DNA of 64,000 nucleotides from Diplonema papillatum (Eukaryota > Euglenozoa > Diplonemea > Diplonemida > Diplonemidae): contig JAPJBO010000808.1 in assembly GCA_030068145.1 (NCBI GenBank), positions 40,366-104,365 of the forward strand. Reading direction: 5' to 3'. Position 1 is the stretch's first letter. The number at the start of each line of letters is the position of its first letter. This document shows, piece by piece, positions 1 to 64,000 of this stretch. A program made the translations under genes and the position numbers. The notes below the pieces were generated by a model that was given only the letters and a program-made list of their open reading frames with translations, did no database searches and was not told the DNA's origin.

Positions 1-86
1 CGGTAGTTACAGCACTTGGGATCCCTTCTGTTCTTTGTCGGGCAGCATCGTCGAGCATTTCCTTTCAAGCTGGCGCTTATGTAAAA
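1..86 (+). repeat. SE-B short interspersed element, 3' part
   Basis: The window opens inside an SE-B copy. The last 86 bases match the 3' end of the full copies at 4263 and 39662, including the GGCGCTTATGTAAAA terminus followed by an A-rich stretch. The 5' part lies outside the window. Confidence 0.85.
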
Positions 87-404
87 GAAAAGGAGAAACA
101 AAAGCAAGCAGTGGAAGAAGAACAACAACAACAAACAACAAGAACAAGGAAAGAGAAAAAGAAAGGGGGCTGGGAAGGGGGCCAGAAAAAAAAAAAAAAA
201 AAAAAAGCAAAGAAAAAAGAAATACCAGCAGAAGAAAAGAAAAAGGGAAGCACTGCCCCGAACACCGGCTTCTCGGGGAGCACTTGATTTCTTCCTGTGA
301 TACTATTTGCACTTTGCCTGCGCCTGAAAAAGACTCTCGGACGCTAAAGGTAAAGGGTGACCGCACCATATTGGATGGTACCCAGATGTTTTGTGTACAG
401 TGCA

Positions 405-510
405 TACGGAGTATGAAAATGCGGCCCTACCCCCGTATTGCGTAGTTATTGCGTAGTCTGTACGGAGTTCTTGCGCACTTCGTTGCTTGGGTCTTCGGGA
501 GTACCATTGA
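405..510 (+). repeat. Family N fragment (GTATTGCGTAGTT repeat)
   Basis: This stretch, with CCCCGTATTGCGTAGTT and a later TTCTTGCGCACTTCGTT, matches the duplicated block at 30120-30730 in the same order. It is a dispersed piece of that family. No coding function is visible. Confidence 0.6.
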
Positions 511-553
511 ACTGGTCGCACTTTGGTGGCAACGAGAGGGACTATAGGTGTCT

Positions 554-1021
554 CCACGGCGGAGGTCAGCCTCGGAAGCTGGAGCTAAAAAAGGTGGCGT
601 TGAAAAAGCGGGCGTACGCGTTTTTTTAGTCGTATAAGATGCTCGTCTTAGAAGATTGATATTTACCGACTAGTGATATACTGTGAAACAGGGCCTCTCG
701 CTCCATCACACAACCGCTCACGCTCTTGCTTGCGATGGAAATGTGGCAAACACACGAAGATCATTAACAGTTGGTTCGTTTTCTACTACCCTTTTACGCA
801 GCGGCACTGAGACTGGAGCTAATTGCAGCACGAGACGCACACCAAGGAGGAGAATATTGAGAATATTATGTAGCACACCCAGTGTGCGCGTGATCAGCCG
901 GCTTGCCGGCTGATTAAATTTCGAACCTTTTTTTTTTTTTTTTACTGGCGAACACTGAGCACACCCGCTTTTCGGGTCACACCCTCTGTATTCCAGCTTC
1001 CGAGGCTTGGGGTGCACCGTG
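554..1021. mobile_element. Family O inverted-repeat element carrying an L insert
   Basis: The left end (CACGGCGGAGGTCAGCC, then GAAGCTGGAG) is repeated in reverse complement at 957-1021 (GCTTCCGAGGCTTGGGGTGC, CACCGTG). Both arms contain an inner CAGCCTCNGAAGCTG mini-palindrome and a CACACCCGCTTTTCGGGT hairpin. The interior from 621 to 861 is the separate L repeat. Related foldbacks lie at 27616-27890 and 52050-52360. No transposase is visible, so it would be non-autonomous. Confidence 0.65.
621..861 (+). repeat. Family L repeat, copy 1
   Basis: About 240 bp, from the T run and AGTCGTATAAGA to GGAGAATATTG, recurs as a near-identical reverse complement at 10468-10696. It sits inside the family O element. 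No long ORF is shared by the two copies. Confidence 0.8.
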
Positions 1022-1256
1022 TAAAAAAGAGTAGTACGCACGGGGAGGAATCTGCATCGAATGCACAATGAACTTCAGCCATAGAAGACGGAGTGAAGAA
1101 TGCTGGGGCACAAAAAAAAAAGGGGGGGGGTCGGAGAAAGCGTTTGTCATGTGCACGCTCTTCTTGTCAAAGATTTTTTTGACAGGCCTCGAGGGCGAGT
1201 GTTCGCCGAGCGTAGGAGGTGAGCGTCAGGCTGCATTCCAACGTGTGATGGCACGG

Positions 1257-1305
1257 TTTTTTAGGGACGGTGTTTTAAAGTCTCCGGTTGGTGACTTTCA
1301 TCCAA
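1257..1305 (+). repeat. Family W fragment
   Basis: The T run, TTAAAGTCTCCGGTTGGTGA and the following bases match the core of the dispersed W family, which is best seen at 17096 and 34358. Confidence 0.4.
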
Positions 1306-1350
1306 AAGCACTTCTTCTCAAACCAACATCCCAGACCTTGAAAGATACAG

Positions 1351-1520
1351 AAAAGACAGGCGCTTCGTTTTGCTTGCGCGTGCCGTGTTGATCGATCTCC
1401 CTGTTTATTTTTCAGGTTGGAAGTTCTGATCAACCGCGAAAACACGCTGTGTCTACGTCTTCTTAGTCTTCGCAATACAATTGTAGGAAAAACCCCGCAA
1501 GATTGTAAGTACCAAAAAAA
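1351..1520 (+). repeat. Family M repeat, copy 1
   Basis: It begins AAAAGACAGGCGCTTCGTTT and ends with GCAAGATTGTAAGTACC plus A's. Copies lie at 10721-10890 and 19679-19846. All three contain an internal inverted pair around GTTGATCG/GATCAAC, so a transcript could fold. The 3' A-run suggests a retroposed short element, but no target duplication was found. Confidence 0.7.
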
Positions 1521-2004
1521 TGGAAGAAGGTAAACACTTTTTTTTTTTTTTTTTGAGAGATGAGAGTACCTATCACTTCTGAAGAATCTGTGGGGCTAGG
1601 CCAGGGATAGCTTGTGGCCCTTTTTCTAATAAAGGGGGTGCGAGAGCGTGCTTAGATGGCGTGTGCACAACACTGTGTCCTATCTGCTTGTGGTTTTCTC
1701 TGTGGGACACACTAGGCAGGTAAGCATTACTGTGGGACGCGAGTGTTTGCAGAGAGGACGACGATTGAGCCTGAACAGTCAGACAGTTGGGTGACGTGAA
1801 CGAATGCACATAAAGCAGGGGGGGTTGCAGGAAGTGGAAGAGTCAGATGACATGTACGATGACAAGTACAAGTTCATGACAAACGCACTTGTCATACGAC
1901 GTAGCTTAACAAGACGTCCTGTATCTTCTCGTACATACGCCAGGTATGTGGACGTACTTAAAATGGTGTCACGTTTGGAGAAAATGCTCGGAATGGTAAA
2001 CTGC
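1521..2004. other. No gene seen
   Basis: Contains a T run near 1539-1554 and short incidental ORFs only. I see no splice-like or domain-like signal and no match to the other repeats of the window. Confidence 0.5.
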
Positions 2005-2240
2005 ACTGTGCCCTATCTGCGCCGTGGTTCGATTCTTCAACCCACGGACGCATTAGGTGAACCATCATCAGCGCGGAACCTGGGTTGCCAGGCGGCACAG
2101 CCAGGACCTCATACTACAAGAGCACAGGCAACCCGTCTCGGGAGAAGGCTCCTACAACCATGTCCTGCCATACAGAGGAACGCTCAGCTCCCTTCGATGG
2201 CAAGCCAGTACTTCGAAACTGCCGGTGGTAGCGCACGCTC
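2005..2240 (+). repeat. Family E repeat, diverged copy
   Basis: Shares the ordered blocks of family E: CTGCGCCGTGGTTCG, CACGGACGCATTAGG, CCATCATCAGCGCGGAACCT, AGAGCACAGGC and GAGAAGGCTCCTACAACC. The 147-codon ORF across it is a by-product of the repeat. Confidence 0.75.
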
Positions 2241-2689
2241 AGCATAGCACAACTACACAGTTGCACGTCGTTAATCATCGGCACCAGGGCTTTGCAGCCC
2301 CTGGGCCCGTGCTTCTACTTGGAAAGTGGTCAACGAGCAAAATTGCCGCTTATAAACGAAGGGAAGAACGAAAGACCAAGGTGGGTATAGTGAAGTAAAA
2401 GCGCAGTTTAGTTGTGAAAAGAAGGAAGAAGAGAACGAAGGAGGCGGGCGTGCACTTGATTGCGGTTTTCTGCGCGAAGCCGTTCCGCCCGTGTGCACTT
2501 TCGGGTCGAACGACCGCACGGTGAAACGACGCGGATCTACGAATCATTATGTCGTTGTCCGACAAATGAGCATGGGGGGGGGGGGGGGGGCGCGTGTGGA
2601 TGAGGGCACCCTACTACGCAAGCGTGTTATTTGTCGTCGCCACGTAGAAGTAACCCGCATGTCCCGTTCAAAGGTTTGAAAACCGGCCG

Positions 2690-3330
2690 AGGGACAGCTA
2701 ATGTTCCCCAACGCCTCCAAGCATTCGCTTTACGCGCGCCGACCATCATTTCTGGCTGGGGAAACTTCGGAGTGAACCAGATCGTATCTGGCACGACGGG
2801 TCGTTTTGCTCCGCTGGCTACTGATACGATTCCCTGACTGGACGTTCCTCGTCCGAATATGCCCAGCGCCCGGAGGAGTTCTTCCGTTACATGACCCGTA
2901 CCATCAATCTGAGAAGCTCAGAGGGGGCAAAGAACCTCGGTCAACTTGGGCAGCTTGGACAAATTGGACGTGCAGACGGCATTCTCGGATCTCAATCAGC
3001 AGGCCAGTATCGCGACAGGATGAGATAGACATTCAGAGTGGCTCTCGTCGCCACCAGCCTCACGATCAGAACATCAATCTGACAAGCTCGGAGGGGCCAA
3101 AGACCCTCGCCTTGGGGAAAATCGGACACGCAAGGCGGCACTACCTGATCTCAATCAGCAGATCGCACTCTCTTGCATCGGCATCGGGCCGTACCGTTAA
3201 CCGCAATAGGCCTCCTCAGCTAAAAGCCTGTGGCCGACAAAAATTCGGCCAACGGGATCCGTAACTTCGGGAAAAAGGATTGGCTCTGAGGACACGCATG
3301 CGGGAGGTCAGGCCAGTCAGGCGATACATC
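2690..3330 (+). pseudogene. Coding-like remnant, broken and internally duplicated
   Basis: One reading frame runs to about 2835. A second, coding-like frame opens immediately after and runs to the stop near 3029. The composition is ordinary and Gln/Gly-rich, with a Gly-Gln-Leu repeat. A second worn copy of the block starting TCAATCTGA (2907) begins at 3072 and reaches about 3180. The frame change near 2826-2840 and the later stops suggest a decayed gene. I do not recognise the family. Confidence 0.3.
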
Positions 3331-3337
3331 GAGAGAT

Positions 3338-3503
3338 TGTACTTTCAGGATAAAAGAGGTGCCGCAGCAAGGTATGGCTGGCTTTGCCCAATCCCTGGGC
3401 TTTCTTTCTTCAATCTGAGATGTACTTTCAGGATAAAAGAGGTGCCGCAGCAAGGTATGGCTGGCTTTGCCCAATCCCTGGGCTTTCTTTCTTCAATCTG
3501 AGT
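3338..3503 (+). repeat. 83-bp tandem duplication
   Basis: Bases 3338-3420 are repeated almost perfectly at 3421-3503, both beginning TGTACTTTCAGGATAAAAGA. The near identity implies a recent duplication. It follows directly on the coding-like remnant. Confidence 0.9.
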
Positions 3504-4262
3504 CTCAGAGGAACAAAAGAGACCCGTGAGCGATTTTGACCAGGTTGCCCACCGAAGCGGCGCCCCCGAATTTTGACCGAGGCGCAGACCAGAGAGATCA
3601 GGGAAACCCTGGCATTAGACCCCGCCGCATCTGGCCAAGATAGCCGCGGTGGATGGCAAGGAGGGTCCTGGACGCAGTCAGACTGTTGGCGGTGGCGCTG
3701 CGTATTCCACCAGCTGCTATTACAGGAGGATGGGCTCGTGCGTGTGCATACTCGACTAGGCATGTGACCTTGCGCCGTTCTGGCATTTGAAAGTATGTAC
3801 CACCCGTGGTGCTCTCGAGTGCCATCCTGGCTAAGCACCAACAGCCCCTCCACAGTTGTGCTATTGAAGCTACACTAAAGTCTGAATCCACTTCAGACTC
3901 TAGGCAGAAGGGTGGGGTGGGAAGTACTTGGGTATGACTAAGGGTCAGCTCAACCAACCGCGGTTTAATCGAGGGGGAACAGTTGATTTGCCTTCGTCTT
4001 CGATGGCCCGGGGTTCATGATTTCCATCATGACCACATATTTCAAGCCACCGCAATCGGTCGCCCGCATGCGCAATTAGTTCTCTAGCATCCTTCGGTTC
4101 AGTAAAAAAGAGAAACGTGCTTCACATTTCCGCGGTCCTTTCTTTCCTGATTGGAGCGCATGCACAACTCGTTCTTTAGCGGATGTTTGAGGTGTAGAAG
4201 CAGTGTTCCCGCGTCCCCCGAGTTCTCACAATTTTCTTGTTGACGACGAAAAACTGGGCTGG
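3504..4262. other. No gene seen
   Basis: Overlapping ORFs on both strands (for example minus 3428-3853) show no recognisable domain. I see no repeat structure beyond short matches. Confidence 0.4.
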
Positions 4263-4556
4263 AAATACTCGACGTAGCTGCTTCGACTCCGAATGGAAGG
4301 GAGGAAATATAGAGATAAGGGGCAATTACAATACAAGTACAATCTGATTTGTTCTTCGCTTACACCACCGTGTGTTGTTTGCTCACTCAGGACTTTGACC
4401 TGTTGTGTTTGTGTGATTTGTCGTGTAGGGGTAGACCCACACAACCTCACGTCCGTTCAACACGTGGTTCGGTAGTTACAGCACTTGGGATCCCTTCTGT
4501 TCTTTGTCGGGCAGCATCGTCGAGCATTTCCTTTCAAGCTGGCGCTTATGTAAAAA
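4263..4556 (+). repeat. SE-B element, full length
   Basis: Begins AAATACTCGACGTAGCTGC and ends GGCGCTTATGTAAAAA. Internal landmarks are ACACCACCGTGTGTTG, GACTTTGACCTG, GTAGACCC and GGGATCCCTTCTG. The segment CGTCGAGCATTTCC near the 3' end is complementary to the 5' end. The oligo-A tail and scattered near-identical copies suggest a SINE-like retroposon. It carries no ORF of its own. Confidence 0.9.
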
Positions 4557-4900
4557 CAAATTCTAACCCTTGAGTCTGTCGCGGCTTGGTACGAGCGATA
4601 CCAGCAGCTGGAAATCAACTCCCCCCAGCCAGGACTTTTTACGTTTCTTATTCATGGCTAATTAACCAAGGCCGTTTTTCGGGAAGCAGGCGTTTTCGAG
4701 GTTAATCAACCACGATGTTGGGGTCGCGGGAACACTGTGTAGAGGATCGGTGTTTAAAGGCTTCAGGTCGAGGTTTGAGGCGGAGTGGAGGTTGAAGAAA
4801 TGAACGGAGGGTTGCCGGGTCGGTGGCGATGTGTCACTCCGTGACACATTATTTGAGTGTCCCCTAACGCGTTTAGGCGGTGGGCTTTGTTTTTTTCTTC

Positions 4901-4980
4901 TTCGAGTGAAAGTTTGCTTTCGCTTTCAAAACCCGGGATTTGAGAGTCTCCGGCTGACCGTTGTCGAAGGGGGTTCTTTT
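4901..4980 (+). repeat. Family W repeat
   Basis: Carries the family's ordered blocks: GAGTGAAAGTTTGCTTTCG, AACCCGGGATTTGAGAGTCT, CCGGCTGACCGTTGTCGAAG and GGGTTCTTTT. The best copies are at 17096 and 34358. Confidence 0.6.
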
Positions 4981-5054
4981 GTAGTATTATAAATGGGGTG
5001 TTTTCAGTAGCGTTATTTTGTAGTTTCGAAAGTCGGCGTTCGTTCCGCCCTGGA

Positions 5055-5250
5055 ACCTGAGTGTCTGCAGACAGGACTGCGGTGTGAGTCTGGTTTGTCA
5101 GGCGGCTGTTCAGCTCGTCACAGCCAGGACCACCCGTGCTACTAGAGCACAGGCGAATCCGTCACGGGGAGAAGGCCCCTACAACCGTGTCTGAGCAATC
5201 AGTTAAAAAACTCAGGGCACTCGCCCTGATTGTGACTGCGACTCGCTAGG
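5055..5250 (+). repeat. Family E repeat, 3' part
   Basis: Matches the second half of the full copies at 20461 and 39068, from CCTGAGTGTCTGCAGACAGG to CGACTCGCTAGGCAGCA, with small deletions. Confidence 0.85.
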
Positions 5251-5760
5251 CAGCATCACACGAGTTAAAGGGGGGGTCGAATAATAACTGAGCCGGTCCA
5301 TCCCCCTCTTGATAGACCGTGATAGACCGAAGATTACAGCACCGGGCAATTCGATGCAGCTCTGGGGACTAGGGATGGACCTGATAGACCGTGGTGGACT
5401 GTGATTCACTGTGACAAACAGCGGCAGGCACCGTCGATGCAGTTTCAAGAGATAGGGACGGACCGGCTCAGCACCTGGGGTTGTAGCGCCGTTCCGCCTT
5501 TGGAATCGCGCCAAGCAGGCACCTCCAGTATTTTCTAACGAACGGTAGTCAGTTCCCTTCTTGCTGGGCGGGCCGGGCAGGGCCCGGAGGGCCGAGTTGG
5601 AGCCATCTCAGGCAACTAAGGGGAAGTGTCACGCTGGCATTATCTTCATAGGCGGCTCGCATGTCTTCCGTTAGTGCAACTCGGATGACAGGTCCGTTGC
5701 ATTGGGACGGAAAAATGAGAACCCATTTAACACAGGTCACCCGGAGACCCTAAAATCTAG

Positions 5761-6046
5761 CTCAAGCGAACTTTGACCCCAGCGACCACATCCCGATGCT
5801 GCATGCCGGTGCGTCGGAAGCGGACAGGGCCGAGCTGCTGAGTGTCGCGCTGCGAGTGACGGAACCCTTGCCGCCGGCGGTTGCAGCCGTCCAGGGGGCC
5901 TTTTTCCAAGGGGTACCGTTATGAAGACGAGGCATTCCTTGAACTTGAGGCAACACTGCTGAGGCAGCGAAGAGAAATAGCCTCGACACGTGCTTCGTTA
6001 GAAGTCACAACGCAAGCTCGCAGGAATATTCTCAGTCCGCTTCAAG
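5761..6046 (+). pseudogene. Candidate exon, possibly NAP-like, with one frameshift
   Basis: An acceptor-like CTAAAATCTAG lies just upstream, and a strong donor, CAAG/GTAGGTAAG, follows at 6047. Between them one frame reads amphipathic coding sequence containing LPPAVAAVQGAFFQG, then stops. A neighbouring frame continues with YEDEAFLELEATLLRQRREI to the donor. A one- or two-base slip in the T/C/A/G runs around 5906-5925 joins them. The LP..V..Q..F, E...LE, QR.EI spacing recalls the helix of nucleosome assembly proteins, but this is a weak resemblance. It could be a decayed gene or carry a sequencing slip. Confidence 0.3.
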
Positions 6047-6499
6047 GTAGGTAAGCCAGACGGCTCTCAACGCGCTGAACAAGCCCGCAGAGATGGCTTG
6101 TTTGACGGGAGCAGGTGCTTATTCAAAAAGGAAAGAAAATGAAGAACCAGATGCATAAAAATTTTTGAAACGAATAAGAGGACCGATGATGCAGACAGAA
6201 AGAAGTAAACAAAAAAAAGAAGGTCAACGGCTGTCCAATTTGCAATTAGCAAAGGCTTTTAGAAAGGATAGTGAGTGTTATATTTTTCTTTCCGTTTTTT
6301 TTTTTTTTTTCCTCTTTTTTTTTTTTTTTGACCCATTTTCGTGTTCGTTTCTTTTTGATTCATTTTTGATAACTTTGTGTCGCTGATATACTTCGGGACC
6401 AACCTTGCATTAGGATCACAAGTTTCTGGGAGTCGATCTTAGAAGGCTCTGTCGAGGTGCTGAGGTGGTACCTGTTATCCGAACGCGACGAAGGGTGAA

Positions 6500-6790
6500 A
6501 AATACTCGACGTAGCTGCCTTCACTCCGAATGGAAGGGAGGAAATATAGAGGTAGAGGGGCAAATACAATACAAGCGCAATTCTGATTTGTTCTTCGCTT
6601 ACACCACCGTGTGTTGTTTTCTCACTCAGGACTTTGACCTGTGTTTGTGTGATTTGTCGTGTAGGGGTAGACCCACACAACCTCACGTCCGTTCAACACG
6701 TGGTTCGGTAGTTACAGCACTTGGGATCCCTTCGGTTCTTTGTCTGGCAGCATCATCGAGCATTTTTTTCCAAGCTGGCGCTTAGGTAGA
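6500..6790 (+). repeat. SE-B element, full length
   Basis: Starts AAATACTCGACGTAGCTGCC and runs through the same internal landmarks as the 4263 copy, ending GGCGCTTAGGTAG. It is followed at once by a 22-bp miniature built only from element ends. Confidence 0.9.
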
Positions 6791-6791
6791 A

Positions 6792-6814
6792 ATACTCGCT
6801 TATGTAAAAAAGAA
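6792..6814 (+). repeat. Miniature SE terminus-only element
   Basis: AAATACTCG is fused directly to CTTATGTAAAA. These are the first nine bases and the last bases of SE-B with the whole interior missing. Compare 19535-19580. Confidence 0.55.
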
Positions 6815-7283
6815 AAGGGGCGACGAGCAGGATATGTCAGGATAGAGCACGCGGGAACAACTGGAGACTAACAAGTTCCTACATACACCACAACAGAAAC
6901 TGCAAAGGGCTTGTAGCGAACTAACAGGTCGACACCTCCCGATGCAAAGCAGTGAAATGTTCTGGGATGTATCTTTTTGGCAGCTGCCCGCACACTATCG
7001 AATCCCCTCCTTCCCGTGTGTTTCCCACAGTTCCCCCCTCCCCCCAAGAGCTGACGACCACTACTAAACTCGTTTGAGAAGCCCTTTTTTGTCTTCCTTC
7101 TTCTTTTGCTTCTGCATACTCTTGCCAATTTTTTTCCGCAAACGCCGGAACAGAAAGACGTCCCAGGAAGGGGGAAAGAGTCGAGAGAGAGAGAGAGAAA
7201 GAGAGAGAGAGGACGAACGTGGTTTCGGTGGTGGTCTTCTTCCCCTCCCGCTCTTTTGTTTTTCCCCCAGGCAGTGCTCGTTC
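6815..7283. other. No gene seen; GA microsatellite
   Basis: Contains a (GA)n run at about 7182-7212 and C/T-rich stretches. The minus ORF at 6868-7128 has no recognisable domain. Confidence 0.4.
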
Positions 7284-7412
7284 CTCGAGATCAAGAGCAA
7301 CCTCAGGATGACCTCGAGATCAAGAGAAACCTCAGGATGACCTCGAGATCACGAGCAACCTCAGGATGACCTCGAGATCAAGAGCAACCTCAGGATGACC
7401 TCGAGATCACGA
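7284..7412 (+). repeat. 29-bp tandem array
   Basis: About 4.4 copies of a unit beginning CTCGAGATCAAGAGCAACCT, starting at 7284, 7313, 7342, 7371 and 7400. Each unit carries a CTCGAG palindrome. Confidence 0.95.
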
Positions 7413-8071
7413 GCTCGCGGATGCAATCACAGGAGCATGAGGAGTGGTATCACCACACACCACCGCGGCTCCCGTGGGGCAGGCCGTCCACCGTGCCGCC
7501 TCCGACCCCAGCTTTGCTGCGGCCGGCTTCGTCCTATCCGGGCATAGTCCACCAACAAGTGTACTTGACCTCAAAGTCCCTTCCCAGTAAATCAGGATCG
7601 GGTTGTGCTGCGTCCTCAAGGATTGGCACATCTTCCTTTATAGTGCGGCTTGTGGGTTTGACACCCTAAGCCTCGCACGCGTGTTAGACTCGTTGGTCCG
7701 TGTTTCAAGACGGTCGAGCGCCACGCGGCGGGAACTATTTCCGTGCCGGTTCATATGTCAAAGAATCGCGTTTTTCACCCGTGTTTTAGTGTTAACGGGA
7801 AGGGTATCACCTGAGTGACAAGAAGCATCACCACGCTGCCGGGCAACTGTGGCGTAAAGCAGGGGGGAGTTCGTGTCACTTGAGGTACGACACGATGTCA
7901 GCGCCTCGCTGCATCGTGTCGGAAGGGTCGTTTTTAGCCGCGCTTTCGTTTAGTAGCGACCACGACGACGCAGGCGAAGTGACCCTTTCGTTGAGAAGGG
8001 AGACTGTCTTCAAAAGGCCGCAACGACAGTCGCCTCGAGTGTATTCTCGCGAAGCGGTCGCCGTATCGAAG
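7413..8071. other. No gene seen
   Basis: Short incidental ORFs on both strands only. No repeat of the window's other families is evident here. Confidence 0.4.
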
Positions 8072-8350
8072 AAATACTCGAGGGGCTGCCTTGTGCCTAC
8101 TTCGAAGGAGGCTAGAGGGGGAGAAACAATCCAACTACAAAGTGGGTCGTTTTTGTTGAACGCTTACGCCGCCGCTAAACCCAGATTTACCCGTGTTTCG
8201 TGTGGGCTACAGCACATTTACCCTCCTTCGAGATTGGAAAAATATGTTGATAGTGGGGAGTCATCGGCATGCCGATGAGTACCACACTACTCGACATTTC
8301 GCAACAGGCAGTCTCCTCAAGTATTTCCTACATAGCAGGTGCATATACCA
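8072..8350 (+). repeat. SE-A element, long variant
   Basis: Starts AAATACTCGAGGGGCTGCC and ends GCAGGTGCATATACCA. It carries about 50 extra bases before the 3' region, including the perfect palindrome CATCGGCATGCCGATG. A diverged relative of that insert is at about 55530-55560. It is joined directly to the SE-B copy at 8351. Confidence 0.85.
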
Positions 8351-8644
8351 AAATACTCGACGTAGCTGCTTGACTCCGAACGGAAGGGGGAAGTATAGAG
8401 GTAGAGGGGAAAATACAATACAAACACAATCTGATTTGTTCTTCGCTTGCACCACCGTATGTTGTTTTCTCACGCAGGACTTTGACCTGTTGTGTTTGTG
8501 TGATTTGTCGTGTTGGGGTAGACCCGCATGGCCTCACGTCCGTTCAACACGTGGTTCGGTAGTTGCAGCACTTGGGATCCCTTCGGTTCTTTGTCTGGCA
8601 GCTATTGTCGAGCATTTCCTTCCAAGCTGGCGCTTATGCAAAAC
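8351..8644 (+). repeat. SE-B element between two SE-A copies
   Basis: Full-length copy in the same orientation as both neighbours, linked by A-rich junctions. This gives a head-to-tail SE-A, SE-B, SE-A array. Confidence 0.92.
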
Positions 8645-8655
8645 AACAACAAAAG

Positions 8656-8877
8656 AAATACTCGAGGGACTGCCTTGTGCTCATTTCGAAGGAGGCTAGA
8701 GGGGGAGAAAACAATACAACTACAAAGTGGGTCTTTTTTGTTGAACGCTTACGCCCGCCACTAAACCCAGATTTACCTGTGTTTCGTGTGGGCTACAGCA
8801 CATTTACCTCCTTTGATCTATCGCGACTGGCTGTCTCCTCAAGCATTTCCTACAAAGCAGGTGCTTATACAAAAAAA
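8656..8877 (+). repeat. SE-A element, full length
   Basis: Starts AAATACTCGAGGGACTGCC. Internal landmarks are TTTCGAAGGAGGCTAGAG, CAATACAACTACAAAGTGGG, ACCCAGATTTACCTGTG and GTGGGCTACAGCACA. It ends GCAGGTGCTTATAC plus seven A's. CCTCAAGCATTTCC near the end is complementary to the start. SINE-like by its A-tail and dispersal. Confidence 0.93.
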
Positions 8878-10316
8878 TAATTCCGCGTTGCCGAAAGGCA
8901 CGCGGAATCCGTCGAATCGGGGGTCTGAAAAAACTTGCCGCCCCACCGTCTGGCGTGAAATCGGAGCATCCACCAACAAGGAAAGGAAAGGACGCAACAC
9001 GACCGCGAATGAGTGCAAGCGTACGAAGAGGCAGTTACCCACCTGACGAAATGCAGATCATCGCCACAGATTCCATGTCTGACCTCGAAATCTCACGGTA
9101 TCGGGCTTGTTTGATGCTATAGAGGGAGCAGGCTATTAACCAAAACGCGATGGACCGGTCATTGGTCGCGGTCCCTTCTGCGGGACTGGCCCGCCGCTCG
9201 GAGGCGGTTGCTTCTTGTTGGCAGGTTTCTCGATGGAAGCTGCTTTTTTTTTTTTTTTTTTTTTGTTGTTTTTTTCAGGGCATTAGCTTGGTTTCCGGCC
9301 CATTTTCCAAATTTTGGACCGCTGACGGCTTTTTGCGTCCTCACTCAGGAATGGGCTCAACACAGCGCGACGCAACCTATCTTCACGACAATGCTGGGCC
9401 CTGAGTGCCTCGGATCGCACATTGGCCACCTCTGCCGGGGGCCTGGGTGATGGTGTAGTGCCATTTTTGTGTTACCGTTGATCCCGAAGGACGATCAGTT
9501 TGGTGGCTTGCGACCTTTGTTTGTTTGGCAAGGAGTTTTTTTTTCTTCTTTTCCCCCGCCGGCTTTTCCAAATTTGGACTGACAGTCCAAATGTGGATAT
9601 AGAAGCTAATCCCCTGGGGTTTTTTTTTTTTTTTTTTTTTTTCTCAGCGTTTATTCTCTGCTTCAGCGACAGTCGCCCTTTGTGAAGCCGGCAATGTCTT
9701 TTGGAAGGCTGCTCGGTCTGAAGTTTTCGCATGCACTCAGTGGCCCATGCTGCAGACCCGCTCGTCAAAGCTGGGGAAAGGAGCGAAACCCCCATCGAAC
9801 CATCTAGTAGCTGGTTCACTCCAAAGTTTCCCTCGGGATAGCTAGAAAGCACACACAGGAGATACGCCAGGTGAAGCGAATGGTCGGAGGCATTGGGGAA
9901 ATCGCTTCCTCGACCTATTCTCAAACTTTAAATGGGCGTGAGCTCGGGATTACTTCATTGCAGCCACGTGCGTTCACCTGTTGGGCAGACCTTTCTCACT
10001 TGCTGGAGTGCGCTCTACGAGTCTGCCACGGGCCCCGGCCACTACTCATTGCACTACCCCCCTCTCCCACCGGGTATGTTAGGAATTTCCCTCTTTTTGT
10101 GTTTCCGACGATCCCGTGGGACGTACAGTTTTTTTTTCTTTTTTTTTCTCTTTCATTTTCCTTACTTCTTTTACCCCCAGTCTGGAAACACGGACACAAG
10201 CCTAGTACTACGTGACAAAGGTGTCAAAAGCTGACCCTGCTGGTCGTGGTAGCTCGGCCGTTTGATGCGGGGCAGGGCCTGCTGCCGTGCGGAGACTGGC
10301 TGGCTTTCTCCCACAG
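8878..10316. other. No gene seen; oligo-T tracts
   Basis: Long T runs at about 9244-9264 and 9620-9642, each followed by a CAG-containing stretch that looks like a polypyrimidine/acceptor signal. No exon with convincing coding character follows. A family D motif (GTGTTTCCGACGATCCCGT) lies at about 10100-10120. Confidence 0.4.

Positions 10317-10382
<66 letters not shown>
10317..10382 (+). repeat. 66-nt uninterrupted poly-C tract
   Basis: Sixty-six consecutive C's, the longest homopolymer in the window. It produces spurious poly-Pro and poly-Gly ORFs. Its length in the assembly may not be exact. Confidence 0.9.
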
Positions 10383-10383
<1 letters not shown>

Positions 10384-10467
10384 TATTCTGATTTCCCGCG
10401 GGGTGGTGGGACACACTTCTTTTGGTGATACAACAACGGCAAGAGTAGTTGAGTCGCAGCTTTTCAA

Positions 10468-10696
10468 ATAATATTCTCCTTGGTGTGCGTCTCGTGCTGC
10501 AACTAGCTCCAGTCTCAGTGCCGCTGCGTAAAAGGGTAAGTAGAAAACGAACCAACTGTTAATCTTCGTGTGTTTGCCACATTGCAAGAGCGTGAGCGGT
10601 TGTGTGATGGAGCGAGAGGCCCTGTTTCACAGTATATCATTAGTCGGTTAATATTAATCTTCTAAGACTAGCGTCTTATACGACAAAAAAAAAAAA
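10468..10696 (-). repeat. Family L repeat, copy 2 (inverted)
   Basis: Reverse complement of 621-861, ending TCTTATACGAC plus A's. Unlike copy 1 it is not enclosed by family O arms. Confidence 0.85.
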
Positions 10697-10720
10697 GCTG
10701 GGGGAAAATGAAGAAGAAAA

Positions 10721-10890
10721 AGAAGACGGGCGCTTCGTTTGTTTGTGCGTGTCAATTTGATCGACTTCCTTCTTTTGTTTTACCTGAAGGAATTCTGGTC
10801 AAATTACAAACCGCACGCAGCCTTGCGTCTTTTTTAGCCTTCACGACGCAGGGATATGGCAACGCGAGATTGTAAGCACACAAGAAAAAG
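10721..10890 (+). repeat. Family M repeat, copy 2
   Basis: Begins AGAAGACGGGCGCTTCGTTT and ends GCGAGATTGTAAGCACAC plus A's. The 3' end overlaps the start of the next tandem duplication. Confidence 0.7.
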
Positions 10891-11470
10891 GGTGTGCTTA
10901 GCCCCCGCAATCTTCTGAAAGTGCGTGATGCCTCCCCTGGGTGTTCCGGTCGAATTATCGTCGATGAGGCAATATTTCGACCAAAGACAGCCTAGGGATG
11001 ACCGGTCGCGTTTCAGGCCATAGCATCACGAATGTCGGGCTGAAGCTCGGAACTCCGCGGGTAAGGAAATGACGGGCGTATGCTTGTCGTCTTCTTTGGA
11101 AGTGAAGAGCTTGCCAGCCCGTTGTTCAAGAATACTCGGAGAAACGTCGCCTGGTGCCTATTTCGACGACGGCAACGCGAGATTATAAGCACACAAGAAA
11201 AAGTACGTGCTCAGCACCCGCAATCTTCAGAAAGTAGGTATGCCTCCCTGGGTGTTCCAATCGAATTATCGTCGATGAGGCAATAATTCGACCAAAGACA
11301 GCCAAGGTATGTCGCGTTTCAGGCCATGCTAGCATCACGAATGCTGGGCTGGAGCTCGGAACTCCGCGGGTAAGGAAATGACGGGCGGATGCTTGTCGTC
11401 GTCTTCAGAAGTGAGAGCTTGCCAACCGTTGTTCAAGAATACTCGGAGAGACGTCGCCTATTTCGACGGA
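10858..11470 (+). repeat. Two-unit tandem duplication, about 313 bp
   Basis: GGCAACGCGAGATT starts both units, at 10858 and 11171. Shared blocks include GAATTATCGTCGATGAGGCA, GACCAAAGACAGCC and GGAACTCCGCGGGTAAGGAA. Each unit ends with an SE-A-like start (GAATACTCGGAGA). The units differ by small indels. Confidence 0.85.
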
Positions 11471-11610
11471 GGTTAGGAGAAACAGCACAACCAGTCCTTT
11501 TTTGTCGAACAAATTGCACCCGGCACTCGACCCAGTTTTATCTGTCGGGTACCTTTCATCCCCATCGTAATTCGCGACCGGCGGCCATCTCGAGCACTTC
11601 TAGTGTTTTT
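11431..11610 (+). repeat. SE-A element, old diverged copy
   Basis: Retains GAATACTCGGAGA, TATTTCGACGGAGG, GAGAAACAGCACAACCAG, TTTTTTGTCGAACA, ACCCAGTTTTATCTGTCGGG and a late CATCTCGAGCAC. Much more diverged than the copies at 8656 or 24647. Confidence 0.65.
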
Positions 11611-11771
11611 TTTTTTGAGGGTTTCCTGCACTTCAAAGCGAGTTGGCTATTTCAAAGTAAAGAACAAGGAGGAACATTTCCGGAGTTGGGCTTGAGTACG
11701 AACGATCAGCATCAAATGACCAAGGGTGGTGAAAATGACGAGGTGCCTATCATGTATACACCGGTGGTAGT

Positions 11772-11870
11772 TTTTAGAGTTAAAGGTCGCTTGAAATTCC
11801 GGGGTTTTAGGGTCTCCGTGTGACCGTTCATGAATGGGTTCTCTTAGAGCAAGAAAGGGCTATGTGGTTA
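11772..11870 (+). repeat. Family W repeat
   Basis: Contains TTAGAGTTAAAGGTCGCTTG, GGGTCTCCGTGTGACCGTTC and GAATGGGTTCT in family order. Confidence 0.65.
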
Positions 11871-12270
11871 CGGGTTGTATATTGCGTGCACGCTTTCGTT
11901 ATGGGTTATGGCTAGCCATGTCCGGGACTGTTTGTGACCGACACCAAGTACATTCCTTCGTGGAGTGTAGTCTTGGGCCCCCCCACGTTCTACAAGTTGA
12001 GCAGGGGTTGCCTTGTAGCCCGTACCGGTCTGTTGTCCGCGTTTTTAGTACTAACAATCTTGCCCCTCAATGTATTGTGCAGGCTAAAACCCGGCACGCA
12101 CAAACAAAACGAAGCGCCTGTCTTTTTTATCGATGCAATCGTTGTTCCGAAAATGTTCATAGTACAAAAGTCAAATGTACTACTAAAAAAAACTGCAGAT
12201 GCAGTAGCAGCTGTGGTGCTAGTAGCAGTACATACATACGTAGTAGCATCCTATGCATACGTAGGTGTAT

Positions 12271-12307
12271 GTATACCACGTAGTAGTAGGTACTACGTAT
12301 GGTATAC
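12271..12307. other. Imperfect hairpin
   Basis: GTATACCACGTAGTA is followed after five bases by TACTACGTATGGTATAC, giving about 15 paired bases with a two-base bulge. It is the centre of a palindrome-rich stretch at 12181-12425. Confidence 0.7.
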
Positions 12308-12362
12308 TGCTACCACAGGATGGTAGGTGGATGGATAGATGCATCGCTGCTGCATCGTATCC

Positions 12363-12400
12363 CGGGACCTAGCACCACGAGCTCGTGGTGGCACATCCCG
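12363..12400. other. 18-bp perfect palindrome inside a longer stem
   Basis: CACCACGAGCTCGTGGTG at 12373-12390 is self-complementary and is flanked by CGGGA and TCCCG, which extend the pairing. It could cruciform or mark a protein site. No gene neighbours it. Confidence 0.75.
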
Positions 12401-13590
12401 AGGTGGTACTACGACGTAGCATCTACACACTGTCTTTTTTAGAGTAAAGGGTTTGGTGTTTCCGACGAGTATTTTGGTTGTTTGTGCGGTCGAACGATTG
12501 ATGTCGTTCTCGTTGTTGTGTTTCCTCTTCCCCCCCCCTGAAATGCGGGATCAATGGGCACAGCGCCAGCACCCGCAATTTTGCTTCGGTTTTGGTTCTA
12601 ATTGTGTTTTCCGACGGTCCCGTGTGGGCGTACAGATTGGCGTCTTTCGACCGATTTTCAAGAACTTTCTTTTTTTTTTTCCCAATCAGAGAAGCCTTTT
12701 GGTACAAACACAGACGCAGGAAGGGATGACTACCGAACGTGATCGTATTTGAAAGGACCCCCGGGAAGGAAGGGGATAGAGAGAGAGCGAGAGAGAACAC
12801 CCAAAGCCAAAGGGTACGGTAGCGCTGGCGAGAGCAAGGCGGCAGTCATGCCTTGCTGTCCCAGGGCCTCCTGCCCACCTGCGTGTGTTCCCGTGGTCAT
12901 CGCCACTGCGCTGACCTTCCCGAGAAAGAGAGAGAGAGAGAGAGAGAAAGGGGCGGGCCTTCACCAGGCAGCAACCCCACGAGCGAAGTGTTGGCGGGTA
13001 CGCCTTCCTGCAAAGGATAGTGTTGCTAGCGCTCGCTGGTCTTAATGCGGCGCATGTGCACAGTGGGATCAGATGAGAGAGTGTATAAGAGAGCGCGATA
13101 GTGGGGAAGCCGGGGGGGAAGGGGTGGGGGTGGGGGGCTCGATTGTACCCGCACCACGTACTTAGCGCACGTACGACAGCACACAAGACAAGTCCTGTAA
13201 CAAACACGTGCCAGAAGACAAGTGCTTTATTGTCAAGTTAAAACGAGTGCTTAAACGGATTTCCTGGAGATTTGGAAACAAGCTGCACTGTATTTGCCAT
13301 TGTTCTTGTCGTGGGACAGGTACGAGTAAGGGCCGGGACGGGGAGACAGACGTCGTTCCAATTGGCAGATTGGGGTCAGTCTCTGCAGCACGTGCTACTT
13401 CGGGCAACACGTGCGTTGCATACCCACCCTTACGTAATAAAGGAACACAGGCCGGTGATGTCTGCCTTCATGGCACCTGCACTTGGGCGAAGTCACTACT
13501 CACATTGACGATTTTATGCTTTTTGCCTCAGACCTATATAGAAATCACTGGGCGGTAAAGGGTGTTTCGAGCGACCACAGAGCGAAGCCA
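12401..13590. other. No gene accepted; GA microsatellites and family D pieces
   Basis: Family D motifs occur at about 12450 and 12600-12690, and (GA)n runs at about 12777-12800 and 12925-12950. An ORF at 13272-13508 and another at 13208-13558 overlap in different frames. One, ending in ALGRSHYSH, has ordinary composition but no recognisable domain. Confidence 0.35.
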
Positions 13591-13786
13591 TGCAAAACCA
13601 CGACCAGTTTCGCTGTCTTCTTTGCGAATGCTTTGTGATGGGAGGTGGGGTGGGATGTTGCTCGTGTGGTTTCGTTGTATGCCATGAAACCGCGTTGGCT
13701 TCTCGGACGAGGAGAGTCCAACCCTCCTCAGGTAGAAGCCCATTGCTGATATGCGGACACGCTACCCAGCCTATGCGATGAGTGTT

Positions 13787-14150
13787 GTCTGCAGACGTGC
13801 AGACGTCTGCGTCTGCGCAGATTCTGATAACGCAGACGCAGACGCGTCTGCAGGGTCAGCCGGTCAGCCTGCTCGGGTATCCTTCATGTGTGACGTGCAG
13901 ACCTCAGGAATAAAGAAGGCCCAGCACGACAGCTTCGAAGTCCGGGACGTAAGAGCGCACGAGCAAGCGTGTCTCCGCCGGGCATGACACCGAACGGGCT
14001 TCTCACCCCGCGATTGCTCAAAAAAGGAAAGGCTGCGACTGACACGGATCGTCGGAATCCAACTGCCTGACAGTCGGCCGTCTGCGTCTGTGTCTGCAGT
14101 TTTCCAAAAATCGTCTGCAGACGCGTCTGCAGGCAACACTGGTCGGAGCC
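13787..14150. repeat. Inverted pair of GCAGAC/GTCTGC-rich arms
   Basis: Left arm 13787-13875 and right arm 14065-14150 are rich in GCAGAC and its complement and run in opposite orientation. The right arm holds the 18-bp perfect palindrome CTGCAGACGCGTCTGCAG at 14115-14132. About 190 bp lie between. Foldback-element-like, without a clear target duplication. Confidence 0.5.
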
Positions 14151-14224
14151 GGGTGGGCAGAAGCCAGGCAGGAGCCGGGTGCCGGGTACACAGTGAGCTC
14201 CAGCCACAGAAGATAGAGGACCGA

Positions 14225-14333
14225 AAAGAGCGTTTTGTTGAGCGCCTTCACCCGGCAGTCAACCCAGATTTACCTGTCGGGTTTGCGGCGCATTACTTCT
14301 AGGAATGCGCAAACTGGCGGCAGCCTCGAGTAT
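14225..14333 (+). repeat. SE-A element, 3' part
   Basis: Carries the TTTGTTGAGCGCC, ACCCAGATTTACCTGTCGGG and CTGGCGGCAGCCTCGAGTATTT landmarks of the diverged subfamily. CCTCGAGTATTT here is the exact reverse complement of the SE-A 5' end. It abuts an inverted SE-B copy. Confidence 0.7.
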
Positions 14334-14627
14334 TTTTACATAAGCGCCAGCTTGAAAGGAAATGCTCGACGATGCTGCCCGACAAAGAACAGAAGGGATC
14401 CCAAGTGCTGTAAACTACCGAACCACGTGTTGAACGGACGTGAGGTCATGCGGGTCTACCCCTACACGACAAATCACACAAACACAATCGGTCAAAGTCC
14501 TGAGTGAGCAAACAACACACGGTGGTGTAAGCGAAGAACAAATCAGATTGTGTCTGTATTGTATTTGCCCCTTACCTCTATATTTCCTCCCTTCCATTCG
14601 GAGTCGAAGCAGCAACGTCGAGTATTT
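14334..14627 (-). repeat. SE-B element, full length, inverted
   Basis: Reverse complement of the 39662 copy, from TTACATAAGCGCCAGC to CGTCGAGTATTT, with very few differences. Confidence 0.92.
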
Positions 14628-14884
14628 TTGGCCTGCAACAATACGTTGAAGGCAACCCGCAAGATTGTTAGGACTAAGACAAATCCCCCTGCGTGAGAGT
14701 ACTCCCCCCCCCCAGCTTCTGAGGCAGGAGCCCACCTGTGTGGAAGTAAATAAATGAAACGTTGCGTGGCGTCGGAGCGGCAAGGATGCAGAAGGCGCTG
14801 AGAGGGAAGTTCGGCGGGAATCGTAGGACCCCCCCCCCAGGGGTGGCCCAAAGCGGCCAGATTGCGGAGTCGTTGGCAGAATCT

Positions 14885-15190
14885 GACCTGACCCCCCCCC
14901 CCCCCCCCCCCCCACCCCCCTATATACAGGCTATTTTCACTGTGGAGGGGGGACGCTACCTGTCACTCTCTAAGGTGGTCACCACGGTGGCTGGGGAATT
15001 TTGACCATTTCACCTTAGAGAATTCGACCACCCAGCCTCCAAGGCAACTGCACTGTAGAAGGGGGGGGATTGCGAGAACGTGCTTGGAATGGAACTGTAG
15101 AAGGGGGGGGGGGAGGGGGGGGGGTCCCTTGCAAAGTCGTTGGGGCCCTCAGGGTAGTGTCAGCACTGCCCCCCCCCCCCCCCCCCCTTG
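14885..15190. mobile_element. Family C element, homopolymer-flanked
   Basis: The block from TATTTTCACTGTGGAGGGGG to CACCCAGCCTCCAAGGC is the reverse complement of 38847-39066. C and G runs (14892-14913, 15169-15186) flank it. The right end, GTGTCAGCACTGCC, matches the terminus of the related element at 25025-25428. The internal CTCTAAGGTGGTCACCACG / GGTGAAATGG inverted blocks make it fold. Confidence 0.6.
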
Positions 15191-15467
15191 AGGGAGGGGG
15201 TTTTGACGGAAGAATATGGTTGTAAAACGCGAGCAGCAGTCTTACTTCTTTGACGACAAGCGGGGCGGGGGAATGCCAGGGGGACGGGTAGATGGGAAGG
15301 CGGTGTTGCAAATAAGAATGCATGCCGCGATCGAGGGTTAAGCTGTTGTTGGAAAGCCTTTGAAAAGGCCTGTGTATGCGTAGGTACGCAGTGGACCGGT
15401 CGTGCAGCTGCCACGGTGTGTATTGATCCCAACCTTGTGGTACTGCAACCACGTGGCCACTGATCGC

Positions 15468-15715
15468 AACCTTATGGTTCGTTTGCACAACCTATGTCAT
15501 TGACTGCAACCAGAGGTGCGTTCAATTGACCACAACGTTGTGTCATTGGCTGCAACCATGTGCGTTCAATCGACCACAACCTTGTGTCATTGGCTGCAAC
15601 CAGAGGTGCGTTCAATTGACCACTACCTTGTAGGCATTGACTGCAACTAGAGGTGCGTTCAATTGACCACAACCTTGTGGTCATTGGCTGCAACCATGCG
15701 GCCACTAACCGCAAA
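15468..15715 (+). repeat. Tandem array, unit about 45-60 bp
   Basis: Repeating GGTGCGTTCAATTGACCAC, AACCTTGTG and CATTGGCTGCAACCA blocks, about five copies with length variation. The ORF across it is repetitive and not accepted as a gene. Confidence 0.85.
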
Positions 15716-15884
15716 CCTTGTATTGTATACGGTCAAGAGGTGCGTTCAACCAACCGCAGCACATACGACCGGTCCACCGTGGTGCGTGGGGGATGTTTTT
15801 TTGTAGTCTGAAAGCTTGTTGTTGCGACGTGCGTCTTTTCCGTACAAAAATAATGCTCGCCTTCGAGGTTCGGACCCTTGCTGC

Positions 15885-15958
15885 AGCCCTTTGCGATTTT
15901 GCAACTGGCGACCTCCTCTGGGTGGACTCCTACAAAGCAGGTGCTTATTCGAAAAAGA
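15885..15958 (+). repeat. SE-A 3' fragment
   Basis: TGCAACTGGCGACCTCCTCT followed by CTCCTACAAAGCAGGTGCTTA and A's matches the SE-A 3' end. The rest of the element is absent. Confidence 0.6.
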
Positions 15959-16230
15959 GAGCTCGTCACTCGCAAACTGCGGCTGATACAGAAATGATGA
16001 TCGGAAAAGGGGGGGAAATGTTTCTTGGGTTTGAAGAGCGCGTGGTGGCTTGCACCACTGAGGCCAGGTTATTTAACCGCGGATTTAGTGAAGGATTGTT
16101 CAGGAAACGGTCCCGAGCGATACCCGACCAGGTAACGACCATTTCACTGTCTTCTTTGTTTTGTGATGCGAACATCACGAGGTGCTGTCCGAAGACACCG
16201 CCCACGTCTTCTTGGGGGAACTTAGTTTAA

Positions 16231-16536
16231 GAGAGAGAGAGAGAGAGACGAGTTAGAGTGCAGGGACCATCTCTCCGAGGAGTATCCGGTCGCCCCACTA
16301 CTATCCCGTACTACTACGGCGGGCGCAAGTCGTTGCGCCGTGGGCGCGGAGCGAGCCGTGGCCCTGTCAAAGATGATTGTTGCACCGATGGTGGCGCAGC
16401 CGGGGGCGTTCTGACTGGCGGACGAGACCGCCTGGCAGGCGTGTGTTGGCACGTTGTTTCGCGGGCTCTCCTCCTTTTGGCAATAGCCCGCCCTATGGCG
16501 GCGGCTAGCATCTTGACAGAGAATCTCAACTCCCAC
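16231..16536 (+). mobile_element. Family H element, copy 1
   Basis: Starts with a (GA)n run and ACGAGTTAGAGTGCAGGG, and ends GAGAATCTCAACTCCCAC. It is almost identical to 33127-33430, where the element boundary is proved by a target duplication. No transposase; non-autonomous. Confidence 0.85.
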
Positions 16537-16540
16537 TGAA

Positions 16541-17095
16541 CATAGGGTACGTCGTGCGGATATTCAGGTACGGCAGTAGTTTAATGTTTAGGCAGAACAC
16601 TGCCTGGGGTGGGGCCTTGCTTTCGTGATCGTTTAAAGCTGGATTCGGGAGCTCGCAGGCGTGAAAACGCCACGGTTTGCTGTGACGAGCTTCTCATTTC
16701 CTCCATCACCTTCGCGTTAAAAAGAAGAAGGGAAACGGGCGTGGAAGACTCCGTACGCCGGAAGAAGCCGAAGACGGGGGCTGGGAACCTAAGTTCTTGG
16801 AAGGTGGATGCTGTGAGCGATCCTTTGTAGCTAGAGCAGTACAGGCATGGCAGCAGCCTCATCTTGACTAGGAGCTTTTTGCACACCACCGGCGCACGCC
16901 TTCTTTGTGCGAAAGACCAGAGCCGGAAGGTGGGTGAGGCATGCTGTGGCTAGTCGGAAATATTGCGGTGTGATCTGTTGCGTGCAGACGATCAAACGGG
17001 GGAGAAAATCTTAGTTTAATGTACAGGCAGAACACCGGTTGACACGCTGCCTGCGGCCATTCGACTTTCTTTCGATCCTTGCTTGTGATGTCCAG
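16541..17095. other. No gene accepted
   Basis: Plus ORF 16609-16830 and minus ORF 16581-16889 overlap, with no recognisable domain. Family F (TTAGTTTAATG) fragments occur at about 16578-16612 and 17000-17035. Confidence 0.35.
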
Positions 17096-17250
17096 TTTTT
17101 TTAGAGTTAAAGTTCGCTTGAGAATCCGGGATTTTAGAGTCTCCGGGTGACCTTCGTCGAATGGGTTCTTTTCAAAGCAAATACGTATCGGGGGGGGGGA
17201 GCATGCACGGCGTCTTTCGTGTGCACTTTACTTGCTTGTTTTGTACGATC
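17096..17250 (+). repeat. Family W repeat, long copy
   Basis: TTAGAGTTAAAGTTCGCTTG, GAATCCGGGATTTTAGAGTC, TCCGGGTGACCTTCGTCGAA and GGGTTCTTTT are followed by an extension with ATACGTA, GCATGCACGG and CACTTTACTTGCTTG. The same order is seen at 34358-34515. Confidence 0.75.
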
Positions 17251-17477
17251 GACACCAAGATCTCACCGTGTTTTTAGAAAGTTTCGTGGACGAAGAAGCC
17301 AGTGGTTCGAGTCTCCGAAGGACCGTTACGGCGGGGTAGGGAACCCAAGGCCGGGTAAGAACGTTGAAGTATGGCTAAAGATAAAGTGGTGTCACCTGCG
17401 AGGGGGTAATCTCAGGGCCGCCCACGTGTTGCGAAACGGTTTGCGAACGCTGTCGGGTTGGGTTCTTCTCTTTCTCT

Positions 17478-17620
17478 TTGTAGAGTGCAAGTTCACTTCG
17501 AGATCCGGGTTGCATAGTCCCCGGGTGACCATTGTCGAAAAGGTTTCTTTAAGGTATCGTATCAGTGTGCGTATCGTATCCGCGGTAGTGGCATTGTTGC
17601 GTGGTGTCTTTTGTTGCCTA
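17478..17620 (+). repeat. Family W repeat, second subfamily
   Basis: AGAGTGCAAGTTCACTTCGA, GTCCCCGGGTGACCATTGTC and a TCGTATCCGC.GTAGTGGCA extension match 18900-19040. This and the 17096 copy account for most of the 197-codon ORF at 17147-17740. Confidence 0.7.
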
Positions 17621-17884
17621 TTTGGGCGCGCGCCCTCATTTCCTGTGTGTCTTGACCTTCCAATGTGTCTTGACTTTTTTTTTGACATCAATAATTTGCG
17701 TTTTTGTAAGCCAGCGCTCATGCATGAAGTCGTGTGCTAGCAATCTAACAATCTCTGTTGCCGCTCAATACGACTCAAGTGCGCGACTGTAAGGTCTGGT
17801 AAGTGGAGGAGGGGTTTGTTTTTCTTAGTTGGATCTGATTCCGGGAACGTAGTAGGAAATGGTGAGGAAAAGATTGGTGATGCA

Positions 17885-18150
17885 AAAGAGGGGATTGCAA
17901 GAACGTGTTTGCAATGGATATGTTCTCAACGCCGCACTGGTCCCGTCTGCGCCGTGTTTCGGCCCTTTGAGCCACGGACACATAAGGCGGACCATCATCA
18001 GCGCAGAACCTGAGTGTCTGCAGACATGTTCGTAGCTCGTCACAGCCAGGACCACCCGTGCTACCAGAGCACCAGGCGAATCCGACACGGGGGGGAGGAG
18101 GCATGTCTGAGCAAGTCGGTTAAAAAACTCAGGGCCCCCCGCCCTGGTTG
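17885..18150 (+). repeat. Family E repeat, variant copy
   Basis: TGCAAGAACGTGTTTGCAAT, GGTCCCGTCTGCGCCGTGTT, GGACCATCATCAGCGC and AGTCGGTTAAAAAACTCAGG occur in family order, with a gap where the 20461 copy has the second TGCAGACAGGAC block. Confidence 0.85.
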
Positions 18151-18329
18151 TGACTGCGACTAGCCAGGCTAGCATGGCCATTTGCGAAGAGGAAGGGGGG
18201 GGGTAGTTGCTTGACCGCGGTACTCTGATCAACAAATCATCAATTTCAACGAGGACTGCAGGTTCACAGTCCCAACTTGGGTGGGTTCGTGGGAAAGGGC
18301 TGGTAGAGGGTGGGATGGGCGGGATAAGG

Positions 18330-18660
18330 GGATTGCGGGAACGTGCTTGGAATGGATGAGTCTCAACACCGCATGGTGTCCTATCCGCAGCGCGTTCCTC
18401 CGCCTGCAGACAGGACAGCGGTGTGAGCCGGGCTCCAGCGGCTGCTGTTCGTAGCTCGACAGAGCCAGAACCGCCATGCCACGAGAAGCACAGGCAAACC
18501 CGTCTTGGATGAAAAAGGCCCCCCCCCCCCCCCCCCCCCCCGTGTCTGAGCAATCAGCTGAAAAATTCAGGGTAGGTTGCCCCGCCCTCCTTGCGCCAGA
18601 ACGCACTGATTTGTCATCTTTTTGCGGTGGCGAATCTACGGAGGAAACTCCGCAGAGCAC
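18330..18660 (+). repeat. Family E repeat, variant copy with C-run
   Basis: GCGGGAACGTGCTTGGAATG through CTGCAGACAGGACAGCGGTG to AATCAGCTGAAAAATTCAGG follows family order. A 23-nt C run (18519-18541) sits where other copies read CCCCTACAAC. Confidence 0.8.
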
Positions 18661-18899
18661 AGAGGGTGTGCAGCGCCAATGGTTGAAGTACCAAGAGGGA
18701 AAATGTTGCGGGAAGGGATAATCAGGGCAGAATCGTACGCGGCGCACTTGCCTTCATACAGCGGGCCGTCAGTCGTGGTAATAGTATTAGTTTGAACGTA
18801 ATACGTGGCAGTGTGGCCATCGACTCTTAGTCGTAGTAATGCGTCATTCTAGTTCGGGTGCAAGTGAACGGAGCAATGTTTACAAAAAAATGGTATGGC

Positions 18900-19040
18900 G
18901 CTTTCTTTTAGAGTGCAAGTTCACTTAGGGATCCGGGGTTTTATAGTCTCCGGGTGACCATTGTCGTAAAGGTTCCTTCAGGGTATAATAGTATGTTAGC
19001 GCGTATCGTATCTGCTGTAGTGGCAGTACGCGTACTTGTT
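18900..19040 (+). repeat. Family W repeat, second subfamily
   Basis: AGAGTGCAAGTTCACTTAGG, TTTATAGTCTCCGGGTGACC and CGTATCGTATCTGCTGTAGT match 17478-17620. A short two-copy repeat (GTGAGTYTCATGC.GTACGCTG) follows at 19071-19150. Confidence 0.7.
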
Positions 19041-19534
19041 TGTGCGTACTAGCGGAACTCGCCTGCGTTTCGGTGAGTCTCATGCAGTACGCTGCCAGCT
19101 ACTAATTCTCGGTGAGTTTCATGCCGTACGCTGCCAATTACTAATTCTCAGTACCAACAACATGCATCGTCAACACAAAAAAACATTGCCTTTTCGTGCG
19201 CAGCCGCCCGTTGCATATTTCGACAAAATGCACCTTGTAGCTCTTCGCTTTTCAGGTATAATGAGCGTACCTGTGGTTCGAACCAGGGTTCGATGCTAAA
19301 CATCAAACCTTTTTCGTTTTTGACAAAGAAAGAAAGAGGCAAGAAGGCGGAGGGGGTCGGTTGGGGAGGGGATGGGGGCATGGTAGAAATTGGGTTGTCT
19401 GACGAAGAACTCTAACCTCTTTTTCGGGAACGAGGTGGGGGGAGGGGGCCGGGACTTTGATGACATGCCGACTCGTCTGTTTGGCAGAAAGTTGCGCACA
19501 TTGCTGCATGTGTTTTTCCGCCAACAGAAAAAAG
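19041..19534. other. No gene seen
   Basis: Apart from the short duplicated block at 19071-19150, only incidental ORFs occur. Long minus-strand ORFs here are Phe/Ser-rich readings of A/T-rich DNA. Confidence 0.4.
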
Positions 19535-19580
19535 AAATACTCGATGTAGCTGTATTTCCTACAAAGCAGGTGCTTATACC
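19535..19580 (+). repeat. Miniature SE element (46 bp)
   Basis: AAATACTCGATGTAGCTG is joined to TATTTCCTACAAAGCAGGTG and CTTATACC. Both ends of SE-A/SE-B are intact while about 200 interior bases are missing. Confidence 0.75.
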
Positions 19581-19678
19581 AAAAGGAAACGTGAAAATGG
19601 AAAGAAAGGGGCGCACTCGGGTAAAAAAATCGGGGTGGAAGAAAAAAAGAAGAAAAAGAAGAAGAAGAAGCAGGAGAA

Positions 19679-19846
19679 GAAAGACAGGCGCTTCGTTTTG
19701 TTTGTGCGCTGCCGGTTGATCGGTTTGCCACTTGTTTTTTCCCCAGGCTGAGAGGCTCCGATCAACCACCAAACGCGCTGCCGGCGTCTTTTTAGTCTTC
19801 ACAATACGTTGTAGGGCTACCCCGCATTGTTAGTACTAAAAAAAGG
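19679..19846 (+). repeat. Family M repeat, copy 3
   Basis: AAGACAGGCGCTTCGTTTTG through CGGTTGATCGG and its complement CCGATCAACC to CATTGTTAGTACT plus A's. The inverted pair makes an evident stem. Confidence 0.75.
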
Positions 19847-20460
19847 GGAGGGGGAAGGTAATAGGTAACCCCGGCATCATTCGGCTTGCGGGAAAACGAT
19901 TCATCGTTCCGCGTGGGTACCCCCGCTTTACGCTACCCCGTTTTTGCTTGTGTGCGGTCTAACTTAAAACTCTAAAACGGATGGCATTTGGACATTGCCG
20001 CAGGGTCGATGATTTACAAGCGAGACCTCCGGCCGAATTGATGCCGGTCGACTCCAGAACAATGGGAAACGGGGAAGGAGGAGGGCAAAGGTACCTGCAA
20101 ATCCGGGGCCGGGCGATGGGCATGGGCGAACCCATTGCCCGCTGATGTGTTCGACGTCCTGATGAGTCTCATGCTTCTGCAATTCCCATCGACTATCGCA
20201 TCTGGCCGCGGTCTTCATCGTTCTCCCAGAGCCAAGACATCCACCGATAAGTGCTATATGATGTCACCCTCGATCAACCGCAGTTGAACCGAGGGGGAAC
20301 AGTTGTGCTGCCTTTCCCGCGGGCCCCGGCTAGGGCCCAGGAACTGCCATTACCGAGCAGTTACCATCGGAGCGGGAGAGTGATTTGGTAATCCTACACG
20401 GGCCGAAAACCGGAAACTTGTCCAGGGCCCGGCCCCGAGTTACGGGTACCCCTGGAGGGG
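19847..20460. other. No gene seen
   Basis: Incidental ORFs only (for example minus 19964-20218). No repeat family of the window is recognised here. Confidence 0.4.
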
Positions 20461-20838
20461 GGGGTTTGCAAGAACGTGCTTGGAATGGGTATGTGCTCAA
20501 CACCGCACTGGTCCCGTCTGCGCCGTGTTTCGGTCCTATAAGCCACGGACATAAGGCGGACCATCATCAGCGTGGAACCTGAGTGTCTGCAGACAGGACT
20601 GCGGTGTGAGTCTGGTTTGTCAGGCGGCTGTTCGTAGCTCGTCACAGCCAGGACCAACCTTGCTACTAGAGCACAGGCGAATCCGTCACGGGGAGAAGGC
20701 CCCTACAACCGTGTCTGAGCAATCAGTTAAAAAACTCAGGGCACTCGCCCTGATTGTGACTGCGACTCGCTAGGCAGCACTGACTTGTCTTCTTTTTACG
20801 GTGGCAATCTGCGAAGTAAACTCCGCAGAGCACAGTGG
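20461..20838 (+). repeat. Family E repeat, near full length
   Basis: Almost identical to 39068-39450, from TTTGCAAGAACGTGCTTGG to CTCCGCAGAGCACAGTGGA. It is cut at its 3' end by the TIR element starting at 20839. Confidence 0.93.
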
Positions 20839-21110
20839 AGGGGGGGGGGGTAGGGGGTGCGATCCTAGTGTAAATCTTGTCTATTTTATTATTTTTACCA
20901 TTTTTCATAGTTTTCGGCCCCTTGCGGGTGTTGTTCAGCCTCAAAATCGGTACAGATGAGGTTATCGAGGGCGTGTGAGCCAGAAGCTGATCAGAAAGTC
21001 ACCCAGAAGTGCGAAAGAGACGGAAAGCATGGTGAAAAATGGAGATTTCGCCCACCTCGACAACACGTCCGAAATCAGCCGATTTCCAGAATTTCTACAA
21101 AGAGAGTCCC

Positions 21111-21900
21111 AAATCGGGAGGAAAAATCAGTGTAGAGAAGATTTTGGAGCTTTTCTGGGTACAAATGACTACATCCTGAGAGTCATTCCTGTCACAGTCT
21201 GACCCTTCTGCCGTCTTTTCCGGCTGTTTTTTGGTGTTTGGATGCCCCTGGACCAAACCCGGACCAACCCGGACCATACCCGGACCAACCCGGACCACCC
21301 CAGACCAACCTGAACTAGACCCGAACTAGACCGGTTCTGGGTCAAATGCTGGTGAAACCCCCAGGGAGCACTCCACTGAGCCCAAATTGCCGAATTTACG
21401 CCACCCAGGAACTCGTACAAAAGCCACAAGAAACCCACAATGGACGCTGTGACAACTAAGGCGAATCGGTTCTTGGAGAAGATTGAGAACAGGGCCAAGT
21501 CTAGAACTGCTACAAGCGGGTCCAAATCTGGAGGGAAAATAGTGTCGAGCAACTTTTGGAGCATTCCTGGGCACAAATGACCACCTCCCGAGTCATTCCG
21601 GTCACAGTCTGACCCTTCTGCCGTCTTTTGTGGCTATTATTGGTGTTTGGATGACCCTGGATCAAACCCGGACCATACCCGGACCAACCCGGACCATACC
21701 CGGACCAACTCGGACCAACCCGCACCAACCCGGACAAGACACAAACTAGACCCGGTTCTAGGTCAAATGCAACTGAAAACCCCACGGAGCACTCTATGAA
21801 GCCTAAGTTGCCGAATTTACACTAACCAGGAACTCGTAAAAAGCCACATGAAACCCATATTGGACGCTGAGACAACACAGAGGCGAACCGGTGCTTGGAG
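21111..21900 (+). repeat. Two-unit tandem duplication (about 412 bp) inside the TIR element
   Basis: Units start at about 21111 and 21523. Shared blocks include TCACAGTCTGACCCTTCTGC, TTGCCGAATTTAC and CCAGGAACTCGTA. Each unit contains a run of CCCGGACCAA/CCCGGACCAT decamers. Confidence 0.85.
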
Positions 21901-21949
21901 AACCTTGGGACTAGAGCACTGTGTGTTAATCAACAACAGCGAGCACTGG

Positions 21950-22250
21950 ACGAGAGATGGGTGGATTCTGGACCAGGAAGGTGGACACCAAGGAAAACTC
22001 TGAACCAGGAAAGGTGGATTCTGGACCAGGGAGGGTGCATTCCGTACCAGGGAGTGGATCCTGGACCAGGGAGGGTAGATTCTGGACCAGGGAGGGTGAA
22101 TTCTGAACCCGGGGGGGTGGATTCTAGCCCACAGAGGGTGGATTCTGGACCCGGAAGACGGGGATCTGAACCGCAGAGGTTGCAATAAGGGCCAGGGAGG
22201 CGTATTATGGACCACAAAGGCGAATTCTGGATCATGCATGGCAGATTCTG
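21950..22250 (+). repeat. GGATTCTGGACCAGGGAGGGT minisatellite
   Basis: About a dozen degenerate units of roughly 22-26 bp built on TGGATTCTGGACCAGGGAGG. The ORFs over it are Pro/Ser or Gly/Pro repeats and are not genes. Confidence 0.85.
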
Positions 22251-22502
22251 GTTGACGAAAGGATATTTAGCTCTTTGCCAACACAGACAGATCCCTCATT
22301 TTTGCACTTATTCTTCATCATTTCCGCCCTTTTGGGCGAGATTCTGATCGATTCCGGGGTCGCCGACCCTCAAAAGTCTCATGAATACAAATGTGTTGGG
22401 CTCAAACCACCCAGAGGTGCCTCAGAAGCATGCAAAAATGGAAAAAATAATAAAATAGACAAGATTTACACGGGGAGTCGCACCCCCTAGGGGGGGGGTT
22501 AT

Positions 22503-22610
22503 TCGGTACTTGAAGTCACGGACACATAAAAGGCGGACCAGCATCACTCTGCAGACAGGACAGCGGTGTGAGTCTGGGGGAGACTGCAAGAACGTGCTTG
22601 GAGTCTGGGG
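22503..22610 (+). repeat. Family E fragments
   Basis: TTCGGTACTTGAAGTCACGG, ACACATAAAAGGCGGACCAG and CTGCAGACAGGACAGCGGTG follow family E order. A second piece, TGCAAGAACGTGCTTGGAG, is out of order, showing rearrangement. Confidence 0.7.
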
Positions 22611-22627
22611 GGAGAGAGAGCAGAGTC

Positions 22628-22852
22628 AAAATACTTGAGGTACTGCCTTGTGCTCATTTCGAAGGAGGCTAGAGGAGGTGAAAACAATACAACTACAAAG
22701 TGGGTCTTTTTTGTCGAACGCTTACGCCCGCCACTGAACCCAGATTTACCTGTGTTTCGTGTGGGCTACAGCACATTTACCTCCTTTGATCTATCGCAAC
22801 TGGCAGTCTCCTCAAGCATTTCCTACAAAGCGGGTGCTCATACAAAAAAAAA
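22628..22852 (+). repeat. SE-A element, full length
   Basis: AAATACTTGAGGTACTGCC start, all SE-A landmarks, and a GCGGGTGCTCATAC plus A's end. The start carries a C-to-T change in CTCGAG, with CCTCAAG at the 3' partner site. Confidence 0.92.
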
Positions 22853-23136
22853 TAAAAAAGGCGCGCAGCGGCAGACGCGACGGATCTGACACAACTCATT
22901 CAGTGCATAGCGAACGAGCCTGCGCAACCCTCGCACTCCGAACACAGACACCTTCGTTTTGACAGCTTTTTTACCCGAGCGTTTCCCCCTTTTTCTATTG
23001 ATTTCTTTTCTTTTTCGGGAGATGATGTATCGTACTACTTTTCTTTCTTTTCAAGGCGCCCGCCCAGACAGATATTTTGTCGGTGTAATCTTTAGGCAGA
23101 ACCTTCGTCTACTTTTTTTTTCCCCCGTTGACAGGT

Positions 23137-23415
23137 ACCAGGGAAAGCCTGCTACACGGGAGCCAAGCTTCACGTGTTTGGCGGTACTGCAGAGCCACGG
23201 GCCTACGGGTCAAGTGGCTACCGACTTCCCAAACTAAAGCATCAAGGCGTGGCGCACCTTGGGGCTTGGCGCTTGCGCTGAACACAAGCTCGTCGAGACG
23301 GTCAGCCACAGGGCAGGGCGGACGGGGTTGTGGCACTGTGCTGCCTCCGTCTCAAGCTTTGCAAGCTGTGGTTGACCGTCACGTTCCTGGACCAGGAGCG
23401 GCCTTTTTCTTCTTC
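23137..23415 (+). repeat. Family I repeat, copy 1 (coding-like)
   Basis: About 270 bp shared with 36130-36420. Both keep an open frame reading KLHVFGGTAEPRAYGSSGYR, then a Lys/His-rich stretch. Copy 1 gains one base near 23270, which ends the frame early. The (TTC)n run follows at once. It may be a fragment of a multicopy gene or of an element's coding region; I do not recognise it. Confidence 0.6.
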
Positions 23416-23445
23416 TTCTTCTTTTTCTTCTTCTTCTTCTTCCCG

Positions 23446-24279
23446 TTGACAACTCTGTGCCAGACTAGTGTTTAGTTCATGCATGTTTTGATGCTAGCGC
23501 CAAAGTCTTCTTGGGAGAAGAAATGTGAAAACGGGTTAAAAAAAGGAAGAAAGTGGTGACGGAGATGAACCCATACGGCGGATCCTCTGCTTTTTAGACT
23601 GGTTCTAAGTAGTACAGTCTTGTCTTATAAAAAAGGTCCGTATGTTCAAGCCTTCGGTTGACATGCTCGGCAGAGGGTGGAGTCCGTGTTTTGGCTCCTA
23701 AATGACGTGGGGCCGAGATCCTGTATCACACAGTAGCCTTGCACAGGTGTCGGTGCGAACACGAACGCTTGAAACCATTGTTCTTCGTCCTTCCTTCGTC
23801 GTCCCGGGGGAAGGTTCTACGGCCATCCCGGGGAATGGATTGTTGCTGTGCCGCGAGGGGTTGTTTTATAAGTGTGCGGACCTTTGCTTCTTCGCCAGAT
23901 CCGAGGTGGGAGTGGGGAGTGAAAGGTTCCCATATAATGGCACTTTTCGGTTGGTTTCATATACCGATTGCTAGTGACGGGGGATCCGGTATTCTATGTT
24001 TACGTTTTCCACCTGACCAGCAGGTCTTCCGCGCGTGCCAAGTCCGCCTTGCGATGGTAATTCGTTCTCTCACTTCGTTTGTGAAAGGACAGCCTCAAGA
24101 GACGTTATGAAGGTTCACGGGCAGCCCTACGCTGTTGAGGCAACGAGCCGAGCTTCCGATCCCAGTGATGGGAGTTCCGATAATCTGCGATTGCTTTGGG
24201 TTCTAGCGGTGATGACGTGTGATCACGATCACAGGGTTGGTAACCTCATGACGAGCGTAGGGGGATGCCCTTCCTCGCG
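23446..24279. other. No gene accepted
   Basis: Contains GGGGAATGGATTG.TGCTGTGCC (about 23832-23860), which also occurs twice at 49040-49370. ORF 23739-24110 has no recognised domain. Confidence 0.35.
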
Positions 24280-24379
24280 AAAACTGCTATTTTTTACCGG
24301 TAAGTAAGGGGGGCATTTTTTTTTCCCCGAGCCTTTCCCGAGGGCGAAGTATAGAACACGGTTTCTTATTCTCCCGGAG

Positions 24380-24572
24380 GAATAGTTGAGTTGCAGCTCT
24401 TGACAAAGATCGATGGAAAAAAGCAGGTGTTTTTATTCTTCGCTTTTTCTCACGAACGGGGGGGTCGGTCCTGCTTTTGGCTTTGTAGGTTCTCCCGACA
24501 CCCCAATTCGTGGTTATCACAAACTCAAGAGGTCTAGTCAACTATTCCCTGCAGTATTGGCATACTTTCAAG
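24380..24572 (+). repeat. Family G repeat
   Basis: GGAATAGTTGAGTTGCAGCT, TTTATTCTTCGCTTTTTCTC, GGCTTTGTAGGTTCTCCCGA and AAGAGGTCTAGTCAACTATT to CATACTTTCAA. Other copies are at 33093, 50519 and 62036. Confidence 0.85.
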
Positions 24573-24646
24573 AATAATAAGGGTTTGTATTGTCCCGGCA
24601 CCTGGGTTTGCGTGTGTGGGAGGGAAACAAGTACAGCTTCCGGTAA

Positions 24647-24869
24647 AAATACTCGAGGGACTGCCTTGTGCTCATTTCGAAGGAGGCTAGAGGGGGAGAA
24701 AACAATACAACTACAAAGTGGGTCTTTTTTTGTTGAACGCTTACGCAACACTAAACCCAGATTTACCTGTGTTTCGTGTGGGCTACAGCACAATTACCTC
24801 CTTTGATCTATCGCAACTGGCAGTCTCCTCGAGCATTTCCTACAAAGCAGGTGCTTATACAAAAAAAAA
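24647..24869 (+). repeat. SE-A element, full length
   Basis: AAATACTCGAGGGACTGCC to GCAGGTGCTTATAC plus nine A's. The 3' partner segment reads CCTCGAGCATTTCC, pairing with the 5' end at all but one position. Confidence 0.93.
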
Positions 24870-25024
24870 TAGAAGAAGAGTCCTTGTAGCCGGGAAATGC
24901 AATCCGCAGCCGGTAACAATCCAACGTTTTACCGGTAAAACCCGGGTACCTTCCCTCGGCTACTATTTTCCCCCTCAGATTTTCCCTCGGGCAGAGCCCT
25001 CGGGAAAATCTTCGGGGGGGGGGG

Positions 25025-25085
25025 CAGTGCTGATACTAAGCCTGAGACCCAAAACGAAGTTGCTAACCCTGGGTGGGGGTGGGTA

Positions 25086-25116
<31 letters not shown>

Positions 25117-25428
25117 TGGTGCAACCCACTGTGGACCTACTGTGGGACCCACCTTAGCTAAATTCTCTAAGGTGAAATGGTGGAAAAAGTGGGTCAAAAT
25201 TTTTTTTTCGAGTGCTTTTTTGGGAGGATTTGGGCCAAAAAAAAATTTTTTTTTCTTGGTCGGTGCTGAGGAAACCACCTTAGAGCGGTCACCACCCTGC
25301 TGCACACAGGCCCTGCAAGGGGGGGGGGGGGGGGAGGGGGGGGGTTTAGGGGGGGGGGTACCCACCCACCCCTCGTTGCCGTCCGGCTGACAACGATGCC
25401 GAGTTTAGGGGCCTTAGCATCAGCACTG
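25025..25428. mobile_element. Family C-type foldback element
   Basis: The left end, CAGTGCTGATACTAAG, recurs in reverse complement at the right end (CTTAGCATCAGCACTG). An inner inverted pair GTGGGTACCCCCC / GGGGGGTACCCACC is flanked by C and G runs. The internal AAATTCTCTAAGGTGAAATG is shared with 14885-15190 and 38847-39066. No transposase. Confidence 0.7.
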
Positions 25429-25559
25429 GGGGGGGGGGGGTCGTTGTTGTTGGTGATGGTTTTGTGGGATGAAGTAGGGGAAAGAAAATTTCTTTTTGCG
25501 GTGGTCTCCGCTGGCCTGGTAGTCCGTGCTACCTCCTTTCTTTACACTCGTTCTCTTCT

Positions 25560-25665
25560 CTACTCACTACTGGGGGGGGGTCGTTGTATAATGGTTTAGC
25601 TTGAAGGGTGTTGGAAAGGTTGAAAAAGGTTTTGGGGGTCACCGTCGGTTTGTGTTTTTATTTTA
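25560..25665 (+). repeat. Family S repeat, copy 1
   Basis: GGGGGGTCGTTGTATAATGG, TTTAGCTTGAAGGG and AGGTTTTGGGGGTCACCGTC are repeated at 41003-41090. Confidence 0.8.
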
Positions 25666-26063
25666 TTTTTTTTCTGTATATTTTTTTTTTGGGGGGTAAT
25701 TATTTTTTCGGGGGTTCGCGTAACCCTTCTTTTCCGGAAGATGGGGGGGGGGGGGGGGGGGTGGGGAATCTTACCTCGGGAAAATACACCCCCTCATTTA
25801 CCGGTTAAAAATAGCTATTCTGGCTGTGAGACACTCTCGGACTGTCATAGCTTCACCGAGGGGGCGCACAACCCTCCGGGCATGATTGACTCGAAGAACC
25901 TTTCTTGCCATTCTCGCCGAAAATAACGCCCCCCGCGCGCGACGCTTGCGAAAGCAGATTTTCGGGACCCCCAAAAAACGAGAAAAATGGCGGGGGGGGG
26001 GCGGGGGGCTTTTGTTGGTCGGTGAACCCTGGACGATGGCTTGCAGCTTTTCCTGGGGTGTCT

Positions 26064-26212
26064 GGGGGGAAAATCTTAGTTTAATGTTTAGGCCGAGCAC
26101 TGCCTCTCATGCATGGTTGATGCTAGCATCAAGTCTTCTTGGGGGAAAATCTTAGTTTAATGTTTAGGCAGAGCACTGCCTCTCATGCATGGTTGATGCT
26201 AGCAGCAGGGGG
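26064..26212 (+). repeat. Family F (TTAGTTTAATG) tandem pair
   Basis: Two adjacent copies of a unit with AAAATCTTAGTTTAATGTTT, GCACTGCCTCTCATGCATGG, TTGATGCTAGCA and TCTTCTTGGGGG. Single or worn copies lie near 16578, 17000, 35600, 44690, 59630 and 63790. Confidence 0.8.
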
Positions 26213-26454
26213 AGGGAGGAAACTTGGTATATGATGTTCCGGGCACCTGGGTGATAAGCTTTTCCACATCGTGGTATCCGAGGACAATGTTTCAGTTCGG
26301 TGTTTCGGCAGAATCTCGTTGGAGAAAGCCTTGGTCGGAGGGGAGAGAACCTTTAAACGAGGTGCGGCAACACGCCTCGTTGCCAGAAAATCCGACCTCA
26401 CCATTTGTGTTTGCGACGATAATATTATGGGCATTTTTTTGGTCCTACTTTTCG

Positions 26455-26594
26455 CAGTTCCAGTTTGCTTGGTTGATGACTGGACAGACCCCAAGGCATG
26501 CGGAATGCCCCTTTTGCGGACTGTCGAGCAGAACACTGCAAAAACATGCCCGCGACGCACACCCCAACACGAGCGGTGTCGAAGAAAGCCTTCA
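26455..26594 (+). pseudogene. C2H2-like zinc-finger coding fragment cut by SE-A
   Basis: An acceptor-like TTTTCGCAG lies at about 26449-26457. The frame then reads ordinary coding sequence with CPFCGLSSRTLQKHARDAH, that is Cys-x2-Cys-x9-His-x4-His with Leu before the first His. The spacing is shorter than the classic x12. The frame runs directly into the SE-A copy at 26595, where real coding ends. Such fingers occur in transcription factors and in element-encoded proteins; which one this was is unknown. Confidence 0.35.
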
Positions 26595-26815
26595 AAATAC
26601 TCGAGGGACTACCTTGTGCTCATTTCGAAGGAAGCTAGAGGGAGAGAAAACAATACAACTACAAAGTAGGTCGTTGCTGAACGCTTACGCCCGTCACTAA
26701 ACCCAGATTTACCTATGTTTCGTGTGGGCTACAGCACATTTACCTCCTCTTTGATCTTTCGCAACTGGCAGTCTCCTCCAGCATTTCCTGCAAAGCGGGT
26801 GCTTATACGAAAAAA
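26595..26815 (+). repeat. SE-A element, full length
   Basis: Starts AAATACTCGAGGGACTACC and ends GCGGGTGCTTATACGAAAAAA. Inserted at the end of a zinc-finger-like reading frame. Confidence 0.92.
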
Positions 26816-27039
26816 GTGGTGAAAGCACTGTTTCGATTTTGTTACGGATCCGTGTTTTGTGTTTACGGTCGGCAGGCAAGGCGGATGGGGGGTTCTTCCC
26901 TCGGGTGTGGGCTGGTAGGTGTTAGTTCGTCTGTAGGGTGGTCTTTGCAGCTGTGTCTTGGATGTCTTTACTCACGTTTTTGTACGTTCTGTGACAAACC
27001 CTGAAAGACCGGCGATGCACCGGATACCGCGGAAGGAGT

Positions 27040-27240
27040 TGGGACTTGCGCTGAACGACGTAACGGATCAATTGGCCAATGGCGATGAAAACAGCAAAGC
27101 AAAACATCCCGGTTCTTCGCGGGCACAGAGTATGAACCTGGTCTTCCCGCGCCAGCATTTATTTTCGTCAGCTTCGAACTTCCTTTTCGTGCGCACCCGT
27201 TGTTCCGAAAATATTCCCTTCACTACAAGTGTGCCTATTT
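27040..27240 (+). repeat. Family U repeat, copy 1
   Basis: AATTGGCCAATGGCGATGAA, ATGAACCTGGTCTTC and TCGTGCGCACCCGTTGTTCC resemble 58680-58850 in order. An open frame runs through it but is not shared by the other copy. Confidence 0.5.
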
Positions 27241-27615
27241 AGAACAACATTTGCCATTGTGTAGAACGGTGCACGAAGTACACGCAAGTGTAGACTTCCC
27301 TTCTGGATACGACAATGCTTCCTGTAAGGCGGGAAAACTGAGTTTACTGTTTGCGCAGAACGAACTTCTATATGCATGGTTGATGCGTTGTTTCTGTCTT
27401 TCACCTATTTTTTTTTTTTTTTTGTTGCTTCAGCTTCCCTTGTTTCAAGCGACTTTTCATGTATTATGGTGGCGGCTATTTCTTTGGGGAGAATTCCTCG
27501 TTTACAACGGCAGTTTTGGACTTTTGTGGTGCCGGAGAGTGGTCCTTCGTTCTATATGTCAACCGGGGGAGAAGTGGTGACTGGCGAAGCAAAAGCGAGG
27601 GAAGAAGGTGCACGA

Positions 27616-27890
27616 TGAGGTCCAGCATCAGAAGCTGGAGTTTAATTCTCCTTACGTACGGTTGCCTTCGGAGCCATAGGCGCCGATCCGGTGTGCGAAT
27701 TAAACTCATATTTGATGCGCTGTTCTATCAAACGGACCTCGGCTGCGTTTCGTACGGGATTCTCGGTTGTGCTCCGTAGCTGGATTGCTGGAGTTAAAGA
27801 GGGTGTGCCCGAGTCACACCAAAAAGTCGGTGTGGCACCCCGCTTCTTTAACTCCAGCTTCTGAGGCTGGGCTCCACCGTGTAGGAGGCG
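27616..27890. mobile_element. Family O foldback
   Basis: GGTCCAGCATCAGAAGCTGG at the left and AACTCCAGCTTCTGAGGCTG near the right are inverted copies. A tight inner hairpin, CTGGAGTTAAAGAGGGTGTG against CACCCCGCTTCTTTAACTCC, lies at 27785-27865. Same termini as 554-1021 and 52050-52360. Confidence 0.65.
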
Positions 27891-28137
27891 GTGCTAATAT
27901 CGGTGGGGGGAACGAGGGGCAGCAGCCTGCAAAGGGTTAAAGCACACGACTGGCCAGATTGCCATGGGTGACCCACGGATAGGCAACCCCATGCGGGTGC
28001 ATCATAGTCGCATTCCGTTCGCCGCAAAAGAGAGAGAGCGCACGCGTGCCAATAGGAGTTCACAACCCCACACTGGCCAGACCCGTACGGAAAATGCACA
28101 ACGTGCGCCAGCACCACCAGCAAAAAAGAACGCTGCC

Positions 28138-28205
28138 CCTTTGAGAGTGTAAGTTCACATCGAGAACCGGAGTTGTATAGTCTCCGGGTGACCTATGTCG
28201 TAAGA
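28138..28205 (+). repeat. Family W repeat
   Basis: AGAGTGTAAGTTCACATCGA, TTGTATAGTCTCCGGGTGAC and TATGTCGTAAG match the W core. Confidence 0.65.
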
Positions 28206-28426
28206 ATATTGTGGACCGCTTACACCGCCCGCACTAATAAAGGGGGGGTAGACCTACTATCCAGGGGGACCTATTATCCTAGGATAATAGGTCGACTGGT
28301 TTTGGAGATAAATTTAACTTTTTAATTTTTCAGCGGCGAGTAAATCTTTTATGGAAGTGGGCCTACCCACCTGCTGTGAGTGTAACACCAGCATACCAAG
28401 TGAGAAGAAGTGTGGAAACAGCATAG

Positions 28427-28621
28427 AATGCTGTTGTCTCAGTGCACTCAGCATTGGTCGGACCCGGTGCAGGTGCAACTGGTGCCGATACGGCTGGTAT
28501 GTCAACCTGTGGGTTGTTCGGTGGCACTTCTTCCTTGAATCCTACCGCATCCAGTGCAGGGAACGTCGGCCAGGCGGTCGTGGGAGTGCCTTGTGATATC
28601 GAAATCCCTCAGTTATGTTAG
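28427..28621 (+). pseudogene. Open frame inside the TIR element, no start seen
   Basis: Sixty-four codons plus stop, opened by an upstream stop at 28424, with no early ATG. The composition is Ala/Gly/Thr/Ser-rich and ends VVGVPCDIEIPQLC. It reads like a structural-protein fragment but I do not recognise it. The next ORF begins as this one ends. Confidence 0.3.
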
Positions 28622-28884
28622 GGATGAAGCCAGAGGTGACAGAAAATTTTGCCACAGGGAAGGGGGCTTGTGGCAGCCAAGCGTTCATAGCAATGTTGCT
28701 TTTCAATCCTTCGATGTCGGCTCTTCCTAACCTAGACAAGCAGAATTGTCAAAGGGCACCCACCAACACTCGAACGGACAGGTTGGTTCTACCAAACATT
28801 AACGTTACAATAATCAATATCGCGCCGAAGGCGCGAAGGAAAAAACACCACCCTGCAACAAAACCCTGGATAGCCCTAGGATAA
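28615..28884 (+). CDS. Small unknown ORF inside the TIR element
   Basis: Eighty-nine codons with ordinary composition: a polar N-terminal half, then a short hydrophobic stretch (NINVTIINIAP) followed by a basic KARRKKHH cluster. No family is recognised. It overlaps the end of the previous frame by seven bases. It may be the remnant of an element-encoded protein or chance; there is no second copy in the window to test conservation. Confidence 0.3.
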   Translation: MLGMKPEVTENFATGKGACGSQAFIAMLLFNPSMSALPNLDKQNCQRAPTNTRTDRLVLPNINVTIINIAPKARRKKHHPATKPWIALG

Positions 28885-28999
28885 GCATTGGATAAAGCCT
28901 GGGTAATAGCAATTTTTAACGCCACTAGTATTAATGTTCGCGGAATTTCCGGAAGAAAATCGGGTGGATACTAGGTCTACCCCCCCTTTAGTCATTTCG

Positions 29000-29527
29000 C
29001 AGCTGGCGACCACCAGTGGAGTTTTCAGTCCGCACTGACCTGAACCAATCCTGGACGTGGTTGCAGGTGGCAAACTGACAGATGATCATAATCAGTGAGT
29101 CGTACTCGGGCGGTTCGGTTTCCTTACACATTATATTGCACATGGCTCGAAAGAAATGCGTAGTAGAAAAAAGGCGGTGTTTGAAACGTCGCGGTCGCCT
29201 AACCGTCCGTGTGACCGTTCATGATTTTTTAGCGTTTATTGCTAATTTTTCGAGTGAAAGGTTTTGTTGAATCGTAGTGCATGCCCAAGATGCGTGTCAT
29301 CCACTGCCACGGGAGCTGGTGTCTCACACCTCGCCATCTGAGCACGGCTGCCTGACACGTGCGATGTCATTGTTCGGAGCGTGTGGCCGGCGAAGGGACA
29401 CGGCGCACTAGTAACCGACGTGTGCAAGTGATTTTTGATATTACAGGCAAAAGCTGTTTTAAAAAAAAAAAACACGTCAAAAAATTGACAATTGATTATT
29501 TTACAAGTAACGTTTTACTTACGAATG
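29000..29527. other. No gene seen
   Basis: Short ORFs only. An A run at 29459-29471 precedes the 12-bp array. Confidence 0.4.
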
Positions 29528-29708
29528 ACTTGTCAAGTCACTTGTTGTATCACTTGTCATATCACTTGTCCTGTCACTTGTCATATCACTTGTCATATCA
29601 CTTGTCATATCACTTGTCATATCACTTGTCATATCACTTGTCATATCACTTGTCATATCACTTGTCATATCACTTGTCATATCACTTGTCATATCACTTG
29701 TCATGTCG
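29528..29708 (+). repeat. 12-bp tandem array (CACTTGTCATAT)
   Basis: About fifteen near-perfect units; the first few vary (TTGTTGTATCAC, TTGTCCTGTCAC). Because 12 is divisible by 3, all frames stay open and give four-residue repeats on both strands. This is not evidence of a gene. Confidence 0.95.
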
Positions 29709-30119
29709 TTTTATAGCGCACCGTGAAGGGCCGCAGCAATCCGAGTATGTTGGGTATCGCGCGCGACGTGGTGACCATTTGAGCTCCCGTTTTGATGATT
29801 ATTCCTTTTCCCGCCCTTCTTTCGTTGTTGCGGCTGCTTTGCGACAATCAAAAGAAGTCGCGTCTATTTTGTCGTCTCGCCGCCTTTTTGTTGTAGCAAG
29901 ATTTTTCCAGTTACTTTTTGCGAACGGAGATACAAAGAAACACGGAGAGGGGTTCTAGTGTTCCAAAGCGGGGTTCCTAAGCTTTCCGAGTGCGTCCAAC
30001 TATCAATCCACCTGATTGATTTGAAAAAACGGGACTAGAATAACATGCGCCGGGGGGGGGTCGGTGTTCTAATTTACGTAGGAAATTCTCTCACCAGGGA
30101 CTTACTACATAATTCGCTC
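29709..30119. other. No gene accepted
   Basis: An open frame from the 12-bp array continues to 29958 with ordinary composition for about 80 codons, but has no recognisable domain or splice signal. Confidence 0.35.
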
Positions 30120-30730
30120 CGCAAGTGGTAGAGAGTGGTACCCCAGAAAACCCCGGATTGTGTAGTTCCTGCGTAGTTCATGCGTATAAGTCGATCTTTG
30201 AGCCCTCCGAAGAAAGGTCCCCTGGCGTAGTTCGTGCGGGGTTTGTGAAACGGCGAGGGCTACGTTTCATCAGTTGTGCTGGACTTTCTTTGGCCGCAGT
30301 GGCAAGTTCTATAAGCCCTGTCAGGACCGTTTAGACACTCAGTTAGCCACCAGCTGCATATGGAGTACCAAAATGTGGCCCTGCCCCGTATTGCGTAGTT
30401 CCTGTGTAGTTCGTGCGGGGTCTGTGAAACAGCAAGGGCTGCATTTTATAAGTGTCCTGTACTGGACTTTCTTTTTGCCGCAGTGGCAAGTTCTATAAGC
30501 CCTGTCAGGACCGTTTAGACACTCTGCAAGCCACCAGCTGCATGTGGAGTATCAAAATGTATCCCTACCCCGTATTGCGGAGTTCCTGCGTGGTTTGTGC
30601 GTATAAGTCGATCTTTGAGTGCGTGAGCCCCTCCGAAGAAAGGTCCAGCACACTACGTAGTTTGTGCGGAATTCTTGCGTACTTCGTTACTTCGGTTTTC
30701 GGGGGTACCATAGAGTGCTTCTTTTTTGTG
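30120..30730 (+). repeat. Family N duplicated block
   Basis: About 180-bp units containing TGGCAAGTTCTATAAGCCCT, GTCAGGACCGTTTAGACACT and CCCCGTATTGCG start near 30240 and 30419, with a third partial unit. The end matches 405-510. Confidence 0.8.
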
Positions 30731-31097
30731 TTCCCGCCAAATCAACCGAGGTTGTCTGGTGTCTTTCAAATTTTCTCTTCCTGTTGGCGTCTGATGCGCG
30801 ACTAGTATGACTTGCTTGCGCCGCGGTATTCGATTGTTTTGTGGTGGTCTTGCGCCGCGGTATTCGATTGTTTTGTGGTGGTCGTCTCTAGACTTGACAA
30901 AAGAAGGAAAGCAGCTCTTCTTTTAGTGATTTGCCGACTCGGAGGCTCCAGAATTTCTCGTGTTTCCAGGAGACTTTTCGGCAGGTTGCGCGTCGGGGGA
31001 TACTTAAAGGGTTTCGTTCGCGATGGTTCACCAGCTGCAAAGCGCTCCGCTGCCTCGCAGACAAGCAAACTGAGGGAGTTTCTGCACTTCGTTCTGT

Positions 31098-31195
31098 CTG
31101 ACGAGAATTGGCGGACAAGTCTGGTGCCAGCACCCGCGGTAATTCCAGCACCAACAGCGTATATAATGCTGCTGCTGTTAAGCTCGTAGTTGGAT
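31098..31195 (+). rRNA. 18S (SSU) rRNA-like fragment, probably a pseudogene
   Basis: ACAAGTCTGGTGCCAGCACC, CGCGGTAATTCCAGCACCAA, CAGCGTATATAATGC and AGCTCGTAGTTGGATCC follow the order of the universal 530-loop region of eukaryotic SSU rRNA up to the start of V4. Several normally invariant positions differ (AGCACC for the usual AGCTCC, GCACCCGCGG for GCAGCCGCGG), and two or three A's are lost before GCTCGTAGTTGG. No other rRNA segments flank it, so it looks like an isolated, worn fragment. The following 100 bp might be a diverged V4 region, which I cannot confirm. Confidence 0.6.
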
Positions 31196-31483
31196 CCAGA
31201 GCTCAGGTTGCAAGGTGGCCTCAGCATACTGCTGGTATTCAGAAGGCTGGGGTAATCCCCTCGCATCAAGACCTCTGCTCTATGAGGTGGTAATGGTGCC
31301 TTGCAAGTAATCTCTTTATCGGATGAAAGCGCTTACGCGTACGCCATACGCATACGGTCGACCACCGAGGTCACTGTGAACAACTGCCAAGAAGGAAGGA
31401 AGATGTAAGAACACGTCTTAATCGTAACTGTATGCAATCCCTAGCGCAAGGGAATGTTGAGTGCTTCGCCTTCCATCCGTCAA

Positions 31484-31762
31484 AAATACTCGACGTAGCT
31501 GCTTTGACTCCGAGGTATAGAGGTAGAGAGGCCAATCAAGCACAATTCTGATTTGTTCTTCATTTACACCACCGTGTGTTGTTTTCTCACGCAGGAGTTT
31601 GACCTGTTGTGTTTGTGTGTTTTGTCGTGCAGGGGTAGACCCGCATGACCTCACGACCGTTCAACACGTGGTTCGGTAGTTACAGCACTTGGGAAACCCT
31701 TCGGTTCTTTGTCTAGCAGCTTTTGTTGAGCATTTCCTTTCAAGCTGGCGCTTATGTAAAAA
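31484..31762 (+). repeat. SE-B element, full length with internal gap
   Basis: AAATACTCGACGTAGCTGC to GGCGCTTATGTAAAAA, missing about 15-20 bases after the GACTCCGA block. Otherwise close to 8351-8644. Confidence 0.92.
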
Positions 31763-32257
31763 CTTCAACTCCTTCAGCAAAACTGTGATGGCAGCAGGCG
31801 GCAGGTGCTTCGGTCTACTCGAGGGGGAGGAGAATCCCAGGTCAACGTTTGGAATGAACACCGTCTCTCATGCATGTCTAAATGCATAGCGATAGGTCTT
31901 CTTCGAAGAAAATGGAGTACAAGACTCCGTAAGTAAGTGAAAGTGAACGTTCGCTTGTTGAAACTACGGCGTTTTTGGAGTCTCCAGGTCCCCTCCGCAA
32001 GTGGAGTGTTTCTCATTCGCAACGGGCGATGGCAAATAGGTGGGCACGCGCAAGAGCGAGTGCCAAGGATCGTCGTTTCCACATCCGAGTTCAAAGTGTC
32101 GTTGGGATCGCCTTTGTTTGAGTCCTTTGTGCGATTCGGGGCCGGTGATAGGGGACCCTACTGCGCAGTGATACGTGATGAGTACAGAGTACTACACGGT
32201 GAACTTCCAGCAACTTTTGCTCGAGCTGAAGTCCGGGCTCAAGTCCGGGTGTGACAA
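31763..32257. other. No gene accepted
   Basis: Weak W-like (GTGAACGTTCGCTTG, 31940) and F-like (CTCTCATGCATG, 31863) fragments. ORF 31937-32254 has no recognisable domain. Confidence 0.35.
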
Positions 32258-32295
32258 CACCCGGAAATAGGGTGTTCACACCCTATTTCCGGGTG
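32258..32295. other. Perfect 17-bp-stem hairpin
   Basis: CACCCGGAAATAGGGTG and its exact reverse complement are separated by TTCA. It lies beside a CACACCCGCTTTTGG block like that of the family O elements, so it may be a relic of one. No T-run follows, so it is not a terminator of known type. Confidence 0.85.
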
Positions 32296-32917
32296 CGGCA
32301 CACCCGCTTTTGGAGAGTCTGGTTTCACTCGAGCAACAGTTGCTAGAATTCATCGTGTACCGAGCAGCGATACGTGGATGGATCACGATTTGGCCGAACA
32401 CGCAGGCAAAACGCAACAAAAGCGTCGGGACACCCACTGCTTTGGGGCGGGAGCTCTCCGGAGCGCAAAAAGCTGCCGTCACTTCCAGCCTTTCGGGGGG
32501 GAGGTTCTCTTCTTTTTTTTAGAGCTAGAAAGTCCGGAGGGTTTTTTTTTTTTTTTTTTTGGGGTTCGGTGTTCTGGATAGCCCCTTCGTGTGAACGTTT
32601 GTTCTTGCGGCTTGTGCTTCTTAGTATGCGGTACGAGAAGGGCGGGTACCAGCCGGCGACTGGTGCCTGTAGCCTCGTTCGTTGGTAGCTCGGCCGTTCA
32701 TTAACCACTTAAGGACGATCTACCGCTATGGGGTAGTTGATTCAAGAAAGTTCGCGGGTGTCAAGTTCGCGGGTGAGAGGCCAAAGAATGGTCGAAAGTG
32801 GTCGCCGTTTGCTTTATTGGAAAGATCTGACACAAATCTTTGAAATGCGTCCTTCGTCGGGCAGAAATCCTGCTCCGAGCTCGCAACGGATACCTGAGGT
32901 TTGCTATGGAGCCCGCC

Positions 32918-32997
32918 CTTTTCCCAAATTAACTCTCCCCCCCTCCGTCCTTAAGTGGTTAAGGACGGGAGGGGAAGGAATTTGGGAAAAGGGCGGA
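32918..32997. other. Large hairpin centred on a family P terminus
   Basis: GCCCTTTTCCCAAATT is mirrored by AATTTGGGAAAAGGGC, and CCCTCCGTCCTTAA by TTAAGGACGGGAGGG, around a GTGG loop. Arms are roughly 38 bases with small mismatches. Confidence 0.8.
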
Positions 32998-33092
32998 CCC
33001 ATCGGGGAATTGGAGCCGGCGTCTTCTGGCACGCACTGCTGGCTCTATGGGGCTTTTTTTGTAGACCCCTTGTACGGCTCGGAAGGAACCAA

Positions 33093-33558
33093 GGAATAGT
33101 TGAGTTGCAGCTCTTGACAAAGATAGAGAGAGAGAGAGAGACGAGTTAGAGTGCAGGGACCATCTCTCCGAGGAGTATCCGGTCGCCCCCACTACTGTCC
33201 TGTACTACTACGGCGGGCGCAAGTCGTTGCGCCGTGGGCGCGGAGCGAGCCGTGGCCCTGTCAAAGATGATTGTTGCACCGATGGTGGCGCAGCCGGGGG
33301 CGTTCTGACTGGCGGACGAGACCGCCTGGCAGGCGTGTGTTGACACGTTGTTTCGCGGGCTCTCCTCCTTTTGGCAATAGCCCGCCCTATGGCGGCGGCT
33401 AGCATCTTGACAGAGAATCTCAACTCCCACAGATAGATGGAAAAAAGAAGGTGTTTTTTATTCTTCGCTTTTTCTCACGAACGGTGCTTTTTGGCTTTGT
33501 AGGTTCTCCCGACTCCCCAATTCGTGGTTAGCACAAACTCAAGAGCTATACTTTCAAT
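33093..33558 (+). repeat. Family G repeat split by family H
   Basis: GGAATAGTTGAGTTGCAGCT (33093) breaks off at CAAAGATAG and resumes at 33431 with AGATAGATGG, exactly the continuation seen uninterrupted at 62036-62212. The 3' end is shortened relative to 24380-24572. Confidence 0.88.
33127..33430 (+). mobile_element. Family H element, copy 2, with 6-bp target duplication
   Basis: Almost identical to 16231-16536. AGATAG occurs immediately before (33121-33126) and after (33431-33436), and the uninterrupted family G copies contain it once. This fixes the element at 304 bp. It carries GAGTTAGAG near one end and CTCAACTC near the other as a weak inverted repeat. Confidence 0.85.
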
Positions 33559-34089
33559 AAATATAATCGGGAAGGTGTGACTGACATTCTTTGATCCTGT
33601 TGGTTCGGGTTAGGTGAGAGTGCTACCTTTTACCGGAATATTGCTAGTCGTGGAAGCCAGCTCCATCCGAATTCTCCTGGTGTCGATTCGAGATGGTTGT
33701 GCTCATCTAGCCATGCGTCTTGCTCCTATTCTCTCAGTAAACTGCAAAGCTCGGAGTTAGATCTTCCTGATGAAGCGAACGGCGACCACTTTCGACCATT
33801 ATTTGGCCTCTCACCCGCGAACTTGACACCCGCGTACTTTCTCGAATTAAGTACCACTATAGTGGTAGTTCGTCCTTAAGTGGTTAATACATGTCCTGAT
33901 GCGTGGCTGGCGAGGCAGTGGGGGCAGGGGGGGTGGAATGAGAGAAGGCACGAATGCAATGCGGGTCTTGAACTTCTAGACTGTTTCGTGCTCTTGCGGG
34001 CGTCTTTCTGTCGAGTCCCCGGTTGATCGTTGAGACGGGGGGCGGGTAGGTTGTAGGTTGATGGATTTGATCCAGGAAAAGAAATGCGT

Positions 34090-34250
34090 AGTTTTGTTGA
34101 AAAAAAGCATGCCGAAAGGAGTCCTGGCAGAGTACGATGCTGTGCATGCGGAGTATGCGGCCAATACCCAAACCCCGTTTTCTCTGGGTTTACAAGTCCT
34201 CGTTGGCTACAGAGGCCGCAGCCCACGTGCCACAGCATCGTAGTCTCTGC
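34090..34250. repeat. Foldback (GATGCCAAA family) fragment
   Basis: AAGCATGCCGAAAGG, GTCCTGGCAGAGTACGATGC and a mirrored GCATCGTAGTCTCTG at 34236-34250. Compare CTGACAGAGTACGATGCC at 36590. Confidence 0.45.
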
Positions 34251-34357
34251 TTACACCCCCTCTCCCTGCAGGACCGGCAGCGTCTCATATATATGGGCGG
34301 GTAAGCAAGGCGGCGGAGGTCCGCCGGGCGCTCCTTGCTTCTTTGTGCACTTCTACT

Positions 34358-34515
34358 TTTTTTAGAGTTATAGATCGCTTGAGAATCCGGGTTTTTAGAG
34401 TCTCTGGGTGACCTTCGTCGAATGGGTTCTTTTAAAGCTAATACGTACTGGGTGGGTTTGGGGGGGTATGCATGGCTTCTTACGAGTACACTTTACTTGC
34501 TCGCTTAGACGAGTC
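34358..34515 (+). repeat. Family W repeat, long copy
   Basis: TTAGAGTTATAGATCGCTTG, GAATCCGGGTTTTTAGAGTC, TCTGGGTGACCTTCGTCGAA and a CACTTTACTTGCTCG extension, closely matching 17096-17250. Confidence 0.75.
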
Positions 34516-34599
34516 AGATTTTTCTGTTTATCTCTCGACTGGCCTTGCAAGCACAAAAAGTTTTCACCAGAAACTCCTGTGGTTTAAAACCCTTTTTTA

Positions 34600-34690
34600 A
34601 CCGGGGTTTCTTGTGTTTCCGACGATCCCGAATGGACGTACAGATTGGTGTCTTTCGATTTTTTTTTTATTTGTTGTTTTGGTGAAGAAA
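34600..34690 (+). repeat. Family D repeat
   Basis: TTGTGTTTCCGACGATCCCG, GGACGTACAGATTGGTGTCT and TTCGATT plus T's. Related copies are at about 10095, 12595 and 41605. It supplies the uninterrupted target for the foldback insertion at 41650. Confidence 0.75.
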
Positions 34691-34949
34691 TGATTTTTAA
34701 CCATGCAGGATAATCCCTGCGTTGGCCGCCTTATGCCCCACTCTCCTTTCTATTTTGAAACTCTTTTTTCTCTCTCTCTCTCCTTTTTTCTTTTTTGATT
34801 GTCCCCGTTTCCGAAACCGTCGGAAAGCAGGTGCGTATTCAAGAAGAACAACATGAAAACTACCGCCTTCTCCCATCCCTCCTTCACCTAACAGCGTAGT
34901 TGCTGGGAACTTCCGCTTGCAGCTTCTTCTGGTTTGAGGCTTGTGTTAC

Positions 34950-35425
34950 GTAAAAGACGCTCGGAGCCAGACTGCGAGCATGCACGGAGACCTCCATTCA
35001 GGAAACTACCTGGCATCACCTATTGCAGCTTTACGATGGAATAGTCGTCAGCCGTGTGGGCCAAATACGAATACAATACCGCAGGTATGCATGTGGGTGG
35101 CCTGGGTGGGTGCAGTCTGCCCTACTCACGGAACCGGGCTGTGTGCGGTTGCTCATTCCGTCCCCCGCCCGGCAACAAAAAACTCCCAACCACCAGGTCT
35201 TCAGCGGATTGGCTATTGTGCTGCGCTCTAAATTGTAAGTGCGGGAGGCAGAAGGACGCCGTCTCGCTAGTCAGAGCGATACTGTTCTCCTTCAGATGGA
35301 TCCCAGTGTGATGGGTCTTTTTTTCGCACTCCAAGTTCGACTTACAAGCAGCATTCCCGCAGTAAACTGTAAGTGCTTCGGATCGGATGGGGTGATGGTC
35401 ACTAGTATGGACGCCGGACGCGTAA
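34950..35425 (+). CDS. Candidate three-exon gene fragment with 36- and 37-nt introns
   Basis: The frame opens after a stop near 34946 and reads ordinary coding sequence, including LYDGIVVSRVGQIRIQYRR. A donor AATT/GTAAGTGC follows at 35235, and CTCGCTAG/TC at 35270 closes a 36-nt intron. The frame continues (35271-35368) with MDPSVMGLFFALQVR to a second GTAAGTGC, closed by TCACTAG at 35405 (37 nt), then a stop at 35423. Both introns start GTAAGTGC and end CTAG. No domain is recognised and no start was chosen. The second intron could instead be retained, since that frame also stays open. Confidence 0.3.
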
Positions 35426-35429
35426 AAAG

Positions 35430-36129
35430 GTTCACGAGTCCAGTGGCGGGAATGAAAAAAGGCGACAGCGATACTTCTGACAGCAAAAACACGAGAAGAA
35501 TGAATAAGAAACGCGCTGCTTTCGGCGTTCTTTCTTTTCGTCTTTTTGTCTTTTTTACTTTATTTGCCTCCGTCGGCACGTCGTTGCGTGCCTGCCGGGG
35601 GGGAAATCATAGTTTAGTGGCAGATCCTGCCTCTCGGGGGAACATTGTGACAGGGTGGGTGAAACTCTGTTCAGTGTTCAGAGCACTGCCTCTCATGCGT
35701 GTTTAAAGTTCAAGACGACGAAGAAATGTAAAAAATTTGGGTTTGGCTGGAGGAGAAAAAAAAAAAAGGTGTGTCTAAAAGAAGGGAGTCAAGAACTCTG
35801 TAAGTAAGAATTGCAAACCAGGAAGGACTGGGGTCCTCTGGGGTTTCAAGCTTTTTTTTTTTTTTTGTGTTTCCGCCTTTTTTCGTTTTTTTTTTTTTAA
35901 TAGTACATTTGGTACTGAATGGAACCTTTCCGGAGTAAGGGTTGCGCGTGAACGCACAGGAAAAACGAATACGACAAACCCCGGAGATTGGGTATCCCCG
36001 GTACGCGCGAAGAACCAGAACCTTGTCAGCATTGTCATCACCATTGGTCATCGTCCCTCGTCTTTCACTTCATTTGCCAATGAGCCCCAACTCCGGAAAC
36101 GTTCATTTTTATGCTTTTTCATCACCAAG
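35430..36129. other. No gene seen; T/A runs and family F piece
   Basis: Family F-like CAGAGCACTGCCTCTCATGC at 35678-35697, and T runs at about 35852-35865 and 35889-35899. Incidental ORFs only. Confidence 0.4.
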
Positions 36130-36420
36130 GGTTAGGTACCACTACACGGGAGCCAGAAGCAAGCTTCACGTGTTCGGCGGTACTGCAGAGCCACGGGCCT
36201 ACGGGTCAAGTGGCTACCGATTTCCCAAACTAAAGCATCAAGGCTTCGCGCACCTTGGGGCTGGCGCTCGCGCTGAACACAAGCTCGTCGAGACGGTCAG
36301 CCGCAGGGCAGAGCGGACGGGGTTGTGGCACTGAGCTGCCTCCGACTCAAGCTTTGCAAGCTGTGGTTGACCGCTACGTTCCTGGACCAGGAGCGGCCTT
36401 TTTCTTTTTTTTTTTCTTCT
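36130..36420 (+). repeat. Family I repeat, copy 2 (coding-like)
   Basis: Same block as 23137-23415. Here the frame KLHVFGGTAEPRAYGSSGYR continues in frame to ETVSRRAERTGLWH and a stop at 36332. Relative to copy 1 it has an in-frame six-base difference and a mix of silent and conservative changes, as if once under protein selection. Confidence 0.6.
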
Positions 36421-36546
36421 TCTTCACCGCGAGTTTATATAGCGCGCACCTCGTTCTCAGGTTCAGTTTCAATCCTGATCCGCAACCAGTTCACAGATGA
36501 AGCTCATTTGGCCTTCAATTGCTCGCTGGTACATAATATTATTATG

Positions 36547-37565
36547 GAAGGATGCCAAACGGGATAGGAGGGGTTTGGGCAGAAAGATCCTGACAGAGTA
36601 CGATGCCTGGCACGCGGGGGTTTGCGACCTATACCGGCCAGAGTCGTATTCTGGGGCCGCTTTGTGTTGCTCGCGCTACACGGGCAGGGGACAATGTCGA
36701 AAAAGCCCGAACCCGCGTGGAATTCGGCCACTGCGTCTCCAGGGTAAACACACGTCGACAACTTTTTTTAACTCTAAAACCGTCTAATTCCTTCTGCAAG
36801 CCAGGCGGCCGAGTTGAGGCTTAATACCGTCTAATACCTCCTGAAAGCCAGGCGGCCGAGTTGAGGCTTAATACCGTCTAATACCTCCTGAAAGCCAGGC
36901 GGCCGAGTTGAGGCTTAATACCGTCTAATACCTCCTGAAAGCCAGGCGGCCGAGTTGAGGCTTAATACCGTCTAATACCTCCTGAAAGCCAGGCGGCCGA
37001 GTTGAGGCTTAATACCGTCTAATACCTCCTGAAAGCCAGACGGCCGAGTTGAGGCCTAATACCGTCTAATACCTCCTGAAAGCCAGACGGCCGAGTTGAG
37101 GCTTAATACCGTCTAATACCTCCTGAAAGCCAGACGGCCGAGTTGAGGCCTAATACCGTCTAGTACCTCCTGAAAGCCAGACGGCCGAGTGGGCGTAATA
37201 CGTTTTGCAAACCGTCTAATACCATGATGTGCACGGGGCGTGCGACCTCTGTAACCAATGAGGACTTGTATACCCAGCGAAACGGGGTTCTGTGCTCAGA
37301 AGACGGAATCCCGGATGGGTTTGGGCCCCCCTCTCGAAACCCTTGCAGACGGACACGCGGAGGGGAAAGAAGGTTGCCCAGGGCGCAGACAGCCGTCGGG
37401 GAAACTGTGGGTCAAACCCAAGTGTTTTATGATGCTTCAGAAATCCGGAACCTGAAGCTCCTTTGTGGATAGGTCTCGTGACACATCTGGTCCCATACCA
37501 GCAAACATGGATCCTTTACTTTTGCCAGGGTCTTTTTGCCAAAACCCTTTGGCATCGTCTCATTT
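36547..37565. mobile_element. Foldback element (GATGCCAAA family) with 47-bp array inside
   Basis: The left terminus, GGATGCCAAACGGG then TTTGGGCAGAAAGATCCTG, is mirrored at 37530-37565 by CCCTTTGGCATCGTC and CAGGGTCTTTTTGCC. The ends match those of the ATAT-flanked elements at 41650 and 62899, but the target duplication is not clear here. Confidence 0.5.
36778..37225 (+). repeat. 47-bp tandem array
   Basis: About nine units built on AATACCGTCTAATACCTCCT, GAAAGCCAGGCGGCCGAGTT, GAGGCTT. Early units read CCAGGCGG and later ones CCAGACGG, so the two variants are grouped along the array. The last unit is broken. Confidence 0.95.
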
Positions 37566-37704
37566 TCCTGCTGTTTGCTGCTGAAATCGCCTGTGTGGTG
37601 CCGATTGAAAGCTCAAGACTTGCATGCATAGCGCTGAGGGGGCTGGGAGAGGGATGCGAAAAAAGCGGGTTTGAAATGGCCGTGTGCCACAACAACAACA
37701 ACAC

Positions 37705-37800
37705 CCGCGCCGGTCCCATCTGCACCGGAGTTTCGGTCCGTCAAGCCACGGACACAAAAAGGCGGACCATCATCAGTGCACGACGAACCGGGGGAAACCT
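37705..37800 (+). repeat. Family E fragment
   Basis: GGTCCCATCTGCACCGGAGT, AAGCCACGGACACAAAAAGG and CGGACCATCATCAGTGCACG follow family E order. Confidence 0.75.
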
Positions 37801-38149
37801 GTTGACATAACGTACGCGGGGAGAAAATGTTGCTTGGGTTTGAAGAGCGCGTGGTGCTTGCACCACTGAGGCCAGGTTATTCAACTGCGGATTTAGTGAA
37901 GGATTGTTCAGGAAACGTTCGTGAGCAAAACCCGACCAGCCTGGCAGGTAACGACCTTTTCGTTGTCTTCTTTGTGTGTTTTATGATGCGAACATCACGA
38001 GGTGCTGTCCGAAGACACCGCCCACGTGAGCACTGTTAAGCATTGAGTTCTTTTAAGTACATGAACCACATGGATTAGCATGCACTGTAAGCACTGTTAA
38101 GCAGCGGTTGCCAGATACTCCCGTAGCACCTATTCACGGGTTTGCAGGG

Positions 38150-38408
38150 GTAAAAAGGAAGCCCGGGTTGGGGAGGGGCCTCGGGCAGAACGATTCTGGC
38201 AAAGCTCGTGTACTGAGGCCGAGCGAGAGTCCAAATCCATCCGGGAAGCATTCTGCAGAGCATAGAACCCCGGTTAGTCTGGATGCAGAGGTCCCTGCTG
38301 GCTACATGTGGTCGCGTCCCCCCACACACATGCACAGCATCGTACTTTGCCAGCATCTTTCTCGCCCGATGTCCCCATCTACCCCTTTTGGCATCGTCTC
38401 GTCATTTT
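38150..38408. repeat. Foldback (GATGCCAAA family) element, worn
   Basis: CGGGCAGAACGATTCTGGCA at the left and TGCCAGCATCTTTCTCGCCC plus CCTTTTGGCATCGTCTCG at the right are inverted. The left terminus proper is missing. Confidence 0.5.
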
Positions 38409-38461
38409 TTTTTTCCTGACTGTCTCATTGTCAAATTTCAAGAGGGCATCCCCTAGGCATA

Positions 38462-38622
38462 GTGGTCAAACAATTCGCATGACAATGATCGCATTATCGC
38501 ACAAAGTATCGCATTCAATCGGCGTGCGACGAGTCCATAGTACTGTATGTGCCCAGGTTTTAAGCGTGCGATAATGCGAATGAAAATGCGATGATGTGCG
38601 ATAATGCGAATCGTTTGACCAC
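38462..38622. mobile_element. 161-bp MITE with TA target duplication
   Basis: GTGGTCAAACAATTCGCAT at the left and ATGCGAATCGTTTGACCAC at the right are inverted copies; further inside, CGCATTATCGCAC is repeated in both arms. TA lies immediately outside each end (38460-38461 and 38623-38624). This fits a Tc1/mariner-type MITE. It has no coding capacity. Confidence 0.8.
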
Positions 38623-38846
38623 TACGGATGTGGTTGTCCGCATGAGCAGGAGCAGCAAGCACTAAGCACTTGCTTTGTGAGGGAAACTAGGGAAGGGGGG
38701 GGATCTTGATTTAGCGCGGGTTAAGGGGGGGTGGGAAATGTTTCTTGGGTTTGAAGAGCGCGTGGTGCTTGCACCACTGAGGCCAGGTTATTTAACCGCA
38801 GCGAAGGATTGTTCAGGGGGGAAAATGTTTCTTGGGTTTCCCCCCC

Positions 38847-39066
38847 CCCTCTAGTGCAGTTGCCTTGGAGGCTGGGTGGTCAAATTCTCTAAGGTGAAAT
38901 GGTCAAAATTCCTTGCCAAAAGTGGGCCCACAAAAATTTTCCGAAGTGTGGTATTTGGGGTATTTGGGGCAAAAAAAAAATTTTTTTTTTTCTGACCGCC
39001 CACCGTGGTGACCACCTTAGAGTGTGACAGGTAGCGTCTCCCCCCTCCACAGTGAAAATAGCCTAT
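38847..39066. mobile_element. Family C element
   Basis: Reverse complement of most of 14930-15065, with CTCTAAGGTGAAATGGTC and GGTGACCACCTTAGAGTG as inner inverted blocks around an A/T homopolymer loop. C- and G-runs flank it, and the family E copy at 39068 follows directly. Confidence 0.65.
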
Positions 39067-39067
39067 G

Positions 39068-39450
39068 AGGGGGGGTTGCAAGAACGTGCTTGGAATGGGT
39101 ATGTGCTCAACACCGCACTGGTCCCGTCTGCGCCGTGTTTCGGTCCTTTAAGCCACGGACACATAAGGCGGACCATCATCAGCGTGGAACCTGAGTGTCT
39201 GCAGACAGGACTGCGGTGTGAGTCTGGTTTGTCAGGCGGCTGTTCGTAGCTCGTCACAGCCAGGACCACCCGTGCTACTAGAGCACAGGCGAATCCGTCA
39301 CGGGGAGAAGGCCCCTACAACCGTGTCTGAGCAATCAGTTAAAAAACTCAGGGCACTCGCCCTGATTGTGACTGCGACTCGCTAGGCAGCACTGACTTGT
39401 CTTCTTTTTACGGTGGCAATCTGCGAAGTAAACTCCGCAGAGCACAGTGG
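39068..39450 (+). repeat. Family E repeat, best copy
   Basis: About 380 bp: TTGCAAGAACGTGCTTGGAA, CCCGTCTGCGCCGTGTTTCG, AGCCACGGACACATAAGGCG, GTCTGCAGACAGGACTGCGG, CACGGGGAGAAGGCCCCTAC and CGCAGAGCACAGTGGACATG. At least nine full or partial copies lie in the window. No conserved ORF, no A-tail, no clear TIR; class unknown. Confidence 0.93.
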
Positions 39451-39661
39451 ACATGGGGTTGCCGTGTGCAGCACCAATGGTTGAAGTACCAAAAGGAAAA
39501 AGAGTGCGAGGAAGTAATCCTGCGTGCTGAGGGCAGCAAGTCGCGTTACGCGGTACAAGCGGCCATTTTGACAAACCAGCCTCACATCGCCGACGCAGAC
39601 ACTCACACCCTGCGCCGCAATGACAGCCCGCCATGTGTGTGTCCACGGCGTACAGGATCAA

Positions 39662-39957
39662 AAATACTCGACGTTGCTGCTTTGACTCCGAATGGAAGGG
39701 AGGAAATATAGAGGTAAGGGGCAAATACAATACAAACACAATCTGATTTGTTCTTCGCTTACACCACCGTGTGTTGCTTTCTCACTCAGGACTTTGCCCT
39801 GTTTTGTTTGTGTGATTTGTCGTGTAGGGAGTAGACCCGCATGACCTCACGTCCGTTCAACCCGTGGTTCGGTAGTTACAGCACTTGGGATCCCTTCTGT
39901 TCTTTGTCGGGCAGCATCGTCGAGCATTTCCTTTCAAGCTGGCGATTATGTAAAAAA
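39662..39957 (+). repeat. SE-B element, full length
   Basis: AAATACTCGACGTTGCTGC to GGCGATTATGTAAAAAA. One of the best preserved copies. Confidence 0.94.
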
Positions 39958-41002
39958 CGCTGCGCCGGTAGGACACACGGTTGTGTTTGAGCACGGGCCA
40001 CTTCAAGCACATACTCGCATTCCCTCCCCTTCACATTCCTCTTCTTGTTCAAGCTTGTCTTGTCTCTGTTACCATTCGGATGCGGACACCAGGCGGACTA
40101 CCATCAGCTCGGTCCCCGGAATGTCTACCGAATCAACAGCGTACGTCTGCGGCTGCACCCCACAACCGTATCTGAGCAGTCGCTAAACCCCGTAGAGTGC
40201 GAGAGACAGAGGAGGACAACGAAGAAGGGATGGATACATAGACCTTTTTGTTGACCGCACGACGAGCTCAACTCAAATCCTGGACGCGGTTGCAGGCGGC
40301 GATCGATCATGGTCGGAGGGTCCTATGGGCAAGTCAGTTCCCACACGCAGTGCGTGTCGGTAAACCACCCCCCAGAGGGCGACTCACACGCAAGGACATG
40401 GGTTGACCCGGGACGGTTGGCTCGGCAACACATGGTGGTCAAGACCACGACCAGTCCTCTGTCCCCTACCTGTTTTCAGCGGAACGCGAGCGACGTTCTT
40501 CCAAGTGCTTCTACGTCGAAAGATTCCCCAAGGCAACCAGTATTGCATTATACACACAGCGCCGCGGCTTCGCGAAAAGGTGCTTGCGGCCTTTCCTCGG
40601 TTGCACGGTTGATGTAAAGGGGAGAGTCGAGGAATAACAGTTATTTGACACGCGCCTGCCTGTCAATGTGTTTACTATTTTTTGGACCCTGCTACTATTC
40701 GACACACCATGCCTCCCTGGATAACTTTTAGTATTCGACGAATCGAATGATTACACGGGTGTTATTATTCGACCAGCACGTGTGACAGCATTTTACCTTT
40801 GGGCTACCAGCGGGGAGTTGTTTGGTTAGCTTGTGTTGTCGTTCCCGGCCCCTGGTCATTTTGCACGTAGGGCGCTGCAGAACACTCTGACTGAGAGTTT
40901 CTTCTTTAGTTTTCTTTTTTCAACGGTCAGTGGGCCCACCTTGACGGGCCAGCGGTTGCGGGTCTCTTCTACTGACAGAAAAGCTGCTATTTCTTTTGGC
41001 CG
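39958..41002. other. No gene accepted
   Basis: Near 40075 there is a weak family E echo (GGATGCGGACACCAGGCGGA). At 40480-40630 three overlapping frames are open after CTACCTGTTTTCAG, an acceptor-like site; none gives a recognisable domain. The 40640-40790 stretch has short TATTCGAC repeats. Confidence 0.35.
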
Positions 41003-41110
41003 ACTTTGGGGGGGGGGGTCGTTGTATAATGGTTTAGCTTGAAGGGAATTGGAAAGGTTGAAAAAGGTTTTGGGGGTCACCGTCGGTTTGGGGGGGGGGG
41101 GGGGGGGGGG
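41003..41110 (+). repeat. Family S repeat, copy 2, ending in a G run
   Basis: GGGGGGTCGTTGTATAATGG to GGGGGTCACCGTCGGTTTG, then 21 G's (41090-41110). Matches 25560-25665. Confidence 0.82.
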
Positions 41111-41649
41111 TAGGGGGGCAGTAGCGTCGTCTCCTTTGTTTTCGGCTTGCAATGCACGGCATTTCATTTTTTTTAGCGTTTTTTTTTTTTTTTTAGACTG
41201 CTGTTTATTAGCGCTTTTTTCTTATGCTTTGATAGTATTGCTGCACTGCCCGCCAATCGGGCCAAGGGGGCCACTGGCTCGGAACCTGGGGCCGCCGGCA
41301 AAGAATCACTTTTATTCGCCGCTGTCGACATTTTATTTTCCCTCTTTATTTTCCCAACGACAGCAAATGTCAGAGTGACCCGCCCAAAGGCGGTTTGGGC
41401 AGGGTTTTGCCACCGGAAGGATTTGCTTGGATAGCTTCTGTGTTTCCGACGCCCCCCCCCCTCCTCCTTTTTTTTTCCCATGCTGTGTGCCTCAGCAGCC
41501 AAGAAGCTGCGACGACGGCCAGGGCGGAAAAGGGCCCACCCACTGTGGACCTTTTCCTCCACTTGACCCCCACAAGGAACATGGCCAGAAGAATTTTGCC
41601 TTTTTTTGTTGTGTTTCCGACGACTCCGTATGGGTGTACAGATTGATAT

Positions 41650-43261
41650 GGTACGATGCCAAAAGGGGGGGGGGGGGGTTTGGGCGGAAAAATCCCCGCA
41701 TAGTTCACCAGGGTCTGACGGGTACTGAGGCCCCATACCCTTCCTAAAACATCATTCTGCGTTCAAATACGCCCTCAGAAGCCTCCGGAGAGCCTTCTAT
41801 GATGTCCCAAATGCGATTTTGTGGGTTTTTAGGGGGTCCCCCCGCCTGCTGGCCGTAAACCACCATAGAAGACACATACGCAACCTGATGCTGGGTCGCT
41901 TCTCTGTGCAAGATCCCAGCCCAAACACACGTTTTCGGCGTTCTCTAGCACTCTCCAGGTGCATTCGACCCTCGGGCTTCGTGGTTTCTTTCACTCACAG
42001 GTGTTCCGGGACGTGCAAAGATAAGGAGAATGGCCCCCTGCATTGGGGACAGACCGAACTACGCCCTGCCTGTCTATACAGGCTTTGGGGTCAACCTGCA
42101 CTGGCTTTGGCGCCACATCCACCGTTTCGGGCTTCGTTTGTGCTGCTTTGGAGTCCATTAAGAACTCTGGTCTGATTTGCGGGACGCTTTCCTCGGTTTT
42201 GGCGCCCACTTTCACTGTTCTAAGGCCTGTTCAGGCTTCTACCTGCATCATGTTATGCTATTCTGGTGATTCTGCAAGGCTTGGTGAACGAAGTAGGACA
42301 AGCGTTAAGTAACAGGCGATCATCAGCCGTTCTCAATCGTCGTCGTTGACTACGACGCGTTCACTTCATGATTTTGAAGCAGGCTTCACCGCTTTCAGGG
42401 CAGGCTTTCAGAGCTTTCCTGGCAATGTCTTCCCTTCTGGCATCTTTCTCACCCATGGCTGCAAAGTGCTTCTCGCTGGATGTCTTTGCACAGGCGGCAC
42501 ATGACCCGAGGGATGTGTGGCAAGCTCCTGTGCAGTGAGCTTGGTCAGACAAACTGTGTGGCGCACACACCTGCCATGGTCGGCAGTATCACCTGGGCCA
42601 CAGTTTGAGTCCTGTTCCGAGACCCGCTCACGGTGAAGTGGCGCCTACTGGGTCGCTTCCTCTCCAGCTTCGGCGCAAAGTCTTCACCACTGGATGCACT
42701 TTGAACGGTGAAGTGGGCACCAAAACCGAGCAAAGCGTCCCGCAAATCAGACTAGAGTTCTTAGTGGATCCCAAAGCAGCACAAACGAGACCAAAACGGT
42801 GCACATGGCGCCAAGGCGGCGCAATTCGACCCCAAAGCCTGTATAGACAGGCAGGGCGTGGTACGGTCTGTAGGGTCCATTCGCCTTGTTTTTGCACACC
42901 CCGGAACACCTGTAAGCGAGATAATTTATGAAGTCCGAGGGTCGAATGCACCTGGAGAATGATAGAGAACGCCGAAAACGTGTGTTTAGGCCGAGATTTT
43001 GCTCCGAGGAGCGACCCAGCATCAGGTTGCATATGTGTCTTCTATGGCGGTTTACGGCCAGCAGACGGGGGGACCCCCTAAAAACCCACAAAAATTGCAT
43101 TTGGGACATCATAGAAGGCTCTCCGGAGGCTTCTGAGGGCGTATTTGAACGCAGAATGATGTTTTAGGAAGGGTATGGGGCCTCAGTACCCGTCAGACCC
43201 TGGTGAACTATGCGGGGATTTTTCCGCCCAAACCCCCCCCCCCCCCTTTTGGCATCGACTC
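41650..43261. mobile_element. 1.6-kb foldback element with ATAT target duplication
   Basis: Arms of about 570 and 560 bp (41650-42220 and 42703-43261) are inverted copies. Ends read GGTACGATGCCAAAAGG and GAGTCGATGCCAAAAGG, followed by G runs. ATAT flanks both sides. The interrupted sequence, CAGATTG before and CTTTCGACC after, is family D, seen uninterrupted at 34641 and 12631. The arms contain mirror-image ORFs but no recognisable transposase. A foldback, non-autonomous transposon. Confidence 0.85.
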
Positions 43262-43265
43262 ATAT

Positions 43266-43480
43266 CTTTCGACCTTGTTTTTTTTTAAACGTTGTTTGCA
43301 GCTTTCTTGAAGTAAAAGTCGCTTGCGCCCCCGGCAAAGCCTCCGGGTTGGTACCTGCAACTAGCAGGTGGCAGCATAACACATGCAACCTACCAAAGCA
43401 GGTGTGAGTTCAGCTAGTGCACGCCAATGGGCCGCGCTAACTCTTTTTTCGACGAGCCAAGTTTGGACCCTCAAAGGGAT
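43266..43480. other. No gene seen
   Basis: The T-rich family D tail is followed by unrelated sequence without ORF support. Confidence 0.4.
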
Positions 43481-43774
43481 CTACACGTGGAACATCGGCA
43501 TGTAAACTGAATTGGTGAAATGACCATCAAGCCTGCAAGAATTTTCAGGAATTTGCAATGTCTCGGATGGGTTCCTAGTAAACGAAACGCTCCATGCGTT
43601 GGTTTCTTCTGCGGCCTCTAGAATTTGGCTTCCAGGGTTGCGGGTCAATATGGGGGTTGACCTTGGAGAGGAAGATGCAAGAACGCAGTGGACGGAACCG
43701 TCCGTGGCACCCAAGGAGCGCAGGCGGCGCAGGTAGGCGCTTTTTCCCGCAGCGTTTGAAGCTGGTGGCGGCAT
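43481..43774 (-). CDS. Unknown minus-strand ORF, doubtful
   Basis: Ninety-seven codons with ordinary composition, including EAAEETNAWSVSFTRNPSET. An overlapping plus-strand ORF (43594-43941) is equally open. No domain, no splice signal and no second copy, so this is weak. Confidence 0.18.
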   Translation of the reverse strand: MPPPASNAAGKSAYLRRLRSLGATDGSVHCVLASSSPRSTPILTRNPGSQILEAAEETNAWSVSFTRNPSETLQIPENSCRLDGHFTNSVYMPMFHV

Positions 43775-43813
43775 GGCACAGCGCAGCGTTGCGCCTCCTC
43801 TCTTGGCGCGCTA

Positions 43814-44047
43814 AAATACTCGAGGGGGAGTTGTGCTCGGTTTGTTTCGACGAAAGGCTGGGAGAGGAGGAGAAACACTGCAACCGCTGGACTTACGCCC
43901 CGGCACGTAACCCAGTTTCACCTGTGTATTGTGTGGGCTAGGGGCACATTTCCTCATTTGAGATCTGGGACTCTCGTGGCAATAGTTCGAGAATTTCGGA
44001 GCTGGCAAATCCTCAACAACAGCATTCCAGGAAAGTGTGTTCGTGAA
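43814..44047 (+). repeat. SE-A element, diverged copy
   Basis: AAATACTCGAGGGGGAGTTG start; GTTTCGACGAAAGGCTGGGA, CCCAGTTTCACCTGTGTATT and GTGGGCTAGG retained. It is joined head to tail with the SE-B copy at 44048. The frame giving a CSVCFDE stretch is a chance reading. Confidence 0.75.
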
Positions 44048-44195
44048 AAATACTCGACGTAGCTGCTTTGACTCCGAATGGAACTTCAATTTAGTGATTC
44101 AACACGTGGTTCGGTAGCTACAGCACTTCGGATCCTTTCGGTTCTTTGTCTGGCAGCATCGTCGAGCATTTCCTGCCAAGCTGGCGTATGTAAAA
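44048..44195 (+). repeat. SE-B element with large internal deletion
   Basis: AAATACTCGACGTAGCTGCT, TTGACTCCGAATGGAA, then a jump to TTCAACACGTGGTTCGGTAG and on to GGCGTATGTAAAAC. About 140 interior bases are missing. Confidence 0.88.
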
Positions 44196-44335
44196 CAAAA
44201 AGCACTGCCGCAAGCGCGGTGGGTATAAACCTCATGTGGAGGGATACGAAGTGGATTTACCGCCCGAGAACGAACAGCGCATATAAATGCGTCGTTTAAT
44301 GCAAGGATTTTCACGAAGCCTATATGAAGTCAATT

Positions 44336-44522
44336 TGAAACCAATGTGTCGTTGTTTGCTCTATTGAACGATCTGACACGAATCTTTGAAATGCGTCGTT
44401 CATCCGGCTACAACGAACTTTAACTCTAAAAACACTGCTCCGAGCTCTGAACGGATACCTGAGGTTTGCCATGGAAAGCCCCTTTTCCCAAATCAACCCC
44501 CCATCCTCCGTCCTTAAGTGGG
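44336..44522 (+). repeat. Family P fragment
   Basis: GATCTGACACGAATCTTTGA, ACGGATACCTGAGGTTTGCC and CATCCTCCGTCCTTAAGTGG match 32805-32959. The left terminus is absent. Confidence 0.75.
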
Positions 44523-44684
44523 TGAGGTGCGGAAATTGAACCAGGAAACCATATGCGGACGATTGCATTTTTTTGACGCCATAAAACAGACATCCAGGAG
44601 CATGCACATGTTTTACACATATTGACCGACGTGCATTATTATTATGCATATATTTACACAAGACAGGTTTCTCACAAAATAACG

Positions 44685-44765
44685 AGGGCGAAAACCTTAG
44701 TTTAACGTTTAAGCAGAATACTGCCTCTCATGCATGTTTGGTGCTAGCATCAAGTCTTCTTCGAA
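44685..44765 (+). repeat. Family F (TTAGTTTAATG) repeat
   Basis: AAACCTTAGTTTAACGTTTA, GAATACTGCCTCTCATGCAT and TGGTGCTAGCATCAAGTCTT. Confidence 0.75.
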
Positions 44766-45708
44766 TCACAAGAGAAACAAAAAAAGAGAAAAGAGAGTGT
44801 AAGACTCCGGAAATAAGGAACGAGCCCATGAGGAGATTTGGGTCCTTTGTTATTTTTCCTTCTTCGCCGTGGGTTCTTTGGATGGGGTGAAAGGGGTTGT
44901 TTTGTATGCTGCGAGTTCTGGCGGTGCCGCCGTCTTGCGTTGAAACCCGTCCACGCATAGAGTAGACGGCAAAACCTGGCTTGCAGGAAGTGAGGCTAGG
45001 CTGCTGGGGGAACAGGACACATGCCCCCCCCTCCCGCTTTCTTTTTCGTTTGTTTTTTGTGTTTCCTGCAATATTTCTTTCTTTCTTTCTTTCTTTCTTC
45101 GTTCTTTCGTTCTTTTTTTCTTTCTTTCTTTCGTTCTTTTTTTCTAGACCGTTTCGTGTTTCAGGAAGCCGGTAGCATTTTTTGAGTCTTCAGTTGGCCG
45201 TTGAGTCGAAGTGGGGTCGTGGTAGGGGGTGTTGCTCTTGAGAACATCGGGCGGGATGACGATTGTACACTCACCACACCAGTACGTGCTTGCACTACTA
45301 AGTCTGGTTCGCTGGCATACCCCTCAAACCCCCTCTGCCGACACCGAGATCGGCTCAAGCGGTATCCGATGTGTGTGCCCTGAACACCCCGCACGCTCCA
45401 TGGAACAGGGTTCTGGCTGAGAAGCGCTGAGCCACAGTGCATTCATTTCAACGACGGTATTCCGGCACGGTGGTCCCACGTCGCCGCACACGCACCTGCG
45501 CCGCGGTCTCGGAACGGCCCTCGGCGCTTTGGCTCGGGGTGGGTGAGGCCAAACAAAGAAAACTCGACTGCCGGCGCAAGTTTTACACGGCTTCTTCCTT
45601 CGCCATTTCTTTTCGCTGCGCCACTCACGACACGTGCGGCGTGTGCGTGTGTGGGCGGCTGTGTTACGACGTAAGCCCGAAACGGGGAATCGGGGGTCCC
45701 GCCGCCGC
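44766..45708. other. No gene seen; (CTTT)n microsatellite
   Basis: A TTTC-rich microsatellite lies at about 45069-45150. The part next to 45709 is the 3' flank of the kinase gene; no clear AATAAA-type signal is seen on the gene strand. Confidence 0.4.
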
Positions 45709-48150
45709 TCAGTACGGAGACGCGTGGGACCTGAAGGGCAGGTCGACAGGAGCGTAGAGCGGGGTTTTTTCGTGCCGCGTCAGCCCGCAGCCCTGCGGGC
45801 ATTCGGCGGAGTTGTAGTAGAACGCGTCGAGGTCGGTTTCCTCGTCGTTGTGCGAGTCCGCGAAGGACGACAGGGACGCGGAAGAGAGGGTTGACGCGGT
45901 GGTCGCGTCCAAGTCCAGCGCCGTGGTGCCGCGGGTGGGTGTGGCCGAGAAGCACGGGTGGTCGAAGAAGTGCAGCCGCGACCGCTGCTGCGCCGCCGAC
46001 GACAAATCCGGATCCGACGCCTCGACGCCGCCGCAGCAGGCGCCGCTGCCCTGCCGCCGGAGCCCCACCCCCGCACCCCCCGACACGACCCACTCCTTCT
46101 CGCACTCCGCAGCACCTTCGCCGGCCGGCTTCCGCGTCGGGCCAGCGTAACTCTCCGAGAAGAACGCATGCCCCAGCAGAGCGGCCGCCGAAGGCCGCGT
46201 CACCGGGCTGCGGTCGAAGCACGAGAGGAGCAGCGCCCGAAGCGGCGCAGGCACAACGCCCAGCCCGGGGACCCCCGACGGCGGCAGCGGCGTGTTGCCG
46301 ATGTGGTAGATGAGCGCGAACGGGCTGGTCTGCAGCCCGTCAGCGAAGTCCGGGTACGGGTGGGTGCCGTGCATCTCGAGGACGGTGCACGCGGTCGCCC
46401 AGACGTCCGACGCCGGCGTCTCGCTGTCCTCCGGCCGCAGGATTATCTCCGGCGCGAGGTACATCGGCGACCCGATGTGGCTGTCCCACACGGACCCGGA
46501 CTGCGCCGCCGCCAGCTGGTCTTCAACCGCTTTGCTGAGCCCATAGTCCGCAAGCTTCAGCGTCGATCTGTCACTCGAAACGAGGATGTTCGACCCCTTC
46601 ACGTCCCTGTGCACGACGCCGCGGCTGTGCAGATACGCCAAACCTTCGAAGATCTGCTTAGTGTATCGCTGGAGGAAGTGGAAGGAAAGCTTCGCGCCGG
46701 GCGACTTTGCGATGACGGATTCGAGGGTTTCTCCTTCGGCGTAGTCCATGAGGACGTGCAGCTTCCGGTTCCACGACTCGGCGGCGTCGCAGGTGACGAC
46801 GCACGCCCTGTATTTGACGAGGTTCGGGTGCGCCAGCTCGGCGAGCGCTTCGACTTCCCTCCGGCAGCGCTCGAACGCCAGGCGAACGGCCCCGTTGTCG
46901 GCGTCGAGGGAGCCACCGTCGGACTTCGCCTGCCCCCTGCCAGAACCTCCGTCGGACGCCGCGATCACCTTCACCGCAAGGGCCGCGGGGCCTCCGACAG
47001 GCGGCTCCGCCTTGTATACCCTGCCGTACCTCCCCTGTCCCAGCAGCGCGCCGTGGGTGTAGTCGACGCCTCGGTACCGTGTCGTCGTCGTGGCGGTGCC
47101 CGCCTTGGCAGCCGGGGCGAGCGCCCGCTGCGGCGGGGATGATCGGGTGGGGAGCGAGCGGAAGGGTGGGGACGCGGCCGGTTTGGGGCCCGCCGCCGGC
47201 TTGCCCCCGTGGACGGGAGGCAGCAGAGCGCCGAAGGAGAAGTGCGGCTTCGCGGGGCCCGGGGGGGTGGCCGCGCCCTCGCAGTCGATCGGCGATGCGG
47301 CGAACAACTCGCACGCCGGCCCCGTCAGCGACTCGTGGCAGCTGGACGCGGGCGATGCGCAGGACCCCAACACGAGGGCAACCCCCCCCTTTCGGCGGCC
47401 TTCGGCCGCCTTCACGGGCTGCGTCGCCGCCGACGACTGCGACTCATCGTTGCTGCTGCTGGCGCCGCCGCCGCTGGGGGCGGACGCGTTCCCGGTGACG
47501 GTCGCGAGAATGTCGGCCACCAACTCATGGTTCGGGTGAGCCTGGGAGGGGGGCTGCTTCGGTTGTTCCGCGGGTTCGTTGGGAAACCCCGGGTTGCCTT
47601 CCGAACCGGCGTCTGCGGGGTGCGGCGGGGACAGCGGGGCCGCCGAAGAATTGCCCTTCGCCGCCGCCGCGAAGAAGCGCAGCGTGCTGAGCGCCGGCTC
47701 GGCCGCCACCGACCCTGGGGACGACGCCTGCTGCTGCGGCTGGGGGGGGTGGGTGCTGGCTTTGCTGGTGGCGTCCACCCCGCTGGCAGTAGGGGTGAGG
47801 ACTTCGGGTCCGGGCGTCACGTAACCAGGGGTTGCTGGGGGCGCCGGGTCTGGTGGGTTGCCGCTGGCTTCGGGGTCCTCGCACTCGGACGTTTCGACAG
47901 TGCGGTGAGTGCACGACGGCATCACGCAGTACTCGCCCTTCAGCTCGCGCGGCGGCGGCGTCTTCGCTGCCGCCGCGGCTTCTTCCGCGGCCGCCGCCCC
48001 TCCCGCGCCGCCGTCTCTCAGCGTCGGATCGCTCCTCTTCGCCACGAGAAGTGGGTACGTCGGCTTGGTAGGAGTCCCCGGGATCCCTTCGCTCCTCTGC
48101 GGCGGCGTCACGTTCGTCGGGCGCGCGTCTTTGCCCGCGCAGCAGCCCAT
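45709..48150 (-). CDS. Serine/threonine protein kinase, MAP3K/STE11-like, predicted acylated
   Basis: An intronless 813-residue ORF, strongly G+C-rich. It should transfer phosphate from ATP to Ser/Thr on a protein substrate. Residues 1-360 are low-complexity, Pro/Ala/Ser-rich and probably disordered. The kinase domain spans about 365-664: glycine loop GQGRYG (371-376), Lys394 in LAVK, helix-C Glu432, HRDVKGSN (514-521, Asp516 catalytic), DYG (535-537) instead of DFG, APE (566-568), SDVW (581-584) and RPS Arg652. HRDVKGSN, GSPMYLAPE and HPNLVKY favour the MEKK/STE11 group. A 20-residue Gly/Asp-rich insert separates Lys394 from helix C. MGCCAGK fits N-myristoylation at Gly2 and palmitoylation at Cys3/Cys4, so it probably acts at a membrane. 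The start is supported by this signal and an A at -3. The C-terminus (665-813) is variable. Upstream activators and substrates are not shown. Confidence 0.93.
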   Translation of the reverse strand: MGCCAGKDARPTNVTPPQRSEGIPGTPTKPTYPLLVAKRSDPTLRDGGAGGAAAAEEAAAAAKTPPPRELKGEYCVMPSCTHRTVETSECEDPEASGNPPDPAPPATPGYVTPGPEVLTPTASGVDATSKASTHPPQPQQQASSPGSVAAEPALSTLRFFAAAAKGNSSAAPLSPPHPADAGSEGNPGFPNEPAEQPKQPPSQAHPNHELVADILATVTGNASAPSGGGASSSNDESQSSAATQPVKAAEGRRKGGVALVLGSCASPASSCHESLTGPACELFAASPIDCEGAATPPGPAKPHFSFGALLPPVHGGKPAAGPKPAASPPFRSLPTRSSPPQRALAPAAKAGTATTTTRYRGVDYTHGALLGQGRYGRVYKAEPPVGGPAALAVKVIAASDGGSGRGQAKSDGGSLDADNGAVRLAFERCRREVEALAELAHPNLVKYRACVVTCDAAESWNRKLHVLMDYAEGETLESVIAKSPGAKLSFHFLQRYTKQIFEGLAYLHSRGVVHRDVKGSNILVSSDRSTLKLADYGLSKAVEDQLAAAQSGSVWDSHIGSPMYLAPEIILRPEDSETPASDVWATACTVLEMHGTHPYPDFADGLQTSPFALIYHIGNTPLPPSGVPGLGVVPAPLRALLLSCFDRSPVTRPSAAALLGHAFFSESYAGPTRKPAGEGAAECEKEWVVSGGAGVGLRRQGSGACCGGVEASDPDLSSAAQQRSRLHFFDHPCFSATPTRGTTALDLDATTASTLSSASLSSFADSHNDEETDLDAFYYNSAECPQGCGLTRHEKTPLYAPVDLPFRSHASPY

Positions 48151-49030
48151 GATTCCCTCTCGCCCCCTCGCAGCGCGGGGCGGTCAAAAAGGAGGGGAGG
48201 GAGGGAGGGAAAAAAAGAGCGTGAAAAGATAGGAGTTCCCCCCCCCCCCTCCCCCTTTCCTTCTCTCTAAAACTCCACTTTCGTTCCTTCTACTGTTTAG
48301 AGAGCTTACGTTTTTCCTTTCCTTTTGTTTTAATTTGTGTTTTTCTTTTTTTTTTTTTTTTTTCCGCGGGGCGGAGCACGGGGGGTCGGTGTTTACTGTC
48401 CCCCGTATTTGTGTTATTTTTTGTTGTTTTTTTCTTCCGTATCGTTTACGGGAATTCGCACGCTTTCACCGCCGAACCCCACCCCCTTCTTTGTCGTTTC
48501 TAGGGTGTTTTCTTTACGGTTTCGGACTTTTTGTGTGTTTTTCTTCTTTCACTTGTTGTGTTCTAGAATTCGATCTGTTGGCTTGTTTGCGGTGGTTCTT
48601 TTTTATTTTGGTGTTTTTATTGTTCTTTACTAAACGAGGAGGTTGAAGGCTTTTTGTTGAATTGCACAAAAAGAAACAAAAGACGGGATGAAAAGAAGCG
48701 GACTGGCCGGAAACGCGGGCCGAGCCTGTTGACGAGCTAGCGGGAGCTCAGCCAGGGGCGGGGGGAGAAAATATAAGAAAAAACAATTGTGTGACAGTGG
48801 TGTTCTTCACTTGTTCTTCCTCTTCCTTTTTTTTTGCCTGACGGGGGGTGCGGGATGGTAAGAGGTGCAGTTTTAGAGTTTTCACATCCGCTGCCCACAG
48901 TGAATGGGCAACAAGGTGTGTTGGGGGATGTGCAAGGACGTGCTTAACACCGCACTGGTCCCGTCACAGCACCTTCAAATCTGAGCCCAGACCTGACCCG
49001 CACTGACAATCCCGCATGTGTCCTCAGAGC
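48151..49030. promoter_or_regulatory. Presumed 5' flank of the kinase gene
   Basis: On the gene strand this is purine- and A-rich (T run at 48347-48363 on the plus strand), with C runs near 48240-48251. It should hold the 5' UTR and promoter, but no TATA box or known initiator is convincing. A small family E piece (AACACCGCACTGGTCCCGTC) lies at 48947-48966. Confidence 0.3.
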
Positions 49031-49034
49031 CAAT

Positions 49035-49660
49035 CCTCCCCCGCGTGGGGAATGGATTGGTGCTGTGCCGCGGGTTCTTCCGTGCGAATTTGTTGCATTA
49101 GTGTGTGGGCCTTTGAAGCGTGGATGATGCCTCTCGCGCTGCTCCCCTCGAGGTTCCTGGCTCATGCCAAAGCGCCGCCGCCCGGGTTAAGGGGTTGCGG
49201 CATCAGGCGTGGGCCAGGGCCAGGGAGACAGTTCGGAGGGGTCACCACCCACCGTTCGCGGGCTTCGTTACTTCACTGCCCCCGGCTCTCCCCGGCCTTC
49301 GTCATCCCGGGGGAGGGTTTCACGGCCATCCCCCCCCGCGTGGGGAATGGACTGGTGCTGTGCCGCGGGTCCTTCCGTGCGTCCTCGCGACGTGTCGATG
49401 TCGCTGCCGCTGTTGCTGCCGCTGCAGCCGCTGTCGGGTTGGTTGACGATCCCGGTCTGCACCCCCGCCCGTTGCGCGTCGGCTTTCTTCTTCTCGGCGT
49501 TCGCCAGGGACGTCCCAAAGGTGGCGGCTGCCGCCGCCGCGTGCGCGGCGGTGCGTCGCCCGGTCGTGTCTTGCCCGTGCCTTCCACTTCTCGCCGCTGT
49601 GTTGCCACCCCCGTGGGTAGTGGGCCTGGGGTCTGAAGCTGCCGGTCAGAACGTGTTGCA
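49035..49660 (+). repeat. Diverged direct duplication, second copy interrupted
   Basis: CCGCGTGGGGAATGGATTGG, TGCTGTGCCGCGGGTTCTTC and CGTGCG occur at about 49040-49086 and again at about 49335-49380. TTGCATTAGTGTG follows directly in the first copy (about 49090) but only at about 49655 in the second, so about 270 bp are inserted there. A related piece is at 23832. The high G+C gives many spurious ORFs. Confidence 0.65.
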
Positions 49661-49833
49661 TTAGTGTGATTGTCAGGCCTTCGACTACCCTGAGCAACGC
49701 ACTATGCACGCTACGTGTCTACGTCACAACAGATGGAACGCGTTTGTTGCGCCGCCGCGGGGTCGTTGTAGCCTCCCGGCCGGAGCCATCGTTGGATGAC
49801 CCCTCGTCCCGAAGTGAGCCCGGGTGCGCACGT

Positions 49834-50353
49834 GCAGCCTACGACACTTCATTCAAAGACCTGCTATTCGCTCGCTCTTTCCGCGCGCTATCGGAAATTG
49901 AGTTGCACCCGAAATTCATTGGCTTGTCGCTGGCGCAACGACTGCGGAAGGAGGCAATTGATGGCTGGTGGTCGGATTTTGTCCAGGCGTCCAGTGCTTT
50001 TGAGTTGTAAGCAACCTCAGTCCGCGTCTTCTTAACTCCCGCACAGCATACGAGGACACTCATTTCCCCCGCGTTCTGGTGAGATACGTAATCCTGCGCC
50101 GTTGCGTCAAGCACATCCAGGCTCGCACTCTGAGATAAAGATCGGTGGGTACCTTTGTTGCTACAACGACACGCCGACCTATTTAAGGGTTGAGATCTCG
50201 TTCGTTAACGGAATCAACCTGCAAAGCACTCCACAAACCAGGAGCGGCCATGCACCACCATACAATTCATCGAGCTCTCAATCTGTCAATCCTAGAGATC
50301 GTTATGAGCTAGTAAAATTGGTCATTGGTGGTTTCGGCCATTATCCACCGTAG
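49834..50353 (+). CDS. Unknown two-exon gene with a 40-nt intron
   Basis: Exon 1 (49834-50006) reads ordinary coding sequence such as ELHPKFIGLSLAQRLRKEA, preceded by an acceptor-like CACGTGCAG, so a further 5' exon is possible. A donor TT/GTAAGC at 50007 and CTTAACTCCCGCACAG ending at 50046 bound a 40-nt intron with a branch-like CTTAAC. Splicing keeps the frame open into exon 2 (50047-50353), which has EIKIGGYLCCYNDTPTYLRV and ends GGFGHYPP and a stop. The joined exons give about 160 residues, mixed alpha/beta in character. No family is recognised. It lies beside the kinase in the G+C-rich island. Confidence 0.42.
50007..50046 (+). other. Predicted 40-nt spliceosomal intron
   Basis: GTAAGC donor, CTTAAC branch-like motif 14 nt before the end, CACAG acceptor. 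Removing it joins two coding-like frames without a stop. Confidence 0.42.
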
Positions 50354-50518
50354 CTTACCTACGTGCCGTAGTAGGTGGCTGTCTGTCTTCTTGGTACCGC
50401 AGGCCGGTGACCCCCTCTGACCTTTTGCGAACTTTTCCCGTCCAACGGAGATGCTTCGACTCCACGGGCCGATTGTCACCCTCCGGCGGGATAAGGGCCG
50501 CAAGTATGCAGGAACTAT

Positions 50519-50655
50519 ATTCTTCGCTTTTTCTCACGAACGGGGGTCGGTCCTGCTTTTGGCTTTGTAGGTTCTCCCGACTCCCCAATTCGTGGTTAGC
50601 ACAAACTCAAGAGGTCTAGTCAGCTATTCCCTGCAGCATTGACATACTTTCAAAA
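50519..50655 (+). repeat. Family G repeat, 3' part
   Basis: TTCTTCGCTTTTTCTCACGA, GGCTTTGTAGGTTCTCCCGA and AAGAGGTCTAGTCAGCTATT to CATACTTTCAA, as at 24380-24572. Confidence 0.85.
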
Positions 50656-51189
50656 AAGAAAAGGAGGGCATAAGAGACGACAGAAGGAAAAACAAATTGG
50701 AAAAAGAAAACGAGAAACTCCAGATCAAAGACAGTCGGAAAAAAAGAAACAAAAGGTTATGAAGGAGGGGGGTGTGAGGAGACATAGACGCAAAGTGAGC
50801 GAGAAAGACGGAGAGTAGACGGTCGGTGTAGAAACAGAAGCCGTCTGTCCGTCTGCCAGCTCCCTTCAACAAGGTATCACCTGCGATCAAGAGGAATCCG
50901 ACTAAGCAGACAACAATCGTAGCGGAAGCAAGTGGCCTCCGTACGGCTTGCACATTCTCCGGGTGATCCACGCTACCTCTGCTCTTGCAGCCAACCGAAT
51001 CGCGCGACAATTTCTGTCGTTCTCGGGGCAGTATCCTTTTTTCTTTTTATCTGTTAGGGGGGAGAGAGATGAAAAGAAAACAGGATGGAGATGGATACTC
51101 GGAGGCGGCGTCGTCCGTGCTCATGGAATCGATGCAACTCTTCGCTTCCAGAGTTGCACTAGCTCACCATGTGGGAGAAGTACCAACAT
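50656..51189. other. No gene accepted
   Basis: A-rich, then mixed sequence. A minus ORF (50624-51010) is hydrophobic and Ser/Phe-rich, as expected from a purine-rich opposite strand. Confidence 0.35.
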
Positions 51190-51445
51190 TCCGGAGAGCT
51201 AGCGGGCACAGTTTGATCAGCTACAGGGCCGTCGGACACAGTTTCCGAGCTAGCAGACACAGTATGACCAGCGAAAGGGTCGTCGGACACAGTTTTCGAG
51301 CTCGCGGACACAGTTTGACCAGCTACAGGCCGTCGGACACAGTTTCCGAGCTAGCAGACACAGTATGACCAGCAAATGGGTCGTCGGACACAGTTTTCGA
51401 GCTCGCTGACACAGCTTGACCAGCTATAGGGCCGTCGGACACCAG
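51190..51445 (+). repeat. Higher-order tandem array (about 49 and 98 bp)
   Basis: GTCGGACACAGTTTCCGAGC and TAGCAGACACAGTATGACCA alternate with GTCGGACACAGTTTTCGAGC and TCGCGGACACAGTTTGACCA. Two alternating half-units make a higher-order repeat. Confidence 0.9.
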
Positions 51446-51580
51446 TGCAGAACCGAAGGGATCCCAAGTGCTGTGACTTCCGAACCACGTGTTGAACGGA
51501 CGTGACTACCCCGACACGACAAGACACCTAACAACAGGTCAAAAGTCCTGAGTGAGAAAACAACACAAGGTGGTGTAAGC
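51446..51580 (-). repeat. SE-B element, 3' part, inverted
   Basis: CAGAACCGAAGGGATCCCAA, CACGTGTTGAACGGACGTGA and GTCCTGAGTGAGAAAACAAC, with a deletion of the GTCATGCGGGTCTACC block. Confidence 0.85.
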
Positions 51581-52049
51581 ATGCCTTTCGCAATCCACAT
51601 CCAAAACTTCCAAAGATGCAAGCCTGAGCAATAAGCGAACTAACACCATACTCTGGTGGCCGAGGATTTCAGGCGCGCTTCGTGTCACCAGCGATCCCAC
51701 CTTTTTTTGTCTCTTTTTTTCGAAATACAAGATGAGACGGGCACGCCCCGTTCATAAAAAGGCCTCGGTGTTGGCGTTCTTCATCTCGGATACGCGTCAA
51801 ACGCGCGCTTGCATGCGACGATCGAGGGCGCGATGGAGGAGGCGAACGAGAGCACGAAACTTCGCGTGTAGCGCCGCGGGCTGCGTGCTCGACGAAAGCG
51901 GATGTGCCACAGAGAACCGTCATTCCAAGCGACGGAAGAGCGGGAGTCTCAAGAGGCGAAGATTGCAACGACGGACCATGTTCTAGTCGAAAGTGATTAC
52001 AAACAGAACCGAGGCGAACGAAGCACCGACGATCAACCCTATTGTCCAC
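51581..52049. other. No gene accepted
   Basis: Minus ORF 51669-52154 (161 codons) and plus ORF 51732-51986 overlap and are Arg/Ser-rich. Neither shows a recognisable domain. Confidence 0.35.
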
Positions 52050-52360
52050 GTCGAAGAGTACACGAGCATCGTCCAAGCAGAACCCGTCCATACGGTGAAG
52101 TCCAGCCTCAGAAGCTGGAGTTGAAGCTGGAGCCGTCGAAGAGTACACGAGCATCGTCCAAGCAGAACCCGTCCATACGGTGAAGTCCAGCCTCAGAAGC
52201 TGGAGTTGAAGCTGGAGTTAAAAAAGCTGGTGCCACACCCGCGTTTCGGGTGCGGATTTACACGCGTTTTGGTTGTAAACGCACACCCGCTTTTCGGGTG
52301 TTTATCGGGGCACACCCTCTTTAACTCCAGCTTCTGAGGCTGGACCTCGCCGTGCAGGCG
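52050..52360. mobile_element. Family O foldback with tandem-duplicated arm
   Basis: An 85-bp unit (GTCGAAGAGTACACGAGCAT to GTTGAAGCTGGAG) is repeated at 52050 and 52135. The right arm, TTAACTCCAGCTTCTGAGGC then CTCGCCGTG, mirrors it. The centre holds three CACACCCGCTTTTCGGGTG-like hairpins. Confidence 0.65.
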
Positions 52361-52642
52361 CAGGCTGTGAAGCCGGCGGGGCAGCCCTCCCAGGAGAAGA
52401 ACGCGCGCCTGACACGGACTGCGGCGCTCTCCCCGAGTATTTGACACGTGCACGGAAAATGGGCTTCCCCGGACTTGATAAATAGACGCCCTCTCGAGCA
52501 GCTGTTGACCGGAGGTTTGACGAGGGCGCTGGGGGGGGTGGGGATAGGGGGGGTGGGGACACGGGATGGGTGGAGATAGAGAGAGGGGGCGTACAGGCTG
52601 TGATCTACCTATCAACGAGGACATGGAAAAGAAATGAAGAAA

Positions 52643-52673
<31 letters not shown>

Positions 52674-52956
52674 GCAGGAGTTCAATGCGGACAATGCTAA
52701 GGATAAGGAGGGGAGAGAAGGTGTTGTTGCTGCCTTATTTTTTTAAGAATGAAAGTTTTTACGAGAGAGAGAGACAGAGAGAGAAAGCTTGAATAGAGCT
52801 TCTACGTGATCGTCTCGGAAAGTGGGGACGAGAGTTTTTGTCAACGCGACCTTCTGTGTGTGTGTGCGAGACAGAGACATCAGTCACAGGCGGTGCTCTC
52901 GTTTCGGCGCGGATCTTTTCCGAGAGAGAAAAGAGAGACATAGATAGCATAAAGCC
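52361..52956. other. No gene seen; GA microsatellites
   Basis: (GA)n runs at about 52644-52674 and 52763-52788. Incidental ORFs only. Confidence 0.4.
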
Positions 52957-53200
52957 TCTCCCCGGGGAGTATCCGGTCGCCCCACTACTGTCCCGTACTA
53001 CTACGGCGGGCGTAAGTCGCTACGTCGTCGGCACGGTGCGAGCCGCGGCCCTGTCATAGATGATGATGATTGCGTCGATGATGGTGCAGCCGGGGGCGTT
53101 CTGAACGACGGACGAGACCGCCTGGCAGGCGTGTGTTGACATGTTGTGTCACGGTCCGCTTTTTGGCAATCGCCCGGCCTGTGGCGGCGGCTAGCATTGA
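52957..53200 (+). repeat. Family H element, diverged copy
   Basis: GGGGAGTATCCGGTCGCCCC, TACTACTACGGCGGGCG, GCCGGGGGCGTTCTGA and GACCGCCTGGCAGGCGTGTG retained; the ends are eroded. An SE-A copy follows at 53217. Confidence 0.8.
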
Positions 53201-53216
53201 GAGAGGTGTAGATAGA

Positions 53217-53419
53217 AAATACTCGAGGGACTGCCTTGTGCTCATTTTGAAGGAGGCAAGAGGGGGAGAAAACAATACAACTACAAAGTGGGTCTAACGC
53301 TTTCGCCCGCTACTAAACCCAGATTCACCTGTGTTTCGTGTGGGCTACAGCACATTTACCTGCTTTGATCTATCGCAACTGGCAGTCTCCTCAAGCATTT
53401 GGGTGCTTATACAAAAAAA
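53217..53419 (+). repeat. SE-A element with small 3' deletion
   Basis: AAATACTCGAGGGACTGCC start. About 14 bases (TCCTACAAAGCA) are missing before GGGTGCTTATAC plus A's. Confidence 0.92.
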
Positions 53420-54343
53420 GATTCAGGCGAACAACAGAGCATTTTCGTTTTCAAGATCTTTCAAGGCAGAGCGGTAGGCTCAGAAGAAGAAGCAGAAAAC
53501 GAAGGGAAAATAAAGGAGAACAAAATGCTTCTTTGCGACACCACGACGCGACAGATCAAAGAAGAGTCGAAAAGAAAACTAGGGGCTCACCGTCCGCTGC
53601 CGAGACGCATCGGAAACGGTGTTGGCGACAATGAAAAGACCGCGTGAAGGCGCTTCAAGAAAGAAGTGCATGGGGTAAGAAATCAGCGCTAGAGGGTGAC
53701 CCGACAGCTACTGAAAAGCGTGCTCACGTAGACTCGCGTACGGTCACTCTTCTCTTCTTCGCCGTGACGGTGGCTAAACACGACCCCTATGCATTAACGT
53801 GCGCTTTCTTTCTCGTTGTCGTTTTACGTCGTCATCGCCTGACATTGCGTCGTCTAGATGGAGTACGTGTGGAGTTAGCGGGGAGATAGGCCTTCTTGCA
53901 CACGCCCAACTCATCCAGCGCGGATGGTCTCAAGAGTGGGTGAGCCTGTTCACCTTCCACTTTCGAAGACGCGGTGCCTGGAGGGACCTCGCTTTCAGAA
54001 ATAAAGGCAACTTTTGTGAGCAGTTTCTTCTTCCTTCGATGCGCGTCATGGTCGGAAGCGCCGTCTTCGGCTCCTTCCACTCGCGCCGGGTGATCGGGGG
54101 TTCCTCCCCTTTTCTCGTTAAGCATTGAGATCTTTCGAGTACATGATCCGCATGGATTAGCCTGCACTGTTCGTTGAGCATCCAGAGCTAGTAAGCACGT
54201 GGTGCTATGGATGAAGGCAGGCATGCACTGTGGCATTGCAATCTTCTTTGAGTATCGCACCACGTAGGTTTGCAGTGTACTTTTTCTTGAGGAGCCGAAA
54301 CGAAAGACTTTTTTTTTTCTGTTTCTCGTGTTAAGCAGTCGGT
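53420..54343. other. No gene accepted
   Basis: Plus ORF 53799-54128 and minus ORF 53832-54263 overlap. Both have mixed composition, and neither has a recognisable domain or splice pattern. Confidence 0.35.
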
Positions 54344-54960
54344 ATTGCAGAGTGAAAGTTCGCTTCTTAAGTCGCTGAATGACATGCGCGGCGAAGTGAG
54401 GCCCTTTGCAAAGTTAGGCCAGAGTCTGGGCACAAAGCAAGTTTATCCGGTTGACATGCGAGGCGGGGCGAGGCCCTTTGCAAAGTTAGGTCGGAGTCTG
54501 GGCACAACAGGGCGGGTTAGCAAGTTTACAGTTTGTCCGGTGACAGGGGTCGTGTCCCTTGCTTCTTTCAGTTACCGCCACTCGCGACACAAGTCGAAGA
54601 GTTGACCAAAAAGACTATCGGAGCGAAACTTCGAAACTCCGGGATTCGACGAATGACTTTTAGGCTGTTTCTCGTGTTAAAAGCTGTCGGGGATCTAGAG
54701 TGAAAGTTCGCTTCTTAAGTCCCCGGTTGACATGCGAGGCGGGCCCTTTGCAAAGTTAGGTCAGAGTCTGGGCACAAAGGGGCGGAATAGCAAGTTCACA
54801 GTGTGTCCGGTGACTGGGGTCGTTCGTTCTCAGTTACCGTCACTCGCGACACAAGTCGAAAAGTTGAGAGGGCTTCGACCAAAAGACTATCGGGGCCAAA
54901 CTTCGAAATTCCGGGATTCAACCAACGAGTTTTGGAGGCTCTGGGTCACGCTACGTGCGG
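54344..54960 (+). repeat. Tandem duplication, about 340 bp, with family W core
   Basis: AGAGTGAAAGTTCGCTTCTT, GAGGCCCTTTGCAAAGTTAG, GAGTCTGGGCACAA, CACTCGCGACACAAGTCGAA and AGACTATCGG occur twice. The first unit has an extra internal copy of the CCCTTTGCAAAGTTAGG block. Confidence 0.82.
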
Positions 54961-55304
54961 GCCACGTGTAAGCGAGAGCCAAGGAGCAAGGAGTGCTTCG
55001 AGGGAGAGGAGCCCTGTTTTTGTTCGTTCTTCGTCGGAACGTATTGATCTTCTAAAGGATCTGATGCGACAAAAAAAGAGTTTCTCGAAGGCGCCGCCCG
55101 CTGCATGTTATCGACGACGTGCCAACAAGGGGAATAATAATAAGAACGGCAGATCAGAGCTGCAACTGGTCATTGGCAATGATTCAAAGAAACGGGTTCT
55201 TGTTTTCCGCGTGCACAGGTGTGCAAACACTCTGAGGGAACACTAGTTCGTTTGTGCTGCGTTCTGTTCCGGGCGTGTTCCCTTCGGCACAACAGAAAGA
55301 AACA

Positions 55305-55400
55305 GAGAGAGAGAGAGAGCCGAGTTAGAGTGCAGGGACCATCTCTCCGGGGTGTTTCCGGTCTCCTCACATCTCTTCGCACTGCTACGGCGAGAAACAA
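55305..55400 (+). repeat. Family H 5' fragment
   Basis: (GA)n, then GCCGAGTTAGAGTGCAGGGA and CCATCTCTCCGGGG. Confidence 0.75.
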
Positions 55401-55424
55401 GACAACCCACAGAAATGTGGTAGT

Positions 55425-55627
55425 TTTCGTTGTCGAATGCATGCACCCCAGCCGTTCCCTGTGTTTCGCGTGTCGTGTGTTGGACACAGCGACATTCTCT
55501 CCTTTGCGCCTTGAGATCGCGTTGCGGGAAGGAATCATCGGCGTGCTGATGAGTACCACACTTTTGCGCATTTGCAACTGGCGGCATCCCTCGAGTATTT
55601 CCTACAAGGCAAAGTACTTATTCAAAA
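55425..55627 (+). repeat. SE-A element, long diverged variant
   Basis: TTCCCTGTGTTTCGCGTGTC, ATCATCGGCGTGCTGATGAG, ATTTGCAACTGGCGG and CCTCGAGTATTTCCTACAAG, then GTACTTATTCAAAAAA. Shares the extra block of the 8072 copy; the 5' end is lost. Confidence 0.65.
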
Positions 55628-56844
55628 AAACAAAGGGAGGGGAGGGGGGTCGTTGGAAACACAAACACGAGAGGCAGACACGGAAGGCTATCCTTCCGAC
55701 GCGGGGGAGGTCCCCTCCCGGGCCAGATTTTTGCGAAACAGGGCTTGTTCTTCGTGACGTACTTTTTGACTTTGTTGATACTCTTCACATCGTAGGTATC
55801 AGGGATATGTAGTCCTCAGGACTATATCTACATCATACTCGTGGATGTGTGTACACAACCCACTATCCACTTGCACAAAGCGCCGCGAAGAAGCAGAAAT
55901 GGACGCGCAACCGATGAAGCTGGACGAGCAGTCGAAGGAAAAGTGAGGCACCAAACGCGCGCCTGAGCGCGACGATCAAGACGAGCTGAAGAGGCGAAAG
56001 CATGGCACACCACGTGCGAAGAGATAACCGCGCCGCCGGCGATGCAGATTTTCGCTGCGGGCTATTTGCATTCTAACCCGAACCACTAGCACCTATCGTG
56101 GTATCGTAGTATGTGGTGGTATCCACAGCACCTACGTATCCATCCACCTCCTAGGTATCAGGGATGACGAGCTGGTGCTACACGGTGTGTACACACAACC
56201 CATCCACTTGCAGCTAGCGTGGTTTTGTGGCGTATGAGCCGGTTGTTCCGGAAAATGCTTAAGCATTCAGCGAGGACCTGTTTCGATTTTTTCCAGGCTT
56301 GCTCGTGCACAAAACGAACCTCGAAATGTTGCATCGAACCAAGCCCTGCTTCGGATTGACACACCCTAATTAATTGCGACAAGAAACGAGGCGGGTCAGA
56401 GAGAGCCGAATACACACGCCATTGCATACATAGGTTAGAGAACAAGAGAAAAACGGGTACATTAGAAAATATATCAGGAAACAATGGAAACCGATGACGG
56501 TGAAGGAAAGGGGGGGTTTGCGTTATCAACATGGAGTTACTTTTCATTTTGTTTCTTTTTTTTTTTTTTTTTTTCATTATTATTTGCTTATTTCTTGCTG
56601 TTCTGGTTTCTTTCTTTTTCCCATTTTTTTTCCCTCACGCCCTGAGACTCCTTTTGCCAAACCAATCTAGCAACTGGTGTTGGGCTCTTTTTCCGGAGCT
56701 GGAGCAAAAAGAAGAAAGAAGACGGTGACGTGACTGATGATAAATGATTCTTCTCTTCAAAACAAAAAGAATGGGGGGGGGGGGGGGGGGGGGGGTTGTG
56801 GCGTGGTCGTCGCGTTTCCTCCCATACTTCCCCTGTTGAGGAAT
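55628..56844. other. No gene accepted; A/T runs
   Basis: A short stretch on the minus strand (56220-56420), within ORF 56158-56577, has ordinary composition (SQLIRVCQSEAGLGSMQHFE) but no recognisable domain. T run at about 56557-56573; G run at 56773-56795. Confidence 0.35.
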
Positions 56845-57075
56845 GCAAGAACGTGCTTGGAATGGCTAAGTGTGCCGGTATCAGGACCGTGTTTCGGTCC
56901 TTTAAGCCACGGGCGCATCAGCGGACCATCATCAGTGCAAATCAGAGACGTCCGCAGACAGGACGCTACACCGTGTAGAGGATGGGTAGCATGTACTCGT
57001 ACTACGTCGTGGTGCTGTGCTACACAGATAGGGGGTAGATCGTGGGAGGGCTCCGACAACCGTGCCTAAGGAACA
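56845..57075 (+). repeat. Family E repeat, diverged copy
   Basis: TGCAAGAACGTGCTTGGAAT, GTGTTTCGGTCCTTTAAGCC, GCGGACCATCATCAGTGC and CCGCAGACAGGACGC in family order. Confidence 0.8.
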
Positions 57076-57084
57076 CGGGTGCAA

Positions 57085-57180
57085 AAGTGGGCCTTTTTAG
57101 TAGAGCGCTTACGCCCAACGTTAAAACCCCAAATTTGCCTGCGTCTCGCGTGGGCTGCAGAACATTTCCATTGAGATGTG
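57085..57180 (+). repeat. SE-A fragment, diverged
   Basis: AGAGCGCTTACGCCCAACGT, CCAAATTTGCCTGCGTCTCG and GTGGGCTGCAGAACATTT. Confidence 0.55.
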
Positions 57181-57904
57181 GGCTCTTATTGCGTTCGTGG
57201 TGTTGTTTTTTGACAGGGACAGTGAGCCGATGCCTCTCATCTCACCTTTAGACACGGCGGTGGTCGAGCAGGCCCTTGTCGGACGATAGCGTTCGGCAAT
57301 AGGCTTATATGACAGCGTCGGGTGGTGTTGAAGGGTTTTCATCGGGCACGATCGTGTTGCGTTTGCGGGGATTCCTCCTGGGGTCTCTGTTGGCGCGTTT
57401 TGTCAGCCAGGACCGGAAACAGAGTCTGCGCTTCGTCGTTTCCGCCGAGCGGCACGCCGAGAGAGAAAGAGAGGGACGAGCGAGAGAGGCGCGGGGGGGG
57501 GGGGGGGGGGGGCGCGATACTCGCGCGTCCCACACGAATCTGCGCTGCCGTTAGCCTGAAGCGAACCTCGAGCCAGTAGTTGATCGACCTGAAGAAGTAT
57601 GCAGGCACGTGAGTCGCGCTGTGTGCTTCCCAACAACAACTGTCTGACGGTGCATCAGTTAACAACTTCACCATTTCTCAACTCCAGCCGTGTACCGTCC
57701 CAGTCTCCGATGCGCATGGTCGCAGAGGCTGGGGCCAGTGCCAAGTCCAGAATTCTGAACCTGAATCAGAACCAGATGCAACGTCGACGGTGCTCTTCCG
57801 CTGGCCTTTGAGATTTTGTCGTGCCGCCGTTTGGTAGCTACCGATCGATACTGAACGCACTTCTTGCTTTAAGACGCCGGTGTTTGTAAGGATCCGGTTG
57901 ACAA
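57181..57904. other. No gene accepted; G run
   Basis: Twenty G's at 57493-57512 give Gly/Pro-rich ORFs on both strands. Nothing else recognised. Confidence 0.4.
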
Positions 57905-58042
57905 ATGAGGCGGGGTAGTGGGTTTTCAGCTGGATCAGGCAGTGTGGGGGCAGAATGGAACGGAGGTATTAAGGCTTTCTGCCACTCCAACATGTTCCAC
58001 CAACAGATAGAAGCATGCTCAGGAGGGTTTGGCTCACTTGAC

Positions 58043-58600
58043 ATGTCGAACTGGCACTCTATCCCACCACTCGTTTTTTTGGAGTGTTTCTCGTGTTTCT
58101 TCTTTGAAGTTTCTGTTCTTGCTTCCGAGGTCCCGGCCAGGGAAGTAGCTTGGGTCCCGAACGCAACAGAAAAAGTGTACAGAGTGTTAAACGACAGTAC
58201 GACAGTAGCGTTCGACTCGTTGACTCATCAGGGCCAAGTTGAGGTGTGGTGTAGATGTAGAGCCAACTGCGGAAAAGGCCACTGGAAACTATTGGTACTG
58301 ACAGCTGTATGCGACAGGCCTTGTGGAAAGAAATTTCTTTTCAACCAAACCCACCCTGAAGACTGTTCAAAGTTTTCTCTTATCGACCTCCGAGGTGCAA
58401 CGACTTCCTCTGTGAAACGTGAACGGAAGCTTTTCGTGGAGCGTGGAGTGCTGGTGACCTTCCTCACCCGATTACCAGTTTTCCGAGATAAGCCAACCTT
58501 TCAACACTCCCTTGCGCTAGTTCTCGGAGTCACAGAGGGTGACGCCAGCTCTGTGGGTGGACGTCGCTATGTGTTGCTTCCTGCACCAGGTCAACACTAG
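58043..58600 (+). CDS. Unknown protein, possible signal peptide, Cys-containing
   Basis: The frame is open from 57905, but the Met at 58043 begins MSNWHSIPPLVFLECFSCFF, a hydrophobic start that could be a signal peptide or membrane anchor. From there it is 185 residues. The rest is balanced, with paired cysteines (WCRCRANCGKGHW, CDRPCGKK, EDCSK) and a late hydrophobic ALVLGV, suggesting a compact beta-rich domain. I recognise no family. The upstream 5' part contains a family W-like piece, so the longer start is less likely. It could still be one exon of a larger gene. Confidence 0.38.
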   Translation: MSNWHSIPPLVFLECFSCFFFEVSVLASEVPAREVAWVPNATEKVYRVLNDSTTVAFDSLTHQGQVEVWCRCRANCGKGHWKLLVLTAVCDRPCGKKFLFNQTHPEDCSKFSLIDLRGATTSSVKRERKLFVERGVLVTFLTRLPVFRDKPTFQHSLALVLGVTEGDASSVGGRRYVLLPAPGQH

Positions 58601-58679
58601 GTCTTTCGAGTACCGCAATCGTGAGCAGTCCCAACCCAAGAGGTCTAGTTGACCGTTCCCTTCAAGATGTGCATACTTT

Positions 58680-58850
58680 AACATCCGGAGTTGGTTTTGC
58701 ACTGTCAAACGAACGATCAGCCTCAACTGACCAATGGTTATGAAAATGACCAAGGTCACAACATTCTTGTACTTCGCGTGCACAAGATATAAACCTGGTC
58801 TGCGTATGTCGCTTTCGTGTGCAACCGCTGTTCCAGAAATGTTCCCTTAC
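58680..58850 (+). repeat. Family U repeat, copy 2
   Basis: GACCAATGGTTATGAAAATG, ATAAACCTGGTCTGC and GTGCAACCGCTGTTCCAGAA match 27040-27240 in order. Confidence 0.5.
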
Positions 58851-58856
58851 TATTAA

Positions 58857-59077
58857 AAATACTCGAGGGACTGCCTTGTGCTCATTTCGAAGGAGGCTAG
58901 AGGGGGAGAAAACAATACAACTACAAAGTGGGTCTTTTTTGTTGAACGCTTACGCCACTAAACCCAGCTTTACCTGTGTTTCGTGTGGGCTACAGCGCAT
59001 TTACCTCCTTTGATCTATCGCAACTGGCAGTCTCCTCAAGCATTTCCTACAAAGCAGGTGCTTATACAAAAAAAAAA
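58857..59077 (+). repeat. SE-A element, full length
   Basis: AAATACTCGAGGGACTGCC to GCAGGTGCTTATAC plus A's, with a four-base loss after CTTACGCC. Confidence 0.93.
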
Positions 59078-59082
59078 CGAAA

Positions 59083-59324
59083 CTTACTCCCGTAGACGTG
59101 TGAGATGCACACACACGCTCGGTTCAAGCGGGCGCGGCTGTGCATCTCCGCTTCGCGTCAAAACACCTCACATTTCGGAAAACGTGGGCGAGACGGGTCG
59201 GATTCTCGGTCAAGACGAGGAAGAAAAACGCCGTGCCGCCGAGATCCTTTTATTGAAAGAAAACCCGCTTCCGGAACCGGTGCAAAACTGTGCAAGGGTT
59301 CGCTGCGGTGTCGACAAGTCGTAG
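59083..59324 (+). pseudogene. Coding-like remnant next to SE-A
   Basis: A frame of ordinary composition, including ETGRILGQDEEEKRRAAEIL and then a Pro-rich turn, ends at a stop at 59322. The part from 59245 is duplicated below without keeping the frame. No domain recognised. Confidence 0.25.
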
Positions 59325-59640
59325 CGATGCTTGAGGGACAGCAGTATTGCAGCTTACTCTCAATGGATGAGTGAGTGACCAACGATGAGCTTCGCCGCGG
59401 CAGGATTGCAGCTTTCTCCGAATGTGAGAAAATCTTAGTTTAATGGTTTTATTGAAAGAAACCCCGCTTCCGGAACCTGTGCAAGGGTTCGCTGCGGTGT
59501 CGACAAGTCGTAGCGATGCTTGAGGGATTTCCGCGTACAGCAGTATTGCAGCTTACTCAGTGGATGAGTTAGTGACCAACGATGAGCTTCGCCGCGGCAG
59601 GATTGCAGCTTTCTCCGAATGTGTGAAAATCTTAGTTAAA
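59245..59640 (+). repeat. Two-unit tandem duplication, about 200 bp
   Basis: TTTTATTGAAAGAAA, CCGCTTCCGGAACC, GGTTCGCTGCGGTGTCGACA, AGTCGTAGCGATGCTTGAGG and GATGAGCTTCGCCGCGGCAG occur in both units. Family F (AATCTTAGTT) ends each unit. Confidence 0.88.
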
Positions 59641-59868
59641 TGTTTAGGCAGGACACTGCCTCTTATGCATGTTTGATGCTGGCACCAAGTCTTCTCCGAA
59701 TGGGTGAGGGGGCTGACGAAGTATTTCGCGACAGCAGATTACAACTTGTCTCCTGAAGAATGAGGACGTGACTAACACAGGAATACAGCTTTTGTCCCAA
59801 TGGACGTGCGAGTGACAAACGAAGAACTCCGCGAGTGCGGCTTTCTTCCCATGCCTCCGTGGTGAAAC

Positions 59869-60051
59869 GTGCTCGAGCGAGGGAATCTCGTCTTTGGCAA
59901 CAAGTTCAGCGCCGAATCTAAGCAACGGGAGGATGCAGAAGCGATCCACGCGCTTGTTGCAGGTGAACCTACAGCGCAGCCGTTACCGAAGACTCCAATA
60001 TTTGGAAGAGCCGAAAACGAGCGTCGTCAAGAAATCTACTTGACCCGGTGA
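59869..60051 (+). pseudogene. Coding-like remnant, upstream in-frame stop
   Basis: Sixty codons, with NKFSAESKQREDAEAIHALV and then GRAENERRQEIYLTR. The same frame is open upstream from an ATG at 59800 except for one TGA at about 59862. The upstream part (VTNEELRE) resembles VTNDELR readings of the two duplicated units, so a coding ancestor may have been triplicated. Confidence 0.28.
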
Positions 60052-60216
60052 TGGTCCTTTCGGTTTTGGTGGGGGTTTACTCGCAAGCCGAAGTTCGTTC
60101 GTCGAAACCGACTAAGAACCAAATGCCGCAATGTTGCTTTCACGAACGCAGATTTCGCATATATCAACTGCGATAGATTTGCGCAGGGGGTTGGAGCGTC
60201 CATGTGCAGCGCCTCA

Positions 60217-61806
60217 CACTGAGAGGCCGAACACTGAGCGACAGTCGAGAGGCCCAACACTGAGCAACATTCGAGAGGCCCAACACTGAGCTACAGTCGA
60301 GAGGCTCAACACTGAGCAACAGTCGAGAGGCTCAACACTGAGCAACAGTCGAGAGGCCCAACTGCAACAGTCGAGAGGCTCAACACTGAGCACAGTCGAG
60401 AGGCCCAACACTAAGCAACAGTCGAGAGGCTCAACACTGAGCAACAGTCGAGAGGCTCAACACTGAGCAACAGTCGAGAGGCTCAACACTGAGCAACAGT
60501 CGAGAGGCTCAACACTGAGCAACAGTCGAGAGGCTCAACACTGAGCAACAGTCGAGAGGCTCAACACTGAGCAAGTCGAGAGGCCCAACACTAAGCAACA
60601 GTCGAGAGGCTCAACACTGAGCAACAGTCGAGAGGCTCAACACTGAGCAACAGTCGAGAGGCTCAACACTGAGCAACAGTCGAGAGGCTCAACACTGAGC
60701 AACAGTCGAGAGGCTCAACACTGAGCAACAGTCGAGAGGCTCAACACTGAGCAACAGTCGAGAGGCTCAACACTGAGCAACAGTCGAGAGGCTCAACACT
60801 GAGCAACAGTCGAGAGGCTCAACACTGAGCAACAGTCGAGAGGCTCAACACTGAGCAACAGTCGAGAGGCTCAACACTGAGCAACAGTCGAGAGGCTCAA
60901 CACTGAGCAACAGTCGAGAGGCTCAACACTGAGCAACAGTCGAGAGGCTCAACACTGAGCAACAGTCGAGAGGCCAACACTAAGCAACAGTCGAGAGGCT
61001 CAACACTGAGCAACAGTCGAGAGGCTCAACACTGAGCAACAGTCGAGAGGCTCAACACTGAGCAACAGTCGAGAGGCTCAACACTGAGCAACAGTCGAGA
61101 GGCTCAACACTGAGCAACAGTCGAGAGGCTCAACACTGAGCAACAGTCGAGAGGCTCAACACTGAGCAACAGTCGAGAGGCTCAACACTGAGCAACAGTC
61201 GAGAGGCTCAACACTGAGCAACAGTCGAGAGGCTCAACACTGAGCAACAGTCGAGAGGCTCAACACTGAGCAACAGTCGAGAGGCTCAACACTGAGCAAC
61301 AGTCGAGAGGCTCAACACTGAGCAACAGTCGAGAGGCTCAACACTGAGCAACAGTCGAGAGGCTCAACACTGAGCAACAGTCGAGAGGCTCAACACTGAG
61401 CAACAGTCGAGAGGCTCAACACTGAGCAACAGTCGAGAGGCTCAACACTGAGCAACAGTCGAGAGGCTCAACACTGAGCAACAGTCGAGAGGCTCAACAC
61501 TGAGCAACAGTCGAGAGGCTCAACACTGAGCAACAGTCGAGAGGCTCAACACTGAGCAACAGTCGAGAGGCTCAACACTGAGCAACAGTCGAGAGGCTCA
61601 ACACTGAGCACAGTCGAGAGGCCCAACACTAAGCAACAGTCGAGAGGCTCAACACTGAGCAACAGTCGAGAGGCTCAACACTGAGCAACAGTCGAGAGGC
61701 TCAACACTGAGCAACAGTCGAGAGGCTCAACACTGAGCAACAGTCGAGAGGCTCAACACTGAGCAACAGTCGAGAGGCCCAACACTGAGCTATAGCATTG
61801 AGAGGC
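60217..61806 (+). repeat. 26-bp satellite array, about 60 copies
   Basis: Unit CAACACTGAGCAACAGTCGA, GAGGCT. Most units are identical; scattered variants read GGCCCAACACTAAGC, sometimes with a one- to three-base loss. Each standard unit contains GCTCA-ACAC-TGAGC, a five-base stem with a four-base loop. There are no unique spacers, so it is not a CRISPR array. Confidence 0.97.
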
Positions 61807-62035
61807 CTTTCTCTTAATAATAAGCAACATCCACTACTCGCCTGTGCTTTCCTCGGGAACATTCAGGACTGCTTCCCCGCGTGTCTTTCATGTCCCGTTC
61901 ATTCTGCCAGCACATCACGAACGGAAAGTTGCACTTTTCATGCATCAAAAGCCGTCGGCAACGGACGGGCGGTCCTGACCGCATCCATGCCGCGAAGTTG
62001 CAAACCGCTCGGCCGCAAGCTGCAGGCCGCTCCCA

Positions 62036-62212
62036 GGAATAGTTGAGTTGCAGCTCTTGACCAAGATAGATGGAAAAAAGAAGGTGTTTTTATTCTTCGC
62101 TTTTTCTCACGAACAGTGCTTTTGGCTTTGTAGGTTCTCCCGACTCCCCAATTCGCACAAACTCAAGAGGTCTAGTCAACTATTCTCTGCAGTATTAGCA
62201 TACTTTCAAAAG
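62036..62212 (+). repeat. Family G repeat, intact copy
   Basis: GGAATAGTTGAGTTGCAGCT to GCATACTTTCAAAA, with no insertion at CCAAGATAGATGG. It serves as the empty-site reference for family H at 33127. Confidence 0.9.
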
Positions 62213-62219
62213 ATTGTTG

Positions 62220-62491
62220 TTTGTGAAGGGGGTTCGCAAGGCGAACCCGAGTCGACCCGGGCCGGAGCGAAAGGGCGATTCCCGCTGCGAACACGGGAAC
62301 GACCCGAGGTTCTACGAAATGTGCCCACAGCTGTGTCGAGGTGCGTAAAACAGCTACTTGAGCCTTCGCATGGATCACGACGAGAGCAGCTAGCATGTTC
62401 AGTTTCCGCCGACACATGCATGGCGTATGCGTGGCTGGTGGTGGAAGGCGAAGAACGACAGCACCGAAGCCGCTGTAGTGTGAAAGGGTGA
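62220..62491 (+). other. Open frame of ordinary composition, doubtful
   Basis: The frame continues from the family G repeat and reads, for example, PTAVSRCVKQLLEPSHGSRR and a late CMAYAWLVVEGEE before a stop at 62489. The minus strand is also open. No domain recognised. Confidence 0.2.
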
Positions 62492-62654
62492 TGCTTAAGC
62501 TCTTCATTTGACCTGATACGTGACAGAACCTGACAACTGGCGCTCATCTTATTGTATTGAACTCTCCGGCGTTGAGTTTGAAAATGCTTATGATTGTAGA
62601 CTTGCGGAACTTCATAATGAAGCTCGGGTGGAGTGGTGTTTCTCCAACGTTTTG

Positions 62655-63482
62655 TACATAAGCGCCAGCTTGAAAGGAAATGCTCGACGATGCTGCCCGA
62701 CAAAGAACAGAAGGGATCCCAAGTGCTGCAACTACCGAACCACGTGTTGAACGGACGTGAGGTCATGCGGGTCTACCCCTACACGACAAATCACACAAAC
62801 ACAGGTCAAAGTCCTGAGTGAGAAAGCAACACACGGTGGTGTAAGCGAAGAACAAATCAGATTGTGTTTTGTATTGTATTTGCCCCTTACCTCTATATGG
62901 GTCAATGCCAAACCCCCCCCCCCCCCTTTGCACTTCTTCAGCTCAAAAAATTTCTGAGTCAAACCCGGGTATTTCTGGGCCCAGGATCACCCCAAAAACA
63001 ACTTCTGAGTGTTATTTCCTACCAGAGGGGCCCCGTGCCATGCATAGGAGCTCACAAACCCACACAGATGGGGGGTATGGTACCCCCACCCCCCCCTCCC
63101 GCATGATCCAAAATAGGGCCAAAAACAGGCATTTTTTCAGATTTTCCACTGTGGTCTGGGAATGGGCAGCAAGGGTCAGCGCCTGGAGAAAGAAATGTGT
63201 ATTCCGCTCCGGGTGACCATGCGCGCACCAAATTGGCCTCGGAGACTCCTGTTTTTACATGCAGATACCTCACTGCCAGCCCCCAAGACTCCTGCCTGTT
63301 CACCATGCGGGAGGGGGGGGTGGGGGTACCATACCCCCCATCTGTGTGGGTTTGTGAGCTCCTGTGCATGGCACGGGGCCCATCTGGTAGGAAATAACAC
63401 TCAGAAGTTGTTTTTGGGGTGATCCTGGGCCCAGAAATACCCGGGTTTGACTCAGAACTTTTTTGAGCTGAAGAAGTGCAAA

Positions 63483-63515
<33 letters not shown>

Positions 63516-63572
63516 GGCATTGACCCATATTTCCTCCCTTCCATTCGGAGTCGAAGCAGCGTCGAGTACTTT
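62655..63572 (-). repeat. SE-B element, inverted, split by a foldback insertion
   Basis: TACATAAGCGCCAGCTTGAA to CCTTACCTCTATAT (62655-62898), then, after the insertion, ATATTTCCTCCCTTCC to GTCGAGTACTTT (63527-63572). Removing 62899-63526 and one ATAT restores a normal SE-B order. Confidence 0.92.
62899..63526. mobile_element. 628-bp foldback element with ATAT target duplication
   Basis: Ends GGGTCAATGCCAA and TTGGCATTGACCC, each next to a C or G run. Arms of 207 and 223 bp (62899-63105, 63304-63526) are nearly identical inverted copies (CAAACCCGGGTATTTCTGGG in one, its complement in the other). A 198-bp unique centre has no ORF. ATAT lies at 62895-62898 and 63527-63530. Non-autonomous; same end family as 41650-43261. 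Confidence 0.92.
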
Positions 63573-63784
63573 GCGTCGGCAAAAAGGATCGACACGCAGT
63601 GAGCCTGGTCCTGGCACTGCGTCACGGAATAAAATACATACCTAAGTTCACATAAGGCTTAGCAGCTCATCCGGTGTTGCGGCTAGCTTCATCACGCCAC
63701 CTGAAGGTTCGATGATGTCATTATAGGGCCCCTATCCTGTGCCAAAAGATTAGTCCCAACAACTCAAGGGAGTCGTAGTTTGTT

Positions 63785-63875
63785 GTTCGGCGAAGAAGAA
63801 GTCTGCCTCTCACGCTATGTTTAATGCCATACGCCGGCGAAGAAGAAGTCTGCCTCTCACGCTATGTTTGATGCC
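63785..63875 (+). repeat. Family F-like tandem pair
   Basis: GGCGAAGAAGAAGTCTGCCT, CTCACGCTATGTTTRATGCC occurs twice in about 90 bases, resembling the CTGCCTCTCATGCATGTTTG core. Confidence 0.65.
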
Positions 63876-64000
63876 ATGCGCCAAGGCTGCTTTGAAGGGG
63901 GGCGGCCACTTTCTTAGTCAAGTGTCAGCAATGGTTTAAAAGGTCGGTGTTTTTTAAAGTCTCCGGTTAAGCTAGGAGAAACAACACGACCGTCACTTTC

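Follow-up and report, generated by a model that had tools for sequence, protein, structure and literature searches.

In this study, a 64,000-nucleotide stretch of the Diplonema papillatum genome (hereafter the window) was analysed for two families of short repeated elements, SE-A and SE-B. Three of these elements follow one another head to tail on the + strand at 8072–8877, in the order A-type variant, B and A, separated by spacers of 7 and 21 A-rich bases. The first is an SE-A variant of 272 nt (8075–8346) whose A body is separated from the 3′ arm by an additional block; the second, after 7 A-rich bases, is an SE-B element (8354–8637); and the third is an SE-A element of the A1 subfamily (8659–8868). 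The usual sizes are about 210 nt for SE-A and about 284 nt for SE-B. The extra block of the variant resembles GTCATCGGCATGCCGATGAGTACCACAC; such blocks are found at 8231–8298, within the variant itself, and again at 55531–55606, L021:6125 and L053.

Each element is built in the same order: an A border, a 5′ arm beginning TACTCG, a body, a complementary 3′ arm, about 10 bases with a TTCCT core, a hairpin, AT plus two further letters, and a run of A's. The SE-A termini are TACTCGAGG at the 5′ end paired with CCTCRAGCA at the 3′ side, and those of SE-B are TACTCGACG paired with CGTCGAGCA. In the SE-B element of the trio, the 5′ arm TACTCGACGTAGCTGC (8354–8369, +) pairs with the 3′ arm ending GTCGAGCA (8597–8614, +); in the SE-A element, TACTCGAGGGACTGCC (8659–8674, +) pairs with GGCTGTCTCCTCAAGCA (8829–8845, +), the pairing in both cases being taken from the predicted fold and the co-variation alignment. 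The inverted repeat is asymmetric, lying at the very 5′ end on one side and about 26–30 nt before the 3′ end on the other, with the hairpin in between. This arrangement, TACTCG at the 5′ end and CTCRAGYA about 26–30 nt from the 3′ end, was found in A1, A2, B and several divergent members. The hairpin has the form AAGC-NNNN-GCTT and ends 5–9 nt from the element end; it lies at 8624–8635 in SE-B (AAGC TGGC GCTT, +) and at 8855–8866 in SE-A (AAGC AGGT GCTT, +), the latter followed by ATAC and an A-run, and in each family the fold was predicted for a sister copy. The hairpin tail AAGCNGGNGCTTAT followed by A's is the common 3′ end of both families, and the two letters after AT vary by family: AC in most A copies, GT in most B copies, and TC in a rarer tail class with 81 exact matches in the genome. 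The paired ends with a 3′ tail outside them, as described in the initial annotation, are real and recur in divergent families.

Copies in the window and in the genome

The window holds six full-length A copies and one cut short, together with seven B copies that span both ends (one internally deleted) and three partial ones, a tally that omits four weak internal matches (three A, one B). Besides the trio, SE-A copies lie on the + strand at 22632–22841, 24650–24858, 26598–26806 and 58860–59065, and a copy without its 3′ end at 53220–53400. SE-B copies on the + strand were found at 4266–4549 (with three candidate empty sites elsewhere, 83–86% identical), 6503–6784, 31487–31755 (an older copy), 39665–39949 and 44051–44186 (the internally deleted copy); one on the − strand at 14340–14624 has as its neighbour a + strand A-like element, whose 3′ arm it adjoins. 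The partial B copies comprise a 3′ end cut by the window edge (1–80, +), a copy without its 5′ end (62658–62898, −) and a 5′ end only (63527–63568, −).

The assembly searched comprises 271,365,524 bases in 2,910 contigs. The tail AAGCNGGYGCTTATNNAAA has 8,187 exact matches in it, a count that is exact for that pattern only, and the reversed pattern has none, which excludes chance. Two short-element families with matched ends and a shared 3′ tail are confirmed. Similarity searches for element copies returned at least 44 and at least 41 matches. Loci L009–L028 were chosen because they hold an A copy, so copy densities taken from them are biased. Truncation is about symmetric: 48 copies were full, 10 had the 3′ end only (plus one at a sequence edge) and 9 had the 5′ end only, with no excess of 5′ truncation in this set.

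The D. papillatum genome consists of 52% repeats, the commonest having about 6,000 copies at ≥ 90% identity, and encodes LINE and Helitron proteins (PMC10161547); the available part of that account reports such abundant dispersed repeats but describes no element with SE-A or SE-B ends. A literature search on SINEs and on diplonemids and related subjects, with supplements outside its scope, yielded no paper recognisably describing SE-A or SE-B among the matches listed.

Several other features of the window were recorded. Rfam at the curated threshold gave five rRNA pieces and nothing else over the whole window: 9827–9997, 20099–20255 (−), 28665–28791, 31106–31154 and 49830–50341 (−). These scattered nuclear-type matches comprise one 5.8S match of full model length and four partial pieces, and accord with the rRNA fragments that the available part of the D. 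papillatum genome paper describes (PMC10161547). A 26-base unit forms a long tandem array from 60195 to beyond 61340. The longest frame listed in the window is an 813-aa open frame at 45709–48150 (−), which is protein kinase-like by eye (HRDVKGSN motif).

Relationship of the families and pairing of their ends

The interiors of A and B had been called unrelated, and for these two families that description was wrong. Blocks common to both were found by alignment (ACAATACAANTACAA, TTTGTT..CGCTTAC and TACAGCAC), and the local alignment score of 84 was reached by none of 2000 mononucleotide shuffles, although the margin is narrow (shuffle maximum 82). The two interiors are related, as judged from the alignment. 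The rarer TC tail class led to 20 loci of much more diverged members, several of which have heads like TACTCGGGGGGGCCGCC with 3′ arms like GGCGGCCTCCTCGAGTA. In these divergent members the arms and tail are kept and the interior is replaced, in one case (L038) by tandem repeats. A second set of 20 loci, picked for CGAGTA in the 3′ arm, yielded 7 with a head by rule, most of which belong to the older subfamily A2, which carries GGGGCTGCC with GGCAGCCTCC; A1 carries GGGACTGCC with GGCAGTCTCC. A2 has a G-C pair where A1 has A-T, and the divergent members have C-G where A has T-A. SE-A and SE-B are best explained as non-autonomous members of one large superfamily.

The co-variation set was drawn from 85 tails, 58 of which had a head by rule; 7 of the 20 loci chosen for CGAGTA passed (AAA followed by TACTCG), and these loci are uninformative on the CGAGTA columns owing to that selection. 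Fifty-four elements passed the rule, of which the 51 whose arms are distinct were tested; the alignment leaves out 8 further loci and 4 relaxed-tail candidates. The initial annotation had proposed compensating change between the 5′ and 3′ ends. Two-sided changes are found mainly at 3 of the 16 pairs (n = 51): 7-76 (G-C/C-G), 11-71 (G-C/A-T) and 13-67 (T-A/C-G). Pair 11-71 is G-C in 23 elements, A-T in 23, G-T in 3 and A-C in 2. The events are few, however, and two pairs are mostly broken, 1-82 being standard in 16 and 4-79 in 24 of the 51; in A1, pair 13-67 is T-T or C-T in 9 of 24 copies.

A tree-preserving test was performed with our own script modelled on R-scape, using 200 null alignments. 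Within the helix set only, one pair was significant (11-71, E = 0.028; 7-76, E = 0.31), but over all 5,995 column pairs none was, and just one of the top 25 pairs listed belongs to the helix. In an arm-swap test on 16 non-redundant elements, duplexes of swapped arms were overall weaker, the true pairing being reached by 7 of 100,000 permutations (15 of 100,000 without the seed). In this test, the own 3′ arm was the best single partner in just 2 of the 16 elements, and it ranked 14 and 16 in L050 and L037, whose heads are probably mis-assigned and which were both kept. Co-variation is close to what two founder sequences alone would give, yet A2 and the divergent members add events. The element ends were thus matched through a handful of founder events, and the co-variation is modest.

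Mismatches of the G-U type outnumber those of the A-C type by 37 to 11 without pairs 1 and 4, and with these pairs the figures are 37 and 70; the mismatch spectrum carries no clear RNA signature. In the folds predicted for SE-A and SE-B, the arms are joined by some 16 pairs or more, interrupted by bulges. Whole-element folds are more stable than shuffles (z −3.58 for A and −2.36 for B), and four interiors folded in the same way had no excess stability (z +0.86, +1.75 and −0.74 for three A, +0.96 for B); in these models, the excess folding stability appears confined to the arms. Matching ends would look the same for an RNA stem and for a pair of DNA ends that a single enzyme binds.

Insertion sites and the search for a partner element

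The 5′ border carries three to five A's in 40 of the 48 full copies (four in 18, five in 16). Position −5 is never T, being A in 26 copies, C in 11 and G in 11. The 3′ A-run ranges from 0 to 20, and is longer and more variable than the 5′ one. A clean insertion was found for one B copy (L021:3045) inside a high-copy repeat, where all 40 scored joined-flank matches cross the junction; in this query of ten sites, every scored place fell to that one site. The empty site reads GGAAAATAAAAAG in 14 of 14 matches read, all bearing on this single insertion, and the filled site reads GGAAAA, the element and then GTAAAAATAAAAAG, so the target is AAAA. Four A's stand to the left of the element and five to its right, the latter following the two family letters; one A has been added at the 3′ end. 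These A's fit either a 4-bp AAAA duplication or A's carried by the element. In a 20-site query, none of the bridging matches scored belonged to a site other than the B copy at 4266.

No duplication beyond the A-run was detected in the 48 copies; at k = 5, own-flank matches occurred in 19 of 48, against a shuffled mean of 19.7. Two copies have a G next to the head. In one of them the word AAAAG occurs in the copy's own 3′ flank; in the other it occurs only beyond an A element that follows directly. A duplication would predict this, yet 22 of the 48 copies have the word in that flank.

Tail-to-head junctions number 596 genome-wide against none for the reversed control, and the spacing from the two family letters of the tail to the next head is exactly 5 nt in 63 of the 100 junctions listed out of this total. 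In 4 of 5 junctions sampled (L017, L018, L020, L021 and 8346/8354 of the window), an A-type element is joined with B. Taken together, the borders, the empty site and these junctions indicate that the elements insert where a short A-run begins or ends, the A-runs of their own relatives among them. Another repeat, starting GAACATTTCCGGAGTTGGGGCTTGCACTGAT, also abuts A-runs (L018:5170, L026 (−), L028 (−), L042:624 and in the window) and directly follows an SE tail three times (L018, L028 and L042); it may represent a further element family that shares this target.

Candidate partner elements were sought among reverse transcriptases and Helitrons. The PF00078 reverse-transcriptase profile gave 4,330 candidates in the genome, of which 150 were scored and eight downstream stretches were read. 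The SE tail is absent from these eight LINE 3′ stretches at ≤ 2 mismatches; several of them show their own 3′ ends with A-runs, while L034 ends early at a contig end and L035 is without a clear A-run end in 700 letters. The Helitron Rep domain (PF14214) has 68 matches in the genome, many in open frames of > 2,000 aa. Of the two Helitron loci read, one a tandem unit of 7.2 kb and the other the 9.5 kb between two matches, neither contained an exact head or a tail at ≤ 1 mismatch, and near matches to the ends in the 9.5 kb stretch fall mostly within its open frames. One locus (L057, C514:137092–159581) has four Helitron Rep matches spaced by 7,154, 7,154 and 7,750 bases with 1,480-aa open frames, and forms a tandem array.

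Tails without the usual upstream letters gave 123 matches, of which 100 were listed and 8 were read, all from one recurring context with 35 exact genome matches. Six of the 8 share one duplicated repeat of > 1.3 kb, one (L103) is an A element without a 3′ arm, and one is of another kind; in the 1.1 kb of the repeat that was read, no reverse transcriptase is apparent by eye. This repeat (L101, L102 and L106–L109) is near identical across several contigs, ends in the SE tail and has an ankyrin-like frame on the opposite strand (by eye); L105/L110 share its upstream sequence and differ in the 3′ flank. The element without a 3′ arm, seen once, shows neither need nor dispensability of that arm. An autonomous element with SE-A or SE-B ends was not found in the two Helitron loci and the eight LINE 3′ stretches.

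Possible routes of mobility

From the observed ends, hairpin, A-run target, copy numbers and genomic Rep domains, we infer movement as DNA by an enzyme that recognises the ends. The best explanation, for which we put the chances at about even, places SE-A and SE-B among the non-autonomous Helitron2/Helentron-like (HINE-like) elements, as their asymmetric terminal inverted repeats, 3′ hairpin and homopolymer borders suggest. A trans-acting enzyme from another element of the same genome, most likely a Rep/helicase of the Helitron2/Helentron-like kind, would recognise both element ends as well as the hairpin on the 3′ side, move the DNA and insert it into short A-runs; only the ends would need conservation, and the interiors could drift or be replaced. 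The set-back 3′ repeat with its hairpin, the replaceable interiors and the predicted arm-only stability argue for this reading, as do the symmetric truncation, the lack of a detected duplication beyond the A-run, the AAAA empty sites (14 of 14), the head-to-tail junctions, the Rep matches and the runs of at least five T's in 25 of 32 full A copies. Two points count against it: no autonomous partner with these ends was found in the loci read, and the borders are made of A-runs, where Helentrons and Helitrons are reported to have T-runs or AT sites. In addition, the four to five A's found on either side could just as well represent a short target-site duplication, a feature absent from Helitrons, and the longer, variable 3′ A-run resembles an A-tail.

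The available descriptions of related elements point in the same direction. HINEs have subterminal inverted repeats of 12–15 bp, a 3′ palindrome, border T-strings varying in number and, in some copies, tandem repeats (PMC4067079). As in these DINE-1-like Helentrons, the SE inverted repeats are near the ends with the 3′ one set back, the 3′ hairpin and homopolymer borders are present, no duplication beyond the borders was detected, some interiors hold tandem repeats and the copy number is high; unlike in HINEs, the borders are A-runs and not T-runs, the target in this orientation is AAAA and not TT, the 3′ repeat lies 26–30 nt from the end against about 38–60 in HINEs (PMC4067079), and an autonomous partner was not found for SE in the loci read. 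FoHeli, a Fusarium Helitron2-type element, likewise has asymmetric terminal inverted repeats, the 3′ one lying about 20–40 bp before the end, terminal hairpins in some groups and nested self-insertions; it differs in that full FoHeli carry Rep/helicase genes, one group prefers TNAT/A and the ends are unrelated in sequence, as far as the accessible text of that report goes (PMC5148889).

The main alternative is that these elements are SINE-like retroposons, in which a paired-end transcript would be copied by a LINE enzyme reading the 3′ hairpin, with priming on TTTT at a nicked A-run and a 4–5 bp duplication of A's left behind. We regard this as possible, though on the unlikely side. SINEs mobilised via a shared LINE 3′ tail are a known class, and SE resembles them in having different bodies with one 3′ tail that contains a hairpin and A's. 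A nick at the border would also explain the tight 5′ A-run, the missing T at position −5 and the longer 3′ run; a 4–5 bp duplication of A's is compatible with the 48 copies, in which no duplication beyond the A-run was detected; and the genome is rich in reverse transcriptases. SE differs from the known class in that its 5′ end is conserved and coupled to the 3′ arm, in the lack of a LINE bearing the tail among the eight stretches read and of a visible Pol III promoter, and in the lack of a long A-tail at the one clean site, where a single A was added. Most of the unusual-context tails that were read (six of 8) lie in the repeat described above, where no reverse transcriptase was seen. The T-runs would tend to end Pol III transcripts, which argues against a Pol III origin; no Pol III promoter and no head derived from tRNA, 7SL or 5S was seen (boxes A and B by eye only), no tRNA was found in the window by ARAGORN with the bacterial code, and Rfam gave no match at E ≤ 5 in the region 8000–8900. 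With the tail absent from the eight LINE stretches, no duplication detected beyond the A-run, no excess of 5′ truncation and no excess structure in the four interiors folded, the SINE with a LINE partner proposed in the initial annotation is so far unsupported. Its suggestion that the paired ends are a mobility signal is reasonable in itself, since the ends recur in divergent families, but the SINE/LINE route attached to it has gained no support so far.

A retroposon class of a different kind is rather doubtful: an RNA that must close its own ends into a panhandle for copying would leave only full-length copies, co-evolving ends and a free middle, and would be SINE-like, with selection acting on its closing stem and not on promoter or body. 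Another candidate, MITEs mobilised by an unrecognised DDE transposase that duplicates 4 bp (AAAA), would account for the inverted ends, the short AAAA on both sides and the replaceable interiors; this is improbable, as the 3′ inverted repeat is not terminal: beyond it, A, B and the clear divergent members carry a further 26–30 nt that include a hairpin. DDE elements are not known to have such a hairpin-bearing segment outside the terminal inverted repeat. The elements could also be structured RNA genes of the host, or non-conventional introns of the Euglena type, that have spread as repeats and whose paired ends serve RNA processing, the ends of euglenid non-conventional introns being brought together by pairing. 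This is very improbable, given hundreds of copies directly head to tail, a 3′ hairpin and A-run outside the stem, four folded interiors without excess structure and, in the available part of the D. papillatum genome paper, a report of no non-conventional introns (PMC10161547).

If the Helitron2/Helentron-like reading is correct, very abundant short repeats of a diplonemid, a member of one of the most species-rich marine protist groups, would move into A-runs by Helitron-type enzymes, and the DINE-1-like architecture would extend to Euglenozoa. It would also call for caution elsewhere, in that what looks like a co-varying 5′–3′ RNA stem of a repeat family can be a pair of DNA ends that one enzyme recognises.
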